Shown piece by piece: positions 1-64,000 of a DNA stretch of 64,000 bases. Every line of letters starts with the position of its first letter. Position 1 is the stretch's first letter. The notes under the pieces were generated by a model. That model was not told the DNA's origin. It saw only the letters and a list, made by a program, of their open reading frames with translations, and made no database searches. The DNA lies in the NCBI GenBank assembly GCA_030433215.1, contig JAUIMC010000004.1, positions 1-64,000 on the forward strand, read 5' to 3'. A program made the position numbers and the translations under genes. Source of the stretch: Alphaproteobacteria bacterium (GTDB taxonomy: Bacteria; Pseudomonadota; Alphaproteobacteria; Caulobacterales; Parvularculaceae).

Positions 1-2
1 TC

Positions 3-353
<351 letters not shown>

Positions 354-615
354 ACGCTTTCCATTCTAACGATTGAACGCGCGAAGCCGGACGGCGCCTT
401 ATGCCGCGCTGCAAAATGACCTTTGTCAGTGCCCGTGCTAAATCCCCCGCCGGGGAGGCAACAAAAAGCTGCGCGGCCCGCTACCGAAGCGCGGGCCAGA
501 ACGCGGATGCGCCGTCCCACGGAGGAAACGCCCGCAAGAGGAAACGCCCTCTGGACGGCGCCAGGCGCCGGCCAGTCCCGCTTAAGTCGGGGCAGCCGGC
601 GCCGCCTTTTCCAGC

Positions 616-1806
616 CTATTGAAACGCTTGCAGATCCGTCATGGCGCGCCCGAGAATGAGGGCGTGAACATCATGCGTGCCTTCATAGGTGTTGACGGTT
701 TCGAGATTCATGGCGTGGCGCATGACGTGATATTCATCTGAAATGCCGTTGCCGCCATGAATGTCTCTCGCGACGCGCGCAATATCCAGCGCCTTGCCGC
801 AATTGTTGCGCTTCATCAGGGAGATCGCTTCGGGCACGTAAGCGCCGCCGTCCAGAAGCCGGCCGAGTTGCAGGGCGCCCTGCAATCCCAGCGCAATCTC
901 GGTCTGCATGTCCGCGAGTTTTTTCTGAACGAGCTGCGTGCCGGCAATCGGTTTGCCGAACACGACGCGCTCCATGGCGTAGTCGCGCGCCGCCATCCAG
1001 CAATATTCCGCCGCGCCCATGGCGCCCCAGGAAATGCCGTAGCGCGCCTTATTGAGGCAGGAGAAAGGCCCGCGCAGCCCTTTGACATTCGGCAACAGCG
1101 CGTCTTCGGGCACCACGGCGTCGTCAAGCGCGATTTCCCCGGTGATCGAGGCGCGCAAGGAGAGCTTGCCCTCGATCTTCGGCGTCTCGAAGCCTTTTGT
1201 TCCGCGTTCGACGATAAAGCCGCGGATCTCCGGCTTTCCGTCTTCATTGGCCAGTTTCGCCCAGACCACCGCAATGTCGGCGATGGGCGAATTGGTGATC
1301 CACATTTTCGCACCGTTGAGCTTGTAGCCGCCCGAAACCTTTTCGGCTTTTGTCCGCATGGCGCCGGGATCGGAACCACCGTCGGGTTCGGTAAGCCCGA
1401 AACAGCCAACCATCTCGCCGGTCGCGAGCTTCGGCAGATATTTCCGCTTCTGTTCCTCCGTCCCGAAACTTTCAATCGGGTACATCACAAGCGAAGACTG
1501 CACCGACATGGCCGACCGGTAGCCCGAGTCCACGCGCTCGATCTCGCGCGCGATCAGGCCGTAGGCGACATGGCCGGCGCCGCCGCCGCCATAGTCCTCG
1601 GCCACCGTCGCGCCCAAAAGGCCCTGGCTCCCGAGCTCGGTCATAATCTCCTGGTCGAAACGCTCCTCGCGGTTCGCCGTGAGGATGCGCGGCATCAGTT
1701 TGTCTTCGGCGTAGCCGCGCGCCGCATCGCGGATCATGCGCTCTTCATCGCTGAGCTGGCCGTCCAGAAACAACGGATCGCGCCAGTCGAAGGTCTGTTT
1801 GGTCAT
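616..1806 (-). CDS. gcdH: Glutaryl-CoA dehydrogenase
   Basis: A 396-residue acyl-CoA dehydrogenase family flavoprotein that oxidises and decarboxylates glutaryl-CoA to crotonyl-CoA in lysine and tryptophan breakdown. Seen: N-terminal helical domain, FAD-contacting [15 protein letters not shown] and [16 protein letters not shown], and the catalytic base E375 in [12 protein letters not shown]. The [15 protein letters not shown] block is characteristic of GCDH among acyl-CoA dehydrogenases, and 396 residues is normal for the family. No lysine-pathway partner lies next to it; the only flanking genes are an unrelated reductase and a divergent amidohydrolase. No strong Shine-Dalgarno precedes the ATG, but no better start exists. 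Substrate assignment is from the family and not proven. Confidence 0.88.
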
Positions 1807-2006
1807 TTCTAGTGCTTGCGGCCCATGGGCCGTCTCCTGAACAGTGGGAAAATTAGGCCGCTTGTAGCTTTCCGCTGGCGGTGCCGCAATGCGGCAAGCC
1901 TCGATTATAGGTCGATAAGCCGTTCTGGCCAGCGCTTGCGGTTTATGGAAATGTCACCTTCAATATAAACTGTTCCGGGACGAATCTCGGGGAAAAAGGG
2001 GCTTTC

Positions 2007-4061
2007 ATGTCATTTTCATCCATTGCGCGCTGCTGCGCCGGCGCCGGGCTTGCCCTGGCGCTTGCCGCCTGTTCGCAAAACGCAGACGCGCCGGCGGAAA
2101 ATTCCGCCGTCAGCGAGGCCTACGCCGTCATCATCGCCGGAACGCCGGTAGGCTATATGAATGTCGACCGGACGGGCGACGAGGTCGCCATCGACTATGA
2201 TTACAAAAACAATGGGCGCGGGCCGGGCTTCAAGGAGACGCTGACCCTCGGCGAGGCGGGCGCCCCAGTCGCCTGGTCGATTGCAGGCAACACGACCTTC
2301 GGCAATGAGGTCAAGGAAAGCTACGCCTTGAAGGACGGGGAAGCCACCTGGTCCGACGCCGCGGGCGAAGGCAATGCGGCGGTCGGCGAACCGACCCTTT
2401 ACATAAGCCAGTTCGGCAGCCCCTACGCCGCGTTCATTCAGGCGAACGCCTTGTTGAAAGACGGCGACCGGACGATGCCCGCGCTTCCCGCCGGGGAGCT
2501 GCGCCTTGCGGAGATGGAGACTCTGACCGTTTCCGGCGAGGGCGGCGATGAAACCATCACGACATACGCGCTGTCCGGCGCCGATCTCGACCCTGAATAT
2601 TTCATTCTCGACGATGAGAACAAATTCTTCGCCTTTATGACCCCGCGCTTCATCACCATTCGCAAAGGCTATGAAGGAGAGGAAGAACGGCTCAGAAATC
2701 TGGCCGCCGATTACGGCGCGGCGCGCTATGAAGAGATTCAGGCTCGCTACGCCCGCCGCTATGACGGCCGCGTGCGCATCAGCAATGTGCGCGTGTTCCA
2801 CCCGGAAACCCTCGACATGTCGGCGCCCGTCTCCGTCGTGATCGAGGACGACCGCATCGCCGCCATCGAGGCGGCGGACGCGCGCGGCGAAAACGAAACG
2901 GTTATCGACGGCGCGGGCGGCTCGCTCATCCCCGGTCTTTACGACATGCACGGCCATATGGGCGACGACGACGCGCTTATCAATGTGCTGGCCGGGGTCA
3001 CCTCGGTCCGCGACATGGGTAATGAGATCAATGTGCTCGAGCCCTTGCGCGACAAGATCGAAAACGGCGTTCTCGCGGGTCCGCGCATTTCCATGAGCGG
3101 CTTCATCGAGGGCGAGAGTGAAACCAATAACTCAACCGGCGAGCTTGCGACGAATGAACAAGAAGCCGTCGATCTCGTACGCATGTATGCCGACCGCGGC
3201 GGCTATCACCAGATCAAGGTCTACAGCTCGGTGAAGGGCGAATGGGTCCCCGCCATGGCGGCGGAAGCGCACCGTCTCGGTATGCGCGTTGCAGGCCATA
3301 TTCCCGCCTTTTCGACGCCGGATGAAATGATCGAAGCCGGTTATGACGAGATCACCCACATCAACCAGGTGATGCTGAGCTGGGTGCTCGGCCCCGAAGA
3401 CGACACCCGCACCCTCGCCCGCCTCACCGGCATGGCGAAATTCGCCGATCTCGATCTACAAAGTGAAAAAGTTCAGCACACGATTGATCTCATGGTCGAC
3501 AATGGCATCGTCGTCGACCCGACGACCGTCATCCATGAATTCGGGCTTTTGGGCCGGAATGGCGAAACCCGCATCGGCATGACCGATTATGTGGACCATA
3601 TGCCCGTCGGCGTGCAGCGCGGGTCGAAAGTCGCGCTCCTCAATGTCGCCAATGACGAAGAAGACGCGGCCTACCGCGCCGCCTTCGATAAGGTGATCGA
3701 AACCCTGACCATGCTGCATGATCGCGGCATTTTCCTCGTGCCGGGCACGGATATGGGCGGCGCCTTCGAACTGCACCGCGAAGTTGAGCTCTTCCAGCGT
3801 TTCGGTTTTACGCCGGCCGAGGCGTTAAGACGCGCCACCTACGACATGGCGGACTATCTCGGCTTTGACGATCGCGGCGCCATCGAACCCGGCAAGCTCG
3901 CCGATTTCTTACTGGTTCCGGGCGATCCGACCGATGATTTAAAGGCGATCAAGACCATCGCCCTCGTTTCGCGCGGCGGAACGATCTATTTCCCCAGCGA
4001 GATTTATCCGGAATTCGGGATCACGCCGTTTACGACCATTCCGGACGTCAGCGGCCAATAG
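2007..4061 (+). CDS. Amidohydrolase-family lipoprotein with an extra N-terminal domain
   Basis: A 684-residue exported protein. The signal peptide ends in LALAAC, so C22 should be lipidated. Residues about 30-250 form a domain I do not recognise, rich in beta-like alternation. The C-terminal 430 residues are an imidazolonepropionase-like TIM-barrel metallo-hydrolase: metal ligands H315 and H317 in DMHGHMG, a likely carbamylated lysine in HQIKVYSS, histidines in VAGHIPA and DEITHINQ, and the catalytic aspartate in VPGTDMGG. The C-terminal PGKLADFLLVPGDP is the usual beta-sandwich closure. It probably hydrolyses an amide, peptide or lactone in the periplasm; the substrate is unknown. It is followed 23 nt later by the DUF4197 lipoprotein, so the two are probably co-transcribed. 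Confidence 0.8.
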   Translation: MSFSSIARCCAGAGLALALAACSQNADAPAENSAVSEAYAVIIAGTPVGYMNVDRTGDEVAIDYDYKNNGRGPGFKETLTLGEAGAPVAWSIAGNTTFGNEVKESYALKDGEATWSDAAGEGNAAVGEPTLYISQFGSPYAAFIQANALLKDGDRTMPALPAGELRLAEMETLTVSGEGGDETITTYALSGADLDPEYFILDDENKFFAFMTPRFITIRKGYEGEEERLRNLAADYGAARYEEIQARYARRYDGRVRISNVRVFHPETLDMSAPVSVVIEDDRIAAIEAADARGENETVIDGAGGSLIPGLYDMHGHMGDDDALINVLAGVTSVRDMGNEINVLEPLRDKIENGVLAGPRISMSGFIEGESETNNSTGELATNEQEAVDLVRMYADRGGYHQIKVYSSVKGEWVPAMAAEAHRLGMRVAGHIPAFSTPDEMIEAGYDEITHINQVMLSWVLGPEDDTRTLARLTGMAKFADLDLQSEKVQHTIDLMVDNGIVVDPTTVIHEFGLLGRNGETRIGMTDYVDHMPVGVQRGSKVALLNVANDEEDAAYRAAFDKVIETLTMLHDRGIFLVPGTDMGGAFELHREVELFQRFGFTPAEALRRATYDMADYLGFDDRGAIEPGKLADFLLVPGDPTDDLKAIKTIALVSRGGTIYFPSEIYPEFGITPFTTIPDVSGQ

Positions 4062-4084
4062 GCATTGAACATTCAGGAGGCTCT

Positions 4085-4825
4085 GTGACCAAAAACTGCT
4101 CCTCACCGCCGGTTCCGCGGCGGTCGTTTCTCATGCTCGGCGCCGCCGGCGTCCTCGCCGGCTGCGTCACCGATGGCGTGATGCTGCCAACCGTTCCGGG
4201 CCGCGCCGGGCCGCTGTCGGAAGCCGATGCAGCGGCGGGCATTCGCGCGGCGCTCAATAACGGGGTCGGATCGGCGATTTCAACCATCGGCGTGCGCGAC
4301 GGTTTCCTGCGCAATCCGCAAATTCGCATACCCCTGCCCGGCTTCTTGCAGGACATGCAGTCGTCCCTGTCGCGTCTCGGCTTGTCCGGGCCGCTCGACA
4401 GGCTGGAAACGCAACTCAATCGCGGTGCCGAGACGGCTGTTCCGCGCGCGCGCAGCATTTTCGTCAACGCCATTTCATCCATGAGCATCAATGACGCCAT
4501 CGGCGTGGTGCGCGGCGGCGAGAATGCGGCGACGACCTATCTGAAGAACAGAACCTTCTCGCCGCTCACCAATCTCTTCACGCCGATCATGTCAAACGCC
4601 TTGCAGGAAACCGGCGCCATCAGGACGCTCGACTCCCTGACCGCAAGCCTGAAATCAATACCGCTGGCGCCCCAGCTTGGCGCAGACGCCAAGACAGACC
4701 TTGTCCGTCATGGCGTACAGTACGGTCTCGACGGCATGTTCCTCTACATCGCCAGGGAAGAAGCGGCGATCCGCGCCAACCCGGCGAAGCGCACGTCGGA
4801 AATCCTGCGGCGCGTGTTTGGGTAA
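4085..4825 (+). CDS. DUF4197 lipoprotein
   Basis: A 246-residue exported protein starting at GTG, preceded by a strong CAGGAGG. The N-terminus combines a twin-arginine-like PRRSFLMLGAAG with the lipobox LAGC (C27), suggesting Tat export followed by lipidation. The body matches the DUF4197 pattern: alternating LSEADAAAGIRAALNNGVGSA, helical FLQDMQSSLSRLGLSGPLDRLE and a conserved DAIGVVRGGENAATTYLKN. Function of the family is unknown. It lies directly behind the amidohydrolase lipoprotein gene. Confidence 0.8.
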   Translation: MTKNCSSPPVPRRSFLMLGAAGVLAGCVTDGVMLPTVPGRAGPLSEADAAAGIRAALNNGVGSAISTIGVRDGFLRNPQIRIPLPGFLQDMQSSLSRLGLSGPLDRLETQLNRGAETAVPRARSIFVNAISSMSINDAIGVVRGGENAATTYLKNRTFSPLTNLFTPIMSNALQETGAIRTLDSLTASLKSIPLAPQLGADAKTDLVRHGVQYGLDGMFLYIAREEAAIRANPAKRTSEILRRVFG

Positions 4826-4975
4826 TCTCCGGAAGGAGTCAGCGCGCTCTTCTTCGAAGAGCCGCAAGCAACTTATGCCGTCTAGTGGTTCTTTTCGGGC
4901 TTAAATCCGACTGGCGACATTGACATATAGGCCAGCGGTTAGCAGGTTCGTGCTTCAAGTTCTTTGGGGGCGACC

Positions 4976-6385
4976 ATGAAATATGCAATATTTGCAACGG
5001 CGATTGCGCTGTGCTCGGCAACGGGCGGCGGCGCATATGCGCAATCAAATGCTTGGTCGCCCGGCAACTATCCTTCCTATTGTTCGGCCGCCGCTAAGAA
5101 TTACGATGCGCTGCCTGAACTGACGCGCGACAAGACCTATCAATCGCCGGACGAACCGGTTCTCAACTATAACAGGCTCGACAGCGACGAACCGTCGGTT
5201 ATGAATGAAGTCTCCAACGCCGTGAATGCGTTCGGCAGCATGGTCGGCTATGCAGGCGCCATGGCGACCGCCTATGACAAGGCGGCGAAAGCCTACTGGG
5301 CGCATTTCGACCGCACCGGGACGGTCGATCCTGCCCTTGAGCGCGAATACGCCTATTGGGTCTGGCGGCGCTGGCGTTTCTCGGATGAGGTCGGCGCGAT
5401 CCGGGCAGGTTATTTTCAGACCGGCGCAGGCGCGGCGAAGTTCCTCGCGGACTCTCTGGGATCGACCTTCGCGACCCCACAAGGCGCCGGCACTATGAAA
5501 ACCGCGCAACTCTACGACTGGAACAAATACAGCGAATGCACTCTCAAAAACGCCGAAACCGTCGACGCCGCGCTAGAATATGAGATCTTTCTCGATAACT
5601 ATCCAGAATTCATGGAGCGGGTTTCCTACGTTCAGGAAGAGATCGGCGTCAATTCGCTGACGGATGAGCAGAAGGGCAAACTCGTCGTCGCCATGCGCCA
5701 GGCGCGCGAATATTCGACATTTAATCCGCCCAAATCAGGCCTCGGCGCCTCCCGCGAACAAGCGCTGGAAATGATCGGCTCCGTCAGCGCCGGGATTTCT
5801 GCGGTGCTTTCCGACTTTATCGACACCCTCTCCTGGCGCCGTGACAGAGCTGTCTCCAAAAAAGACCCCTATGAGCTTTTCGGAAAGAACGGCGGCGTCG
5901 ACTATTCCATGTCCATCAAGGGCGCAGCCAGCAGGGTGGCGAAGCAGAACACCCATCGCGCCGCCATGATCGCCGGCGTGTTCATGGGCCAAAACGAACA
6001 ATCGTTTCCTCAGGGCTTAACGCTCGCCGCTTATCAGGCCTGGCTCAATGGCGGACCGGCTCCGGCGCAATTCTCGGCGATGTCGGTCGAAGACGCCGCC
6101 ATGTGCGCGCTCGAACGCTGGGAAGACGGGGCAAGTTATATTTATGAGCAGGCGCCGGAGCTCGTCGAATCCGCCGCGCAGGAAAAAGTTTTCCTCGACG
6201 AATATTGCACGATGTCGAAGGCGGCAAACTATCGCTCCGCCGCCAATCGCGCGGCGAGCCGAACGAAGATCTGCCTCGGGGACGACGCTTATCGCGCTGC
6301 GTTCTGGGCGTGCGCCTCCGGCAAGCCGGTCAACGCGGCGCACTCGATGATCGAGCAGCGCCTGTCGTTCTATCCCGCTCCCTGA
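4976..6385 (+). CDS. Secreted protein of unknown function
   Basis: A 469-residue protein with a clear Sec signal peptide ending AYAQ (residues 1 to about 23). I chose the ATG at 4976 because it begins the signal peptide directly; an in-frame TTG at 4964 adds four residues and is less likely. The mature part is soluble, aromatic-rich and mostly helical, with seven scattered cysteines (for example SYCSAA, SECTLKN, MCALERW, EYCTMSK, KICLGDD and FWACASG), which could form disulfides. I recognise no enzyme motif and do not assign a function. Third positions are G/C-rich like the neighbours, so it looks native. It ends 28 nt before the convergent thiolase stop. Confidence 0.7.
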   Translation: MKYAIFATAIALCSATGGGAYAQSNAWSPGNYPSYCSAAAKNYDALPELTRDKTYQSPDEPVLNYNRLDSDEPSVMNEVSNAVNAFGSMVGYAGAMATAYDKAAKAYWAHFDRTGTVDPALEREYAYWVWRRWRFSDEVGAIRAGYFQTGAGAAKFLADSLGSTFATPQGAGTMKTAQLYDWNKYSECTLKNAETVDAALEYEIFLDNYPEFMERVSYVQEEIGVNSLTDEQKGKLVVAMRQAREYSTFNPPKSGLGASREQALEMIGSVSAGISAVLSDFIDTLSWRRDRAVSKKDPYELFGKNGGVDYSMSIKGAASRVAKQNTHRAAMIAGVFMGQNEQSFPQGLTLAAYQAWLNGGPAPAQFSAMSVEDAAMCALERWEDGASYIYEQAPELVESAAQEKVFLDEYCTMSKAANYRSAANRAASRTKICLGDDAYRAAFWACASGKPVNAAHSMIEQRLSFYPAP

Positions 6386-6413
6386 TGGAGCGGGATCGCA
6401 ATTCCGCCGCCAA

Positions 6414-7601
6414 TCAGAGCAGCTCCACCGCAACAGAAGTCGCCTCGCCGCCGCCGATGCAGAGCGACGCGACGCCCTTCTTGCCGCCCGTCTGTTGCAG
6501 GGCGTTGATGAGCGTCACGATGATGCGCGCGCCCGAAGCGCCGATGGGGTGGCCGAGCGCGATGGCGCCGCCATGGATGTTCATCTTCTCGGCGGGGATC
6601 TTGTGCTCGCGCATCACGGCCATGGGGACGACCGCGAAGGCTTCGTTGACCTCATAGAGATCGACGTCGGCGGCCGACCAGCCGACCTTGTCGAGCAACG
6701 TCTTGATCGACGCGACCGGCGCCGTCGTGAACCATTCGGGCTCCTGGGCTTGGGTCGCATGGCCGAGAAGTTTCGCGACCACTTTCGCGCCGCGCTTTTC
6801 CGCTTCCGACTGGCGCATGACGACCAGCGCCGCGGCGCCGTCGGAGATCGCCGAGGAAGAGCCTGCCGTCACCGTGCCGTCCTTCTCGAAAGCCGGCCGC
6901 AGGGACGGAATTTTCGACGCGTCCACGAGGCCGGGTTTTTCATCGTCGGAAACCGTCACGGTTCCCTTGCGGCCCACAACATCGACGGAAACGATTTCGT
7001 CCTTGAAGCCGCCGGACTTTATCGCTTCTTGCGCGCGGGTCACCGAGCGCATGGAATATTCGTCCTGTTCCTCACGGGAGAACTGCCATTCCCGGGCGCA
7101 TTTTTCCGCGAAAATGCCCATGGCGGCGTGGTTGTTGTAAGGGTCTTCAAGCCCGTCATAGGACATGTGGTCGAAGACCTGACCATTGCCGAACTTGATG
7201 CCAGTGCGGCCGGAAGGAAGAAGATGCGGCGCGCCGGTCATCGACTCCATGCCGCCGGCGACCGCGGCGGAAATCGAGCCCGCGAGGATAGCGTCATGAG
7301 CCATCATCACAGTCTTCATGCCGGAGCCGCAGACCTTGTTGACGGTGACGCAGCCCGCCGATTTCGGAACGCCCGCGCCAATGGCGGCCTGACGCGCCGG
7401 CGCCTGGCCGAGCCCGGCGGGTAGGACGCAGCCCATGAGCACTTCGTCGATCCCGTCGGCTTTCACGCCGCCGCGCTCCAGCGCCGCCTTGATCGCCGTC
7501 GAGCCAAGCTCGGTGGCGGGCACGCTCGCAAAGGCGCCGAGGAAATTGCCGATGGGCGTGCGCGCCATGCCGGCGATGACGATGGGATCGGATGCAGTCA
7601 T
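6414..7601 (-). CDS. Acetyl-CoA C-acetyltransferase (thiolase II)
   Basis: A 395-residue thiolase that condenses two acetyl-CoA or cleaves acetoacetyl-CoA. All catalytic residues are visible: acyl-accepting C91 in NKVCGSG, H351 in ALGHPIGASGA and C381 in SLCIGGGEA. Length and sequence fit the biosynthetic/AtoB-type enzymes. It sits 35 nt downstream of the leucine dehydrogenase gene on the same strand, so the pair is likely one transcript. That pairing fits branched-chain amino acid catabolism, which ends in acetoacetate and acetyl-CoA. A role in polyhydroxybutyrate synthesis (PhaA) cannot be excluded; no phaB or phaC is nearby. Confidence 0.9.
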   Translation of the reverse strand: MTASDPIVIAGMARTPIGNFLGAFASVPATELGSTAIKAALERGGVKADGIDEVLMGCVLPAGLGQAPARQAAIGAGVPKSAGCVTVNKVCGSGMKTVMMAHDAILAGSISAAVAGGMESMTGAPHLLPSGRTGIKFGNGQVFDHMSYDGLEDPYNNHAAMGIFAEKCAREWQFSREEQDEYSMRSVTRAQEAIKSGGFKDEIVSVDVVGRKGTVTVSDDEKPGLVDASKIPSLRPAFEKDGTVTAGSSSAISDGAAALVVMRQSEAEKRGAKVVAKLLGHATQAQEPEWFTTAPVASIKTLLDKVGWSAADVDLYEVNEAFAVVPMAVMREHKIPAEKMNIHGGAIALGHPIGASGARIIVTLINALQQTGGKKGVASLCIGGGEATSVAVELL

Positions 7602-7636
7602 GACGGATATCCTTCTTACAGACTTCTGAGGCGCGG

Positions 7637-8704
7637 TTATTCCGCCGCGTTCACATTAGCGGCTTTCGGGCCGCGCGAGATGACTTCCAGCGCCATCTTG
7701 TCGGCGACCGCGCCCGTTGGCAGGTCTTCGGCTTCGGCGCGCTGGAAAATCTCCGCCAAGAGAACGCCGATCTTGTCGATGCGCCGGGTCATTTCCGATG
7801 TCGTCCACTCGCCGGTGATTTCAAGCCCGACAGAGATCACGCCCGCGCCATTGATCACATAGTCCGGGCAGTAAAGGACGCCCATCTCCTTCAGGCGGCG
7901 GTCCATGTCCGGCGTCTTGAGCTGGTTGTTGGCGGCGCCGGCGACGACTTTCGCCTTGAGGCCCGCAATCGTCTGTTCGTTGATCGCCCCGCCCAGGGCG
8001 CAAGGGGAGTAAATGTCCACATCGAGGCCCGGCGCGTCTTCCGGCGTCGCGCTTTCCGCGCCGAACCGGGCGACCGCTTCCTTCACGGCTTCGGCGTTGA
8101 CATCCGCGACGACGAGCTTGCCGCCTTCCTCATGGATGAGGCGGGCGAGCTCCATGCCGACCGCGCCGACCCCGAGAATGGAGACGGTGAGGCCCTTCAG
8201 GCTGTCGGCGCCGAACTTATGCTTCGCCGCCGCCTGCATGCCGCGCCAGACGCCGCGGGCGGTGAAGGGCGAGGGATTGCCCCCGACCCCCTTGGTCTCC
8301 ATGCCGGCGGCGTAATTGGTGACGGAGCGAATCAGCGCGAGGTCGGCTTCGGTGACGCCGGAATCCTCGGCGGTGTAATAAAGCCCTTCGAGGCTGTCGA
8401 CGGCCTGGGCGAAGGCTTTCAGCATCTCCGGGGTCTTGTCTTTCTTGGGGTCGGCGAAGATCACCGCCTTGCCGCCGCCAAAGGGAATGCCGCCAAGGGC
8501 GTTCTTGTAGGTCATGCCGCGGGAAAGGTTTTTCACATCCTCAAGGCCCGCTTCGAAGCTCGGATAAGGGTAAATCCGGCAGCCGCCGCAGCCCGGCCCG
8601 AGGGTCGCGTCATGAACGGCGATAATCGCATCAAGCCCTGAGGCTTCATCGGTGAAATGAACGACCTTGCGCCAGCCCTCGACCGGCAACACCTCAGACT
8701 TCAT
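7637..8704 (-). CDS. Leucine dehydrogenase (Glu/Leu/Phe/Val dehydrogenase family)
   Basis: A 355-residue NAD-dependent amino acid dehydrogenase that deaminates leucine, valine or isoleucine to 2-oxo acids. Seen: substrate and catalytic lysines K67 in MTYKNALGG and K79 in FGGGKAVI; Rossmann motif GVGAVG at 178-183; and CDP/NGAGV-like nucleotide contacts in the second half. The length fits the short hexameric/octameric leucine and phenylalanine dehydrogenases rather than glutamate dehydrogenase. An AAGGA Shine-Dalgarno lies 7-8 nt before the ATG. Upstream, in the divergent intergenic region, are a perfect palindrome at 8813-8829 and the remains of an Lrp/AsnC regulator, which probably controlled this gene. 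Confidence 0.85.
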   Translation of the reverse strand: MKSEVLPVEGWRKVVHFTDEASGLDAIIAVHDATLGPGCGGCRIYPYPSFEAGLEDVKNLSRGMTYKNALGGIPFGGGKAVIFADPKKDKTPEMLKAFAQAVDSLEGLYYTAEDSGVTEADLALIRSVTNYAAGMETKGVGGNPSPFTARGVWRGMQAAAKHKFGADSLKGLTVSILGVGAVGMELARLIHEEGGKLVVADVNAEAVKEAVARFGAESATPEDAPGLDVDIYSPCALGGAINEQTIAGLKAKVVAGAANNQLKTPDMDRRLKEMGVLYCPDYVINGAGVISVGLEITGEWTTSEMTRRIDKIGVLLAEIFQRAEAEDLPTGAVADKMALEVISRGPKAANVNAAE

Positions 8705-8812
8705 GAGAATATTCCTTCTTGGGGGACGGCCGAACGCCGCCCCGGACGGATATCTTCCTAGCCAGTTTCAAGGAGTGCTTCCGGTCAAATATCGGGCCCC
8801 CCTCCTTGACGC

Positions 8813-8829
8813 TTAGCATATAATGCTAA
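8813..8829. promoter_or_regulatory. Palindromic operator candidate between leucine dehydrogenase and lrp remnant
   Basis: TTAGCAT-ATA-ATGCTAA is a perfect 7-bp inverted repeat around a 3-nt centre, in the 154-nt intergenic region between two divergent genes. AT-rich imperfect palindromes of this size are typical Lrp/AsnC sites, and autoregulation with control of the divergent dehydrogenase is the usual arrangement. It also contains TATAAT and overlaps the probable lrp promoter region, with TTGACG at 8806-8811. Function is inferred. Confidence 0.5.
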
Positions 8830-8858
8830 ATACAGGGGCCGTTAGCGAAAGCGGACCT

Positions 8859-9254
8859 ATGAAGCTCGACCATATCGACCACAAGATCCTGAAACACCTT
8901 CAGGAAAACGCCCGGATCACCAACGCCGAGCTCGCCGAGCACCGAAATCAACCGCGAGGCGCTCGGCGTCAATGTGACGGTGATCATTCTCGTGAAGCTC
9001 GAACGCGAAGACGACAAGACGCTGCGGGAATTCGAAACGGCCATAAAGAATCGCGACGAAGTGATGGAATGCTATCTCGTCACCGGCAAGTTCGATTATT
9101 TCATTCGCGTCGTGGTGCCGTCCCTTGCGACCTATGAGACGTTCCTCTCCGAAACGATGCTCCGTATGCCGAACATCGCGACGGTGGAATCGAGCTTCAC
9201 GCTGCGGGAAGTCTCGCGCAAGGTCGTCACGCCCCTGCCGCAATCGATCATTCG

Positions 9255-9258
<4 letters not shown>
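8859..9258 (+). pseudogene. Lrp/AsnC family regulator, disrupted by an internal deletion with frameshift
   Basis: Two pieces of one Lrp-type regulator are visible in different frames. From ATG 8859, MKLDHIDHKILKHLQENA continues through ITNAELAE (27 residues): the first helices of the HTH. From base 8941, one frame over, TEINREALGVNVTVIILVKL runs to 9258 and gives the complete ligand-binding RAM/Lrp C-terminal domain. Between ELAE and TEIN the family normally has about 25-30 residues, including the DNA-recognition helix and the linker; these are missing and the frame is shifted at 8940/8941. A joined product would be only about 132 residues against the usual 150-160. A free-standing RAM-domain protein from GTG 8974 is possible but has no good ribosome binding site. 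An assembly error is the main alternative. Confidence 0.75.
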
Positions 9259-11099
<1,841 letters not shown>

Positions 11100-11246
11100 C
11101 ACCGGATCAAACTTCGCGCGGCCGGGCCTTTCTCGTCGGCGGGCGCGAACCAAACTTACCGGTAAAATCTAGCTGAAAATTCTTAAGCCCCGCCTACCCG
11201 CGCCTGTTCCGGAATGGCACAGGCGGCGGCGCTTTCGCCCGCCGAA

Positions 11247-12569
11247 TCAGCGCTGGAAATCGTAAAAGGCGCCCATGGAGAGGAGATCGGTCAGCGCCTC
11301 CATGGCCGCGAAACTCTCTTCCATCAGCGCCGGATCAGCGAGGTCGTCGGGGCTAAGACGATCGCGGTAATGGGCGTTGACCCAGTCTTCGAGTTTCGAG
11401 ATTTTGGCTTCGTCGAGGAGGAAATGACCATCCGCCGCCGCCGCTTCCTCTTGCGACAGGACGACGCGCAGCCTGAGGCAGGCGGGCCCGCCGCCATTGC
11501 GCATGGATTCGCGCACATCCTTGTAGATCGCGCGGTTGATCGGATTGTTCTTCGCGAGCGTCTCATCGACAAAGGCTTTGACGCGCGGATTTTCCTGCGC
11601 CTCGTTCGGCAGGAGCAGCGCCATCTCGCCGCCTCCCCCATCACCAGCGGGGAGCGTCAGAAGCTGCGAATTGAAGAGATAGGAGCCGATGCAGTCTTCG
11701 AGGGAGACGTCTTTCGCGCTCGCCTCGATGATCTCAACGAAGGGCGCGGCTTCACGAATGTCCCGGTAGGCGGTTTCCTTGTCGGCGAAACTTTTCTCAT
11801 GGAGGAACAGCACCGTACCATTGGCGACGCCCACGACATCATTGTGAAAGGCGCCGGCGTCGAGCGCGGCGCCGGACTGTTTGACGAAAACGGTTTTTAC
11901 CGGATCGAGGAGATGATTGCGGGCGACGGCTTCGGAGGCGCGCAGCTTCTGGCGCGCCGGAAATTTCTCGCCGTCTTCGCCGAAGACGAAAAGATGCACG
12001 CCCTTGTCGCCATGGTTTTCGCAAAGCCGGCCATGGTTCGCAGCGCCCTCGTCGCCGAAATGCATGGCGCCCGGCAGCGGCGGGTGATGCGCGAAATATT
12101 TTTCGTCGCTAAAGATGTGCGCAAGCACGCGCGCCGTCGTCTCGGCTTCAATAGAGCGATGAAAATTCGCAGCGAGGTTCGCCGCGGTGAAATGCACCTT
12201 CCTGTCGAGCGTGTCGGGCGACGGCGCAACGGTTCCGGCGTTCGCCGTCCACATGGGCGAAGCCGCATAGCAATTGGCGAGAAGCTCCGGCGCGATGCGC
12301 GCGGCGTTTTCGATGATCTGTGTGTCGGTTCCCGAAAAGCCGAGGGCGCGCAAGGTTTTCAGATGCGGCCTGTCCTGCGGCGGCAGGAAGCCCTGCTTCA
12401 ATCCGAGCCCCATGGCCTCGCGCATTTTCGCAAGCCCTTGCAGCGCCGCCTCTTTCGGATTCGACGCCGCGCCCGCATTCTTCGCCGAGGCGAGGTTGCC
12501 GAAGGAAAGCCCCGCATAATTATGCGTGGGCCCAATCAGGCCGTCGAAATTGTATTCGGCGTAGCTCAC
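11247..12569 (-). CDS. astB: N-succinylarginine dihydrolase
   Basis: A 440-residue amidinotransferase-fold enzyme that converts N2-succinylarginine to N2-succinylornithine plus ammonia and CO2, step 2 of the AST pathway. Family blocks seen: EYNFDGLIGPTHNYAGLSFGN at the N-terminus, FGDEGAANHGRL, FVKQSGAALDAGAFHNDVVGVANG with the conserved His, and the C-terminal MRNGGGPACLRLRV carrying the active-site cysteine. The open frame extends 71 codons upstream, but those codons are antisense-like. The GTG at 12569 begins exactly at the family N-terminus and overlaps the astD stop as GTGA, indicating translational coupling. The usual family length is 440-447. Confidence 0.93.
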   Translation of the reverse strand: MSYAEYNFDGLIGPTHNYAGLSFGNLASAKNAGAASNPKEAALQGLAKMREAMGLGLKQGFLPPQDRPHLKTLRALGFSGTDTQIIENAARIAPELLANCYAASPMWTANAGTVAPSPDTLDRKVHFTAANLAANFHRSIEAETTARVLAHIFSDEKYFAHHPPLPGAMHFGDEGAANHGRLCENHGDKGVHLFVFGEDGEKFPARQKLRASEAVARNHLLDPVKTVFVKQSGAALDAGAFHNDVVGVANGTVLFLHEKSFADKETAYRDIREAAPFVEIIEASAKDVSLEDCIGSYLFNSQLLTLPAGDGGGGEMALLLPNEAQENPRVKAFVDETLAKNNPINRAIYKDVRESMRNGGGPACLRLRVVLSQEEAAAADGHFLLDEAKISKLEDWVNAHYRDRLSPDDLADPALMEESFAAMEALTDLLSMGAFYDFQR

Positions 12570-14041
12570 CGCACCCCCACCTGATCGTCCGCCATGGGGA
12601 GAAGCGCCTCGCCTTCCATGGAGGCCACCGGATAGGCGCAGTAGTCGGCGGCGTAATAGGCGGAGGGGCGATGATTGCCGCTGTCGCCGATGCCGCCGAA
12701 AGGCGCCGAGCCCGACGCGCCCGTGGTCTGGCGGTTCCAGTTGACGATGCCGGCGCGCGAGAGCGCCAGAAACTTGTCCCATTTCGCTTTGTCGTCGGTG
12801 AGGATGCCGGCCGAGAGGCCGAAGCGCGTCTTGTTGGCGCGCGCGATGGCGTCCTCGAAGGTCTTCACGCGATAGACCTTGAGGAGCGGGCCGAAATGCT
12901 CCTCATCCGGGACCTGGTCGGCGAACATGGAGACGTCGATAATGCCCGGCGAGACGAAGGCCTTGCCCTCGTCGATCACCGACAGATTTTTGATCGGCAC
13001 GCCGTCGCGGTCCACGAGCTGATCGAAGGCGCGCTCAAGGCTTTCGGCGATCTTCGGCGAGATCACCGGCCCCATGAAGGGCTGCGGCTCGTCAAAGGGC
13101 GCGCCCACAATCAGGCGTTCGGTAAGTTTCGCGAGCGCCAGCAGCGCCTTGTCGCCTTCGGGCCCTTCGGGGAGGATCAGGCGGCGCGCGCAGGTGCAGC
13201 GCTGGCCGCTCGTGAGGAACGCCGACTGCACCACCGCGAAAGCCGCAGCCTGAACATCGTCCGTATCCCACCAGATCAGCGGATTGTTGCCGCCGAGTTC
13301 GAGCGCCAGAATGACGTCGAGACGGTCGGCGAACATCTTGTTGATGGCAAGGCCTGTCTTCGCGCCGCCGGTGAAGAGCACGCCGTCGACCTTGCCGTCC
13401 TGAGCGGCGCTGGTCAGCGCCTCGCCGGTTTCGCGCCCGCCCTGCACCAGATTGACGACGCCCTCGGGGACGCCCGCCTCGACCATGCGCTCGATGATGA
13501 AGGCGCCCGGCCCCGGCGTCATTTCGGAGGGTTTGAACACGACCGTATTGCCGGCGATCAGCGCCGGGACCATGTGTCCGTTGGGCAGATGGGCCGGGAA
13601 ATTGTAGGGCCCGAGCACCGCCATGACGCCGTGCGGCTTGTGGCGCAGCACCGCGGTCGTGGGCCCCGCCGGGTTCGACTTCTCGCCGGTGCGTTCGTGA
13701 TAGGCGCGGATCGAGATATCGACCTTGCCGGCGACGGCGGCGGCTTCGGTCCTGGTTTCCCAGAACGGCTTGCCGGTCTCGCGCGAAATGAGCCGCGCCA
13801 GCACTTCCGCATCGCGTTTGATGAGATCGCGGTAGCGCTCCATGATCGCGATACGTTCGGCCAAAGGCGTCAGCGCCCATTTCTCGAAGGCCGCGCGCGC
13901 CGCGTCCACCGCGTCGTCCACATCGGCCTTCGCAGCGCCCGCGCCTTTCCAGACGGTTTCGCCCGTCGACGGATCGAGGCTTGAAAATTCCGCCCCGGCG
14001 CCGTCGCGCCATTTGCCGTTGATCAGGATCTGGTTCGTCAT
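12566..14041 (-). CDS. astD: Succinylglutamate-semialdehyde dehydrogenase
   Basis: A 491-residue NAD-dependent aldehyde dehydrogenase, step 4 of the AST pathway, producing succinylglutamate. Catalytic C282 in SGQRCTCARRL and general base E248 in LALELGGNNP are present, as are PYNFPAHLPNGH and FTGGAKTG for cofactor binding. The SGQRCTCARR and GNNPLIWWD segments are AstD-type. I use the ATG at 14041; the frame extends ten codons further but those overlap astA. The start lies 4 nt after the astA stop (TGAGACCATG) and the stop overlaps the astB start, so the operon is tightly coupled. Confidence 0.92.
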   Translation of the reverse strand: MTNQILINGKWRDGAGAEFSSLDPSTGETVWKGAGAAKADVDDAVDAARAAFEKWALTPLAERIAIMERYRDLIKRDAEVLARLISRETGKPFWETRTEAAAVAGKVDISIRAYHERTGEKSNPAGPTTAVLRHKPHGVMAVLGPYNFPAHLPNGHMVPALIAGNTVVFKPSEMTPGPGAFIIERMVEAGVPEGVVNLVQGGRETGEALTSAAQDGKVDGVLFTGGAKTGLAINKMFADRLDVILALELGGNNPLIWWDTDDVQAAAFAVVQSAFLTSGQRCTCARRLILPEGPEGDKALLALAKLTERLIVGAPFDEPQPFMGPVISPKIAESLERAFDQLVDRDGVPIKNLSVIDEGKAFVSPGIIDVSMFADQVPDEEHFGPLLKVYRVKTFEDAIARANKTRFGLSAGILTDDKAKWDKFLALSRAGIVNWNRQTTGASGSAPFGGIGDSGNHRPSAYYAADYCAYPVASMEGEALLPMADDQVGVR

Positions 14042-14045
14042 GGTC

Positions 14046-15056
14046 TCACCATTTCGCCGCGCGGATTTCATCGCCCGCCTTGACGCCGAGAGTCGCCGCC
14101 GCCTCTTTGCGGATGATCATGCTTTCCCCGTCGATCTTCCCGGGCGCGCGCGTCACCCGAAACTGTTGAAGCCGGCCCGCCGCCATCAAATAGAGCGGCG
14201 CATCCCCCGGATCGCCAATCACAACCGGGAAAAGACAGCTTTCCTTCACGGTCTTGATGTCGTCGACATAGGCGTCCAGCAAGGGACCGCCGTCAAAGAC
14301 GTCAATATAACGGTTAAAGGCGAAGCCTTCTTTTATCAGCATGTCATAGGCAGGCGCCGCGCTGTCATGCGGCTTGCCTAGACATTCTTTCGCGTCGTCC
14401 GGCAACAGCGCCACATAGATCGGATGGCGCGGCATCAAATCGGAAATGATCTGGTTGCCCATGGCGGAATTGGCGAGGTCCGCGTCTTCGAACTCCATAT
14501 CGAAAAACAGCTTGCCGAGCGATTCCCAGAACGGCTGTTTGCCGTCAGGCGCGCGCCAGCCGCGCAGTTCCGCACAGACCGAATCCGCCACGAGGTCGCG
14601 ATGCTGAGCGATAAAAAGATAGCGCGCCCGGGCGAGAAATTTTCCGAAACCGCCGCCGCGCGCATCCGGCGACAGGAACAGCGACCCGACCTCGGCGCAG
14701 CCCGTGAAATCATGGGTCGGCACGAGAAGGCGGCGCTCAACACGCTTTTTCAGCTGCTTCGAGGCATGCACCGTTTTATTGATGCGATAATTGACGAAGC
14801 CGTAATCGAGGCCCACGGCGGAAAAAACCGCCGACGTGCCGATCACTTTGCCGTCCTGTTCCAGCACCATCATGTAGACTTCGCCGGACGGCTCCGTCGG
14901 ATTGGACGTAAAACTGTCGGCCGCAAATTCAACGCGCGGGCGCAAGGCCTCCGGCTGTGACGGCAAATTGGTCATGCCGCCGCCGGAAAGCTTGGCGAGC
15001 TCCAGGATCGCATCGAAATCCTCGCGCCGCACCGGGCGCATAAAGGCGAGCGACAT
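14046..15056 (-). CDS. astA: Arginine N-succinyltransferase
   Basis: A 336-residue GNAT-like enzyme that transfers succinyl from succinyl-CoA to the alpha-amino group of arginine, the committed step of the AST pathway. Recognised from FMRPVRREDFDAILELAKLSG at the N-terminus, the acceptor-binding SLFLSPDARGGGFGKFLARARYLF, GELRGW-like AELRGWRAPDGKQPFWESLG, the FDMEFEDADL block and MPRHPIYVALLP. The ATG at 15056 shares its A with the TAA stop of the upstream M20 hydrolase (TAATG). The apparent 68-codon extension upstream is a shadow of that hydrolase. An alpha-type single subunit; no second astA copy is seen. Confidence 0.93.
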   Translation of the reverse strand: MSLAFMRPVRREDFDAILELAKLSGGGMTNLPSQPEALRPRVEFAADSFTSNPTEPSGEVYMMVLEQDGKVIGTSAVFSAVGLDYGFVNYRINKTVHASKQLKKRVERRLLVPTHDFTGCAEVGSLFLSPDARGGGFGKFLARARYLFIAQHRDLVADSVCAELRGWRAPDGKQPFWESLGKLFFDMEFEDADLANSAMGNQIISDLMPRHPIYVALLPDDAKECLGKPHDSAAPAYDMLIKEGFAFNRYIDVFDGGPLLDAYVDDIKTVKESCLFPVVIGDPGDAPLYLMAAGRLQQFRVTRAPGKIDGESMIIRKEAAATLGVKAGDEIRAAKW

Positions 15057-16303
15057 TAATCCGTCTCCGAAGCGAGCGCGCCGGGATTGGGAAGATCCCC
15101 GGCCGCGATTTTCAAAAGCAGGAGCGCGGAAAGTTTCGCGCGCTCCACAAAGCTGTCGAGCTTGGCGATTTCCTGCGCGGAGTGAATATCGGCGCCGCGC
15201 ACGCCGAGCGTGTCGATCACCGGAATGCCGGCGGCGGCGATATTGTTGCCGTCGCAGCACCCGCCTGTGGGCTTCCAGTCGATAGTAATCCCGAGTTCTT
15301 CGCCGGTGGCGCGCAGCGCCTGAAAGAACGCCTCTAATTGCGGCGTCATGGGCTTCGGAGGGCGGGTAAAACCGCCTTCGAGTTTCGCCGAATAGCCCTC
15401 GCGGGCGTTGATATCCGCGATCAGCTTTTGCGCCTCGCCGAGCAGCCAGTCGGAATCTTCCGGCTGTTCGAGGCGCACATTAAAGCGCGCCACCGCGAGG
15501 TCGGGCACGACATTATTGGGCCCGCCGCCGTCGAGCCGCGCGACATTGACGGTGAGCCCTTCCCTTTGGCCCGACAGCTTGTCGATCCCGGCAATAAACT
15601 CCGCCGCCGCGACAATTGCATTGCGTCCGAGATGATGTTCGCGGCCGGCATGAGCGCTTTTCCCACGTATCACCGCCGAGAAATTGCCGCTGCCCTTGCG
15701 CGCCCCGGCGAGCGTCCCGTCCGCAAGCGCCGGTTCGTAGACGCAGGCGAACTGCGCGCGCTTGGCGGCTTCGGTCAGCATATGCGCCGAACCGATGGAG
15801 CCGATCTCTTCATCGGCGTTGATCAGCACTTCATAGCCGATGCGCTCGGCGAGCGGCGAGCGTTCGACGGCTTTCAGCGCATTCAGCATGACGAGAAGCC
15901 CGCCTTTCATGTCGGCGGCGCCGGGCGCGTTCAGCGTGTCGTCATCGAGAAAGCGTTCGGACTGAAACGGATGGTCGGCGCCGAAAACCGTATCCATATG
16001 CCCGGTCAGCAGCACCCGAACGGGCGCCTGCGGGCGCTTCACGAGCCGCAGCATGTCGCCCACCGGCTGTTCCACGACCTCGCCTTCGCGCGTGACGATC
16101 TGATGGGGCCGCGAGGGCACGGTTTCGACCTCGGCGCCGAGTTCGGCGAAGCTTTCCGCGAGGGCGGCGTGCATCCGCTTCAGCCCGTCAAGGTTGGCGC
16201 TGCCGGAATTGATGGCGCACCAGGCGCGCAAGGCCTCCGTCATGGGCCCGCGTCCCTCATCGAGAAAAGCGAGATCGGCTTTATAATTATGGGCGCTGGT
16301 CAT
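15056..16303 (-). CDS. M20-family zinc hydrolase, first gene of the AST operon
   Basis: A 415-residue M20 metallopeptidase/deacylase of the carboxypeptidase G2/ArgE type. Di-zinc ligands and catalytic residues are all seen: H102 and D104 in TGHMDTVFG, bridging D131 in GAADMKGG, general base E165 with zinc ligand E166 in NADEEIGS, E190, and H374 in ADIHSAQE. The dimerisation lid lies at about 200-310. No signal peptide, so cytosolic. It is translationally coupled to astA. The AST pathway ends with removal of succinate from succinylglutamate by AstE, an unrelated M14-like zinc enzyme that is absent here. Family chemistry (N-acyl amino acid hydrolysis) fits a replacement for AstE, but this is inference; succinylornithine could also be its substrate. 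Confidence 0.8.
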   Translation of the reverse strand: MTSAHNYKADLAFLDEGRGPMTEALRAWCAINSGSANLDGLKRMHAALAESFAELGAEVETVPSRPHQIVTREGEVVEQPVGDMLRLVKRPQAPVRVLLTGHMDTVFGADHPFQSERFLDDDTLNAPGAADMKGGLLVMLNALKAVERSPLAERIGYEVLINADEEIGSIGSAHMLTEAAKRAQFACVYEPALADGTLAGARKGSGNFSAVIRGKSAHAGREHHLGRNAIVAAAEFIAGIDKLSGQREGLTVNVARLDGGGPNNVVPDLAVARFNVRLEQPEDSDWLLGEAQKLIADINAREGYSAKLEGGFTRPPKPMTPQLEAFFQALRATGEELGITIDWKPTGGCCDGNNIAAAGIPVIDTLGVRGADIHSAQEIAKLDSFVERAKLSALLLLKIAAGDLPNPGALASETD

Positions 16304-16446
16304 AGGCCCAGAGCAGTAGCGATCCTTGCGAATCCCCGCAAGTGAGGGCCACAGGCGAGGTCAGGGGGCCTTCCGGCGGGGGTCGTTTCTTCCCGGCCCG
16401 AAGCGGCCTATAGTCCCGCGCAACGCGAAACCAATATCAAGGGCCG

Positions 16447-19032
16447 ATGCTGAAATTCATCGAAAGAGTGCTGGCGGCGTGGGCCGAGACGGCGCGCCGG
16501 GCGGGGCCTTTTCTGGCCGCAGCGATCCTAATCCTGGCCGGCGTCGCGGGCTGGTACGCGGCGACGCATCTGAAGGTGAACACCGATACGAGCGCCATGC
16601 TCGATCCGGACCTGCCCTTCCAGCAGCGCGCGGCGGAACTGCGCGACGCCTTTCCGCAGATAAAAGACGACGTCCTGATCCTGGTCCGCGCCCCGACGCT
16701 CGACGAAGCGGACGCCTACGCCGCGGACCTGCGCAACGCGCTCGCCGCCGACAAAGAGAATTTCACCGCGGTTTTCGCGCCCGCCGCCGAGCCCTTCTTC
16801 CGCAATAACGGGCTTCTCTATCTGCGCGCGGACGAGCTGGAATCGCGGCTGACCCAGATGTCGAAAGCCGCGGGACTGATCGAAACCCTGATCCAGTCGC
16901 CGCGGCTCGGGACACTGTTCACCACCCTCGCGGAGAATGACGAACTCGCCGAACGCTCCGAGCTTGGCCAGGAGACGCTCGAGCAGATTTACGCCGAGCT
17001 TGCGGCAGTCGCCGAAGCGAGCCTCGACGGCGAACGGCGCCCCTTTTCATGGATGGGCGCGCTCGATGAAGAGACAAGGGAAGAAGAAACCCATACGCGT
17101 CTCGTCTATGCGACGCCGGTTCTCGATTACACAAAGCTGAAGCCCGCCAAGGCGGCGATCAACGCCTTGCGGGCCAAGACTACACAGCTCGACGAGACCT
17201 ATGGCGGCCGGGTCGAGACCTACGTCACCGGCGATCCGGCCCTGCGCATGGAGGAGCTTGAGGCGGTCACGACGGGCATCGGCCTGTCCTTCCTCCTCTC
17301 TTTCGTGCTGGTCAGTTTTCTTCTTCTTGTCTGCTACCGCTCGATCGGCATGGCGGCGTTGACGCTGCTCGGGCTCATCGTCACGCTGACGCTCACCTCC
17401 GGCTTTGCGGCGCTCACCGTCGGGGAGCTCAATCTCGTTTCCGTCGCCTTCATGGTGTTGCTGGTGGGGCTGGGACTCGATTTCGCCATTCACCTTCTGT
17501 TGCACATTCAGGAACACCGCGCCGTCGGCCGCAGCAATATGAGAGCTTTAAGGGGCGCGATCCATGAAGTGGGCCCGGCGCTGACGCTTGCGGCGCCGAC
17601 GACAGCGCTCGCTTTCCTCTCTTTCGTGCCGACCCGCTTCGACGGCATCGCCCAGCTCGGGATTATCGCCGGCGCCGGCGTCGTCATCGCCTTTCTCGTT
17701 ACGGTCAGCTTCGCCCCGGCGGCGCTGTTTCTGTTCAGGAAGCGCCCGCGCGCCGGCGGACACGGGGCCGTCCGCAAAATCTTCGACTGGATCAGCGTTC
17801 ATTCGGCGCCTATCGCCGCGGCCACGGTGATTTTCGGCATCGCTGCGCTATTCCTGATGCCGCAGGTGCGCTTCGACGCCGACCAGATGGCGCTCAGAAA
17901 CCCTAACGCCCAGTCGGTCGTCGGCTTCAGCTATCTTTTCGACGACGCCGAAACCGCGCCTTATCGCCTGAGCCGGCTGGTGGGAAGCGCGGAGGAAGTC
18001 GCCGAAACCGAAAAGCTCGTCGGCGGTCTTGAGACGGTGGCGAATGTGCGCGCCCTCACCGATTACGTGCCCGAAGATCAGGATGAAAAACTCGAGCTCA
18101 TCGATTTCGGCGCCGGGACCTTGATCTTCGCCCTCGATGCGGAGCCGGGCTCGGTGGAAGGTCCGCCGGCGGCGGAAGGCATCGCGGCGTTGAAAACTCG
18201 ACTCGACGAAGCCTATGACTCCGGTCCTGCCGCGCGGCTATCGGCGCTGCTCGGCGAACTTCAGGACAACGAAGCGGCGCAGGCGCGGATGCAGGAGAAC
18301 GTCTTCGCGTTCTGGCCGCAGCTCGTTGCGCAACTGCGCGCCGGCTTCAACGCCGATTATGTGACGCTGGAGGACGTGCCGGGCGCGCTCAGCGAGCGTT
18401 ATCTGAGCCCTGACGGGAAATGGCGGGTCGACATCTTGCCGAGCGAGGACGTGCGCGACCACCGCGCCCTCGATGCCTTCGTGGACGAGGTCGAAGCCGT
18501 CATTCCCGATCTCGCCGGCGGCGCCTATCAGGCGGAAAAGGCCGGGGAAACCATCTCCAACGCCATGCTTCAGGCGACGGGCATCGCCTTCGCCGCGATT
18601 GCGATTTTCCTGTGGCTGCTGGTGCGCAGCTTCAAGACCGTTCTTTTAATGCTGTTCCCGCTGGCGCTGGCGGCGGTCCTGACCGCAGCGGCGGGCGTTT
18701 TGTTCAACATTCCGTTCAACTACGCCAATGTCATCGTGTTGCCGCTCCTGATCGGCATTGGCGTCGACAGCGGCATTCACCTCGTTCTCCGGAACGAGCA
18801 GGTGAAAGCCGGCGAAGGCGTTTACGGCACCTCGACGCCGCGCGCGGTTCTGTTCTCGGCGCTCACCACCGTAGCGTCTTTCGGCAGCCTCATGCTCTCG
18901 CCGCACCGGGGCACCGCCTCCATGGGCGAGCTTCTTTCGCTGGCCATCGCCTTCACCCTCGTCTGCACGCTCATCGTGCTCCCGGCGGCCTTCCACTACG
19001 AAGAAAAGCGCGCGGCCCGGAGGCGCGCATGA
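16447..19032 (+). CDS. hpnN: Hopanoid-associated RND/MMPL transporter HpnN
   Basis: An 861-residue inner-membrane exporter of the RND superfamily that moves hopanoids toward the outer membrane. Two repeats are visible, each with one transmembrane helix, a large periplasmic domain and five helices: helix 1 at about 20-42, periplasmic domain 45-270, helices about 272-420, helix about 450-470, second periplasmic domain to about 695, and helices 700-855. The short charged end EEKRAARRRA is cytosolic. The sequence between AVFAPAAEPFFRNNGLLYL and LFTTLAENDEL is typical of HpnN and separates it from drug RND pumps. It leads the hopanoid region and overlaps the following amidohydrolase gene by 4 nt. 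Confidence 0.88.
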   Translation: MLKFIERVLAAWAETARRAGPFLAAAILILAGVAGWYAATHLKVNTDTSAMLDPDLPFQQRAAELRDAFPQIKDDVLILVRAPTLDEADAYAADLRNALAADKENFTAVFAPAAEPFFRNNGLLYLRADELESRLTQMSKAAGLIETLIQSPRLGTLFTTLAENDELAERSELGQETLEQIYAELAAVAEASLDGERRPFSWMGALDEETREEETHTRLVYATPVLDYTKLKPAKAAINALRAKTTQLDETYGGRVETYVTGDPALRMEELEAVTTGIGLSFLLSFVLVSFLLLVCYRSIGMAALTLLGLIVTLTLTSGFAALTVGELNLVSVAFMVLLVGLGLDFAIHLLLHIQEHRAVGRSNMRALRGAIHEVGPALTLAAPTTALAFLSFVPTRFDGIAQLGIIAGAGVVIAFLVTVSFAPAALFLFRKRPRAGGHGAVRKIFDWISVHSAPIAAATVIFGIAALFLMPQVRFDADQMALRNPNAQSVVGFSYLFDDAETAPYRLSRLVGSAEEVAETEKLVGGLETVANVRALTDYVPEDQDEKLELIDFGAGTLIFALDAEPGSVEGPPAAEGIAALKTRLDEAYDSGPAARLSALLGELQDNEAAQARMQENVFAFWPQLVAQLRAGFNADYVTLEDVPGALSERYLSPDGKWRVDILPSEDVRDHRALDAFVDEVEAVIPDLAGGAYQAEKAGETISNAMLQATGIAFAAIAIFLWLLVRSFKTVLLMLFPLALAAVLTAAAGVLFNIPFNYANVIVLPLLIGIGVDSGIHLVLRNEQVKAGEGVYGTSTPRAVLFSALTTVASFGSLMLSPHRGTASMGELLSLAIAFTLVCTLIVLPAAFHYEEKRAARRRA

Positions 19033-20273
19033 AATTGCGTGCCCTCGCGCATTCGCTGTTCATGCTGCTGCTCGTCCTTTGCGGCTGTGCGCAGACGGGG
19101 GCGCAGGCGCAGGATATGCGCGCCTATATGGGCGGGCGCATCATCGACGGCGATGGCGGCGCGCCCATTGAAGACGGCGTCCTGCTGATCGAGGGCGCGC
19201 GCATCATCGCCGTGGGCGAACGCGGCGCGGTCACCGTGCCCCCGGAAGCGGCGCAGATCGACGTCAGCGGCAAAACCCTGACGCCCGGTCTCGTCAACGC
19301 ACACGGTCATGTTGCGACAGACGCGGAAGAAAAACTCAAAACCTACGCCCGATACGGGATCACCACGGTCCTCAGCCTCGGCGACGAAGACGAAAGCCAT
19401 GTGGCCTTGCGCGACAGTTTCAACACCGACCGGGGCATGGCGCGGCTGTTGCTGGCGGGGCCGATCCCCTCGCCGCTAAGCGCCGCCGAGGCGCCCGGCG
19501 TCATCGCCGATCTTGCCGCGCTCGGCGCCGACTGGGTGAAGATCCGCGTCCAGAACGGCTCCATCCCTCAGCCCGCCTATGAAGCGCTCATCAAGGAGGC
19601 GCATGCCGCGGGCCTGCCTCTCGCGGCGCATATCTACACGCTCGAAGACGCCAAGGGACTTGTCGACGCCGGCGCGGACATCATCGCGCACAGTGTTAGG
19701 GACAAGGAGATGGACGCCGGCCTTGCGAAGAAAATGGCCGAAGAAGAGATATGCCTGACGCCGACTCTGATGCGCGAAGTCTCGACTTATGTATACGCGC
19801 AAAGGCCGGCCTTTTTCGACGATCCGTTTTTTCTCGCCGGCGCGGTGCAGGACGACATCGAAACTTTACAGAGCGAAGAGGCGCAAACGCGCGCCGGTGA
19901 AAACCTTGAACAAGGACAGGCCGATCTCGCCATGGCCAAGCGCAATCTCGCGATTGCGCATGAGGCCGGCGTGAAGATCGCGCTCGGCACCGACAGCGGC
20001 GCCTTTACTGGCCGCTTTCCCGGGTATTTCGAACATCTGGAACTGGCGCACATGACAGACGCCGGCATGAGCGAGGCGGACGTTCTTCACGCCGCCACCG
20101 GCGCCGCCGCGGACTGCATCGGCCTCGCCGATGTGACGGGACGGCTGAAGCCCGGCCTTCAAGCGGACTTTCTCATTCTCGGCGCAAACCCGCTCGACGA
20201 CATCGCCAATACGCGAAAGATCGAGGCCGTCTTCATCGCCGGGCGCGAGACCTTTGAGGCGCCGCAAGACTGA
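19029..20273 (+). CDS. Amidohydrolase-family lipoprotein coupled to hpnN
   Basis: A 414-residue exported metal hydrolase. Signal peptide with LLLVLCGC; C20 (or C18) is the likely lipidated residue. Metal ligands H92 and H94 in NAHGHVA, a lysine candidate in DWVKIRVQNG, histidines in LAAHIYT and IIAHSVRD, and the catalytic aspartate in ALGTDSGAF. The C-terminal LKPGLQADFLILGANP is standard for imidazolonepropionase-like enzymes. The ATG overlaps the hpnN stop as ATGA, so production is linked to the hopanoid exporter. A much longer frame from 18420 is only a shadow of hpnN. The substrate is unknown; a periplasmic step on an exported lipid is a guess. Distantly related in type to the protein at 2007-4061. 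Confidence 0.82.
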   Translation: MKLRALAHSLFMLLLVLCGCAQTGAQAQDMRAYMGGRIIDGDGGAPIEDGVLLIEGARIIAVGERGAVTVPPEAAQIDVSGKTLTPGLVNAHGHVATDAEEKLKTYARYGITTVLSLGDEDESHVALRDSFNTDRGMARLLLAGPIPSPLSAAEAPGVIADLAALGADWVKIRVQNGSIPQPAYEALIKEAHAAGLPLAAHIYTLEDAKGLVDAGADIIAHSVRDKEMDAGLAKKMAEEEICLTPTLMREVSTYVYAQRPAFFDDPFFLAGAVQDDIETLQSEEAQTRAGENLEQGQADLAMAKRNLAIAHEAGVKIALGTDSGAFTGRFPGYFEHLELAHMTDAGMSEADVLHAATGAAADCIGLADVTGRLKPGLQADFLILGANPLDDIANTRKIEAVFIAGRETFEAPQD

Positions 20274-20306
20274 TGCGCCCCCTCAGAAGCCCCCGAAAAT
20301 ACAACG

Positions 20307-20334
20307 GAATATCAATCTATTAGGGGTGATATTC
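20307..20334. promoter_or_regulatory. Inverted repeat upstream of hpnM
   Basis: GAATATCA (20307-20314) and its exact complement TGATATTC (20327-20334) flank a 12-nt AT-rich spacer, in the 212-nt gap between the amidohydrolase and hpnM. No T-run follows, so it looks more like a protein-binding site than a terminator. Nothing else is seen in this gap. Confidence 0.35.
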
Positions 20335-20485
20335 TAAGCCCCGGCGCGCGGCGGCTAACGAATTTGTCATCCCCCTCGTCCGGCGCGGACCCAATGCTGC
20401 TGGAATTTGGCCGCAATCGTCCCATATTGATCGGACTTCATTTCCGCGCCGTCCGGCGCGCCGCAAATCTCGAGGGCTCATTTCC

Positions 20486-21112
20486 ATGTTCATGTCTCGC
20501 GTCCGCATTCTCGCCGCGCTCATCGCCGCGACCTCCGCCGTTCCCGCCCTGGCCCAGGACCCGGCGCCGGCTGCCGAGGAATCGGAGACCGCCGCGGTCG
20601 ACGGCGCTATTGCTTTCGCGCAAGCCCTGACCGCGGACGCCACAACGGCGCTGACCTCCGACAAGCCGGAAGCCGAACAGCTCGAGGATTTTCGCGCCGT
20701 GCTCGCCGACGGCATGGCGCTCGACGTCATCGGCCGCTTCATGATCGGCGAGGCCCGCAAGACCATGAGCGAGGATCAGCTTGCCCGCTATAACGCGATC
20801 TTCCCGCAATATCTGACCAAGCTCTACGCCGAGCAGTTTCAGGACATTGTCGGCAAGCCGCTGGAAGTGATCGAAGCCAAGCCGCTCGGCGCGCGCGACG
20901 TGATCGTGCGCACGAAATTCGACCGCAAGGACGGCGGGCCGATCATGGTGGACTGGCGGGTTCGCGAACTGCGCTCCGGCGAGCGCAAGGCCATCGACAT
21001 TATCGTCTCGGGCGTCTCGATCATGCTGGTGAAGCGCGAGGAGTTCTCCTCCTTCATCGCCACGAACGGCGTCGATCCGCTGCTGGATCGGCTGGAGGAA
21101 GATGCCGTCTAA
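20486..21112 (+). CDS. hpnM: Hopanoid-associated MlaC/Ttg2D-family periplasmic protein
   Basis: A 208-residue periplasmic lipid carrier-like protein. The signal peptide MFMSRVRILAALIAATS ends at ALAQ. The mature part has the MlaC/toluene-tolerance fold pattern: FRAVLADGMALDVIGRFMIGEARKTMSEDQLARYNAIFPQYL, then VIVRTKFDRKDGGPIMVDWRVR and DIIVSGVSIMLVKREEFSSFIATNGVDPLLDRL. MlaC proteins ferry phospholipids between membranes; the hopanoid-linked version is named HpnM from its position, as here near hpnN. Its own upstream region of over 200 nt suggests a separate promoter. Confidence 0.83.
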   Translation: MFMSRVRILAALIAATSAVPALAQDPAPAAEESETAAVDGAIAFAQALTADATTALTSDKPEAEQLEDFRAVLADGMALDVIGRFMIGEARKTMSEDQLARYNAIFPQYLTKLYAEQFQDIVGKPLEVIEAKPLGARDVIVRTKFDRKDGGPIMVDWRVRELRSGERKAIDIIVSGVSIMLVKREEFSSFIATNGVDPLLDRLEEDAV

Positions 21113-21173
21113 AGCGACCAATTAACGCCCGCTTAACCCATTGAAATAAAATAAAAAATCCCAACCAAACTCA

Positions 21174-21202
21174 TTGACAATCGGTACATTTTGTCCCATA
21201 TG
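21174..21202 (+). promoter_or_regulatory. Sigma-70-like promoter, facing the antisense strand of the DUF3800 gene
   Basis: A perfect TTGACA (21174-21179), then a 17-nt spacer and CATATG, or 18 nt and ATATGG. No rightward ORF with a start codon follows; transcription would run into the 3' end of the DUF3800 gene as antisense. It may be a remnant of imported DNA or serve an untranslated RNA. The -10 is weak. Confidence 0.3.
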
Positions 21203-21232
21203 GAAATTGGAGGTTCGGCCCAAGAGTAGTTT

Positions 21233-21250
21233 TATAGGCGTGCGCCTATA
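21233..21250. repeat. Short perfect hairpin beside the DUF3800 gene
   Basis: TATAGGCG-TG-CGCCTATA is an 18-nt near-perfect palindrome. Outside it, CCCAAG and CTTGGG form a second 6-bp pair. It lies 30 nt beyond the DUF3800 stop, so it could act as a transcription end or mark the edge of imported DNA. No T-run follows on either strand. Confidence 0.4.
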
Positions 21251-21279
21251 CATATTGCGGCTTGGGGCTTTACCTCCTT

Positions 21280-22173
21280 TTATATTTTCTCAGCATCTCT
21301 CGAAGTAAACGGGTCCGGCACATAGACTATTCCGTGCGTGGAAAAAACTTTGTCATCACGATACCCTTCTCCCTGAAACTGCAGCCTATTTAACAAGGCA
21401 CCATATTTTTGTTGAATCTCTATTCTTGCAGGGCCTTTGAAGTTCCACGCCTGAACTCGAAAACCCCAATTAATGCAATAAAGACATAGGTCTGCTGCTT
21501 GAACCGCGAGAGATAACTCAGAATCAACAAACATCGGGTATGGCACAATCCATTGAGTTCTCTGCCTTCCTACGTGAGTTTTTGTGTAATAATCGTGAAG
21601 CCTTTTCACAAAGCGCTTATCATTCTCCTTTTCAGTTTGGTCCATTACAAAAATTCCGTGGTCTGCTTTTTGTTCTAGAAAATAGAAGAACCTCTCTTGG
21701 AGAAAAATATGGTCCTTTCGGAGATAATGATGGAATGGGTAATCTCTAGGCGGCTTAACTCCGCATGCAATTAAACTTGCGAATAAAACTGCATCAGTAT
21801 CCAAAAGAGCTTGAAAGATTAAATCCGCCATCAGCAAACTAGCTTGCCCATACGCAGTAAAATCTCGCCTTGAGGGTCCAGCTTTTTGCGATTTTTTCGT
21901 TAGAAAGCGCCGAACACCTGCGGCTCGCTCTATATCCGAAAGCAAGCCCATCTGAGATGACCACCGAAATCTATCGCGTGATAATAGTTTGCTTCCTTTT
22001 ATCTCTGAGCCGTATTCGGAGAGTGTAACGCCAAAAGCTTCCTTTTCTGCCGCTTGTATTTTCTGAATTAAGAGCCAGACATCCTTGGCATGCACAGCGA
22101 CGCCGCCACGCACTTCAAAAGGCATGTTTTTATGATCGTGGCCAGATTCATCCATAAATAGTAACCAAGCCAC
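21280..22173 (-). CDS. DUF3800 protein, AT-rich, probably horizontally acquired
   Basis: A 297-residue cytosolic protein with the DUF3800 signature: an N-terminal acidic pair in LLFMDESGHDH (D8, E9), and a C-terminal FVDSELSLAVQAADLCLYCINWGF containing the conserved acidic and AAD residues. This spacing of acidic residues resembles an RNase H-like nuclease site, though no activity is established for the family. Base composition and codons (many AAA, TTT, ATT, TCT) differ sharply from all neighbours. It sits between hpnM and ispA, with only 15 nt to the ispA stop, and so interrupts the hopanoid/isoprenoid region. DUF3800 genes are common on mobile DNA and near defence genes; a defence role here is only a possibility. 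Confidence 0.75.
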   Translation of the reverse strand: MAWLLFMDESGHDHKNMPFEVRGGVAVHAKDVWLLIQKIQAAEKEAFGVTLSEYGSEIKGSKLLSRDRFRWSSQMGLLSDIERAAGVRRFLTKKSQKAGPSRRDFTAYGQASLLMADLIFQALLDTDAVLFASLIACGVKPPRDYPFHHYLRKDHIFLQERFFYFLEQKADHGIFVMDQTEKENDKRFVKRLHDYYTKTHVGRQRTQWIVPYPMFVDSELSLAVQAADLCLYCINWGFRVQAWNFKGPARIEIQQKYGALLNRLQFQGEGYRDDKVFSTHGIVYVPDPFTSRDAEKI

Positions 22174-22188
22174 TATTGCCTCACTATC

Positions 22189-23076
22189 TTAACTCTTCCG
22201 TTCAAAAACAAAATCTGCGGCCCCTTTCAGCGGCTCCGCCACATCGCCGAAGCAGTCGAGATGCGACTTGCAGCGCTCGACGAGCTCCGCCGCCTTTGAC
22301 TTGGCGCCGTCCATGCCGAGGAGCTTGATGAAGGTCGCCTTGTCCATCTCCGCATCCTGCCCGGCGGGCTTGCCCAGCGTTTCCGCATCCGCCGTCGCAT
22401 CGAGAATGTCGTCTACGATCTGGAATGCGAGGCCGAGATCCTCGGCATAGGCCGCGAGCGCGGCGATTTCATCGTCCGACGCCTCGCCGATCAGCCCGCC
22501 CCCGACGGCGGAAAAGCGGATCAGCGCGCCGGTCTTCAGGCGCTGCAACTCTTCGATGCCTTCGAGATCGAACTCTTTCTGCTCGGCGTAGATGTCGATC
22601 ATCTGGCCGCCCACCATGCCGATCTTGCCGGATGCGCGCGACAGCTCCAGCGCGATAGCGCAGCGCACGTCGCCGGACGGGTGCGTTTCTTTCTCCGCGA
22701 GAATTTCAAAAGCCTGGGTCAGGAGCGCATCGCCCGCGAGGATCGCGGTCGCGTCGTCGAACTTCTTGTGCACGGAAGGGCGCCCGCGGCGCAGATCGGA
22801 ATCGTCCATCGCCGGCAGGTCGTCGTGAATGAGCGAATAGCAGTGGATCATTTCGACCGCGCAGCCGACGCGGACCGAGCGCGACCGGGGACAATCGAAC
22901 ATGTCCGCCGCGGCGACTGCCAGAAACGGGCGCAGCCGCTTGCCGCCGTCGAGCGCGCCCCAGCGCATGGCGTCGACGACCCGGCCCAAAGGTCCGCCCC
23001 GCGTCGGCAGAAATCCGTCGAGCGCGTCTTCGACAAGGGCGGCGGTTTCTTTGATGGTGTTCGCGAAGGCTGACAT
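22189..23076 (-). CDS. ispA: Polyprenyl (farnesyl/geranylgeranyl) diphosphate synthase
   Basis: A 295-residue all-helical trans-prenyltransferase that builds C15 (or C20) diphosphate from IPP and DMAPP, the substrate for squalene synthesis. First aspartate-rich motif: D85, D86 and D91 in HDDLPAMDDSDLRRG; second motif in FQIVDDILDATAD. GGKRLRP near residue 45 binds diphosphate. The length and the two residues inserted in DDxxxxD are typical of the bacterial IspA/FPS type. Chain length cannot be fixed from sequence alone. It is upstream of DUF3800 and downstream of the zinc-knuckle gene on the same strand, with a REPIN-like repeat in front of it. Confidence 0.88.
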   Translation of the reverse strand: MSAFANTIKETAALVEDALDGFLPTRGGPLGRVVDAMRWGALDGGKRLRPFLAVAAADMFDCPRSRSVRVGCAVEMIHCYSLIHDDLPAMDDSDLRRGRPSVHKKFDDATAILAGDALLTQAFEILAEKETHPSGDVRCAIALELSRASGKIGMVGGQMIDIYAEQKEFDLEGIEELQRLKTGALIRFSAVGGGLIGEASDDEIAALAAYAEDLGLAFQIVDDILDATADAETLGKPAGQDAEMDKATFIKLLGMDGAKSKAAELVERCKSHLDCFGDVAEPLKGAADFVFERKS

Positions 23077-23094
23077 TCAAGCTTCTCTGTTTTG

Positions 23095-23166
23095 CCGCTC
23101 ATCCCGGCGAAAGCCGGGATCTCAGGAAATACGGAAGGAGATTCCGGCCTACGCCGGAATGAGCGG
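23095..23166. repeat. REPIN-like double-hairpin repeat, copy A
   Basis: A 72-nt element with inverted ends CCGCTCAT and ATGAGCGG. Inside are two hairpins: CCCGGC-GAAA-GCCGGG on the left and ATTCCGGC-CTAC-GCCGGAAT on the right. It lies in the gap between ispA and the 23200-23859 gene. Its organisation matches copies B and C; the CCGG core differs from their CCCGC core, so it may be a sub-family. Confidence 0.8.
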
Positions 23167-23199
23167 ATGAATATGCAGCATTTTCAGAAAACGCCACCC

Positions 23200-23859
23200 T
23201 CACCGCGCATTCACGAAACCCGAGCCGTCGCATTCGCCGCACAGGCGCGCAAAGAGGCCGCGCTTGCCGCGCCCGCCGCAATCGGAGCACAGGGCGCGCT
23301 TTTCCTTGCCGCCGAGGAAGCTCGCCAGCATGTCCACGGGCCTGCCCTCCACCGGCGCCGGGGCGGCGTTGACGGCGAATTCGCGCGCCGCTTCCATCCG
23401 CGCCGCCGGAAAGGCGTCCGCCATGGAGGCGCCGTCGCCGGAAATCCGCGCCAGCGTCATCATCAGATCGCGCTTCCAGCTTTCGAGCATCATCATGAAC
23501 TGCGCATGATCGAACGCGCCCGCAACCTCGAGCCCCGCCATCAGGAAAAGATCGCCGCTGTCCTCGATAGAAGCGACGGAGATGTGGAGATTGCGGTTGA
23601 TCGCCTCCACGATCGGATCGGTCACCGCGAAGCCGACAAAGCGGGCGAGAAAGCCCATCTCCTCGACCTTGCCGGAGCCTTCCGCCGTCTGCATCAGCGC
23701 GACGATAAAATTGATTCCATTATGCTGGATTCCATAGACCGAAAGCGGCCCGTCCTCGCCCAGCTTGTGAAGTCCGCCATATTGCGTCTCCAGCGCCGCG
23801 ACAACCTTGTCGAGCGGCCAGGACGCCTCGCGCTCCCCGCCCTTGAATTTGCGAAACAT
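23200..23859 (-). CDS. Unknown protein with C-terminal DnaJ-type zinc knuckle
   Basis: A 219-residue cytosolic protein. Residues 1 to about 150 form an alpha/beta domain (PLDKVVAALETQYGG, then INFIVALMQTAEGSG) that vaguely recalls YbjN/type III chaperone-like folds; I do not assign it. A low-complexity PAPVEG linker precedes a C-terminal module with two CxxCxGxG motifs, CSDCGGRGK and CGECDGSGF, the kind that binds one zinc in DnaJ. No J domain is present. It is the first of three leftward genes (this, ispA, DUF3800). The function is not known. Confidence 0.65.
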   Translation of the reverse strand: MFRKFKGGEREASWPLDKVVAALETQYGGLHKLGEDGPLSVYGIQHNGINFIVALMQTAEGSGKVEEMGFLARFVGFAVTDPIVEAINRNLHISVASIEDSGDLFLMAGLEVAGAFDHAQFMMMLESWKRDLMMTLARISGDGASMADAFPAARMEAAREFAVNAAPAPVEGRPVDMLASFLGGKEKRALCSDCGGRGKRGLFARLCGECDGSGFVNAR

Positions 23860-23867
23860 GACCGTAG

Positions 23868-23927
23868 GGCCCCCTCACCCAATCGTTACCCAATCACACC
23901 CTCGCTTCAACGCTACACGAGGGGGCC
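23868..23927. promoter_or_regulatory. Long-range inverted repeat upstream of ispH; the 23860-24206 gap
   Basis: The 346-nt gap between the zinc-knuckle gene and ispH has no convincing gene. It contains GGCCCCCTC (23868-23876) and its exact complement GAGGGGGCC (23919-23927) around a 42-nt spacer in which ACCCAATC occurs twice. It could be an operator or mRNA structure. A promoter lies further on, at 24054-24082. Confidence 0.4.
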
Positions 23928-24053
23928 ATGGGAGCCAAGCAGGCCGAATCACAGCATCCGGGCGGGCTTTCGCGGGGCGTCCGGGGGCCCGCTCGGAGAC
24001 GTGCCCGCAAGGCAACGCATGGCTGAAATCCTAGTAAGGCGCACTGGGTTCTT

Positions 24054-24082
24054 TTGCACTGCAGCGCAAGTCGCGATATAGG
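24054..24082 (+). promoter_or_regulatory. Candidate promoter of ispH-hpnH
   Basis: TTGCAC (24054-24059), exactly 17 nt, then TATAGG (24077-24082), about 125 nt before the ispH start. Spacing and both hexamers fit a housekeeping sigma factor. hpnH follows ispH by 44 nt, so both are probably transcribed from here. Confidence 0.5.
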
Positions 24083-24206
24083 GGGGAGAATGAATTTTCC
24101 GGCCCCGGCGAGCCTTTAATCAGGCGGGCGCCCGGTTGAAGGCTGGCCGGGCCCATGAAATAAAACGGCAGCCGATTGAGCGTATATGGCGGAGGGGCGA
24201 GAGTTT

Positions 24207-25199
24207 ATGGCGACGAATAACAAGAAAATCAAAGTCGTTCTGGCCCAGCCGAGGGGGTTCTGCGCCGGCGTCGAGCGGGCCATCGACATCGTCGAGCGGG
24301 CCCTCGAGAAATACGGCGCCCCCGTCTATGTCCGCCATGAGATCGTCCACAACAAATATGTGGTGGAGACCCTGCGCGCCCGGGGCGCGATCTTCGTCGA
24401 GGAAATCGACGAAATCCCGACCGGCGCAGTCACCGTTTTTTCCGCCCACGGGGTCGCCCGCAAGGTCGAGACCGGGGCCCTGGAGCGCGAGCTCGGCGTC
24501 ATCGACGCCACCTGCCCGCTCGTCACCAAGGTCCACAAGGAAGGCCGCCGCTACGCCGAGAAGGGCTATGACATCGTCCTCATCGGCCATATCGGCCACC
24601 CGGAAGTGGAAGGCACGCTCGGTCAGATTCCGGGCACGGTGCATGTGATTTCAGAACCGGACGAAGTCGCTGGCCTCGAGGTCGCCGACCCGGACCGCGT
24701 CGCCTTCGTCACCCAGACGACCCTGTCGGTGAACGACACCAAGGACGTCATCGCGGCGCTCAAAGAACGCTTCGCGAAAATCGTCGGGCCCGACACGCGC
24801 GACATCTGCTACGCCACGCAGAACCGCCAGACGGCGGTGATCGCCATGGCCAAACAGGTGGACCTGTTGCTGGTGGTCGGCGCGCACAATTCCTCGAACT
24901 CCAACCGCCTGCGCGAGATCGGCGAGAATTTCGGCATTCCGAGCTATCTCATCGAAGATGCGCGGATGTTCGACCCGGCCTGGCTCGAGGGCGTTGAAAC
25001 CGTCGGCCTCACCGCCGGCGCCTCGGCGCCTGAAACGCTGGTGCAGGACACCATCAGCCGCCTCAAGCAATATTGCGACGTCACGGTCGAACTGCTCGAC
25101 GGCGTCGAAGAAAACGTCCACTTCAAGCTGCCGAAAGAGCTCGCCGACACGCCGCGTCCCAAGGACGCGCTGGAGGCCTGGGCCGTCAGCAGCGCTTAA
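24207..25199 (+). CDS. ispH: 4-hydroxy-3-methylbut-2-enyl diphosphate reductase
   Basis: A 330-residue iron-sulfur enzyme making IPP and DMAPP in the last step of the MEP pathway. The three cluster cysteines are present: C19 in [12 protein letters not shown]103 in [11 protein letters not shown] and C201 in [10 protein letters not shown]. Substrate-binding [17 protein letters not shown], the TQTTLS stretch and the SSNSNRL serine/asparagine block are intact. I chose ATG 24207 over 24186, as the family starts a few residues before the first strand. Placement directly before hpnH is common in hopanoid clusters and supplies isoprene units for squalene. Confidence 0.93.
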
Positions 25200-25243
25200 C
25201 TCATCCGACCTTTAACGAGAACAAAACCTCCGGAGACCCGCTC

Positions 25244-26422
25244 ATGTCAGTATCGCTTCACCAGCAAGTCCGCATCGGCGCCTATGTGGCGAAGCAAACC
25301 CTCCTGGGCCGCAAGAAATATCCGCTGGTCCTGTTTCTGGAGCCGCTTTTCCGCTGCAACCTTGCCTGCCCCGGCTGCGGCAAGATCGATTATCCGGCGC
25401 CGATCCTCAACAAGCGCCTTTCCGTTCAGGAATGCCTGGATGCTGTCGACGAGTGCGGCGCGCCGGTGGTGGCGATCCCCGGCGGCGAACCCCTGATCCA
25501 CAAGGATATGCCTGAAATCGTCGAGGGCATCGTGGCGCGCAAGAAATTCGTGTCGCTTTGCACCAATGCGCTCCTGCTCGAAAAGAAACTCGACCAGTTC
25601 AAGCCCTCGCCGTTCCTGTTCTTCTCCGTTCACCTCGACGGCCTCGAAGAAGAACACGACCGCGCGGTCGACCAGAAAGGCACCTTCAAGATCGCCGTTC
25701 AAGCCATCAAGGCGGCGCAGGACAAGGGCTTCCAGGTCAATGTCAACGCGACGATCTTCGACAATATGACGGCGGAGCAGGTGGCGGACTATCTCGACTT
25801 CGCCACCGATCTCGGCTGCAACATCTCGATCTCGCCGGGCTACGCCTATGAGCGCGCCGAAGACAAGGAGCACTTCCTGTCGCGCGAGAAGACCAAGAAC
25901 CTCTTCCGCGACATCTTCCGCATCGGCAAGGAGCGCGGGCGCGAATGGAACCTGTCGCACTCTTCGCTCTTCCTCAACTTTCTCGCGGGCAACGAAGAAT
26001 ATCACTGCACGCCCTGGGGCTCGCCGACGCGCAATGTCTTCGGCTGGCAAAAGCCCTGCTACCTTCTCGGCGAAGGCTATGTCTCCACGTTTAAAGAGCT
26101 GATGGAGACGACCGAGTGGGAGAAATACGGCACCGGCAAATACGAGAAATGCTCGAACTGCATGGCCCATTGCGGCTATGAGCCGACGGCGGCCATGGAC
26201 GCGGTGAAGAACCCGTTCAAGATGTTCAAGATCCCGAACATGTTCAAGATCAAGACCGAAGGCCCCATGGCGCCGGAGATCGATTTGTCGAATGCGCGCC
26301 CCGCCGAGGACATGCATGACGCGCTGGTCGAAAACGAGATGGAAAAGATCAAGCGCGAAAAAGAAGAAGCCAAAGCGCGCAAGACGACCCTGATCGACAA
26401 GAACAAAGAATACGCTGCCTAA
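25244..26422 (+). CDS. hpnH: Adenosyl-hopane synthase, radical SAM protein HpnH
   Basis: A 392-residue radical SAM enzyme that joins the 5'-deoxyadenosyl group to hopene, the first step of C35 hopanoid side-chain synthesis. The cluster motif CxxxCxxC is C38, C42 and C45 in FRCNLACPGCGK; GGEP in AIPGGEPLIH binds SAM. A C-terminal cysteine group, CSNCMAHCGYEPTA, is family-typical. The charged coiled tail after residue 350 (KIKREKEEAKARK) is likely cytosolic. A CGGAG Shine-Dalgarno precedes the ATG; an in-frame extension to 25073 is a shadow of ispH. Its stop overlaps the convergent hpnG stop by 4 nt. Confidence 0.92.
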   Translation: MSVSLHQQVRIGAYVAKQTLLGRKKYPLVLFLEPLFRCNLACPGCGKIDYPAPILNKRLSVQECLDAVDECGAPVVAIPGGEPLIHKDMPEIVEGIVARKKFVSLCTNALLLEKKLDQFKPSPFLFFSVHLDGLEEEHDRAVDQKGTFKIAVQAIKAAQDKGFQVNVNATIFDNMTAEQVADYLDFATDLGCNISISPGYAYERAEDKEHFLSREKTKNLFRDIFRIGKERGREWNLSHSSLFLNFLAGNEEYHCTPWGSPTRNVFGWQKPCYLLGEGYVSTFKELMETTEWEKYGTGKYEKCSNCMAHCGYEPTAAMDAVKNPFKMFKIPNMFKIKTEGPMAPEIDLSNARPAEDMHDALVENEMEKIKREKEEAKARKTTLIDKNKEYAA

Positions 26423-27207
26423 AGATCGAGGCTCAGGAAAAGCCGCTCGAAAAGCGGACCGAGGCTGCGGCGCAGCGTCTTCGCCGCGGCTGACGAGTCG
26501 CCGCCGAGCTTCATCAACTCCGGAAACTGCTTCGGATCGCGCAGGGCGGCGCCCAGCGTCGCCATGACCCGCGTCGAGCCGTCTTGTGCAACAGCGTTCA
26601 AGGCCGCCGCCGGCAGCGCCCGGCCAGCGGGATCGGCGATGGCGCGGATGGCGAGAAAAGGCGCGCCGGCGCGCGCGGCCGCCCGCGCCGCGCCATGGCT
26701 TTCCATGTCGACAGCGGCGGCGCCGTGATTTTGAAACAGCGCGGACTTTTTCATGGTGCTGTCGACGATTTCATCGGCGCCGAACAGCGCCGCCACTCTT
26801 GCTTCCACTTTCCCCCGCTCATCCCCGCGCAAGCGGGGATCCATTTTTGCAGACTTTCCTGGATTCCCGCTTTCGCGGGAAAGAGCGGGGTTGAGGCAAC
26901 CGAGAAGGTAACGGTCGCCCGAATAGACCGAGCCGTCATCGGCGATGATGGTCTCGCCAATGACAAGGTCGCCGGGCTTCAGCGCCGGATCGAGCCCGCC
27001 GGAAAAGCCGATGGAAAAGATCGCGCTCGCGCCTTCGTTGCAGAAGTCACGTGCAATCTCTTCGGCGCGCGCCGCGCTTGCGCCGGAAACGCCGATACGG
27101 ATTTTCGATGCGTCGACTGACGCCGAAACCGCTTGCGCTTCGGATTTCAGGCCGCAGACAACGCCGATGAATTTGCTTGCAGTCAATGAACTCTCAGCTC
27201 CGTTCAT
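26419..27207 (-). CDS. hpnG: Hopanoid-associated phosphorylase HpnG, carrying an in-frame repeat insertion
   Basis: A 262-residue purine-nucleoside-phosphorylase-fold enzyme that removes adenine from adenosylhopane to give a ribosyl (phosphoribosyl) hopane. Seen: IFSIGFSGGLDPALKPGDLVIG (phosphate/ribose site), AAVDMESHGAARAA with the catalytic-site glutamate, and FLAIRAIADPAGRALP. Residues about 107-131 (SRESGNPG, then DPRLRGDE) are translated from a REPIN-like repeat at 26815-26888. They split the sequence between YSGDRYLLG and VEARVAALFGADE, probably a surface loop, and leave the frame open. The ATG at 27207 lies inside another copy of the repeat. It ends the hpnC-D-E-G operon. It could still be functional, as the active-site blocks are intact. 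Confidence 0.85.
   Translation of the reverse strand: MNGAESSLTASKFIGVVCGLKSEAQAVSASVDASKIRIGVSGASAARAEEIARDFCNEGASAIFSIGFSGGLDPALKPGDLVIGETIIADDGSVYSGDRYLLGCLNPALSRESGNPGKSAKMDPRLRGDERGKVEARVAALFGADEIVDSTMKKSALFQNHGAAAVDMESHGAARAAARAGAPFLAIRAIADPAGRALPAAALNAVAQDGSTRVMATLGAALRDPKQFPELMKLGGDSSAAAKTLRRSLGPLFERLFLSLDL
26815..26888. repeat. REPIN-like double-hairpin repeat, copy B, inside hpnG
   Basis: A 74-nt element from CCGCTCAT to AAGAGCGG. Left hairpin CCCCGC-GCAA-GCGGGG, right hairpin TTCCCGC-TTTC-GCGGGAA, separated by about 30 nt. It is in frame within hpnG, where it encodes about 25 residues. It shares its architecture, and most of its hairpin bases, with copy C. Confidence 0.85.
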
Positions 27208-27272
27208 CCCCGCGCAAGCGGGTATCCAGAATACCTATTTTCATGGATTCCCGCTTTCGCGGGAATGACCGG
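27200..27272. repeat. REPIN-like double-hairpin repeat, copy C, between hpnE and hpnG
   Basis: A 73-nt element running from CCGTTCATCCCCGC to GCGGGAATGACCGG, filling nearly all of the hpnE-hpnG gap. The right hairpin is ATTCCCGC-TTTC-GCGGGAAT. The ATG used for hpnG is the complement of its CAT at 27205-27207. Confidence 0.85.
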
Positions 27273-27286
27273 GGGCGGTACAATTA

Positions 27287-28564
27287 TCACGACAAATTAA
27301 GCGACTTTATCGCCAGTTCCGCCGCCCTGTCCCCCGACCGGATCGAGCCTTCAATCGTCGCGGGCACGCCCGTATCCGTATGGTCGCCGGCGAGGAAGAG
27401 ATTGCGCCACTTTGTTTCCGGCTTAAGGCGTTTTCGCGCACCTAAAGGCGACTGGTCGGGCGTCGCGCGTTTTTCGCGGATGACGCGCACGCGCTCATAC
27501 TCCGCATCGCCTAAACCAAGCGCGATTTGCGTTTCACGCCAGATCTGCGAAACCACATCGTCATTGGGCTGATCGTCGGCGCCGATGGCGTTCGAGGCCG
27601 AGGTCGTCAGGCTGATCACGTCGTCGCGCACAAAGGCCCACTGGCCGAGGCTCGACACCATGCCGATAAACGGGCCGTCGCCCAGCGCCTCTTTCGGCAC
27701 CGGACGGCCCATCCGGTAGTGCACGTTCAAAATGCTGGCGTCGTCATCGGGCGGATCGATGTCGGGAAGCAGGTCTTTCAGCCGCGTTGGCGGAATGGCG
27801 AAGATGACCTTGTCGCCGTCTTCGAGCGTCACGGTCTCGTCGGCGAAATTGAGCGTGGTCGCCTCGCCGCCTTCCATCCAGACGCCGCGCACCCGCGCGC
27901 CGAGGCGCACGGTCCCGCCATGAGCCTCGATAAACTTCACCGCCGGGTCGATGAAGGCGTGGCCGAGGCCCGTCTTCGCCGTCAGCGGCACGGACGCCTG
28001 TCCACCCAGAAGAAACGTCTCGCGAATGACCCGCCAGAGCAGTTTCGCCTGTCCCTTTTCCGGCGTCGTATTGAGCACGGCGAGGGTCAGAGGCTCCCAG
28101 AAGCGGGGGTAGAGAACGCTATTTTTATCAACGACTTCCGCGACAGTCTTTTCGTCATCGGCGAAGGCGATGCCCGACGCCCGCACATAATCCATGACTT
28201 TCGTGTCCGGCACGCGCCATTTCTTGTCGAAGACCCAGAAGGGAATGAACCCTTCATTGATCCGCACCGTCCAGCGCTGGCCGGTCTTCACATCCGCGAA
28301 GGGATACATAGCGAAGGGCGGCCCCGTGAGCGGGTCTTCCGCGCCGATGCGGTCCAGATAGGAAAGCGCCGACTTGTTGCCCGACATGATCAGGTGATTG
28401 CCGTTGTCGATCTCGCGCTCAAGATGGCGGTCGTAAAAAGTGCGGCAGCGCCCGCCCGCCTGGCCCGCGCCTTCATAGACCGTCACCGGCACGTCATGTT
28501 CGATGAGACGCACGGCGGCGGCGAGACCGGAAAGCCCCGCGCCGATAATATGAACGCGGGTCAT
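27287..28564 (-). CDS. hpnE: Hydroxysqualene dehydroxylase HpnE
   Basis: A 425-residue FAD amine-oxidase-like enzyme that reduces hydroxysqualene to squalene, third step of the HpnCDE route. The N-terminal FAD motif is HIIGAGLSGLAAAVRLIEHD, followed by VYEGAGQAGGRCRTF; the C-terminal FAD-closing block is LFLAGDHTDTGVPATIEGSIRSGDRAA. DNGNHLIMSGNKSALSYL is typical of this family. Its ATG overlaps the hpnD stop (ATGA), so the genes are translationally coupled. Confidence 0.9.
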   Translation of the reverse strand: MTRVHIIGAGLSGLAAAVRLIEHDVPVTVYEGAGQAGGRCRTFYDRHLEREIDNGNHLIMSGNKSALSYLDRIGAEDPLTGPPFAMYPFADVKTGQRWTVRINEGFIPFWVFDKKWRVPDTKVMDYVRASGIAFADDEKTVAEVVDKNSVLYPRFWEPLTLAVLNTTPEKGQAKLLWRVIRETFLLGGQASVPLTAKTGLGHAFIDPAVKFIEAHGGTVRLGARVRGVWMEGGEATTLNFADETVTLEDGDKVIFAIPPTRLKDLLPDIDPPDDDASILNVHYRMGRPVPKEALGDGPFIGMVSSLGQWAFVRDDVISLTTSASNAIGADDQPNDDVVSQIWRETQIALGLGDAEYERVRVIREKRATPDQSPLGARKRLKPETKWRNLFLAGDHTDTGVPATIEGSIRSGDRAAELAIKSLNLS

Positions 28565-29448
28565 GGTCCGGGCGCCTCGCGCGTCAGTTTCGGCGCCAGG
28601 TGCCAGCGCAGGGCGATCGCCGCTTTTTCGAGTTTCGAAAGCGTCACGCGGGGCTGGCCGTTGGCCCAGCCGCGCGCCGTCATCTTGTCGAGATAGCGCT
28701 CGTAAACGCCCATCATCAAAAGCGCCGGGCGCAGGACGCGCCAGTCGAGAAACTTCAGCGCCTCGCGCGCAGCGGCGAATTTCTCCCGCGCCATCGCCGC
28801 CAGATCCGCGCGCACGCCCGGCAGGCCGTCCGCATGAGAAATCTCTTGCGCGGTCAGGGGGCAGCCATGTTTTTCCAGAAGCTCGCGCGGCAGATAAAGC
28901 CGGCCTTCTTCGGCGTCCTGCTCCACGTCGCGCAGGATATTCGTCAGTTGTAGCGCGTCGCCGAGCGAGATCGCAAAATCGTCGGACGCCCTGCCCGCCG
29001 GCGCGCCGAACACCGGCATGGAGAGCTGCCCGACGGCGCCCGCGACCCGGCGCGTATAGGCGAACAGCGTTTCAAGGCTCGGCGCAACCACCGGCCCTTC
29101 GGCGTCCATTTCCATGCCCTCGATCATCAGGAGGAATTCTTCTTTGGGGAGATTGAATCGCTTCACCGGTTCGAGGAGCGCGACGCCTGTCGGGCTTTGC
29201 GGCGCGCCGTCATAAAGCCGGTCGATCTCTTCACGCCAGGCGGCGAGCCCGGCGCGCTTTTCTTCAAGGCTGCCGCCCTCGTCGGCGATGTCGTCAACCT
29301 CGCGGCAGAAGGCGTAGACCGCATACATGCCCTCGCGGCGCTCTTTCGTGAGAATGCGCATCCCCGGCCCGAAAGAGGTTTTCGAACGCCTGACGGTGTC
29401 TTCGGCGTGTTTGCGCGCCTCTTCCGGTGAAATCGTCGCAGCCAGCAT
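28561..29448 (-). CDS. hpnD: Presqualene diphosphate synthase HpnD
   Basis: A 295-residue squalene/phytoene synthase-fold enzyme that condenses two farnesyl diphosphates to presqualene diphosphate. First Asp motif D52-D56 in CREVDDIADEGG, second in LTNILRDVEQDAEEGRLYLP; both bind magnesium-diphosphate. SFGPGMRILTKERREGMYAVYAFCR matches HpnD rather than HpnC. It begins within the hpnC stop (TGATG, one shared base) and ends overlapping hpnE. Confidence 0.9.
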   Translation of the reverse strand: MLAATISPEEARKHAEDTVRRSKTSFGPGMRILTKERREGMYAVYAFCREVDDIADEGGSLEEKRAGLAAWREEIDRLYDGAPQSPTGVALLEPVKRFNLPKEEFLLMIEGMEMDAEGPVVAPSLETLFAYTRRVAGAVGQLSMPVFGAPAGRASDDFAISLGDALQLTNILRDVEQDAEEGRLYLPRELLEKHGCPLTAQEISHADGLPGVRADLAAMAREKFAAAREALKFLDWRVLRPALLMMGVYERYLDKMTARGWANGQPRVTLSKLEKAAIALRWHLAPKLTREAPGP

Positions 29449-30344
29449 CAGCGCGCGCCTTTGCCGGCCTGAAAGAATCCCGCCGCGCCGCCGCGCAGGC
29501 CGGCGGAGGCGAAATCGACCTTGTTGAGCGCCACGCGCCTGGCCAGCGGGTCGCCCTTGCGCAAGATTTGAATGAGACGGTCTGCAAGCCGCACGATCAC
29601 CGCCGATTCCATGGCGAGATGTCTCGAGGTCAGCGCCGACGGCAATTTGCGCGCATCCTTCATCAACTCCTCACAGCCGTCGAGCATCCGGTCCATGACC
29701 TTGCGGAAACCAGGCGAGACCGCATCGCGCTCGACCACGGAAAAGTCTTCGCCCTCTTCGGCCAGCCAGTCGCCGATGACGTAAATGCGGTCGAGCTCGC
29801 GCTTGTCGTCGCTGCAATCCTGCAAGTGGTTGGTGATCTGCAACACGGTGCACAGCGCGTCGGAATAGCGGTAACCGGCTTTGTCCTCGCCATGGAGGTC
29901 GAGGAGATAGCGGCCAACCGGATTGGCGGAGAGCTCGCAATAGCCGATAAGTTCGTCCCAGCTCTGGTAGCGGCTCTTTTCCGCATCGAGAATAAAGGCG
30001 GCGACAAGGTCGGAGCCGTGCTTGGTTGTGACGCCCGTCTCAGCCAGGCTTTCGCGCAGGGCGTGGGCCTTGTGATAGGCCTCGCCGTAGTCGGCGGCGC
30101 CGTTCAGCGCTGCATCAAAGGCGGTGAGGCGCTTGATCTTTTCTTCCGGCGTGAGATCCGCATTGTCGGCGATGTCGTCGATAGCCCGGGCGAAGGCGTA
30201 AAAAATAGCCACATGGGGGCGCAGATGTTTCGGCAACAGGAAGGAGCCGACGGGAAAATTCTCGTCCTTGGCGCCTTTGCCCGACGGCGTTTCGGCTCCG
30301 GCTGAAGCGGGCGCATCCACAGCAATATCCCGTGCGGTTGACAT
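29448..30344 (-). CDS. hpnC: Hydroxysqualene synthase HpnC
   Basis: A 298-residue member of the squalene synthase fold that converts presqualene diphosphate to hydroxysqualene, preceding HpnE. FPVGSFLLPKHLRPHVAIFY and AFARAIDDIADNADLTPEEK (D56 onward) carry the first Asp site; VLQITNHLQDCSDDKRELDRIYV is the second, with the HpnC-type N-H-L-Q-D form. I use ATG 30344, which has AAGGTG seven bases upstream, over GTG 30353. It leads the four-gene leftward operon and is divergent from hpnB, with 77 nt between the starts for both promoters. Confidence 0.9.
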   Translation of the reverse strand: MSTARDIAVDAPASAGAETPSGKGAKDENFPVGSFLLPKHLRPHVAIFYAFARAIDDIADNADLTPEEKIKRLTAFDAALNGAADYGEAYHKAHALRESLAETGVTTKHGSDLVAAFILDAEKSRYQSWDELIGYCELSANPVGRYLLDLHGEDKAGYRYSDALCTVLQITNHLQDCSDDKRELDRIYVIGDWLAEEGEDFSVVERDAVSPGFRKVMDRMLDGCEELMKDARKLPSALTSRHLAMESAVIVRLADRLIQILRKGDPLARRVALNKVDFASAGLRGGAAGFFQAGKGAR

Positions 30345-30421
30345 GGGGCGCACCTTACGGATTTCGCCGCGCTTTCCAAGGCGGCTTTTGCCGCTCCCTG
30401 AAACCCGCTATGGGAGCCTTC

Positions 30422-31588
30422 ATGTTGACCTTCATCGCCTTTCTGGCGCTCGCCGCCTGGGGCTGGCTGACCGTTCTGAGGGGCGGCTTCTGGCGCGCCT
30501 CGGAGCGCCTCGGCGATTCCCCGGCGCCGGAGACCTGGCCGGAGATCGTCGCGGTGATCCCTGCACGGGACGAGGCGGAGACCATCGGCGAGGTCGTCCG
30601 CGCCCATATGGCGGCCGACTATCCGGGCAAGCTCACGGTCATTGTCGCCGATGACGGCTCGAGCGACGGCACCGCGGACATTGCGCGCGCCGCCGCCGAC
30701 GGCAAGGACCGCCCGTTTGAGGTCGTCGCAGTCCCGCCCCTGCCCGATGGCTGGACCGGCAAGCTCTGGGCGGTCGAAACCGGCCTCAAGCGCGCAAAGG
30801 AAATCGCGCCGAACGCAAAATACATTCTCCTGACCGACGCAGACATTGCGCTTTCCCGCGACACGCTCGCCCGGCTCTCCGCGAAAGCGGAAGCGGAAAA
30901 CCTCGTCCTCGCCTCGTTGATGGCGCGGCTCGATGCGCGGGGACCGTGGGCGTCGTTCCTCATTCCCGCCTTCATCTATTTCTTCCAGAAGCTTTACCCC
31001 TTCCCGCGCGCCAACGACCCGGACGACAATATGGCCGCGGCGGCCGGCGGCTGCATGCTGGCGCGGCGCGAGGCTATTGATGCGATTGGGGGCATGCGCG
31101 CAATCAGAACGGCGCTGATTGACGACTGCGCTTTTGCAAAGGCGGTCAAGAACCTGACGCCGTCGACGAAGATATGGATCGGGCTCGCGCAGGACGAAGC
31201 CGTCTCCCTGCGCGACAATCGCGAGCTTTCCTCCATCTGGAACATGGTGGCGCGCACCGCCTATGCGCAGCTCGGCTTTTCGCCGCTGATGCTGGCGGGA
31301 ACCGTGCTCGGCATGGCGCTGCTTTACTTCGCGGCGCCGCTGATCGTTCTCACCCTGTTTTTTCACTGGAATGCAGCGGCGCTCGTCTATGCCGCCGGCG
31401 CCTGCGCGATGATGGGCTACACCTACTGGCCGACCCTCAGGCTGTACGGCCGCGCGCCCTGGGAGGCGGCCCTGTTGCCCGTAGCGGCAGGGCTTTATAC
31501 GGCGATGACGGTCTCCTCGGCCCTGCGTCACGCGCAAGGCGAAGGCGGGCAATGGAAGGGCCGGACCTATTCCCGGCCCGGCGCCTGA
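30422..31588 (+). CDS. hpnB: Hopene-associated glycosyltransferase HpnB
   Basis: A 388-residue family-2 glycosyltransferase with membrane segments. The catalytic domain shows VIPARDEAETIGEVVRAH, VIVADDGSSDGTADIA, metal-binding LLTDADIALSRDTL and IDDCAFAKAVK. An N-terminal helix (LTFIAFLALAAWGW) and three C-terminal hydrophobic stretches (about 295-375) anchor it. HpnB proteins are linked to hopanoid clusters by neighbourhood; the sugar transferred is not established. GGGAG six bases before ATG 30422 favours this start over ATG 30410. Divergent from hpnC. Confidence 0.85.
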   Translation: MLTFIAFLALAAWGWLTVLRGGFWRASERLGDSPAPETWPEIVAVIPARDEAETIGEVVRAHMAADYPGKLTVIVADDGSSDGTADIARAAADGKDRPFEVVAVPPLPDGWTGKLWAVETGLKRAKEIAPNAKYILLTDADIALSRDTLARLSAKAEAENLVLASLMARLDARGPWASFLIPAFIYFFQKLYPFPRANDPDDNMAAAAGGCMLARREAIDAIGGMRAIRTALIDDCAFAKAVKNLTPSTKIWIGLAQDEAVSLRDNRELSSIWNMVARTAYAQLGFSPLMLAGTVLGMALLYFAAPLIVLTLFFHWNAAALVYAAGACAMMGYTYWPTLRLYGRAPWEAALLPVAAGLYTAMTVSSALRHAQGEGGQWKGRTYSRPGA

Positions 31589-31594
31589 GGCCGC

Positions 31595-32077
31595 TTACGG
31601 CTTGTGCTTTTCGGCGAATTTCTTCGTTACGAGAAACACCGCGCAGGGCGCCTCGCGCACCAGCTCCATGGAAGCGCTGCCCTGGAACAGGGCGCCCCAG
31701 AAATTGCGCTGGTGCGAGCCGGTCACGATGACGTCGGCGCCGATCTTCGCGGCATAGTCGGCGACCTCGTCCGGCGCCTCGCCGTCGAGCATCACTGACT
31801 TCGCCGAGGGCGCAAGTTTCTCCGTCATCGCCTCAAGCTGTTTGACGGCATCCGCGCGGCCTTCCTTGTGCTGCTCCATAAGCGCTTCGGTGACAACGGA
31901 TGAACTGGCCCCGAGCTCGGCGGAAAAACCGGGCGTCGTCGCCGTGAGCACCGGCCAGACGCTGACGATCTGGAGGCCAGAACCGTCCTTGTGGGCGAGA
32001 CTGGCGGCGGCGGCGACGACGCCTTCCGCAAGATCGTCGTCGAGATCGATGGCGGCAATGATGGATTTGAACTGCAT
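31595..32077 (-). CDS. Universal stress protein (UspA family)
   Basis: A 160-residue single-domain Usp. It starts FKSIIAAIDLDDD and has the C-terminal nucleotide loop GSHQRNFWGALFQGSAS-ELV, close to the G-2x-G-9x-G(S/T) ATP-binding pattern, then APCAVFLV. AAGGAG lies seven bases before ATG 32077. The preceding GTG at 32083 is less likely. It may be the last gene of the leftward operon from 36264, after a 95-nt gap, and ends 6 nt from the convergent hpnB stop. Confidence 0.85.
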   Translation of the reverse strand: MQFKSIIAAIDLDDDLAEGVVAAAASLAHKDGSGLQIVSVWPVLTATTPGFSAELGASSSVVTEALMEQHKEGRADAVKQLEAMTEKLAPSAKSVMLDGEAPDEVADYAAKIGADVIVTGSHQRNFWGALFQGSASMELVREAPCAVFLVTKKFAEKHKP

Positions 32078-32172
32078 GAGCACGCTCCTTGATCCTGCTG
32101 ACTTAATATAAGCATTCCGAGCCGCAGGTTAAACCGCCCGCGCGGGCGATCCCTTGATCCGGATCAAGAAAC

Positions 32173-33039
32173 TCAATCGCCGAGGAGGCGCTTGGGGTGG
32201 CGTCCGTCCACATAGCCCATGAAAGGCGGATAAATGGAATAGCCGAGCAGTTCCTGCGCGCGGGGCGGCAGAGTCCGCGCAATGGCCGGCGGCACGGCGA
32301 GCGACATGTTTTCGAGCGTGCGCGTCCATCCCGGGCAATATTGCGGGGTGATGAGAAGGCGCTCCTGATCGGAACCATTCGCCCCGCCGCGATGCCAGAG
32401 CGTGCCCTTGGCGATCATCAGGGACCCTGCCGGCATCACCGCCTTCATGGCGTCGGACCGCGCGCCGGGGTCGCCCTCGCGCCTGCCCGTCTTCGAGAAG
32501 TCCCCCTCCCCGATAGCGCCTTCGATATGGTCCTCCGCCCACAGATGACTGCCGGGCAGGATTTCCGTGGCGCCGTTGGTCTCGGTGGTGTCGGTGATCG
32601 CCCAGAAGGTCGAAACGCCGAGCGAGCGCCGCGGGCGCGGCCATTGATAATGGCTGTCGTCGAAATGCCAGGGCTGCGCGGTCTCGCCGGGATGGAGATT
32701 GATGGCGAGACAGGCCGACAACAGGCAGTCCGGCCCGAGATCGGCCTCGACAAACGCCATGGCGAGAGGATGCGTCACGAGGTCTGCAAAGACCGGCGAT
32801 TTCGCCAGCATGGCGTAAACGCGGTTCGACTCGCGGCCTTCGAACTCGTTGCGGCCCCTGATGTTCTGGCCGAGATATGGCGCGAGCGCGGCCCTGATCG
32901 CGGCGAGCTGGTCCTCGCTCAAGACATTCTGGAAAATGAGATAGCCGTTGCGGTCGAACTCTTCGCGCCAGTCGCCGAAATTGCGCCCGCCGAGCCAGCG
33001 CGCATATTCGACCGGGTCCTGTTCTTCAACAACGCTCAT
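32173..33039 (-). CDS. Phytanoyl-CoA dioxygenase (PhyH) family protein
   Basis: A 288-residue non-haem iron and 2-oxoglutarate-dependent oxygenase. The facial triad is H125 and D127 in PWHFDDSH plus H216 in TLWHRGGAN; the arginine in QERLLITPQ should hold 2-oxoglutarate. FDRNGYLIFQNVLSEDQLAAIR is the usual PhyH start. Family members hydroxylate lipids or small molecules next to a carboxylate or amine. It is 45 nt downstream of the HpnA-type epimerase gene. The substrate is unknown; the surroundings suggest a lipid. Confidence 0.85.
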   Translation of the reverse strand: MSVVEEQDPVEYARWLGGRNFGDWREEFDRNGYLIFQNVLSEDQLAAIRAALAPYLGQNIRGRNEFEGRESNRVYAMLAKSPVFADLVTHPLAMAFVEADLGPDCLLSACLAINLHPGETAQPWHFDDSHYQWPRPRRSLGVSTFWAITDTTETNGATEILPGSHLWAEDHIEGAIGEGDFSKTGRREGDPGARSDAMKAVMPAGSLMIAKGTLWHRGGANGSDQERLLITPQYCPGWTRTLENMSLAVPPAIARTLPPRAQELLGYSIYPPFMGYVDGRHPKRLLGD

Positions 33040-33084
33040 CGCATCATCTCCTTGGAGGCCATGATGCGGTCATTTTGTGACAGG

Positions 33085-34071
33085 TTAAACCGCTTTGCGC
33101 AGTCCTTTATCACGCGCCCACTCGAGCATGGCTCCAAGCGCCGGTTCGGCGGGCGCGGCGCGCCAGCCAAGATCGGTCGCGGCTTTTTCCGAAGAAAACG
33201 ACACTTGTCGGCCCGCAAGGCGCACGCCGGTGAGCGGCGCTTTCGGCGGCTTGCCTGTGAGTTCTGCAAGGAGCCCCGTGTCGACGGCGCCGGCGGCGAG
33301 CGCCACCCAGTAAGGCATTTTCGTTTTCGGCGCGGGACGGCCGGTCAGTTTTTCGATCATCGAGAGCAGGCGCGTCATGGGAATGTTCTCGCCCCCCAAG
33401 AGATAACGCTCGCCCTTGGCGCCCCTGTCGCGCGCGGCGACCAGCCCTTCGGCGAGACTGTCGACCGGCACGAAATTCAGGATGCAGTCGATATAGGCCG
33501 GCGTTTCGCCATTGGCGAAATCGAGGATCATTTGCGTCGGCGGGGTGATGGCGTCGTCGCCCGGCCCCAGCGGTTCGGTCGGCAGGGCGATGACCGCGTC
33601 GAGGCCCGCTTCGACCTCTTCTTCAACGGCGCGTTCGGCCATGAGCTTCGAGCGCGGATAAGGCCCCAGCATGTCTTCCGGCGCCCAGCGCATGGTTTCA
33701 TCGGCATTCGAGGCGCCCACCGGCGTCTTTTCACTGACCAGCGTTGTCAGGCTCGAACAATGAACGAGGCGCGCGCCCGCTTCGTACGCCGCAGCGGCGA
33801 CGATCTTCGTCCCCTCGTAGTTCACCTTGTCGAAAACGGACGAGTCCGGCGCCCAAAGCTGCGCATTGCCGGCGAGATGAAACACGGAAGAAACGCCCGC
33901 CATAGCGCGCGTCACCGCCTCCCCGTCCGTGATAGAGCCTTGGACATCGTCCTCATGCGCAGGCGGCGCAAGGTCGAAGCTCCGGACGCGCTCGCCGCGC
34001 GCGCGCAAAGCCTCGACCAGCGCCTTGCCGACAAAGCCCGCGCCGCCGGTCACCAGCGTGACAGCGCTCAT
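33085..34071 (-). CDS. hpnA: NAD-dependent epimerase/dehydratase, HpnA type
   Basis: A 328-residue extended short-chain dehydrogenase. NAD motif TGGAGFVG at 8-15; catalytic Y138 and K142 in GPYPRSK; ATP-like CSSLTTL contributes the serine. The blocks LPTEPLGPGDDAITPPTQMI, PAYIDCILNFVPVDSLAEG and GERYLLGGENIPMTRLL resemble the hopanoid-associated sugar epimerase HpnA closely. HpnA is tied to hopanoid loci by context, with a proposed role in sugar modification of the side chain. Its start overlaps the stop of the upstream lipoprotein gene by 4 nt. Confidence 0.75.
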   Translation of the reverse strand: MSAVTLVTGGAGFVGKALVEALRARGERVRSFDLAPPAHEDDVQGSITDGEAVTRAMAGVSSVFHLAGNAQLWAPDSSVFDKVNYEGTKIVAAAAYEAGARLVHCSSLTTLVSEKTPVGASNADETMRWAPEDMLGPYPRSKLMAERAVEEEVEAGLDAVIALPTEPLGPGDDAITPPTQMILDFANGETPAYIDCILNFVPVDSLAEGLVAARDRGAKGERYLLGGENIPMTRLLSMIEKLTGRPAPKTKMPYWVALAAGAVDTGLLAELTGKPPKAPLTGVRLAGRQVSFSSEKAATDLGWRAAPAEPALGAMLEWARDKGLRKAV

Positions 34072-35135
34072 AAAGCCGCCTGACAGACCAGGAGCCCTTC
34101 GTCGGTCACCGAACCGGCGACAAGGCCGCTCGCGGTTTCAACGGCCACCGTCGCGGCGCTGAAAAGCGTCCCCTTCGCGTCGTCGAAGAGAATGTCGACC
34201 GCGCCTGTGTCGAGATCGGCTTTCACGATGCGCGAGGGCGCGGCGCCGATCCCGAGTTTGCGGGTCAGCATCAGCTTGAAGAGCGAAGGATGCGCGGCGG
34301 CGACAACGCCGCCGTCCTGCGCAATGGTGAGATTGTCGGGGCCGCCGGGCAGCGCGACGCGGCCGGCTTCCGTGAAATCATCGCCGAGCCGGATGAGTGC
34401 GTCTTCGCGGGTCGCCGCCATGACAAGGTCGCCGTTCGGATGACGGGCGAGGCCGTTGGCGAACCGCGCCTTGTCGTAAAGCGCCGCGCCGTGGCGCGCG
34501 ACGCCGCTGCGTTTCAGGCCGAAGAGATTCTCCAGCCCGGCGCCGAAACCGCAGGAGGCGTGATCGAAACTCGTCACCACGCCTTCGCCGTCCGCAGCCA
34601 CATCATTGGCGGCGCAATGGGCGTCTTCCGCCGCGCCCACATAGACCTCGCCATTGGCGCCGATGCGGCGCAGATGCGGCGTCATGGTCCATTTGCGCCC
34701 ATCGCGAACGTATGCGCGGTTAATGAAGACAAGTTCATGGTTCGCGGCATCGAAGGAAAGCCCGTGAGGGTGCAACCCGCCGGCGAAATCCGACGGATTG
34801 GCGAGCGAAGCGGCGGTCATTTGCTCCGTCTGCGGATCGAAAAGAGCAGAAAGCGAAACGGCGTAGAGCCCGCCCTGGGGCAGGCTCGCCTGTTTCTTCC
34901 GGGCGGCTTTTTCCACGGCGCGGCGGTCATAGGCGGAGATGAAGAGCCGGCGGTTCTCAAGGTCGAGGGCGAAATCCTCCGCGCCGCGCACCACCTCGCC
35001 CGTCCCGGCGTCGATCAGCGCCACCCGGCGGCAGTCGGCATGCGCATAGGCCGCCGGACCGACCTCCCCGCGCTCGCAGGCCGCCAGAAAAAGCCCTGCA
35101 AAAACAGCGACGTACTTAAGCTGCGTCTTCCCCAT
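34068..35135 (-). CDS. Paraoxonase/SMP-30-like beta-propeller lipoprotein
   Basis: A 355-residue exported protein with lipobox LFLAAC (C20). The body has repeated blade-like segments and resembles arylesterase/paraoxonase and SMP-30 lactonases: GAEDFALDLENRRLFISAYDRR, FAGGLHPHGLSFDAANHELVFINRA, CAANDVAADGEGVVTSFDHAS, FANGLARHPNGDLVMAATRE and GGPDNLTIAQDGGVVAAAH. The Asn and Asp residues in the AND, DN and ANG positions fit calcium ligands. It probably hydrolyses a lactone or ester outside the inner membrane. It overlaps sulfotransferase by 20 nt and hpnA by 4 nt, so it belongs to that operon. Confidence 0.7.
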   Translation of the reverse strand: MGKTQLKYVAVFAGLFLAACERGEVGPAAYAHADCRRVALIDAGTGEVVRGAEDFALDLENRRLFISAYDRRAVEKAARKKQASLPQGGLYAVSLSALFDPQTEQMTAASLANPSDFAGGLHPHGLSFDAANHELVFINRAYVRDGRKWTMTPHLRRIGANGEVYVGAAEDAHCAANDVAADGEGVVTSFDHASCGFGAGLENLFGLKRSGVARHGAALYDKARFANGLARHPNGDLVMAATREDALIRLGDDFTEAGRVALPGGPDNLTIAQDGGVVAAAHPSLFKLMLTRKLGIGAAPSRIVKADLDTGAVDILFDDAKGTLFSAATVAVETASGLVAGSVTDEGLLVCQAAL

Positions 35136-36264
35136 GCGCCCCTTCGCCGGAGGACCCCGTTGCGGCGGCTGTTTCGGGCTTCCGGCCCGGCCGCTGGTAT
35201 CCCCATCGCTCGATAAACGGCTTCAGACGCGCCTCTACTTTGGCCGCCGCTTCGTCGGAATAATCGAACTTATTTTTCTCGAAGCTCGCGACGGACGCAA
35301 GATAGGCTTCGAATTTATCCCGCGCCGCCGTGAAACCGGGCAGCGCCAGCTGCTCGTAGATTTTCTCGACCGAGGCGATCGGCTCGGCGTCGAGCTCGTC
35401 GTAACGTAGCTCGATGAGCTTGTCCGGCCCCATGCCTTCCGCATCGCGCAGATAATCATTCATCATCCGCTCATAGACGCAGAGGATGGTCTCATCGATA
35501 TCCACATGGTCGTAGCCTTGTAGCGCGAATTCCTTCAGCAGCTTTTTGTAGAAATTCCGCATGGAGACGAATACGTCGTAAGGATTGCGGTGAATGTGGA
35601 TGAATTTCGCATCCGGAAACATTTCCTTCAGCATCGCGAAGCGGCCCGTATAGACCGGGTTCTTGATAAGCAGCGGTTTCTCGCCCTGATAGAGATAGAG
35701 CTTCCTCAGGAAATAGGAGAACTGCTTGCGCCAGCCGCGAATGTCCGCCGTCGTGCAGCCGTCGAAAAATAGCCCGCGCGTCACATTCTGCGCGAACGCC
35801 TTCGGGAAATAGATGCCGTGATAGAACGAGACCTCCGACATATTGGCGATGGCGATCTCGTCTTCCTGGGGGCTCGTCGGGGTCACCGGAATATTGTCGA
35901 TATAGCGGTGCTTGGGGAGCGCGCGCTCGAGCAGCGGATTGAAGACTTTGGCGAGCCCGAAGAGGTCCCAGGGAAGGCCCGTCGCGACTGGCGGCACGAA
36001 ACCCCATTCGCCGCTCTCGCACATGATGTTGTAGAGATGGGTCGTCCCTGAGCGCCAATGGCCGAGAATGAAGACCGGCGCCGGCATGTCCTCGAGCCTG
36101 GGCAGCTTGGAGTCCATGATCAGCTTCTCGGCGGTCGAAAACGGCCAGCGCGCCAGCGCCGAGAGCCCGATTCCCGCCCCGGCGAGCGGGTGGCTCGGCG
36201 GGCCCGAGCGGGCCGTCACCGCCGCCAGAGTCCCGAGATTGGCTCCGCTCAGAGGATGCGCCAT
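35116..36264 (-). CDS. Sulfotransferase family protein
   Basis: A 382-residue PAPS-dependent sulfotransferase. The 5'-phosphosulfate loop is ILGHWRSGTTHLYN (about 67-80) and the 3'-phosphate site is IHIHRNPYDVFVSMRNF. This form, GHWRSGTT with a long C-terminal helix region, matches bacterial proteins of the Sulfotransfer_3 type acting on lipids, sugars or natural products. ATG 36264 is chosen; the frame runs 36 codons further up but without family resemblance. It is the first gene of the leftward operon next to the hopanoid genes. No PAPS-making genes are in the window. The acceptor is unknown. Confidence 0.83.
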   Translation of the reverse strand: MAHPLSGANLGTLAAVTARSGPPSHPLAGAGIGLSALARWPFSTAEKLIMDSKLPRLEDMPAPVFILGHWRSGTTHLYNIMCESGEWGFVPPVATGLPWDLFGLAKVFNPLLERALPKHRYIDNIPVTPTSPQEDEIAIANMSEVSFYHGIYFPKAFAQNVTRGLFFDGCTTADIRGWRKQFSYFLRKLYLYQGEKPLLIKNPVYTGRFAMLKEMFPDAKFIHIHRNPYDVFVSMRNFYKKLLKEFALQGYDHVDIDETILCVYERMMNDYLRDAEGMGPDKLIELRYDELDAEPIASVEKIYEQLALPGFTAARDKFEAYLASVASFEKNKFDYSDEAAAKVEARLKPFIERWGYQRPGRKPETAAATGSSGEGAHGEDAA

Positions 36265-36532
36265 GGAATGTTTCGCCTTCCGCCCTGTTAATGGTTCAAG
36301 AGGGGCATAGCGCACCCCGCCCGCCCCCGCCAAGCTGAGGAGGCCAGGAGGACCGCCGGAAAATCGCCGCAAAGCCGTTGAATACCCTCATTCCGGCTCA
36401 AAAGCCGGGGTCCTCGGTCTGTTCGCAGCACATGGTTAACCATGGCGTGACAGGTTGGGCCGAATACCTCATGGATGGAGCGGCCGGCCCCCGTTGCGGG
36501 GCTCCGGATCAGGCGTGAATTTGAGCAAGGGC

Positions 36533-38422
36533 ATGTTGCGTTTCCAGCGGCGATCTTATTGGCGTGCGGCGATTTTCTGCGGCTTCGCTTCCTGTCTCGT
36601 CCCCCCCGCCCAAGCCGCCGCTTTCGCCGCCCAGGACGGCGAAGACATCGGCGATCAGGGCGGCGACCAGGGCGGCGATCAGGGCGACGATCTGGATGAT
36701 CTGCGCGAGGAGGCGGAAGAGACCAGCAAACCCGCGCCCGAGGACCTCTCCTATTCCACCTCCATCGAAGGCGCGCCCGACGGGCTGGAATCGAAGCTCG
36801 AGATGATTTCTGACCTCATCAAGGGCAATCGCGACTATCCGACCGCTGCGGCGCTCCGCCGCGCCGCGCGCCGCGATCTCGAAGCGTTCAATGACGCCCT
36901 GAAGGCCGCCGGCTATTACGCCGGCAAAGCCGACTTCGAGCTGGTTTACCCGGAGGACGGCGGCGATCCGGAAGTCGTGTTCAGGATCGAGCCCGGCGAG
37001 GCCTTCAAGATCGTCGAATATGAAGTGCTCTACCAGGACGAGGCCGAAGGCCGGCCGCAAACGCTCGAAGACGCGAAAATCAAGACCCGGGGCAAGGCCG
37101 ACGGCGCGACTTTGCGCCAGCATCAGGAAGCCTTCGTCACCTATCTCCTCAATAACGGCTTTCCCGAAGCGCAGCTTGTCACGCGGCGCGCCATCGCCGA
37201 TTTCGAAACCGGCGAAGCCCATGCGGTGTTCGTCTTCAAAAGCGGACCGCGCGCGCAGTTCGGCGAGGCGCGCGTCAAGGTCGAGGGCAAGTCCGACCCT
37301 TCTTTCATCGCGCGCATGAAAACCTGGGAGGAAGGCGAAGAGTTCGAGCGGCAGAAGATGACCGCCTATTACGACCGGCTGAGCAAGACCGGCCTTTTCT
37401 CCCGGATCGACGTTCATCCCGGTCCGCTGGAAGAGAACGGCGCCGCGCCGATCATCGTCAATCTCACCGAACGCAAACAGCGCACCATCGGCGGCGGCGT
37501 TTCCTATTCGACGTCGGAAGGCCCGGGCGGGCGCCTGTTCTTCGAGCACCGCAATATTTTCGGCCATGCCGAAAACGCCCGCATCGAACTGCGCGCTTCC
37601 GAGATCGAACAGTCGGCCAATCTGAAACTTTCCCGGCCCCTGCCCCGGCTTGACGGCGAGGCGTTCGGCAACGCGGCTTTCACCAATGAAACGACGGAGG
37701 CCTATAAGGCGCGCTCGCTGGAGCTGTCCGCCGGGCTTTCCAAGAAATGGATCAACGACAAGCTTGAAACCCGCGGCGCGCTGGCGCTCGAAACCTCGAA
37801 TGTGCGCAATAATGGCGACGAGGAGCGGAACTATCTCATCTCGACCCCGCTCTCGGTGATCTGGAATTCCGAAGACGACCTGCTCGATCCGAAGGAAGGG
37901 TTCCGCGCCTCCTTCACGGTCGCGCCCTATACCGGCTCCAAGACCTTCACGCAGATGGATCTCTCCGCGCGCGGGCGCGTGCATGCCGGCAAGAACGATC
38001 TTCTGACCTTCGCGGCGCGCGCCGCCCTCGGCTCCACCTACGCCATCGACTTCGCCGATCTGCCGCTCAACAAGCGCTATTATGCGGGCGGCGGCGGTTC
38101 GGTGCGCGGCTATGGCTATCAGGAAGCCGGCCCGCTTGACGCCGACAGCGACCCCATCGGCGGACGCTCCAAGGTCGAGGGCGCCTTTGAAACGCGCGTC
38201 AAAATCATGAAGAACATCCAGCTCGCAGCCTTCGTCGACGCTGGCTCGGTCTCGACCCAGGCCGTCCCTGATTTCACCGACGAATATTTCGTCGGCGTCG
38301 GCGGCGGCGTGCGCTATCTCACCGCCATCGGCCCGATTCGCGTCGATGTGGCGTTCCCCATGGACAAGCGCGAGAGCGACGGCGACTTCCAGATCTATAT
38401 CGCGCTGGGACAGCCTTTCTGA
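36533..38422 (+). CDS. tamA: TamA, outer-membrane translocation/assembly protein (BamA/Omp85 family)
   Basis: A 629-residue protein: signal peptide (to PPAQAA), a low-complexity acidic GDQGG repeat segment, three POTRA-like domains (about 65-310), and a C-terminal 16-strand barrel starting near KQRTIGGGVSYSTSEGPGG. GSVRGYGYQEAGP holds the VRGY/F lid-lock motif of Omp85 proteins, and the end LGQPF finishes in an aromatic residue as expected for a barrel. With TamB it moves or inserts lipids or autotransporter-like proteins between membranes. The ATG at 36533 is picked because it starts the signal peptide. Its stop overlaps the tamB start (TGATG). Confidence 0.87.
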   Translation: MLRFQRRSYWRAAIFCGFASCLVPPAQAAAFAAQDGEDIGDQGGDQGGDQGDDLDDLREEAEETSKPAPEDLSYSTSIEGAPDGLESKLEMISDLIKGNRDYPTAAALRRAARRDLEAFNDALKAAGYYAGKADFELVYPEDGGDPEVVFRIEPGEAFKIVEYEVLYQDEAEGRPQTLEDAKIKTRGKADGATLRQHQEAFVTYLLNNGFPEAQLVTRRAIADFETGEAHAVFVFKSGPRAQFGEARVKVEGKSDPSFIARMKTWEEGEEFERQKMTAYYDRLSKTGLFSRIDVHPGPLEENGAAPIIVNLTERKQRTIGGGVSYSTSEGPGGRLFFEHRNIFGHAENARIELRASEIEQSANLKLSRPLPRLDGEAFGNAAFTNETTEAYKARSLELSAGLSKKWINDKLETRGALALETSNVRNNGDEERNYLISTPLSVIWNSEDDLLDPKEGFRASFTVAPYTGSKTFTQMDLSARGRVHAGKNDLLTFAARAALGSTYAIDFADLPLNKRYYAGGGGSVRGYGYQEAGPLDADSDPIGGRSKVEGAFETRVKIMKNIQLAAFVDAGSVSTQAVPDFTDEYFVGVGGGVRYLTAIGPIRVDVAFPMDKRESDGDFQIYIALGQPF

Positions 38423-41400
38423 TGCGGCGCGCGGTGATCATATCCCTCGCCGTTCTCGGCGGGCTTGCCGCACTTCTAGCGGGCGCGCTGGTCGGCCTTT
38501 TCTACACGCCGCCGGGACGCGAATTCCTTGAAGAGCTGGTTGAAAGCCAGCTTGGCGGCGCGCTCAACAGCCAGGCCGATATCGGCGCGCTCAAAGGCGG
38601 GCTGCCCGGCCATATCGTTCTCGACGGCGTCACGCTGCGCGATCCGGACGCGCCCAATGATGCGCGCCCCTGGTTCTCCGCAGACCAGGTCGAACTGAGA
38701 TGGCGGCCCTTCGCGCTCATCCGCAAACGGATCATTATCAATGAAGCCTCGCTTTCCGGCGCCGAACTTCTGAACGCGCCGCCCGAAGGCGAGCCCAAGG
38801 ATGAGGAAGCGCGCCAGTTCAGGATCTTCGGCGAAGCGCCCCATATCGACGTCCGGCGTTTTGCTATCAATGATTTCACCGCGCGCATCGACGGCCTTGA
38901 ACGGCGCATCGACGGCGGCGGGGCCCTGCGTCTCGACGGGCCCGAGCTGTCCGTGGCGATCAATCTCTCGAGCCAGGACGGCGCCGACGAAGCCGACATC
39001 CTGTTCGACAAGTCGCCCTCGCGCGGCGAATTCAAACTCGACGCCACGATCAGGGGCGAACCCGGCGGCGCCTTAACGACGCTCGCCGGGCTTGAAAGCC
39101 CGCTTTCGATCCGGGCGACGGGCGACGGGCCCGTCGATGCGGCGGCCACGACCATACAAGGGACCGTCGGCGGCTATGGCGATATCGATGCGGAGATCGT
39201 CGCCAATCTCGACGGGTTCGACGGCGCCGACATCAAGCTGACGCTGGTTCCCGGCGCCCGGCTCAACACCATCACCGAGCTGACGGAACCCGTGACGCTC
39301 GATGCGCGCTATGACGTCAAGAACCGCGGCGGCGGCGGCGCCCTCGCCATCCGCAAGCTGACCTCGGCAGTCGGCGAGATTGAGGGCGCGCTTGACTGGG
39401 AGGCGCCGCGCGGCTTCGTGGACCTCCTCAATGCCGACCTCAATGCGCGGCTGGCGGAAACCTATCGCACGGAAATTCAGGACATCGCCGGCCGAGACCT
39501 GACGCTCGACGCCGAACTCGACTGGCGGCGCGACGATTACGCCCTTCAAGGAACGCTGGCCGGACCGCAGGCGAGCCTCACGCTTGAGAACGGCGCAACC
39601 GATCTGCGCCGCCTGCTATCGGGCGATGTGAAGCTTCAAGCCTCGCCGCGCGAGAACGCGCCGCTCTGGCTCGAAGACGGCGTTGCGTTCACAACGACGC
39701 TCGACGCCGATTTCGAGACCCGCGCGAGTTTCGAGAATGTCCGCTTCGAGACCGGCGCCGGCGCGCGCTTTACCGGCGCGGGCGCCTACAGCTTCGAAGA
39801 CGGCGCACTCGCCATGAAAGGCGATATCGTTCTGCCCGCCGCAGTCGCCGAGAAACTGGCCTCCGGGTCGGACTTTGCGGGCGCGGTGACGGGAGACATC
39901 GATCTATCCGGCCCGCTTGACCGTTTCTCGCTGGAGACCGCGGTTGAAACCCCCGCCATCACGCTCAATGACAGCACGCTGCCGCCCATGAATGTCGAGG
40001 CCTCGCTCACGGGCCTGCCGCGCCTGCCCAATGGCGAGGTGCGCGCGCGCGCCTCGAACGACGCGCCGCGCCGCCTCAATGCGCGCTTCAGCTCCTCCGA
40101 GGACGGAACCGTGCGGTTGTCGCAACTGCTTTACGCCGGACGCGGATTTCAACTCGAAGGCACCGGCCGGGTCGAGCCGGACCGCCAGACCCTCAATCTC
40201 GACCTCGCCTATGAAGGCGAGGAGGAAGCCGAACCCTGGCCCGGAATCAACGCCGCAGGCGATCTCGCCATCAAGGGCGTTCTGTCCCGCGACGGCGCCC
40301 TCAGCCAGATGCAGGCGAGCGCCGAAACGCTGCGCGTCAACGACATCTCGGTGCGCAATGCCGAGGCGAGCGCAGAAGGCCCGCCGGGCGCCATGGAAGT
40401 CACGGTTTCAAGCGACAGCCTCACGACGTCCCAGACCGGCGCGATCACCGAGCTCTCGGCCCGCGGCCAGGTCGATGCGCGCGAAAGCCCGAAATTGACG
40501 CTCACCGCTTTCGAGGCGGTGATCCGCGACAGCCGCGCGGCGCTGACCTCTCCGGCGCGGTTCAACGTCGAGGACGGCGTCAATGTGAGCAATCTGCGGA
40601 TGACCTGGGGCGCCGACGGCGTCATAACCCTCGACGGCGGCTTCAGCGACACGCGCTGGCGCGCCGACGCCGCGCTCACCAATGTCAATATTCCGGGTGC
40701 GGACAGCCAGGTGACGGCGACCATCGCCATCGACACCGATGGCGAGACGCCGGGCCGCGGCGAGTTCTATCTGCGCTCGCTTCTGATCAATGACGAGGAA
40801 GCCTCTATTGACGGCCGCTTCGTCTGGGATGGCGATGTCCTGCGCCTGACCGACCGCGGCGATGAAGCCTCCCTCGATATGGATGTACGCCTGCCGGCGA
40901 AGCTCGTTAAAAATCCCGGCATTTCCATCGACACCTCCGGCGCGCTTGACGGCCGGGTCAGCTACAAGGGCGACATCCAGGCCCTCGCCGCCTACATGCC
41001 GCCTGTCCTGCAAAGCGTCGAAGGCGATCTCGACGCCGATTTCAGCCTCGCCGGAACCTTTGCGGCGCCGGAGCTGTCGGGCGAGGCCAATCTCGCCAAC
41101 GGCGCCTATACGGAAATCGAATCCGGGTTCTCTCTCGCCGCGCTCCATGCCGAGGCGCAGGCCTCTTATGGGAGCGGCGGCAGCACCATGACCTTCAAAG
41201 GCGGGGCGCGGGGCGCCGATCAGTCGCGCAACGACACCCTCACTTTCAACGGCGATCTGAAACTCGGTGAAAATTCCAATCTCGACCTCACCGTCACCCT
41301 CGACGGCGCGGAACTCTCCGCCCAGCCGGTGAACCAGCTTCGCGCCGATGGCGAACTTACGCTCTCCGGCGCGCTAGAGGCGCTGAAAGCCGCAGGCGAG

Positions 41401-42255
41401 ATCACCGTCACCGAACTCAATGCGGAAATTGTGCCGCCGGAATCGACCGGCCTCGTCGATATCGAAGTCGTCGCTTACAATGACGGAGAACCGCCGCCGG
41501 AAACCAGCGCCGAACAATCCAGCGGGAGCAATCTCGAATACGACATTCACGTCGAAGCGGACGACCGCATCTTCATTCGCGGACGCGGGCTTGAAAGCGA
41601 ATGGTCGGCGGACGTGCACGCCGTCACCGGGCGCGACGCGCCGCTTGTCCTCGGCGACCTCACCTTGCGCCGCGGCTGGCTCGACTTCTCGGGACGGCGC
41701 TTCGACCTCACCCGCGGCTCGGTATCCTTCGACCGGCTGGCGGCCAACAATCCGCGCCTCGACATCCGCGCCGAACTCAGCACCGCCGACGTCACCGCGG
41801 CCATCATCGTTTCCGGGCGCGCCGACAATCCCGATATCGAGCTGACCTCGACGCCGTCCATGCCCCAGGAAGACGTCATGGCGTTCATCCTGTTCGGCAA
41901 GCCGGCCGAGGAACTGTCGGAAACGGAATCGGCCCAGGCCGCCCTGGCGCTCGCCTCTCTCGGCGGCATCGGGCCATTCGGCGGCGGCGGGGGCGGCGGC
42001 ATTACCGGCAAGCTGCGCCGCGCCGTCGGGCTCGACCTTTTGAATATCGACGTCGACCCGCAACGCGGCGGCGGCTCGCTCACCGTCGGCAAATATGTGG
42101 CGGAAGGGTTTTTCGTTTCCGCCAGCCAGGATGCGGAAGGGCGCAACGGCTCGGTCTCGGTCAAATACGAGATCACCGACAACATCGTCGTCGAAACCGA
42201 GCTCGAACAGAACGGCGACCAGACGGTCTCTGCAAACTGGAAGAAAGATTTTTAA
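38422..42255 (+). CDS. tamB: TamB, translocation and assembly module inner-membrane subunit
   Basis: A 1277-residue AsmA-like protein. One N-terminal membrane helix (IISLAVLGGLAALLAGALVG, about 4-27) is followed by a long beta-rich taco-shaped groove and the conserved C-terminal DUF490 domain (about 930-1277), with ITVTELNAEIVPPES, LRRGWLDFSGRRFDLTRGSVSF and EDVMAFILFGKPAEELSETESAQAALALASL. It ends in WKKDF. The length matches known TamB proteins (about 1250-1450). It is translationally coupled to tamA, and the two are thought to bridge inner and outer membranes for lipid transport. Confidence 0.9.
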   Translation: MRRAVIISLAVLGGLAALLAGALVGLFYTPPGREFLEELVESQLGGALNSQADIGALKGGLPGHIVLDGVTLRDPDAPNDARPWFSADQVELRWRPFALIRKRIIINEASLSGAELLNAPPEGEPKDEEARQFRIFGEAPHIDVRRFAINDFTARIDGLERRIDGGGALRLDGPELSVAINLSSQDGADEADILFDKSPSRGEFKLDATIRGEPGGALTTLAGLESPLSIRATGDGPVDAAATTIQGTVGGYGDIDAEIVANLDGFDGADIKLTLVPGARLNTITELTEPVTLDARYDVKNRGGGGALAIRKLTSAVGEIEGALDWEAPRGFVDLLNADLNARLAETYRTEIQDIAGRDLTLDAELDWRRDDYALQGTLAGPQASLTLENGATDLRRLLSGDVKLQASPRENAPLWLEDGVAFTTTLDADFETRASFENVRFETGAGARFTGAGAYSFEDGALAMKGDIVLPAAVAEKLASGSDFAGAVTGDIDLSGPLDRFSLETAVETPAITLNDSTLPPMNVEASLTGLPRLPNGEVRARASNDAPRRLNARFSSSEDGTVRLSQLLYAGRGFQLEGTGRVEPDRQTLNLDLAYEGEEEAEPWPGINAAGDLAIKGVLSRDGALSQMQASAETLRVNDISVRNAEASAEGPPGAMEVTVSSDSLTTSQTGAITELSARGQVDARESPKLTLTAFEAVIRDSRAALTSPARFNVEDGVNVSNLRMTWGADGVITLDGGFSDTRWRADAALTNVNIPGADSQVTATIAIDTDGETPGRGEFYLRSLLINDEEASIDGRFVWDGDVLRLTDRGDEASLDMDVRLPAKLVKNPGISIDTSGALDGRVSYKGDIQALAAYMPPVLQSVEGDLDADFSLAGTFAAPELSGEANLANGAYTEIESGFSLAALHAEAQASYGSGGSTMTFKGGARGADQSRNDTLTFNGDLKLGENSNLDLTVTLDGAELSAQPVNQLRADGELTLSGALEALKAAGEITVTELNAEIVPPESTGLVDIEVVAYNDGEPPPETSAEQSSGSNLEYDIHVEADDRIFIRGRGLESEWSADVHAVTGRDAPLVLGDLTLRRGWLDFSGRRFDLTRGSVSFDRLAANNPRLDIRAELSTADVTAAIIVSGRADNPDIELTSTPSMPQEDVMAFILFGKPAEELSETESAQAALALASLGGIGPFGGGGGGGITGKLRRAVGLDLLNIDVDPQRGGGSLTVGKYVAEGFFVSASQDAEGRNGSVSVKYEITDNIVVETELEQNGDQTVSANWKKDF

Positions 42256-42268
42256 GCGCCCCAAACCG

Positions 42269-42304
42269 AAAGCGCCGCCCCTGTAAAAACAGGGACGGCG
42301 CTTT
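42269..42304. terminator. Strong hairpin between convergent tamB and rpsI
   Basis: AAAGCGCCG plus CCCTGT pair with ACAGGG plus CGGCGCTTT, with one C-A mismatch and an AAAA loop. It has about 15 base pairs, 14 nt after the tamB stop. No T-run follows, so it may act as a bidirectional barrier or a weak terminator. Confidence 0.6.
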
Positions 42305-42375
42305 GGGATAGTTGTGTGGGGGAGATGAAAAATCGCCCCGCGCGCCTCAAAAGGCAAATTACCAATCGGACACGA

Positions 42376-42406
42376 AGGCTTTCCAGAATTAACCTTTGGA
42401 AAGCCT
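42376..42406. terminator. Second hairpin in the tamB-rpsI gap
   Basis: AGGCTTTCCA and TGGAAAGCCT form a perfect 10-bp stem with an 11-nt loop, 15 nt after the rpsI stop on the minus strand. It probably ends or protects the rplM-rpsI mRNA. There is no T-run. Confidence 0.5.
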
Positions 42407-42420
42407 CCGCCGCAGAACCC

Positions 42421-42912
42421 CTAGCGTTTCGAGAACTGGAAGCTTCTACGGGCTTTCTTGCGGCCGTATTTCTTACGCTCGACGGTGCGGCTGTCGCGGG
42501 TCAGGAAGCCGCCCTTTTTCAGGACCGAGCGCAGCGACGGCTCGTAAAAGGTGAGCGCGCGGGCGATGCCGTGACGCACGGCGCCGGCCTGGCCGGAAGG
42601 GCCCGAGCCCGTGACGGTGCAGACGACGTCATACTGGTCGTTGCGTTCGGCGGCGACGAGCGGCTGCTTGATGATCATCTGCAGAACCGCGCGGCCGAAA
42701 TATTCGGTCTGGTCCTTGCCGTTGACGGTGATCTTGCCGGCGCCCGGCTTGATCCAGACGCGCGCCACGGCGGTCTTGCGTTTGCCGGTGGCGTAGGCGC
42801 GACCCTGGGCGTCGATCTTCGGTTCGGCCAGCGCGGCCTCTTCCGGAGCGTTTTCGATAACGCCGGCTTCCGTCGCGGCGTCTTTCAGGTCTTCAAGGGA
42901 AGTCGTGCTCAT
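42421..42912 (-). CDS. rpsI: 30S ribosomal protein S9
   Basis: A 163-residue protein. The N-terminal 30 residues are an acidic Ala/Glu extension as in many alphaproteobacteria; the core runs from [21 protein letters not shown] through [21 protein letters not shown] to the invariant tail [17 protein letters not shown], which reaches the ribosomal P site. It lies 3 nt behind rplM, the usual L13-S9 operon. Confidence 0.97.
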
Positions 42913-42915
42913 GGC

Positions 42916-43389
42916 TTAGGCTTCTTTCTTGTTCTTGACGTTCATCGCGGCGACATCGAGCTTCGCGGGGCTTTGCGCCTCATGCGGATGCTCTGCGCCG
43001 GCGTAGATTTTCAGATGCGTCATCTGCTTGCGCGCGAGCGGCGATTCCTTGGGCATCATGCGCTCAACGGCTTTCATCAGAACGCGCTCGGGATGCTGAC
43101 CGCCCAGGATCTTCTCCATGGTGCGTTCCTTGATGCCGCCCGGATAACCGGTGTGCCAGTAGAACTTCTTGTTGGCGAGCTTGTTGCCGGTGAAGACGAT
43201 CTTGTCGGCGTTGACGACGACGACATTGTCGCCGCAATCCACATGCGGCGTGTAGGCGGGCTTGTGCTTGCCGCGAAGACGCGTGGCGATGACCGTCGCG
43301 AGCCGGCCCACAACGAGGCCCTCCGCATCGATCAGGATCCAGTTCTTCTGCGCTTCCGCTTCCGCCGGTTTCATGGCGTAGGTTTTCAT
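42916..43389 (-). CDS. rplM: 50S ribosomal protein L13
   Basis: A 157-residue protein, starting [24 protein letters not shown] and carrying [30 protein letters not shown], the conserved [16 protein letters not shown] and [30 protein letters not shown]. The ATG at 43389 is the family start; the frame extends upstream without similarity. The C-terminus is slightly longer and lysine-rich. First gene of the pair with rpsI; a weak promoter candidate is TTGACG-17-TACCTG on the minus strand at 43518-43490. Confidence 0.97.
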
Positions 43390-43625
43390 GGGTCCAGTCC
43401 TGGGGTCTTTGCCCGTTTCGGGCTTCGGTCGATTGAATTCTCGGGCGGAAAGCGCATTTTTCCTTGCGCGCCCGCCTGCTGAAGCGCGGCAGGTACCCCC
43501 CGCGCGCGTTTGCGTCAACACCTTCCTGAGAAATATATGGAAATCAGGGCTCTATTTATGTGGTAATAAATTACCGCCATCGTCAGGGTGGGTTTGCGGG
43601 CCCGAAAAACGCCCGAAAAAGCCAA

Positions 43626-43646
43626 GGGAGGCCTTTTGGGCCTCCC
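43626..43646 (-). terminator. Terminator-like hairpin after the 42-residue small ORF
   Basis: Minus-strand stem GGGAGGCC / GGCCTCCC, 8 bp, 5-nt loop CAAAA, then TTGGCTTTTT. It lies about 80 nt after the small ORF stop on the same strand. The T-run starts five bases after the stem, so the signal is good but not perfect. Confidence 0.6.
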
Positions 43647-43727
43647 CCGCCGAACGCAAAGCCGGATGCGCCGAATCTCCCCCATAAACGCACCGAATCC
43701 GGATCGCCGCCGGATGCGCCAGTCCGG

Positions 43728-43856
43728 TTATTTCTTCCGGTCGGGTTTCGCGCCGGGTTTGCCGGCCGGCTTGGTTTCCGGTTTCTTCTCGCCGGGTTTC
43801 GGCTGCACAGACGGAGCCGGCGCCGCCGCTTTGGCGCCGTGGGCTTTGGTTTCCAT
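43728..43856 (-). CDS. Small basic Lys/Pro/Ala-rich protein (42 residues)
   Basis: A short reading frame, METKAHGAKAAAPAPS through PDRKK then TAA, with AGGAC eight bases before the ATG. About a quarter of the residues are lysine, with many Pro, Ala and Gly; predicted disordered, cytosolic. Third codon positions are almost all G, C or A in the pattern of real genes here. A hairpin with T-run follows on the same strand, and an AT-rich upstream region (43890-44040) could hold a promoter. It sits alone in the 730-nt gap between rplM (43389) and the TauE/SafE gene (44120). I know no function; such peptides sometimes bind nucleic acid. Confidence 0.5.
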   Translation of the reverse strand: METKAHGAKAAAPAPSVQPKPGEKKPETKPAGKPGAKPDRKK

Positions 43857-44119
43857 GTTGGAATGTCCTGTTGAAAGCGGCGCTTATCGCCGCCGCCTCA
43901 AATTTACCATTAGTCCTTATAAAGAGGAATTACAAAATATCCAGAAACGGGCTTTGGATGCAGATTTAATCTTCGCCGTCCCACGCTTATAAAAACTGAT
44001 GACCTGATTAGTTTTCCGCGCACCTAAATAGTTTCTATGGAAACTTTTGCGCCGGGCTGTAAAATGCGCCGCCGGCCTGAAACCGGTTTTTAAAACCGGG
44101 TAGAGGGCAGGAGGCCGTC

Positions 44120-44863
44120 TTGCTTGACGATGCGTTTTATTGGTTCGTGCTGATCGGCTTCGTCGCCCAGATGATCGACGGCACGCTGGGCATGGCCTAC
44201 GGCCTGTTCTCGACCACCGCGCTGATTTTTCTGGGCGCGCCGCCCGCCGTCGCCAGCGCCAATGTCCATGCCGCAGAACTGGTCACTACCGCCGTTTCCG
44301 GCGCCTCTCATGCGAAGCTGCGCAATGTCGATTGGCGCCTGTTCCGCCGTCTTGCGGCGGCGGGGTCCGCCGGCGCCCTCGCCGGCGCGTTCGCCATCAG
44401 CTTCATCCATCTCGAGCACGCCCGGCCGCTGATCGCCGTTTATCTGTTCATCATGGGGCTCATCATCATCCGCAAGGCGGTCGCCCCGCCCCGCCCCTTC
44501 AAGCCGGTGGGCAAAGTGCGCCTGCTCGGCATGGCCGGCGGCTTTCTCGACGCCGCCGGGGGCGGCGGCTGGGGGCCGGTCGTCGTGTCGAACCTCATCG
44601 CCCGGGGCGGCGCGCCGGCGCAGATGATCGGCACGGTCAATCTCGCGGAGTTCGTCGTCACCCTCGCCGCCTCGCTCGGCTTTCTCGCCGCGCTCGGCCC
44701 CAATTTCGGCCGCGCCGCCCTCGGCCTCCTGATCGGGGGCATGATCGCCGCGCCGCTGGCCGCCATGCTGGTGAAGCGCGCGCCGCGCCGGTTCCTGCTG
44801 GCGCTGGTGGGCGCGGCGATCTGCCTGACCAGCCTGTGGAGTTTTGTCAGCGCGCTCAGGTGA
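44120..44863 (+). CDS. TauE/SafE-family (TSUP) membrane permease
   Basis: A 247-residue integral membrane protein with eight likely helices. Starts at TTG, preceded by AGGAGG at the right distance. Conserved TSUP pieces: FVAQMIDGTLGMAYGLFSTTALIFLGAPPAVASANVHAAELV near the start, and the repeat GMAGGFLDAAGGGGWGPVVVSNLIARGGAPAQMIGTVNLAEF in the second half. The family exports sulfite, sulfoacetate or other organosulfur anions; the substrate here is open. No sulfur metabolism gene is adjacent. Confidence 0.88.
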   Translation: MLDDAFYWFVLIGFVAQMIDGTLGMAYGLFSTTALIFLGAPPAVASANVHAAELVTTAVSGASHAKLRNVDWRLFRRLAAAGSAGALAGAFAISFIHLEHARPLIAVYLFIMGLIIIRKAVAPPRPFKPVGKVRLLGMAGGFLDAAGGGGWGPVVVSNLIARGGAPAQMIGTVNLAEFVVTLAASLGFLAALGPNFGRAALGLLIGGMIAAPLAAMLVKRAPRRFLLALVGAAICLTSLWSFVSALR

Positions 44864-44917
44864 TTTGGAGACCGGGCCCGGCGGGTGCTAGAGACAAGCC
44901 AAACAACGGAGCCTTTC

Positions 44918-46036
44918 ATGCGTTTTGCCGCCCCTCTCCTCGCCGGACTGTTTCTTTTCGCCGCCGCCTGCGAGCGTAACGCATCCCCGCCCGACCAGGA
45001 GACGGAAGAAAGCAGCCTCGTCACGGCGCCGATCAGCGACGAGTTGCCGGGCCTGCCCGCCCCGGCGACGGGCATCGCCTTCTGGGATCACCCGCGGCTC
45101 GCCTTTAACGGGCTGATGATCGTGGCGACAGAAGCCGGCGTCCTTTCCTATTCCATGGAGGACGGGACGGAAGTCTCGCGCATCGACGGCTTCAACGCCG
45201 AGGGCGTGGCGGCCAGCTATCTCGGGCTCGGCGCACCGGCGGCAGGGTTCGTCGCTTTCCTCGACGGCGATGAAAACACCTTCCGCTTTTACGGCGTCGA
45301 CAATCAGAGCCGCGCCTTCCTGCCGCTCGACGCCGGCCCGGCCATTCGCGGCGCGGTGCGCGGCTTCTGCCTCGGCCGCGGGCAAGGCGTCGCGGCGCCG
45401 TCGCTCTTCGTGATCCAGAAAGACAAGATCCAGGTGTTCAATCTCGCCGCCAGCGACAGCGGCGTCGCGGTCGAAAGCCAGACCGAACTCTCTGCGCCGG
45501 ACAATCTCGTCAGTTGCGCGGTCGATCTCGAGGGCGCGCTCCTCGTCGCCGCAGATGACGGCGACATCTACCGGCTCGCCGGCGGCGACAGCTTTTCCGC
45601 GCCCTTCGCCCAGGCCGCCGCGCAACAACCCGGCGGCCTCAGCGTCGTGCCAAGCGCCAGCGAAGACGGTCCCGCAACGGTCACAGGGCTGATCTTCCTT
45701 GCCGGGCTTGCCAATGGCGAGGTCCATGTCTTCGACAGCGAAACCGGCAAAGCGTTGGGCGTTGTCCGGCTCGAAGGCACGAGTTCGCTTCCGGCGGTCG
45801 GGAAAGCCGAGGCCTTCGGCGCGACCGGCGCCAATCTCGGCGCGGTTTACCGCAATGGCGTCATCGCCTTCGGCGTCGCCGAGGCGCAAGACGGCCCGGC
45901 GGTCCGCATCGCCCCCGCCAGCACCGTCAGGAACGCCCTCTCGCTGCCCGCGGATCAGGCCGTGTCGCCGCGCGGCGCCGCCGCGGCGGCGGCCAGCGAA
46001 GGGCTCATCATCCCGACCGATCTCGATCCGCGATAG
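44918..46036 (+). CDS. Beta-propeller lipoprotein, distantly phytase-like
   Basis: A 372-residue exported protein with lipobox FAAAC (C18). The body consists of repeated beta segments: IAFWDHPRLAFNGLMIVATEAGVLSYSMEDGTEVSRIDGF, then FVAFLDGDENTFRFYGVD and GLIFLAGLANGEVHVFDSETG. The order WDHP-VATE-GVLSYSMEDG resembles beta-propeller (BPP) phytases, but I cannot confirm the calcium and phosphate residues. The start at 44918 begins the signal peptide; the frame extends eleven codons further up. Confidence 0.6.
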   Translation: MRFAAPLLAGLFLFAAACERNASPPDQETEESSLVTAPISDELPGLPAPATGIAFWDHPRLAFNGLMIVATEAGVLSYSMEDGTEVSRIDGFNAEGVAASYLGLGAPAAGFVAFLDGDENTFRFYGVDNQSRAFLPLDAGPAIRGAVRGFCLGRGQGVAAPSLFVIQKDKIQVFNLAASDSGVAVESQTELSAPDNLVSCAVDLEGALLVAADDGDIYRLAGGDSFSAPFAQAAAQQPGGLSVVPSASEDGPATVTGLIFLAGLANGEVHVFDSETGKALGVVRLEGTSSLPAVGKAEAFGATGANLGAVYRNGVIAFGVAEAQDGPAVRIAPASTVRNALSLPADQAVSPRGAAAAAASEGLIIPTDLDPR

Positions 46037-46140
46037 GCCGCCCACTGCCGGGCCTGCCCCCGCAAACTGTCATTGAATTCGTGCTAGCCTTCCCGGCGGC
46101 GGACAGGACGTTCGCCGTCACCAACCAGGGGAGAATGGTT

Positions 46141-47199
46141 ATGACAGCACCGGATCAGGGAAAACTCGAAGAGATGGCCGGAAAGGTCATCGGCGACATC
46201 GCCGGGGCGACCGGCGTCCTCATGGCTTATCTCGGCGATCAGGCCGGGGTCTACAACGCCATGGATGGCGAAGGGCCGATTACGTCCGAGGCGCTCGCCA
46301 AAAAGACCGGCCTTAATGAGCGCTATCTGCGCGAATGGCTCAGCGTCAACGCGGCGGCGGGGTATGTCGGCTATGACCCGAAAACCGAAACATTCGAATT
46401 ATCGCCGGAACAGGCGACGATCTTCGCCCGCGAAGGCCAGCCCATGTGCATGCAAGGGTTCTTTCAGGCGATCATTTCGCAATTCGAGGCGCATGAAAAA
46501 GTCGTCGACACGTTCAAATCCGGCAAAGGCCGTCCGTGGAGCGACCAGCCGCCCTGCTGTTTCTGCGCGACGGACCGCTTTTTCCGGCCCGGCTATGCAG
46601 CGCATCTGATGGATGCGTGGATCCCGTCGCTTTCCGGCGTCAAGGAAAAGCTCGAAGCGGGCGGCTCGGTCGCCGACATCGGCTGCGGCTATGGCAGCTC
46701 GACAATCCTCATGGCGAAGAACTTTCCGAAGTCGAGCTTCACCGGTTTCGACTTCCACGAACCGTCGGTAGAGAAAGCGCGCGAACAGGCCGCGCAAGAA
46801 GGCGTGACGAATGTGACCTTCGAAGTCGCGTCGGCGAAAGATTTTCCGGGCTCGGAGTATGACCTCGCCTGCATCTTCGATGCGCTCCACGATATGGGCG
46901 ATCCCGTGGGCGCGGCGGCGCATATTCGCGACACCCTCTCGCCGGACGGCGTCTTCATGCTGGTCGAGCCCATGGCGGGCGACGCGCTGGAGGAAAACTT
47001 GCATCCGCTCGGGCGCATTTTCTACGGCTTCTCGACAACCGCCTGCGTGCCAGCCTCGATGGCGCAGGAAGTCGGCCTCGGCCTCGGGGCGCAAGCCGGC
47101 GAAAAGCGTCTGACGGACGTTCTCAAGGAAGCGGGCTTCACGAAAGTGCGGCGCGCCAGCGAGACGCCCACCAACATGGTGCTCGAAGCGCGCGCCTAG
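46141..47199 (+). CDS. SAM-dependent methyltransferase with N-terminal winged helix
   Basis: A 352-residue class I methyltransferase. An N-terminal winged-helix dimerisation part (TSEALAKKTGLNERYLREWLSVNAAAGYV) is followed by the SAM-binding motif VADIGCGYGSSTILMAKNFP, the acidic ribose-binding end in FTGFDFHEPSV, and CIFDALHDMGDPVGAAAHIRDTL. This layout is that of Rv2258c-like or O-methyltransferase-like proteins acting on small molecules. AGGGGAG seven bases before ATG 46141 supports this start over ATG 46135. A CCFCATDRFF segment is notable for three cysteines or near-cysteines. Substrate not known. Confidence 0.8.
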   Translation: MTAPDQGKLEEMAGKVIGDIAGATGVLMAYLGDQAGVYNAMDGEGPITSEALAKKTGLNERYLREWLSVNAAAGYVGYDPKTETFELSPEQATIFAREGQPMCMQGFFQAIISQFEAHEKVVDTFKSGKGRPWSDQPPCCFCATDRFFRPGYAAHLMDAWIPSLSGVKEKLEAGGSVADIGCGYGSSTILMAKNFPKSSFTGFDFHEPSVEKAREQAAQEGVTNVTFEVASAKDFPGSEYDLACIFDALHDMGDPVGAAAHIRDTLSPDGVFMLVEPMAGDALEENLHPLGRIFYGFSTTACVPASMAQEVGLGLGAQAGEKRLTDVLKEAGFTKVRRASETPTNMVLEARA

Positions 47200-48236
47200 G
47201 CCCGCTTGGCGCCATGGGCGGCGTAGAGCGCCGCGGCGAGAACCATGAGCGCGCCCGCCTGATGAAGAAGCCCGAGGGCGATGGGCGTCGCGGCGAGGAC
47301 GGTCCAAATGCCGAGCGCAATCTGCGCCAGGACAGCCGCGAGGACATAACGTGCGCGCGGCTCATGCCCGTTTTTGCGCGCGGCGACATAGAACCAGACG
47401 GCGGCGCCCGCGAGCAGATAGGCGCCGATGCGGTGATTGAACTGCACAGCCGCCATGGTCTCGAAAGGATCGTGAAACGTCGCGGGCGTGTTGAAATAGC
47501 CGTCCGGGAAAAACTTGCCGTCCATCAGGGGCCATGTGTTGAACGTGCGCCCCGCGCGCAGGCCCGCCACAAAAGCGCCCAGCACCATCTGGAGAAAGAC
47601 GCCGGCGGCGAGCGCGAGCGCGCCGGCCCGCAAAGCCTTGGGCGCTTCTCGTTTCTGTTGCGGCCAAAGATCGAGCGCCAGCCAGAACATCGCCGCGAAC
47701 AACAGCACCGCCAGCGACAGATGCGCGGCCAGCCGGTACTGGCTGACATCGATGCGCTCGGCGAGCCCGGACGACACCATCCACCAGCCGAGCGCGCCCT
47801 GCATCCCGCCAAGCACAAACAGCCCTGCGAGCTTGATGGAAAGGTCGCGCGTCAGCTGTTTCGTCGCGGCGAAAAAGATCAGCGGCAGGAGGAACGCAAA
47901 CCCGATGACGCGCCCGAGCAGGCGGTGACCCCATTCCCACCAGTAAATCTGTTTGAACTCGGCGAGGCTCATCCCGAAATTGACTTGTTCATATTCGGGG
48001 ATGGTCTTGTATTTTTCGAATTCGGAAAGCCAGTCGGCTTCATTGAGGGGCGGGATCGCGCCGGTGACGGGACGCCATTCCACGATGGAAAGGCCGGAAT
48101 CGGTGAGCCGCGTGGCGCCGCCGACGATGACCATGGCGGCGATGAGGCCGCACATGAAGAACAGCCAGATCGCGATGCGCCGGGATGACCGGGCGCCGCC
48201 GGCTGGCGAGGGCGTGGATGACATGCTAGAGGCCAT
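47196..48236 (-). CDS. ctaA: Heme A synthase (COX15/CtaA)
   Basis: A 346-residue inner-membrane protein with eight predicted helices. It oxidises the C8 methyl of heme O to form heme A for cytochrome aa3 oxidase. Conserved elements: GGATRLTDSGLSIVEWRPVTGAIPPL after helix 1, the EFKQIYWWEWGHRLLGR histidine, YRLAAHLSLA, and FNHRIGAYLLAG with the heme-ligand histidines, and LLHQAGALMVL near the end. It fits the type 2 COX15 of alphaproteobacteria. Oxidase structural genes are not in the window. Its stop overlaps that of the convergent methyltransferase. Confidence 0.92.
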   Translation of the reverse strand: MASSMSSTPSPAGGARSSRRIAIWLFFMCGLIAAMVIVGGATRLTDSGLSIVEWRPVTGAIPPLNEADWLSEFEKYKTIPEYEQVNFGMSLAEFKQIYWWEWGHRLLGRVIGFAFLLPLIFFAATKQLTRDLSIKLAGLFVLGGMQGALGWWMVSSGLAERIDVSQYRLAAHLSLAVLLFAAMFWLALDLWPQQKREAPKALRAGALALAAGVFLQMVLGAFVAGLRAGRTFNTWPLMDGKFFPDGYFNTPATFHDPFETMAAVQFNHRIGAYLLAGAAVWFYVAARKNGHEPRARYVLAAVLAQIALGIWTVLAATPIALGLLHQAGALMVLAAALYAAHGAKRA

Positions 48237-48309
48237 GGCGGTCCTTTAGGCCATTTAACCGGATTCCGCCCGCGACCCCGCGTCGCGCCTTTCAAGAGTG
48301 GCCCCGCGC

Positions 48310-48531
48310 ATGAGCCCGCGCATCAAGAAACTGATCGGCTTTCTGGCCTTCCTGCCGGCGCTGATGCTGTATTTTTTCGCGGCCGCGGCGCTCGGGGAGC
48401 TGGTGCCCAATAACCAGATCCTGAAAGCCCTCTATTTTCTCATTGCGGGCGTCGCCTGGGCGTTCCCGGCCCGCTATGCGATGCAGTGGATGGAGGCCGA
48501 CCCCCGTAAAAAGGGCGGCCTCGATGGTTAA
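48310..48531 (+). CDS. DUF2842 small membrane protein
   Basis: A 73-residue protein with two hydrophobic helices (about 9-30 and 40-58), starting MSPRIKKLIGFLAFLPALML and ending in a short charged tail after the conserved AMQWMEADP. The family is alphaproteobacterial, of unknown function. ATG 48310 is the family start; a GTG at 48298 is in frame. Divergent from ctaA. Confidence 0.75.
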   Translation: MSPRIKKLIGFLAFLPALMLYFFAAAALGELVPNNQILKALYFLIAGVAWAFPARYAMQWMEADPRKKGGLDG

Positions 48532-48614
48532 CCGGCGCAAAGGTTAATCTGGCAAGCCGGTTGCAAGTCCCCTCCTGAAGCCGACCCGCGACGGGCGGCG
48601 AAACGGGGACCGGC

Positions 48615-49172
48615 ATGAGCGCCTTCGATGCAAAACAGCGGACCTACCGCCATCGCAGCGAAATCTGCGTCACCCTGCGCATGTCGACGAGCCCGGAGCC
48701 GGTGGCCGCCACCGTGTTCGCCAGCCTTGGCGAGCGCGCTTCCGACGTGCTGAACGACGCCCGCAGTTTTATCCCGGTGCGCCTCGCCTCAGGCGAGACC
48801 ATGATCATCGCGAAATCGCAGATCGCCTCGATCACGGAAAAAGACGCCGCCAGTCAGGAAAAGAACCAGGACAAGAAAAAGTCGAAACTCCATGGCGAGG
48901 ATTTTTCCGAGGCGCCGAAACTCGAGGAAAAATCCGTCAAGCCGTTCGACGCCTACGCCGCCCTGCGCATCGCCCCGTCGGCGAGCGATGACGAAATCCG
49001 CACCGCCTACAAGGCGCGCATGAAGGCGGTGCATCCGGACCGTCTGTCGGCGCTCGGCCTCGATGAAGAGATCGCCAAGGCCGCCCTCCTCGCCACGCAG
49101 AAAGTCAATTACGCCTATCAGAAGATCATGCGCGAACGCGGCCGCGAGCCGCAGACCGACCGCATGGTTTAG
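48615..49172 (+). CDS. J-domain-containing protein, stub form
   Basis: A 185-residue cytosolic protein. Residues 1 to about 75 are a beta-rich part (ICVTLRMSTSPEPVAATVF, IPVRLASGETMIIAKSQIASI) I cannot assign. A charged KKKSKLHG linker leads to a C-terminal J domain at about 112-180 with the Hsp70-stimulating HPD in KAVHPDRLSAL. It is probably a co-chaperone partner for DnaK. It ends 3 nt from the convergent acidic membrane protein gene. Confidence 0.7.
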   Translation: MSAFDAKQRTYRHRSEICVTLRMSTSPEPVAATVFASLGERASDVLNDARSFIPVRLASGETMIIAKSQIASITEKDAASQEKNQDKKKSKLHGEDFSEAPKLEEKSVKPFDAYAALRIAPSASDDEIRTAYKARMKAVHPDRLSALGLDEEIAKAALLATQKVNYAYQKIMRERGREPQTDRMV

Positions 49173-49175
49173 GCG

Positions 49176-49640
49176 TCAGCTTTTCCGGCAATTATACTGG
49201 TTCCATTCCGGCTGGCTGGCGCAATCGGGCAGCGCCGGGTCCTGACTGCGCGTCGCGACGAAGGCCGCCAGCGCCACAAGCAAGAGGCCGATAACGACCA
49301 GGATCTGATAGGGAACGTGCTGGTGTTCGCCGGGCGCGCGTTCTTCTTCCTCGTCCTCATCTTCGTCTTCTTCATCGTCGTCGGTCTCAATCACCACCCT
49401 GGCGAAGGCGGGCGCCGGATCGGGCGGGCGCGTAAATGCCGGCGCCTCAGCGGCGCTTCTGCTTGCCGCCAGGCCGGCGCCGGATAAACCGGCATTGGAA
49501 TTGGGGATGACGAAATCGGGCGTCGCCGTATCGGGCGCCTCAAACGGCCCCTCGCCGCCGGCGCCATGCGGGGCGCTTTGGCCGAATGATTTGGTCTGAT
49601 TATCCGGCGGCACCGCGGCCGGAAGCCTCGATCGGCTCAT
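49176..49640 (-). CDS. Acidic single-pass membrane protein of unknown function
   Basis: A 154-residue protein. The first 80 residues are Pro/Ala-rich and probably disordered. An unbroken acidic run (ETDDDEEDEDEDEEEE, about 85-100) precedes one membrane helix, ILVVIGLLLVALAAFVA (about 112-128), and a short tail with two cysteines (LPDCASQPEWNQYNCRKS). The topology suggests a cytosolic N-terminus and periplasmic tail. No family recognised. Bases 49641-49792 beyond it hold nothing I can name. Confidence 0.55.
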   Translation of the reverse strand: MSRSRLPAAVPPDNQTKSFGQSAPHGAGGEGPFEAPDTATPDFVIPNSNAGLSGAGLAASRSAAEAPAFTRPPDPAPAFARVVIETDDDEEDEDEDEEEERAPGEHQHVPYQILVVIGLLLVALAAFVATRSQDPALPDCASQPEWNQYNCRKS

Positions 49641-49792
49641 TCACGCCCCCATTACTCTCCGGGCGAGCCTATAACATCCCGTGCAGCCTGAAAAGTTTGA
49701 GGCCGTCATATTCGCCTTCAGGACGATGCCGGGAAAGCTCGCACAACCCTATGTATGCAGGCGGATTTCTGTCCCCAGGGTGAGGCTCTTTC

Positions 49793-50389
49793 TCAACCGA
49801 AAAGGTATGTGATCACGTCGGGGCGCATGAGCACGGTCAGGACGACCCCGGCGATGGCGCCGGCGAGATGCGCCTCATGGGCGGTCTTGCCCCCGAAGCG
49901 GCCCATCATATTGGCGGAGATCAGGATGTAGAAAACGCCGTAAAGGATCGCCGGAATGCCGATGGGGATTAAAAAGAAAAAGATCGGCGCCAGCGGGTAG
50001 AAGAGGCAGAAGGACAGAACCACGCCCGAAACCCCGTCCGACGCGCCGAGCGAAGTGTAGGCGTTGTTGTGGCGGTTGACATAGAAAGAGACGATGCCGC
50101 TCGCCAGCACCGCCCCGAAATAGACCACGAGAAACCCGTCCGTACCCAGAATTCTTTCAACTTGCGGCCCGAAAAACCACAAGGTCATCATGTTGAACAG
50201 GAGGTGGAAATAATCGCCGTGCAGGAAGGACGAGGTGAAAACCCGGTAATGCTGCTTGGCGTTCGCCAGCGCGCCCACATTGAAGGCGTAAGAGCCGACA
50301 AAGCCGCGGTCGAAGGACAGCCCGTAAATGCTGGCGATCAGATTGGCGATGATCAGGGCGTAGGTGGCCGGCGCGCCGGGAAGTTCCAT
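49793..50389 (-). CDS. Rhomboid-family intramembrane serine protease
   Basis: A 198-residue, six-helix membrane protein. The HxxxN motif is H62 and N66 in GDYFHLLFNMMTLWFFGPQVE; catalytic S117 sits in SLGASDGVSG, and the catalytic histidine is H174 in AHEAHLAGAIAG. The short form without extra domains fits bacterial rhomboids that cut single-pass membrane proteins. The residue after the serine is Asp, where Gly or Ala is more usual. Natural substrates unknown. It lies just downstream of bolA on the same strand. Confidence 0.88.
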   Translation of the reverse strand: MELPGAPATYALIIANLIASIYGLSFDRGFVGSYAFNVGALANAKQHYRVFTSSFLHGDYFHLLFNMMTLWFFGPQVERILGTDGFLVVYFGAVLASGIVSFYVNRHNNAYTSLGASDGVSGVVLSFCLFYPLAPIFFFLIPIGIPAILYGVFYILISANMMGRFGGKTAHEAHLAGAIAGVVLTVLMRPDVITYLFG

Positions 50390-50413
50390 GACTGCTCGGG
50401 TCCCGCTCTGTGG

Positions 50414-50689
50414 CTAGGCCGCCGCTTCCGCGGGCGTCTGCGTTTTCATGGCGAGGGCGTGGACGGGACCGGCAAGCTCCTCGCTGAGGAGGCCGTTGAC
50501 AAGGCGCTGGCGCGCGACGCGGCTCAACCCCTCGAAAGCGTCCGAAACGATCAGGAGCCGGAAGTGCGATTCGCCCCCCGCCGGGGCGCTGGCGTGGCCC
50601 GCATGGAGGTGGGATTCGTCTTTCACCTCGAGCCGCTGGGGCGCGAGCGCTTTCGTTAATTTCTGCTGGATGGAATCTGAAACCGACAT
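50414..50689 (-). CDS. bolA: BolA family protein
   Basis: A 91-residue protein of the BolA/IbaG fold: IQQKLTKALAPQRLEVKDESHLHAGHASAPAGGESHFRLLIVSDAFEGLSRVARQRLVNGLL. The HLHAGH and SHFRL histidines are the positions that bind an iron-sulfur cluster with monothiol glutaredoxins. Roles are in iron-sulfur trafficking and stress. Divergent from the J-domain gene; bolA beside this J-domain protein and cobS is common in alphaproteobacteria. Confidence 0.9.
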   Translation of the reverse strand: MSVSDSIQQKLTKALAPQRLEVKDESHLHAGHASAPAGGESHFRLLIVSDAFEGLSRVARQRLVNGLLSEELAGPVHALAMKTQTPAEAAA

Positions 50690-50761
50690 GCGCCCAGAAA
50701 CGACATAACAGCCATAGACGTCAAGATTGTGTCAAGCGGCAACCGGCCCCATATTGGCCCG

Positions 50762-51415
50762 ATGTCTGAGAGAAATTACAAACCCCGCCTCGGTTTCGAC
50801 ATTCGGGTCAAACCGCCCGGCCAGGAAAAGAAGAAGAAGACCGCCTCCGCGGCGCAGTCCGGCGAAGACCCGTCGAAGCACGACTGCGCGGCGCCGGATT
50901 GCGAGTCGAAGGCGGCCTGTAGCCTGCCGAAATCCCCGCGCGAGCCCAAGGAGCGTATCTGGCTGTGCATGGCCCACGCCCGCGAGCACAACCGCAGCTG
51001 GAACTATTTCGACGGGCTCTCGGAGGGCGAGGCCCAGAAAGTGCGCGAGGCGAGCCAGTATGGCGACCGCCCGACCTGGTCCATGGGCAAGAACGACCGC
51101 GCCCGGGCCGCCGCCAACGCCCGCGGGCCGGCGGATATGGAGGACAGTTTCGGGGTTTTCGGCAAGGAAGCGAAAGTCCAGATCGAAACCCGGGGCCATT
51201 ACCGGGGCGGCAAGCGCCTGACCAAGCTCCAGGTCAACGCCTTCGACACCATGGCCCTGTCCTATTCGGCCTCCTCATCGGAGATCCGGCGGCGCTATGC
51301 CGAGCTGGTGCGCCGGTTCCACCCGGATTCCAACGGCGGCGACCGCAGCGCCGAGCAGCAGCTCGCCGAGGTCGTTAAAGCCCACCAGATCCTGAAAAAA
51401 GGCCAGTTTCTCTAA
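50762..51415 (+). CDS. J-domain molecular chaperone with a zinc-knuckle-like N-terminus
   Basis: A 217-residue protein. The N-terminal half has [16 protein letters not shown] and a following LCMAH histidine that could bind a metal; the C-terminal J domain (about 160-217) contains [16 protein letters not shown] with the HPD motif, then [13 protein letters not shown]. Widespread alphaproteobacterial protein next to cobS, probably acting with DnaK. I use ATG 50762, the family start. It is followed 100 nt later by cobS. Confidence 0.82.
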
Positions 51416-51515
51416 CCCCGGCGCCGCTATTTGTGGCGCCTTAAGCACTTGTCTTCGCCGCCCATTCAGGCGAGGTTCCGCCGCGAGTGCACTGCAACAG
51501 ACGAAAGCCGCCGCC

Positions 51516-52505
51516 ATGGCAGAAATGACCGACGAAGACTTTATGGACGCGCCCGACACGACCGTCTCCGCCAAGGAGACCTTCGGCGTGGCCATGGAAA
51601 TCGACATCCCCGCTTTTTCGAAGCCGAACACCTATGTGCCCCCGGTCGACGAGGCCTATCGCTTCGATCCGGAGACCACCATGGCGATCCTCGCCGGCTT
51701 TGCGAAAAACCGCCGGGTCATGGTCCAGGGCTATCACGGCACCGGCAAGTCGACCCATATCGAACAGGTCGCCGCGCGTCTCAACTGGCCCTGCATCCGG
51801 GTCAATCTCGACAGCCATGTCAGCCGGATCGACCTCATCGGCAAGGACGCCATCGTCGTGGAGAACGGCCAGCAGGTGACGGCGTTCAAGGAAGGCATCC
51901 TGCCCTGGGCGTTCCAGCGCCCGGTGGCCCTCGTTTTCGACGAATATGACGCCGGCCGGCCGGACGTGATGTTCGTCATTCAGCGCGTCCTCGAAGCGGA
52001 AGGCCGCCTCACCCTGCTCGACCAGAACAAGGTGCTGACGCCCAATCCGTATTTCCGCCTGTTCTCGACGACCAACACCATCGGCCTTGGCGACACGACG
52101 GGCCTCTATCACGGCACGCAGCAGATCAACCAGGGCCAGATGGACCGCTGGTCGATCGTCACGACGCTCAACTATCTCGCCCATGACGAGGAAGCGGAAA
52201 TCGTCGTGTCGAAAGTCCCGCTTTACGACTCGAAGGAAGGCCGCCAGGCGATCGACGCCATGGTCCGCGTCGCCGACATGACGCGCAACGCCTTCATCGC
52301 CGGAGACATCTCCACGGTCATGAGCCCGCGCACGGTCATCACCTGGGCGCAGAACGCCGAGATCTTCCAGAATATCGGCTATGCGTTCCGCGTGACATTC
52401 CTCAACAAATGCGACGAGCTTGAACGGCCCACGGTCGCCGAGTTCTATCAGCGCGCGTTCGGCGAGGACCTCCCCGAAGCGGCGCCGCAAGTCTCGGTCG
52501 CATAA
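51516..52505 (+). CDS. cobS: Cobaltochelatase subunit CobS (AAA+ ATPase)
   Basis: A 329-residue MoxR-like AAA+ protein. Walker A is GYHGTGKST (K79); Walker B is [10 protein letters not shown]. It has [40 protein letters not shown] with sensor 1 and the arginine finger region. CobS and CobT drive cobalt insertion into the corrin ring by CobN in aerobic B12 synthesis. The sequence is that of the genuine CobS family, but the usual cobT neighbour is missing downstream; a small lipoprotein gene follows instead. It may thus serve another CobT-like partner. Confidence 0.88.
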
Positions 52506-52624
52506 ACGGCGCCGCATTAAATTACGCACAGGCGATTCCCGCCGGTGCGTTTTCCTCTTTTCGTCGCCACATGGCGGGACTAGGCTGACGTGATCCGAGC
52601 ATCAGCTTGAGGAGACACCTGCCC

Positions 52625-53125
52625 ATGCAGCGCGTCTTCGCTTTTTCCATCCTCATCACGGCCTTCGCGGCGGCCGCCTTGCCCGCCTGCGCCTCTTCGC
52701 AAGTCCCCAAGCCGCCTATCTCAACAGCCGGCGATTATGAGTGCCGCATCGAGCGCGTGAACGCCGTTTCGCGCGCCGGAAAAAGCTATGACATGGCGGC
52801 CCCGCCGCACGCCTTCACCTTTTCCGCCTATGACACGCCGATAACGCCGGAAGAGCTGCAACGCCCGCCCCGCGCCCTGAACCGGTATCGCGGCGGCGAA
52901 ACGGGCCGCTTCAACCCGGAACCCGTTCGCCCCGTCAGCGCCAGCATTTCCCCGGCCATCTTCGGCGTGCGCGCACATTCGTTGCGGTCATACGATCGGA
53001 CAACCTACGAACAGTTCGGCGTCTCGATTTCATTCAAAAAAGATCTCAGCTTTTTCGCCTTCGGCCCTGCGCCGGAAGACGGCAGCGTCGCTTATGCAGG
53101 GTTTTGCAGCGCGCCAAATCAATAG
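52625..53125 (+). CDS. Small putative lipoprotein of unknown function
   Basis: A 166-residue exported protein. The signal peptide MQRVFAFSILITAFAAAALP ends in LPAC (C22); Pro at -2 makes lipidation less certain. The mature part starts SSQVPKPPISTAGDYECRIERVNAV and has a C-terminal beta-like segment with a second cysteine pair partner (FCSAPNQ). No motif recognised. GGAG precedes the start; ATG 52625 preferred to 52607. Confidence 0.65.
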   Translation: MQRVFAFSILITAFAAAALPACASSQVPKPPISTAGDYECRIERVNAVSRAGKSYDMAAPPHAFTFSAYDTPITPEELQRPPRALNRYRGGETGRFNPEPVRPVSASISPAIFGVRAHSLRSYDRTTYEQFGVSISFKKDLSFFAFGPAPEDGSVAYAGFCSAPNQ

Positions 53126-53165
53126 CCGGTGATGTTATATCGCAACTCTTGCGCTGCGATAAAAG

Positions 53166-53186
53166 AATCATCCGTGTAATGATTTT
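53166..53186 (+). terminator. Weak hairpin with T-run in the 53126-53441 gap
   Basis: AATCAT and ATGATT pair around CCGTGTA, followed by TTATC. This 316-nt gap is visibly AT-rich and has no gene. A second stem, TATCGCA/TGCGATA, is at 53138-53161. TTGCAT (53283-53288), 16 nt and GATAGT may be the promoter of the following protease. Confidence 0.35.
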
Positions 53187-53441
53187 ATCATATAGAGAAT
53201 AAAATTTGATCGGCTTTTAGCACAAGAAATTCTTTCAATTGCATTGTTCTTATATTTTTCTTGTAACAACGAAAGTTCACTTGCATGACATTTCGCGCTC
53301 ATGATAGTGCTAACTTTGCTGGGGGAGAATGTCCCTTCACCCGGACGTTTTCCGAATAAGCAGCATACCTTGACGCCCTTACGTTTCTTTCATCACTGAA
53401 AGATGCACGGGCCGTTTCTGTCACACCGGAAAGGAATAGCG

Positions 53442-55820
53442 ATGCTTAGAAATATATTTCTTAGCGTCGGCATGGCGGCGGCGTTAAGCGCCGCGCCATC
53501 GCTGGCGGCCGCACAAAGCGGCGCAGAAGATTCCAACATGCAGAAAATCGGCGGCGCCTTGAATGTCATATACAAGAAAAACCAGTCCGCCGTTGCGGCG
53601 CGCAGCGCGCGAAGCGCGGCGCCGCCCGTCAGAACGCGGCCCGACTGGTCCGGCGAAGGCTCAGCGCTGGGGCTCGCCCGCGCGCCCGGCGCGGCGGACC
53701 TCGTTGTCGCGAGCGTGAGTGAAGACGGGTATGTGCGCCTTGACGCCATTGCGGCGGGCGCAACCGAAGACCTTTCCGCGACCATGGCGGCCATGGGCGC
53801 GCGCAATGTGTCGAGTCTCGGCAAAACCGTCTCCGCCTCGTTTCCCGTCGACCGGCTCGGCGACCTCGCCGCGAGCCATTATCTCGCCTTCGCCCGGCCC
53901 GTCATGGCGACGACCAATGTCGGCCTGGTCACGTCTCAGGGCGACCGCTCCATGCGCACGGATATCGTGCGCGAGCGTTTCGGCTATGACGGCTCGGGCC
54001 TGACCATCGGCGTCCTGTCAGACAGCTTCGCCTGCGACCCCGGCCCGCTCAACGCCGCCGGCGTGTACACGACGCCCGCCGAAGACGTGGCCAATGGCGA
54101 CATCCCGCCCGATGTCGGCATTCTCGCAGACCTGCCGACGACCGATCCCGATTGCATCGACGAAGGCCGCGGCATGACGCAGCTGATTCACGACGTCGTC
54201 CCCGAAGCGAAAATCCTGTTTCACACGGCCTTTGGCGGCGAAGCGGACTTCGCCGGCGGCATAGTTGAACTCGCGCTCGCCGGCGCGGACGTGATCGTCG
54301 ACGACGTGATCTATTTCACCGAACCGATGTTCCAGGACGGCATCATCGCGCAGGCGGCGGACGAAGTCTCACGTCTCGGCGTTCCCTATTATTCCTCCAA
54401 CGGCAATCGCGCCCGCGACTCTTATCAGTCGAGATATCGCGCGGTGGCCTTTGACGGGTCGACCTTCCACGATTTCGATCCGGGCCCCGGCGAGGATCCG
54501 CTGATGACGGTCCAGCTTGACGGCTCGCTCCAGACCAACCTGTCCTTCCAGTGGGACAGCCCGAACTTTTCCGTTTCGGGCGCGCCCGGCGCGCAGAACG
54601 ATGTCGACGTCATCATGTTTGATGAAGCCGGAGACCGGGTCGACGATTGCTTCCCGGGCGGCGGCCCGCTTGTCGTTCCCCCCAACGGTCTGTGCCAGTT
54701 CATTTTCACCGATGGCGGCGTGCCGATTGACGGCGGCGGCGGCGGCGACGCCGTCGAGTTCCTGTCGCTTGTCGATTTCATCGGCGGCCAGACGGTGCAG
54801 CTCGGCTTTGAGACGCAGTCCGGCGATGCGCCCGGCTTTGTGAAATTCGTCATCGCGGGCGGCGGCATCGCGACGTCGGAATATGCGATCGACGCGCCCT
54901 CCGGCTATGGCCACAACAATGCGGCCGGCGCGGAAGGCGTCGGCGCCTCGGCTTTCTATTTCACCGAGGAGTTCATCGGCGATCCTTCGACCCTTCAATT
55001 GCGGGCGGAAGCCGGCGAACCGGAATGTGAGCCCGCCTGCCTCAACGACTTCTCTTCCGCCGGCGGGACGCCGATCCTGTTCGACACCGACGGCAACCGC
55101 CTCAGACGTCCCGACATTCGCCTGAAACCGGGCATCACCGCGCCGGACGGGGCCAATACCTCGTTCTTTTCCAACGACACCAGCCGCGACGACGATGACG
55201 GCGACGGCGTCTATAAAACCGGCGAGCCGGGCGAGTTCCCGAACTTCTTCGGCACCTCCGCCGCGGCGCCCCACGCAGCATCGGTGGCGGCCATGATGAT
55301 CGATTCAGAAAACTCCCAGATCATCAAGGCCGGCTATGGCGGCAATGTCTATTACAGGCTGTGCATGCCCCGCAAAAAGCATCCGAGAGGATACGGCTTT
55401 TTCCGCAAGCGTTTTCCGTTGTCGGAGCGCAAGCACGGCCGCGACCTGCGGGTTTCCGCCGAAGACGTCGCGGGCCTTGTCGACGACGGCGCCCTGCTCG
55501 GTCCCTGCGACCGGACAGAGCCGGAAGATATCTACTGGGTCATGCGCGCCACCGCGCAGAATATGACGGTGCGCGCCAACAACAACACCGGCGAGACGGT
55601 GCAGGTGTTCGACGAAGTCGGTTTCGGCGGCTTCGACTTCGATTCCGGCTTCGGCATGGTCGACGCCAAGGCGGCGCTCAGGAAATTCGACCGCGGCCGC
55701 GGCGGCCATCATGCCTGGAGCCCTGGCTGGGGTTCCGGTTGGGGCCCGGGCTGGGGGAATGGCTGGGATGATGACTGGGGCGGCGGCTATGGCTGGAAAG
55801 ACGACCACCGCCGCCGTTAA
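53442..55820 (+). CDS. Secreted subtilase-like serine protease with sedolisin-type Glu at the His position
   Basis: A 792-residue exported protein. Signal peptide MLRNIFLSVGMAAALSAAPS to about residue 24, then a prodomain to about 180. Catalytic fold: D194 in TIGVLSDSF, E241 in CIDEGRGMTQLIHDVVPEAK where classic subtilases have HGTHVAG, and nucleophile S606 in FFGTSAAAPHAASVAA. The Ser-Glu-Asp set resembles sedolisins (S53) more than S8. A beta-rich inserted domain spans about 340-520, and a DDDDGDGVYKTGEPGEF loop likely binds calcium. The last 50 residues are Gly/Trp-rich (SPGWGSGWGPGWGNGW). AAGGA precedes ATG 53442. The protein probably acts outside the cell or in the periplasm. Confidence 0.78.
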   Translation: MLRNIFLSVGMAAALSAAPSLAAAQSGAEDSNMQKIGGALNVIYKKNQSAVAARSARSAAPPVRTRPDWSGEGSALGLARAPGAADLVVASVSEDGYVRLDAIAAGATEDLSATMAAMGARNVSSLGKTVSASFPVDRLGDLAASHYLAFARPVMATTNVGLVTSQGDRSMRTDIVRERFGYDGSGLTIGVLSDSFACDPGPLNAAGVYTTPAEDVANGDIPPDVGILADLPTTDPDCIDEGRGMTQLIHDVVPEAKILFHTAFGGEADFAGGIVELALAGADVIVDDVIYFTEPMFQDGIIAQAADEVSRLGVPYYSSNGNRARDSYQSRYRAVAFDGSTFHDFDPGPGEDPLMTVQLDGSLQTNLSFQWDSPNFSVSGAPGAQNDVDVIMFDEAGDRVDDCFPGGGPLVVPPNGLCQFIFTDGGVPIDGGGGGDAVEFLSLVDFIGGQTVQLGFETQSGDAPGFVKFVIAGGGIATSEYAIDAPSGYGHNNAAGAEGVGASAFYFTEEFIGDPSTLQLRAEAGEPECEPACLNDFSSAGGTPILFDTDGNRLRRPDIRLKPGITAPDGANTSFFSNDTSRDDDDGDGVYKTGEPGEFPNFFGTSAAAPHAASVAAMMIDSENSQIIKAGYGGNVYYRLCMPRKKHPRGYGFFRKRFPLSERKHGRDLRVSAEDVAGLVDDGALLGPCDRTEPEDIYWVMRATAQNMTVRANNNTGETVQVFDEVGFGGFDFDSGFGMVDAKAALRKFDRGRGGHHAWSPGWGSGWGPGWGNGWDDDWGGGYGWKDDHRRR

Positions 55821-55847
55821 TCCCGCAGCAAGTGCTGAAAAGGAAGA

Positions 55848-55872
55848 GCCCGCCGCTTTCGGCGGGCTTTTT
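55848..55872 (+). terminator. Rho-independent terminator after the protease gene
   Basis: GCCCGCC-GCTTTC-GGCGGGC, 7 bp, followed directly by TTTTT, 27 nt after the stop codon. Confidence 0.9.
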
Positions 55873-55968
55873 CTTAAGGAAGATGAACCTTTGGAAGGGT
55901 TGGAACGCCCCCGGCCTTCGCCTGTTGGCGACGGAACATTGTGTTGTGCAACCTCCCGGAGGAGTTCC

Positions 55969-56607
55969 ATGAGTAAGACAAAAACAATTCTTTTCCTTAG
56001 CGCCGCATCGCTGATGACCGCCGGCGCCGCGCAGGCCCAGGGTTACGGCTCCGGGGAGGAAAGCGTCGGCCCATATCTGTCCGCGGGCTACAACTATCTC
56101 GATTTCGACGAGGAAGTCGGCGGCGACGCCGATGTCAGCGCGATCACCGCGCGCGGCGGCTGGCAGTTCGCCCGCTTCTTCGCCATCGAAAGCGACATCA
56201 CCTTCGGCGTCGACGACGGCGATTTCGACTTTGACGGCGACGAGGACGATCTCGATTTCGACGACAATGACGACGACGATTTCGACGACGTCATCGCCGG
56301 CCCCGGCGATCTCGGCCTCGACTATCTCGTCGGCGGTTATGGCCGCTTCATCCTGCCCGTCAGCGACCGCTTCGACGTCTCGGCGCGCGCCGGCTACGCC
56401 TTCGCGGAGATCGATTCCACCGTTCAGACGCTCGGCGGCAACGAGCTCATCTTCGGCGGCTCCGATGACGGCCTCGCTTTCGGCGGGTCGGCGGCGTTCG
56501 ATCTCACCGAATCGCTGTCGCTGCGCGCCGATTACACCCACTACGATTTCAGCGACGCCAACGCCGAGAGCTTCGGCCTCAATCTGGAATACAAATTCGG
56601 GGGCTGA
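55969..56607 (+). CDS. Outer-membrane beta-barrel protein with an Asp-rich loop
   Basis: A 212-residue OmpA/OmpW-like small barrel. GGAGGAG sits seven bases before ATG 55969; the signal peptide ends at AAQAQ. The mature protein alternates in eight-strand style: VGPYLSAGYNYLDFDE, ITARGGWQFARFFAIESDITFGVDD, DYLVGGYGRFILPVSDRFDVSARAGYAFAE, ESLSLRADYTHYDFSDANAESFGLNLEYKFGG, ending in an aromatic near the C-terminus. One periplasm-or-surface loop (residues 82-107) is nearly pure Asp/Phe/Gly, likely calcium-binding. A longer frame to 55711 overlaps the terminator and protease end and is not used. Confidence 0.85.
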   Translation: MSKTKTILFLSAASLMTAGAAQAQGYGSGEESVGPYLSAGYNYLDFDEEVGGDADVSAITARGGWQFARFFAIESDITFGVDDGDFDFDGDEDDLDFDDNDDDDFDDVIAGPGDLGLDYLVGGYGRFILPVSDRFDVSARAGYAFAEIDSTVQTLGGNELIFGGSDDGLAFGGSAAFDLTESLSLRADYTHYDFSDANAESFGLNLEYKFGG

Positions 56608-56635
56608 CCTCTTCTCTCTCCCCTTAAGCCCCCGT

Positions 56636-56668
56636 GGGCGGCGCATCCCCCGATGCGCCGCCCTTTTT
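56636..56668 (+). terminator. Rho-independent terminator after the barrel gene
   Basis: An 11-bp perfect stem (GGGCGGCGCAT with ATGCGCCGCCC), loop CCCCCG, then TTTTT, 29 nt past the stop. Confidence 0.93.
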
Positions 56669-56750
56669 GCGTCTGCGGCAGGTTCCTTTATAGTCCCGGG
56701 CAGTCGCGCGCCGTCCGGCGCCGAAAGCTTACCGCAAGAGGATATTATTC

Positions 56751-58166
56751 ATGCGCCGCGCTCTACTTTCTCTATTCGCCTTTCTGCCCGCCGCCGCCGC
56801 CGCACAGAGCGGCGACGTGCTGTCGGATATTGACGCCCGTTACGACGATACGGCCGCCGTCGCTCGCCAGCTCTGGGAATGGGCCGAAGTCGGCTATCAG
56901 GAGGAAAAATCGAGCGCGCTCCTGCAATCGAAGCTCGACGCCGCCGGTTTTAAAATCCGCAAGGGTGTCGCCGACATCCCGACCGCCTTCATCGCCGAAT
57001 ATGGCAAGGGCGGCCCGGTGATCGCCATTCTCGGCGAATTCGACGCCCTGCCCGGCATCAATCAGAGCGACGTGCCGACGCGCGAACCGATCGAGGGCAA
57101 GGGCGCGGGCCAGGCCTGCGGCCACAACCTGTTCGGCGCGGGCTCCCTGACCGCCGCCCTCGCCGTGCGCGACTGGCTCGAGGAAAGCGGCACGCCCGGC
57201 CGTATCCGGTTTTACGGCACGCCCGCCGAAGAAGGCGGCAGCGGCAAGGTCTATATGGTGCGCGCAGGCCTGTTCGATGATGTCGATATCGCGCTTCACT
57301 GGCATGCTGATGACGAAAACTCCGCCGCGGCGCGCACGACGCTGGCCAACCGCTCCGCGAAGTTCCGCTTCAAGGGCGTTTCCGCCCACGCGGCGGGCGC
57401 GCCTGATCGCGCGCGCTCGGCGCTGGACGGCGTCGAAGCCTTCAACATGATGGTCAACCTGATGCGCGAGCACGTGCCCCAGCAAACGCGCATTCACTAT
57501 GTCATCACCCAGGGCGGCCTGGCGCCGAATGTCGTGCCCGATTTCGCGGAAGTCTTTTATTACGTGCGCCACCCCGACGCCGAGGGCGTTGAGAAAATCT
57601 GGACGCGCGTCGAGGAAGCCGCCCGCGGCGCGGCCCTCGGCACCGGCACGGAAGTCGAGTGGGAAATCATTCACGGCAACAACCCGCTGCTGATCAACGA
57701 GACGCTGGCGAAAATGATGGACTCAAAGCTGCGCGAAGTCGGCGGCGTCAAATACACCGCCTCGGAGCGCAAATTCGCCGAGAAGATCCGCGAAAGCTTT
57801 GACGGCGACATTCCGAGCCTTGAAAGCGCCAACGAGGTGACCCCTTATTCGCGCGCGCTCGGCTATGGCTCCACCGATGTGGGCGACGTTTCCTATGCGA
57901 CGCCGACGGTCGGGCTCAGGACCGCGACATGGGCGCCCGGCACCTCCTCCCACTCCTGGCAGGCTGTGGCCGCGAGCGGCATGTCGATCGGCTACAAGGG
58001 CGCGCAGGTTGCGGCGAAAACGCTGACCCTCGCCGCCATCGAGCTTTTCACGAACCCTGAATTGCGCGAAACAGCGCGCGCCGAGTTCGACGCCGCGCGC
58101 GGCGAGGATTATGAATATTCCTCGCTGCTCGGCGACCGCGACCCGCCGCTCGATTACCGCAAATAA
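56751..58166 (+). CDS. Exported M20-family amidohydrolase (AbgB/carboxypeptidase-like)
   Basis: A 471-residue M20D-type metal hydrolase. Signal peptide MRRALLSLFAFLPAAAAAQ. Metal-site pieces: AILGEFDALPG, the CGHNLFGAGSL pair with C and H, FYGTPAEEGGSGK (catalytic Glu pair), IALHWHADDE, and GTSSHSWQ near the end. AGVSAHAAGAPDRARSALDGVEAFNMMV-like region is the dimerisation lid (about 200-310). The family hydrolyses aromatic or indole acyl amino acids, such as p-aminobenzoyl-glutamate; here it works in the periplasm. GAGGA precedes the ATG. Confidence 0.85.
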   Translation: MRRALLSLFAFLPAAAAAQSGDVLSDIDARYDDTAAVARQLWEWAEVGYQEEKSSALLQSKLDAAGFKIRKGVADIPTAFIAEYGKGGPVIAILGEFDALPGINQSDVPTREPIEGKGAGQACGHNLFGAGSLTAALAVRDWLEESGTPGRIRFYGTPAEEGGSGKVYMVRAGLFDDVDIALHWHADDENSAAARTTLANRSAKFRFKGVSAHAAGAPDRARSALDGVEAFNMMVNLMREHVPQQTRIHYVITQGGLAPNVVPDFAEVFYYVRHPDAEGVEKIWTRVEEAARGAALGTGTEVEWEIIHGNNPLLINETLAKMMDSKLREVGGVKYTASERKFAEKIRESFDGDIPSLESANEVTPYSRALGYGSTDVGDVSYATPTVGLRTATWAPGTSSHSWQAVAASGMSIGYKGAQVAAKTLTLAAIELFTNPELRETARAEFDAARGEDYEYSSLLGDRDPPLDYRK

Positions 58167-58190
58167 GCGGCGCTTTTTAAAGACGAAGAG

Positions 58191-58222
58191 AGAGCGGGCG
58201 CGAAAACGCCCGCTCTTTTTTT
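58191..58222 (+). terminator. Terminator between the M20 gene and prfB
   Basis: AGAGCGGGCG and CGCCCGCTCT form a 10-bp perfect stem with CGAAAA loop, followed by TTTTTT. It lies 24 nt after the M20 stop and ends inside the prfB stop codon region (58221-58223), so it serves the rightward transcript best. Confidence 0.93.
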
Positions 58223-59331
58223 ATGATGTCTCGCCGCCAACCCGTTGCGCAAGCGCGGCGCTCATGAACTTGCCGATGTCGCCGCCGAGGACGGCGTCGG
58301 GATCGGTGTGTTCGACGGCGGTGCGCGTGTCCTTCACGAGCTGATAGGGTTGCAGCACGTAAGAGCGGATCTGGTGGCCCCAGCCGATATCGGTCTTGCT
58401 CGAGGCTTGGGCCAGCGCTTCTTCCTCGCGCCGTTGCAGCTCGCGCTCGTAAAGGCGGGCGCGCAGCATGTTCCAGGCCGTGGCGCGGTTCTTGTGCTGC
58501 GAGCGCTCATTCTGGCACTGGACGACGATGCCCGTGGGTTCGTGCGTGATCCGGACGGCGGAGTCCGTTGTGTTGACGTGCTGGCCGCCGGCGCCCGACG
58601 CGCGGAAGGTGTCGACCCGGCATTCGGCTTCGTTGATCTCGATGTCGATTTTTTCGTCGACCACCGGATAGACCCAGACCGACGCAAACGACGTGTGCCG
58701 CCTTGCATTCGAGTCATAAGGCGAGATGCGCACCAGCCGGTGCACGCCGGATTCGGTCTTGAGCCAGCCATAGGCGTTATGGCCCTTGACCTGGATGGTC
58801 GCGGATTTGATGCCCGCTTCCTCGCCCGGCTGCTCCTCGATCACATCGACCTTGTAGCCGGCGCGCTGCGCCCAGCGCACATACATGCGCAACAGCATCG
58901 AAGCCCAGTCGTTCGACTCGGTGCCGCCGGCGCCCGGATGGATCTCGACAAAGCAGTCATTGGCGTCGGCTTCGCCCGAAAGCAGCGCCTCGATTTCGGC
59001 GACATGGGCGCGCTCGCGCAGCTCCGCGATCAGGCCTTGCGTCTCGTCGAGGCTCGCCGCGTCGTCTTCCTCCCAGGCCATACCGGCAAGCTCGGTAAGA
59101 TCGTCGAGTTCGGACTGGATTTCGCCGACCGCGTTCATCTGGCTTTCAAGCGCCGTGCGTTTTTGCATCAGCGCCTGCGCCTCTTCCGGATTGTCCCAGA
59201 GTTTCGGGTCTTCGGCCTTGGCGTTTAGTTCGGCGAGTTCTTTTTCTGACTTATCCCAGTCAAAGACGCCTCCTCAGCAGTTCCAGCGACTGCTTGATAT
59301 CGTCCGTGAGCGCCGTAATTTCCGCGCGCAT
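58221..59331 (-). CDS. prfB: Peptide chain release factor 2 with programmed +1 frameshift
   Basis: Release factor for UGA/UAA stops. The ATG at 59331 (AGGAG eight bases before) begins a 23-codon leader, [20 protein letters not shown] onward to CTT (59265-59263). There a UGA follows (59262-59260). Skipping the T places the ribosome in the frame that reads [21 protein letters not shown] and continues to 58221, giving 369 residues in total. AGGAGG at 59274-59269, three bases before CTT, is the stimulatory internal Shine-Dalgarno. GGQ is in [10 protein letters not shown]. The stop-codon-reading tripeptide is SPY rather than the classical SPF. Downstream of mrcA in a conserved order. Confidence 0.95.
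59260..59274 (-). promoter_or_regulatory. Programmed +1 frameshift site of prfB (recoding signal)
   Basis: Minus strand AGGAGG-CGT-CTTTGA, then C. All parts known from the E. coli site are present: internal Shine-Dalgarno, 3-nt spacer, slippery CTT, in-frame TGA, followed by C. RF2 shortage favours the shift, so RF2 regulates its own synthesis. Confidence 0.95.
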
Positions 59332-59408
59332 GATGATTCTCCTGCTTTGACCGCGCCGGTTGGCCGCGCAGCCGTCTTTTCCCGTTTCGATATATTGAGA
59401 TCGCGGGG

Positions 59409-62288
59409 CTAGTAAAGCCCGTTGAGGCCGTCGTCGCCTTCTTCCTCCTCGGGCGCGGCGCTGAGGAGCGGATCGAGCGCGAAATCCTCATCGACGGAGC
59501 GGCTCGCATTCGGGTCGTCCTCGGCCTTGAAGGCTTCGAGGATGACATTGCCGTCGCCCGGCCCCGCCGGCTTGCCGGTCTTGGCGTTGACCCGCACGAG
59601 ACGCACGCCCGACGGCACGCGGAACGGAATGCCTGCCTCGCCCTTCAGCGCCGAGACCATGAAGTCCGCAAAGATCGGCGCGGCGACTGCGCCGCCCGCT
59701 TCGCCATGTCCCAGGGTCTGCGGCATGTCGAAGCCCACATAGACGCCGGCGGCGAGATCCGGCGAGAAACCGACGAACCATGCGTCCTTGTAGTCGTTGG
59801 TGGTGCCGGTCTTGCCGGCGATGGGCTTGTCGGTCACCCGGCGCACGGCCGAACCGGTGCCGCGGATCACCACCCCTTCGAGGATCGACGTGATCTGATA
59901 GGCGGTGCGCGGGTCCATCACCTGATCGCGCACATCCGGCAATTGCGGTTCCGACTGCCCCGACCAGACTTCGGTATTACAGGCGGGGCACGAGCGCGTG
60001 TCGCGCTTGTAGATGGTCTCGCCGGTGCGGTCCTGAATACGGTCGATCAGCACCGGATCGACGCTCTTGCCGCCATTGACGAAGACCGAATAGCCGGCGG
60101 TGATTTTCATCAGCGTCGTCTCGCCGGAGCCGAGGGAAATCGCGAGTTCGCGCGGCAACTGATCGGAGAGATTGAACCGCTCGATATATTCCATGATCCG
60201 GCCGATGCCGAGATCCTGGGCGAGACGCGCGGTCATGGCGTTTCGGGACTGCTCGACGCCGAGGCGCAAGGTCGAGGGGCCGTAATAGCGCCCGGCGATA
60301 TAGTTGCCCGGGCGGTACCAGCTGTCGACGCTCGGCGCCACGAAAGGCGCGTCGAGCACGATCGAGGACGGCGTGTAGCCGGAATCGAGCGCCACCGAAT
60401 AAACGAAAGGCTTGAAGGTCGAGCCCGGCTGGCGTTCGGCCTGCACCGAGCGGTTGAATTCCGACATCTGGAAGGAAAACCCGCCGACCATGGCGAGAAC
60501 GCGGCCCGTATGCGGGTCCATGGCGATAAGGCCGCCATTCACCGCCGGCGTCTGGCGCAGGGCGTAGGCGTTTGCCGGCGCCGGTTTGGCCTGCACGCCC
60601 TCAGCCGCGTCTTCCGGCAGGGGCAGCGTCTCCTTGTCGTATTTCACGGTGTAGACGACATCGCCGCGTTTCAGGACTTCGGCGACAGACTGCACTTCCT
60701 CGCCGAGATCATTGGCGGAGATGTGTTCGCGGGCCCAGCGCATCAGCTCCAGCGGAATGATCGCGGTCTCGCCGTCCTCGAACCCGATCTCGGCTTCGCG
60801 CGCGCCCGCCGACAGCACCAGCGCCGGACGCCAGGGCGCCATGTCGTCGGCCACCTTGCGGGCGTTTTTGAGATCGTCGACTTTTTCCCGGAACGGCTCG
60901 ACCCATTCGCCCGCGACCTCCATCTGGTCGATGGCGCCGCGCCAGCCATGGCGCTGATCGTATTCAACGAGCCAGCGGCGCAGGGCCTCGCCCGCCTGTT
61001 TTTGCAGATTGGGATCAACCGAGGTCCGCACCGCGAGGCCGCCGTCATAGAGGGCCTCGACGCCGTAAAGATCGACGATCTGTTTGCGGACCTCTTCGGC
61101 AAAATATTCCATGGTCCAGTCGCGCGCGCCGAGCGGCGGCGCGATTTCCGCGCCGAGCGGCTGCGCCTGGGCTTCGCTGGCTTCTTCCGCCGTGATGTGC
61201 CCGTCTTCGGCGAGGCGGCCGATCACCCAGTTGCGCCGCTCCACCGCCCGGTCTTCATTATAGACCGGGTGATAGTTGCTCGGCCCCTTGGTGATGGCGG
61301 CGAGATAGGCGGCTTCCTCGATGGTGAGTTCGTCGAGAGACTTGTCGAAATAGTTGAGCGCCGCCGCAGCGACGCCGTAAGAGCGGTTTCCAAGATAAAT
61401 CTCGTTCAGATAAAGCTCGAGAATGTGGTCCTTCGTAAAGGTCCGCTCCATCTTCCGTGCAATGAGCATTTCCCGCAGCTTGCGCTCGATCCGCTGTTCG
61501 CTGGTGAGGAGGAAGTTTTTCGCCACCTGCTGCGTGATGGTCGAGCCGCCTTCAAGGCGCCGGCCGCGCAGGATATTGGAGACGTTCGAAAGCTGGGCGC
61601 GCACGAGGCCCCGGAAATCTAGCCCCGCATGCTCATAGAAGGATTTGTCCTCCGCCGAGACGAAGGCGTATTTAATGTGATCGGGCATCGCTTCGATCGG
61701 CACGAAAAGCCGCCGCTCGCGCGCGAACTCCGCGACCAGCGAGCCGTCGCCGGCGTAAACCCGGGTCGTCACCGGCGGCGCGTATTCCGCAAGCTGCTGG
61801 TAATCGGGCAGGTTCTTGTTGAGATTGTGCAGATACCAGGCGGAGAACCCGGCGACGCCGATGACGCCGAGCGCGCCCGCCGCGAAGACAAAGCCGATGA
61901 ATTTCACCGCCGACATGGCGAAGCCCCCTCCGGATCCGCCTCCCCCGCCTGAGCGTTTTTCGGGCTCGTCCGGTTCCGGCGGCGGCGGGGTTCTGCGTTT
62001 CGGCGCGGAAAGCGGTTCGCTTGAAACCTCGTCCGCTTCACCGAGAACGACTTCCTCGTCGCGCGCGTCATCGTCAGAAGACGGATCGGCAGCGGCGGCT
62101 TTCACGGGGCGCGACGCCTTCGGCCCGGCGGCCGCGTCGCGCGCGAACATGTCGTTTTCGATCGGGCCTTCGTCCTTGCCGGAAGCGGAAGGGCGCCCGT
62201 CGCCCTCTTCCGGCTGATCTCCGAAAGACAGGCGCTCGCCGCCCCCCGGCGGCGTTTTTTTCGGCTCGTCGTCTTTGTGATTGCTCAT
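59409..62288 (-). CDS. mrcA: Penicillin-binding protein 1A (bifunctional transglycosylase/transpeptidase)
   Basis: A 959-residue peptidoglycan synthase. A long charged cytosolic N-terminus (1-125, with Pro/Glu and a Gly-rich stretch) precedes the membrane helix (about 127-150). Transglycosylase: catalytic E213 in SAEDKSFYEHAGLDFRGL and GSTITQQVAKN. Transpeptidase: nucleophile S623 and K626 in PGSTFKPF, S681 in EQSRNAMT, and K826 in AGKTGTTNDYKDAWFVG. An OB-like linker lies at about 400-560. A CPAC pair at about 767-770 is unusual and may bind metal. The acidic tail EEEEGDDGLNGLY ends the protein. It lies between amiC and prfB, as in many alphaproteobacteria. Confidence 0.93.
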   Translation of the reverse strand: MSNHKDDEPKKTPPGGGERLSFGDQPEEGDGRPSASGKDEGPIENDMFARDAAAGPKASRPVKAAAADPSSDDDARDEEVVLGEADEVSSEPLSAPKRRTPPPPEPDEPEKRSGGGGGSGGGFAMSAVKFIGFVFAAGALGVIGVAGFSAWYLHNLNKNLPDYQQLAEYAPPVTTRVYAGDGSLVAEFARERRLFVPIEAMPDHIKYAFVSAEDKSFYEHAGLDFRGLVRAQLSNVSNILRGRRLEGGSTITQQVAKNFLLTSEQRIERKLREMLIARKMERTFTKDHILELYLNEIYLGNRSYGVAAAALNYFDKSLDELTIEEAAYLAAITKGPSNYHPVYNEDRAVERRNWVIGRLAEDGHITAEEASEAQAQPLGAEIAPPLGARDWTMEYFAEEVRKQIVDLYGVEALYDGGLAVRTSVDPNLQKQAGEALRRWLVEYDQRHGWRGAIDQMEVAGEWVEPFREKVDDLKNARKVADDMAPWRPALVLSAGAREAEIGFEDGETAIIPLELMRWAREHISANDLGEEVQSVAEVLKRGDVVYTVKYDKETLPLPEDAAEGVQAKPAPANAYALRQTPAVNGGLIAMDPHTGRVLAMVGGFSFQMSEFNRSVQAERQPGSTFKPFVYSVALDSGYTPSSIVLDAPFVAPSVDSWYRPGNYIAGRYYGPSTLRLGVEQSRNAMTARLAQDLGIGRIMEYIERFNLSDQLPRELAISLGSGETTLMKITAGYSVFVNGGKSVDPVLIDRIQDRTGETIYKRDTRSCPACNTEVWSGQSEPQLPDVRDQVMDPRTAYQITSILEGVVIRGTGSAVRRVTDKPIAGKTGTTNDYKDAWFVGFSPDLAAGVYVGFDMPQTLGHGEAGGAVAAPIFADFMVSALKGEAGIPFRVPSGVRLVRVNAKTGKPAGPGDGNVILEAFKAEDDPNASRSVDEDFALDPLLSAAPEEEEGDDGLNGLY

Positions 62289-62455
62289 CTGTCTTTACGC
62301 TTGCCGCCCGCCCGCGCGCCAACCAGGCTCGCGGCAGTCCATATCCCTCAAGGCCGCCGGGAGCGGCCCATGCTTCCTAACGCCTTTTACCGCATAAATT
62401 GGACGGCAGCGAGGCGCAATAGCCGCATAAATCCCTTATTTTCGTAAGGTTTTGA

Positions 62456-63769
62456 TTACTGTCCGGCGACCGGCGAAAGCTGGGCGTGGCGTTGCAGGGT
62501 CACCCCTTCGAAATAGGCGTCGATCGAATCGGCGACCGCGCCCATGGCGCGTTTGCGCCAGACCGGCGATTTCAGATTGGCCTCGTCCTCGGCGTTGGAG
62601 ATGAAGGCCATTTCGAACAGCACCGCCGGCACGTCCGCCGCCAGGAGGACGCGCAGATCGCCCTTGCGGTGCGAGCGGTTCAGGAGCGGGGTCTTGCCGG
62701 ACAGGTTGTGGACCAGAAGCTCGGCGAATTTCGACGACTGGGTCATCGTGGTGTCCTGGGCCTTGTCGAGGAGAATGCCCGCAATCGCTTCGTCGTACTC
62801 ATGCAGGGCAACGTCGAAGACATGATAATCGCCCTGGGATTTGGCGAGCTTGGCGGTGCGCGCCGTGCCTTTTTCGGCCAGCGTGTAAACCGACCCGCCG
62901 CGCAACTGGGACTGGCCGATGGCGTCCGCATGAAGCGAAATGAAGAGATCCGCGCCGGCGGCGCGGGCCAGCGTCTCGCGCGCATCCGGACGGATGGTTT
63001 CGTCCTCGTTGCGGGTCATGACGATCTTGTAGCCGCCGCGCGCCTCCAGCATCTCGGCGAGCGCCTTGGCGGCGGCAAGGGTCACGTTCTTCTCAAGGGT
63101 GCCGCTCTGGCCGATGGCGCCCGGATCGCGCCCGCCATGGCCGGGGTCGATAACCACGATTTTCGGCTCATCCGCCGCCGGGGCCGCTTCCTTGCGGCTC
63201 GGAACGGGCGGCTCGGCCAGGCTGGCGTTTTGGGTTGATGTCTGGTTTGCAGGCTCCTCATCGCCCGCCATCTGGGCCCCGGCCATCTGGGCAATGATGT
63301 CCGCAATGCCGTCGCTCGGCGTCGGCAGGCTGGCCAGGAAGGCGCTCTTGTCCGCCGTGACGACGTCGATCACGAGACGATGCTTGGTCACGGCGCCCGA
63401 CGGGTCGAGCACAAACAACTCTTTGATTTTTGCGGTCTTTTTGAAATCCAGTACGGCCCGGACGCCGCCGTCGGCAGTTTTGGCGAAGCTGACGTCGGCG
63501 ATATGGCCCTTGCCGCCCCGGGCCCCTAAGGCGCCCTCGAGGCTCGTAAAATCGACGAACAGCCTTCCCGCGCCGGTTTCGTCGCCGGAAACGCGATAGT
63601 CCGGCGCGCCCATGAGGTCGAAGACGATTCGGGTCTCATCGGCTTTCGGCCCGAAGCGCACATCGAGGAGATCGGAGGCGCGGGCGAGCCCGGACAGCGC
63701 CAGCGCAAAACCCGCCAGCGCCGCGATGGCTCTCGCAACCCTTTGTCCTGACTTGAAGAATCCGGCCAT
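62456..63769 (-). CDS. amiC: N-acetylmuramoyl-L-alanine amidase with AMIN domain
   Basis: A 437-residue exported cell-wall hydrolase for daughter-cell separation. The signal peptide ends near LARA; an AMIN domain (about 30-130: VRFGPKADETRIVFDLMGAP, VSFAKTADGGVRAVLDFKK) targets the septum; a linker follows; Amidase_3 starts at KIVVIDPGHGGRDPGAIG. Zinc ligands are the histidine in DPGHGG, glutamate in SGTLEKNVTL and histidine in FISLHADAIG, with the catalytic glutamate in AVLFEMAFISN. I use ATG 63769; 63778 and 63823 are alternative starts. Bases 63770-64000 show no further gene; in related genomes rne often begins divergently here. Confidence 0.9.
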   Translation of the reverse strand: MAGFFKSGQRVARAIAALAGFALALSGLARASDLLDVRFGPKADETRIVFDLMGAPDYRVSGDETGAGRLFVDFTSLEGALGARGGKGHIADVSFAKTADGGVRAVLDFKKTAKIKELFVLDPSGAVTKHRLVIDVVTADKSAFLASLPTPSDGIADIIAQMAGAQMAGDEEPANQTSTQNASLAEPPVPSRKEAAPAADEPKIVVIDPGHGGRDPGAIGQSGTLEKNVTLAAAKALAEMLEARGGYKIVMTRNEDETIRPDARETLARAAGADLFISLHADAIGQSQLRGGSVYTLAEKGTARTAKLAKSQGDYHVFDVALHEYDEAIAGILLDKAQDTTMTQSSKFAELLVHNLSGKTPLLNRSHRKGDLRVLLAADVPAVLFEMAFISNAEDEANLKSPVWRKRAMGAVADSIDAYFEGVTLQRHAQLSPVAGQ

Positions 63770-64000
63770 GATGCCCATCCATACGCCCGCTGGGGCCCGC
63801 TCGCCGCGCGCCGCCGCGATCAACGCCGCCCTGTCTCCCCGGATGCTCCGGCTCGACCCCTGGGGCGGTATTGTGATTTCGCCAGCGTTAACGCCGCGTT
63901 AATCATTCATTCGATTTTCATATGCAACACTGAGTCGGCGTTAACCATGGGTTTTCTTTTTCCCCGCACTCATGACAATATGATAATTCGCTTGCGCGCG

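Follow-up and report, generated by a model that had tools for sequence, protein, structure and literature searches.

A palindromic repeat lies in frame within hpnG

How does a dispersed palindromic repeat come to lie inside the coding sequence of a conserved enzyme, and what keeps it there? The question is raised by a 64,000-nt stretch of DNA (hereafter the window) from a Marinicaulis genome of the Parvularculaceae, G000 (3.75 Mb in 37 contigs, 98% complete), for which a preliminary description had proposed that a REPIN-like repeat is inserted in hpnG and translated. The locus is composed as follows.

26419–27207, minus strand: hpnG (hopanoid-associated phosphorylase/nucleosidase), insert-carrying; a 262-aa ORF whose best hit is TIGR03468
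26815–26888, minus strand: 74-nt dimer of CGTC-like REP elements, corresponding to hpnG codons 107–131
26860–26884, minus strand: half-element towards the hpnG 5′ end; loop GAAA, tail CCA, first stem pair mismatched
26844–26859, minus strand: 16-nt spacer separating both half-elements
26819–26843, plus strand: half-element towards the hpnG 3′ end; loop GCAA
27200–27272, no strand assigned: second dimer immediately upstream of hpnG, enclosing the predicted ATG (27205–27207)
25247–26422, plus strand: hpnH, convergent neighbour, with a 4-nt overlap with the hpnG stop
27287–28564, minus strand: hpnE, neighbour upstream of hpnG

The identification of HpnG rests on the TIGR03468 best hit, on an MTA/SAH nucleosidase-like character seen both by profile and by fold, and on the flanking genes, which profile matches of the window's ORFs identify as hpnH and hpnE. 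The TIGR03468 match scores 176.6 bits in two stretches split by the insert and does not reach the cut-off of 187.1. Since the match is split and falls below the NCBI cut-off, hpnG-type genes bearing the insert may get misnamed by annotation pipelines.

The double hairpin had been described as adding about 25 residues between conserved blocks without breaking the frame, and this account stood. The frame is open across all 262 aa, the insert occupies codons 107–131 (26815–26889, 75 nt) that insert-free relatives lack, and an alignment of 30 HpnG sequences places it at a single site with the conserved core intact around it. Up to the next conserved block, HpnG of G000 counts 124 residues versus 102 or 103 in 15/15 insert-free rows of the genus; the net gain of 21–22 codons is smaller than the element itself, which suggests that the element took the place of a few codons originally there. 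The two inverted hairpins of the dimer fold together into a single long hairpin of −46.5 kcal/mol. On sequence grounds, we infer that the repeat is translated and that its residues enter the HpnG protein.

Among named relatives, Marinicaulis flavus SY-3-19 is the nearest at this locus (HpnG identity 88–89%), and its insert differs from that of G000 at 2 positions in 75 nt. Because the M. flavus record, which is not labelled as a MAG, has the insert too, assembly error is an unlikely source of it; loss of the insert on resequencing had been named as an outcome that would speak against it, and this second assembly has it. We found no counterpart of the upstream dimer 27200–27272 at the same place in M. 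flavus. As the predicted ATG lies in a repeat not found there in M. flavus, the true start of hpnG is uncertain.

The insert belongs to a dispersed CGTC-like repeat family

Pattern matches to the half-element number seven in the window, whereas shuffled sequence gave 0.80 on average and at most 5; the dimer inside hpnG and the one next to it account for five of the seven. Counting the element across the genome, as the preliminary description had advised, gave 37 half-elements with the hpnG-type stem (reversed-pattern control 0) and a further 36 matches, 25 of them exact, to a second stem type (control 0). Inverted dimers predominate among the G000 loci that were fetched, with spacers of very different length. 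A dimer of the second stem type (CCGGC) lies at 23095–23166 of the window, about 1 kb upstream of an ispH-like ORF, and has the tail TCTC, not TCCA. A general search for repeats counted at least 60 families in the window; the hpnG element is not among the 20 that were listed.

Which class of repeat is this? A REPIN is an inverted dimer of hairpins with moderate copy number that is tied to a RAYT transposase. The original label 'REPIN-like' is apt in that the element is a dispersed inverted dimer, but it implies a RAYT, and a search for that family (PF01797) gave 0 matches in the 98% complete G000 genome while detecting it in 5/14 control genomes. Its hairpin features fit the CGTC-1 REP: an 8-bp stem starting with A-T, a 4-nt loop and a CCA tail, the exception being the hpnG half with the first-pair mismatch. 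The tag does not fit, as G000 dimers carry GCTC, GTTC or GATC before the stem, and we therefore name the element CGTC-like and do not count it as a CGTC-1 REP member. The negative RAYT search in G000 agrees with the description of CGTC elements by Di Nocera et al. (2013; PMC3733652), in the text of which they seem to be without a dedicated transposase.

We surveyed in-gene repeats of G000 at 20 places with the first stem type, listing ORFs of at least 90 aa that overlap the repeat. Ten of these ORFs matched nothing in Pfam. Four have real domains (MurB, MnmE, OMP decarboxylase and GIY-YIG), and in each the repeat lies ahead of the first domain, where it probably precedes the true start. The survey covered part of the listed ORFs at first-stem-type loci, and the hpnG copy is accordingly not claimed as the sole in-gene copy. 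Searched genus-wide, the insert peptide returned 30 loci; three motif-matching ORFs outside HpnG were scanned, among which a DctP protein and a GIY-YIG protein have the repeat ahead of the domain. In a rhodanese-domain ORF (L137, G005:C130), the repeat encodes the C-terminus, in the same frame as in hpnG.

The insert is predicted to form a disordered loop

We modelled HpnG of G000 with AlphaFold2, using an alignment of 30 relatives. Mean pLDDT was 92.0, compared with 95.7 for an insert-free relative; two 10-residue blocks within the insert averaged 49 and 58, and the other blocks 84–98. A helix that spans residues 88–100 in the insert-free model is shortened to 88–93 in G000, which suggests that a flexible hydrophilic loop stands in the insert-bearing protein where half of that helix would be. 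The expectation that the protein accommodates the segment as an added loop is in keeping with these models; the insert would probably add a disordered, harmless loop.

Inserts recur at a single nucleotide of hpnG

Alignment of HpnG across relatives corrected the initial picture in one respect. The insert is absent from 15/28 genomes of the genus, but it is not private to G000, as 10/28 carry a CGTC-like insert at the same nucleotide (G000, G001, G003, G004, G009, G010, G014, G016, G023 and G027; that of G003 is degenerate and that of G001 adjoins a contig end). The remaining genomes are G025, with another repeat; G008, with other extra residues; and G005, whose sole match is to the repeat itself. 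The HpnG of G008 (L071/L010) has 119 residues up to the next block, versus 102–103, and its extra residues are not repeat-like by eye. In the inserts of G004 (L006) and G014 (L073), the second hairpin encloses another, and the GCGCGCCTTCGCGCGC core of the latter is similar in the two species.

The start nucleotide is identical in 10/10 CGTC-like inserts of the genus, 88 nt past a conserved anchor, with the same orientation and phase. The insert of G025 starts at 90 nt (+2) and is an unrelated dispersed repeat, whose family has matches in 11/28 genomes. L085, a member of the Parvularculaceae that falls outside the genus on the tree, has a CGTC-like insert at 103 nt (+15) in the same phase. No in-frame stop occurs in the nine full-length insert-bearing genes, including that of G000, or in the part of the G001 gene held by its contig. 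Shared residues in relatives devoid of the repeat elsewhere had been put forward as evidence that would undo the proposal; the insert-bearing relatives that were searched carry repeat DNA elsewhere too.

In a class-wide sample, HpnG was matched in 116/385 genomes, and no other insert of such size occurs among the 99 listed matches that cover the greater part of the profile without a break: their excess over the profile span is 9 codons at most, compared with 26 in G000. Three split HpnG matches of one family, f85 (L195, L196 and L197), were set aside, as there the region is natively longer at about the same place and holds no repeat. Among 72,556 plasmid records, 12 have HpnG, all below 60% identity.

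Might the segment be no insertion at all but a loop that varies natively, or the gene be a pseudogene, or the assembly be wrong? The loop does vary, as in G008, and one distant family is natively longer in this region. Against this, the length up to the next block is constant within one residue across the 15 insert-free rows of the genus, with no length scars; copies of the repeat lie elsewhere in the genome; the frames are free of stops; and a separate assembly holds the same insert. We consider this explanation very improbable.

Each insert resembles the repeats of its own genome

Resident stems are CCGGC in 35/36 pattern matches of G004 and 19/19 of G027, and the hpnG inserts of both are also CCGGC; the residents of G010 are CCCGC in 19/19, and its insert likewise. 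Where a genome has mixed stems, the hpnG insert still has identical or near-identical resident copies. The distance of 13 hpnG half-elements to their nearest residents sums to 7. A permutation test over eight genomes, which ignores genome relatedness and leaves out G003 and G014, found 44 of 40,320 reassignments as good (mean 20.75); with the left-out rows admitted the count was 82 of 40,320 (mean 20.25), and with the second stem type of G000 added too it was 104 of 40,320 (mean 18.88). Some reassignments beat the observed value, with a minimum of 5 versus 7. That each species' copy matches the repeats of its own genome points to homogenisation or replacement of the insert in place.

Insert-bearing lineages are separated by insert-free relatives

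We built a tree from the neighbouring genes ispH, hpnH, hpnE, hpnD and hpnC (40 rows, 1752 columns; hpnG excluded), on which the presence or absence of the REP takes a minimum of 5 changes, and 7 if any insert is counted. Six rows, G000 and M. flavus among them, form a clade (support 100/100) in which every member bears the insert. G010 falls in a clade (100/100) that also holds four relatives without insert, with support of 95/88 and 92/63 at its inner forks, G016, G001 and G014 share a clade with the insert-free L067 and L068 (100/100), and L085 lies far from the other insert-bearing rows. Alleles at the same nucleotide in lineages split by insert-free relatives suggest that the allele passed between species by recombination, that fresh insertions hit the point anew, or a combination of the two.

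It is quite possible that a single insertion event gave rise to most of the insert-bearing alleles, spreading among Marinicaulis as homologous recombination moved a short stretch of hpnG, with the stems later gene-converted. Such a history would fit the identity of nucleotide, orientation and phase in 10/10 inserts, as well as the spacer, which is 16 nt in 7/10 inserts and in no other listed G000 dimer. It would also fit the mosaic around the insert of G010, where identity to the sisters is 42–71% over the 39 codons upstream, compared with 69–93% among the sisters, and G010 resembles them over most of the remaining hpnG, as if the tract before the insert had been imported. The 117 nt adjoining the insert do not reject a tree constrained to unite the insert-bearing rows (p 0.30; a test with little power), but codons 1–50 do, with lnL 73 lower (24 rows in each test). 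Within the clade that comprises L067, L068, L086, L065, L073 and L087, in which the placement of L086 is weak, an extra upstream codon is present in the insert-free L067, L068 and L086 and absent in the insert-bearing L065, L073 and L087, again as spread would have it. Other observations run counter to a single spread: the free tree of the 117 nt takes 5 changes and that of codons 1–50 only 4; near the insert, L065 and L087 (from G016 and G001) still group near the insert-free L067/L068; the spacers of G010 and G001 match other inserts at just 2–6 of 12 positions; and stem types follow the host genome.

The latter observation sits better with repeated independent insertions, in which a preferred target, or the only tolerated point, was hit by resident repeats in several lineages, a history that we hold to be possible. 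The unrelated family within 2 nt in G025, the CGTC-like insert at +15 nt outside the genus in L085, the number of changes on the neighbour-gene tree and the scarless, near-constant length of insert-free rows all speak in its favour. However, the exact nucleotide in 10/10 inserts would be unlikely within a 13-codon stretch barring target specificity, with illustrative odds of 6e-5 for three further hits at a random codon and orientation, and no target motif was seen in the 2 nt flanking the listed G000 dimers. Spread of one insertion and repeated insertion are alternatives inside the explanation that we favour below.

The insert seems to be kept as DNA rather than as protein

Outside the insert, hpnG of G000 and M. 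flavus differs at 112 of 678 nt. The insert codons comprise 1 silent change, 23 identical and 1 replaced, and the rest of the gene 67, 132 and 27, such that silent change among same-residue codons is 1/24 in the insert versus 67/199 in the rest (p 0.0018). The pair G027/G004 gave a like result over the first 19 insert codons (0 silent, 16 identical, 3 replaced; rest 72, 108, 30), with silent change in 0/16 versus 72/180 (p 0.0007). Pooled over the two pairs, the ratio of replacement to silent change is 4:1 in the insert and 57:139 in the rest (p 0.03). So low a rate at silent positions suggests that something acts on the DNA itself, be it constraint or correction, and as far as codon comparisons can tell, it thus seems to be the DNA of the insert, not its protein sequence, that is kept.

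In the G000/M. flavus pair, the 15 codons on either side of the insert have 5 silent changes each, and a longer tract transferred recently is therefore not the reason why the insert is so conserved. Six orthologous intergenic elements, drawn from 20 fetched places per genome and including two without a recognisable second half in one genome, are 73–89% identical between the two genomes, versus 96% for the hpnG dimer; by this measure of sequence identity, the copy in hpnG is more conserved than copies that merely ride along elsewhere. Its spacer, too, is nearly unchanged. Because the spacers of other copies differ, homogenisation from those copies cannot explain the kept spacer, and constraint on the hpnG copy itself is possible. 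The scarcity of silent change within the palindrome may reflect pairing constraints.

Better conservation than intergenic orthologues, together with the in-frame presence of the insert in 6/6 species of the G000 clade, might also be expected of a functional loop selected as protein, with a role in regulation, oligomerisation or partner binding. We find this improbable, since the sequences and lengths at the site differ and even include another repeat family, replacements are not depleted relative to silent changes, pLDDT is low and 15/28 genomes go without any insert.

A probable passenger at a permissive point

Taken together, our preferred explanation, which we hold to be probable as a whole, is that a passenger dimer of CGTC-like elements occupies a permissive point of hpnG and is shared by exchange and/or re-insertion. 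A dimer of the palindrome would once have inserted into hpnG, and it would have persisted since it kept the reading frame intact at a point that tolerates it, where it would replace the C-terminal half of one helix with a hydrophilic loop, predicted to be disordered once translated. The insert would be mainly a passenger kept as DNA and not a protein part selected for its sequence, as suggested by silent sites that hardly change and replacements that are not depleted relative to silent changes. Resident copies would then homogenise or replace the hpnG insert in place.

A bolder version, which we regard as speculative and rather unlikely, is that this one nucleotide is a standing landing site in the Parvularculaceae, at which more than one palindrome family is repeatedly installed in frame, exchanged between species with a short flank and refreshed to the host's repeat type. 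If so, a housekeeping-type enzyme would carry a species-specific loop dictated by selfish DNA.

Comparison with known repeat systems

Within the open-licence literature, our searches brought up no report of an HpnG with such an insert, and to that extent the claim of novelty in the preliminary description holds. It does not extend to REPs inside coding regions, which are already in print (PMC3733652; PMC2229807). Few examples of such structures in coding sequence were said to have been reported in a study of nematomorph mitochondria (PMC6649704). What is new is the gene and the recurrence at an exact nucleotide; in-frame palindromes as such were already known. The present case adds an exact point common to several species, a second repeat family at about the same point (+2 nt) and copies that each match their own genome, and it indicates that REP-class palindromes enter ORFs in alphaproteobacteria outside Rickettsia. 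The many insert-free hpnG sisters make the fates of an insert (gain, exchange, refresh and loss) countable, and the reuse of one nucleotide raises the question of a target preference of CGTC-like repeats.

The REPIN/RAYT system resembles the G000 family in its inverted hairpin dimers and moderate copy number and differs from it in the transposase, as no PF01797 was found in G000. The CGTC-1 REP, for which no dedicated transposase is known, has in common with it the stem, loop and tail, the occurrence of dimers and some copies inside ORFs, where dimers and grouped repeats encode 20–30 residues (PMC3733652). Its tag is CGTC, or also TGTC or CCTC, unlike the GCTC, GTTC or GATC of G000; moreover, the main text of that paper has 0 occurrences of 'hopanoid' or 'Parvularcula' and does not describe recurrence at one nucleotide. 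The same paper equates the CGTC-1 REP with Rickettsia RPE-6 and Neisseria dRS3.

The palindromic elements of Rickettsia (Ogata et al., 2000, as cited in PMC2229807) likewise lie in frame within conserved enzymes, and an insert-bearing guanylate kinase was translated and active (PMC2229807). By sequence, the hpnG insert behaves as they do, being a repeat within a conserved gene whose frame stays open. It is nonetheless not one of them, as they measure 105–146 bp and are Rickettsia-specific, whereas the hpnG insert measures 74 nt, belongs to Marinicaulis of the Parvularculaceae and occupies a site common to many species. The nearest parallel for recurrence is recB of Xanthomonas campestris and X. 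oryzae, in which different REPs lie at about the same site (PMC3733652); there two species share an approximate position, whereas in hpnG ten species share the identical nucleotide, with two further insertions nearby.
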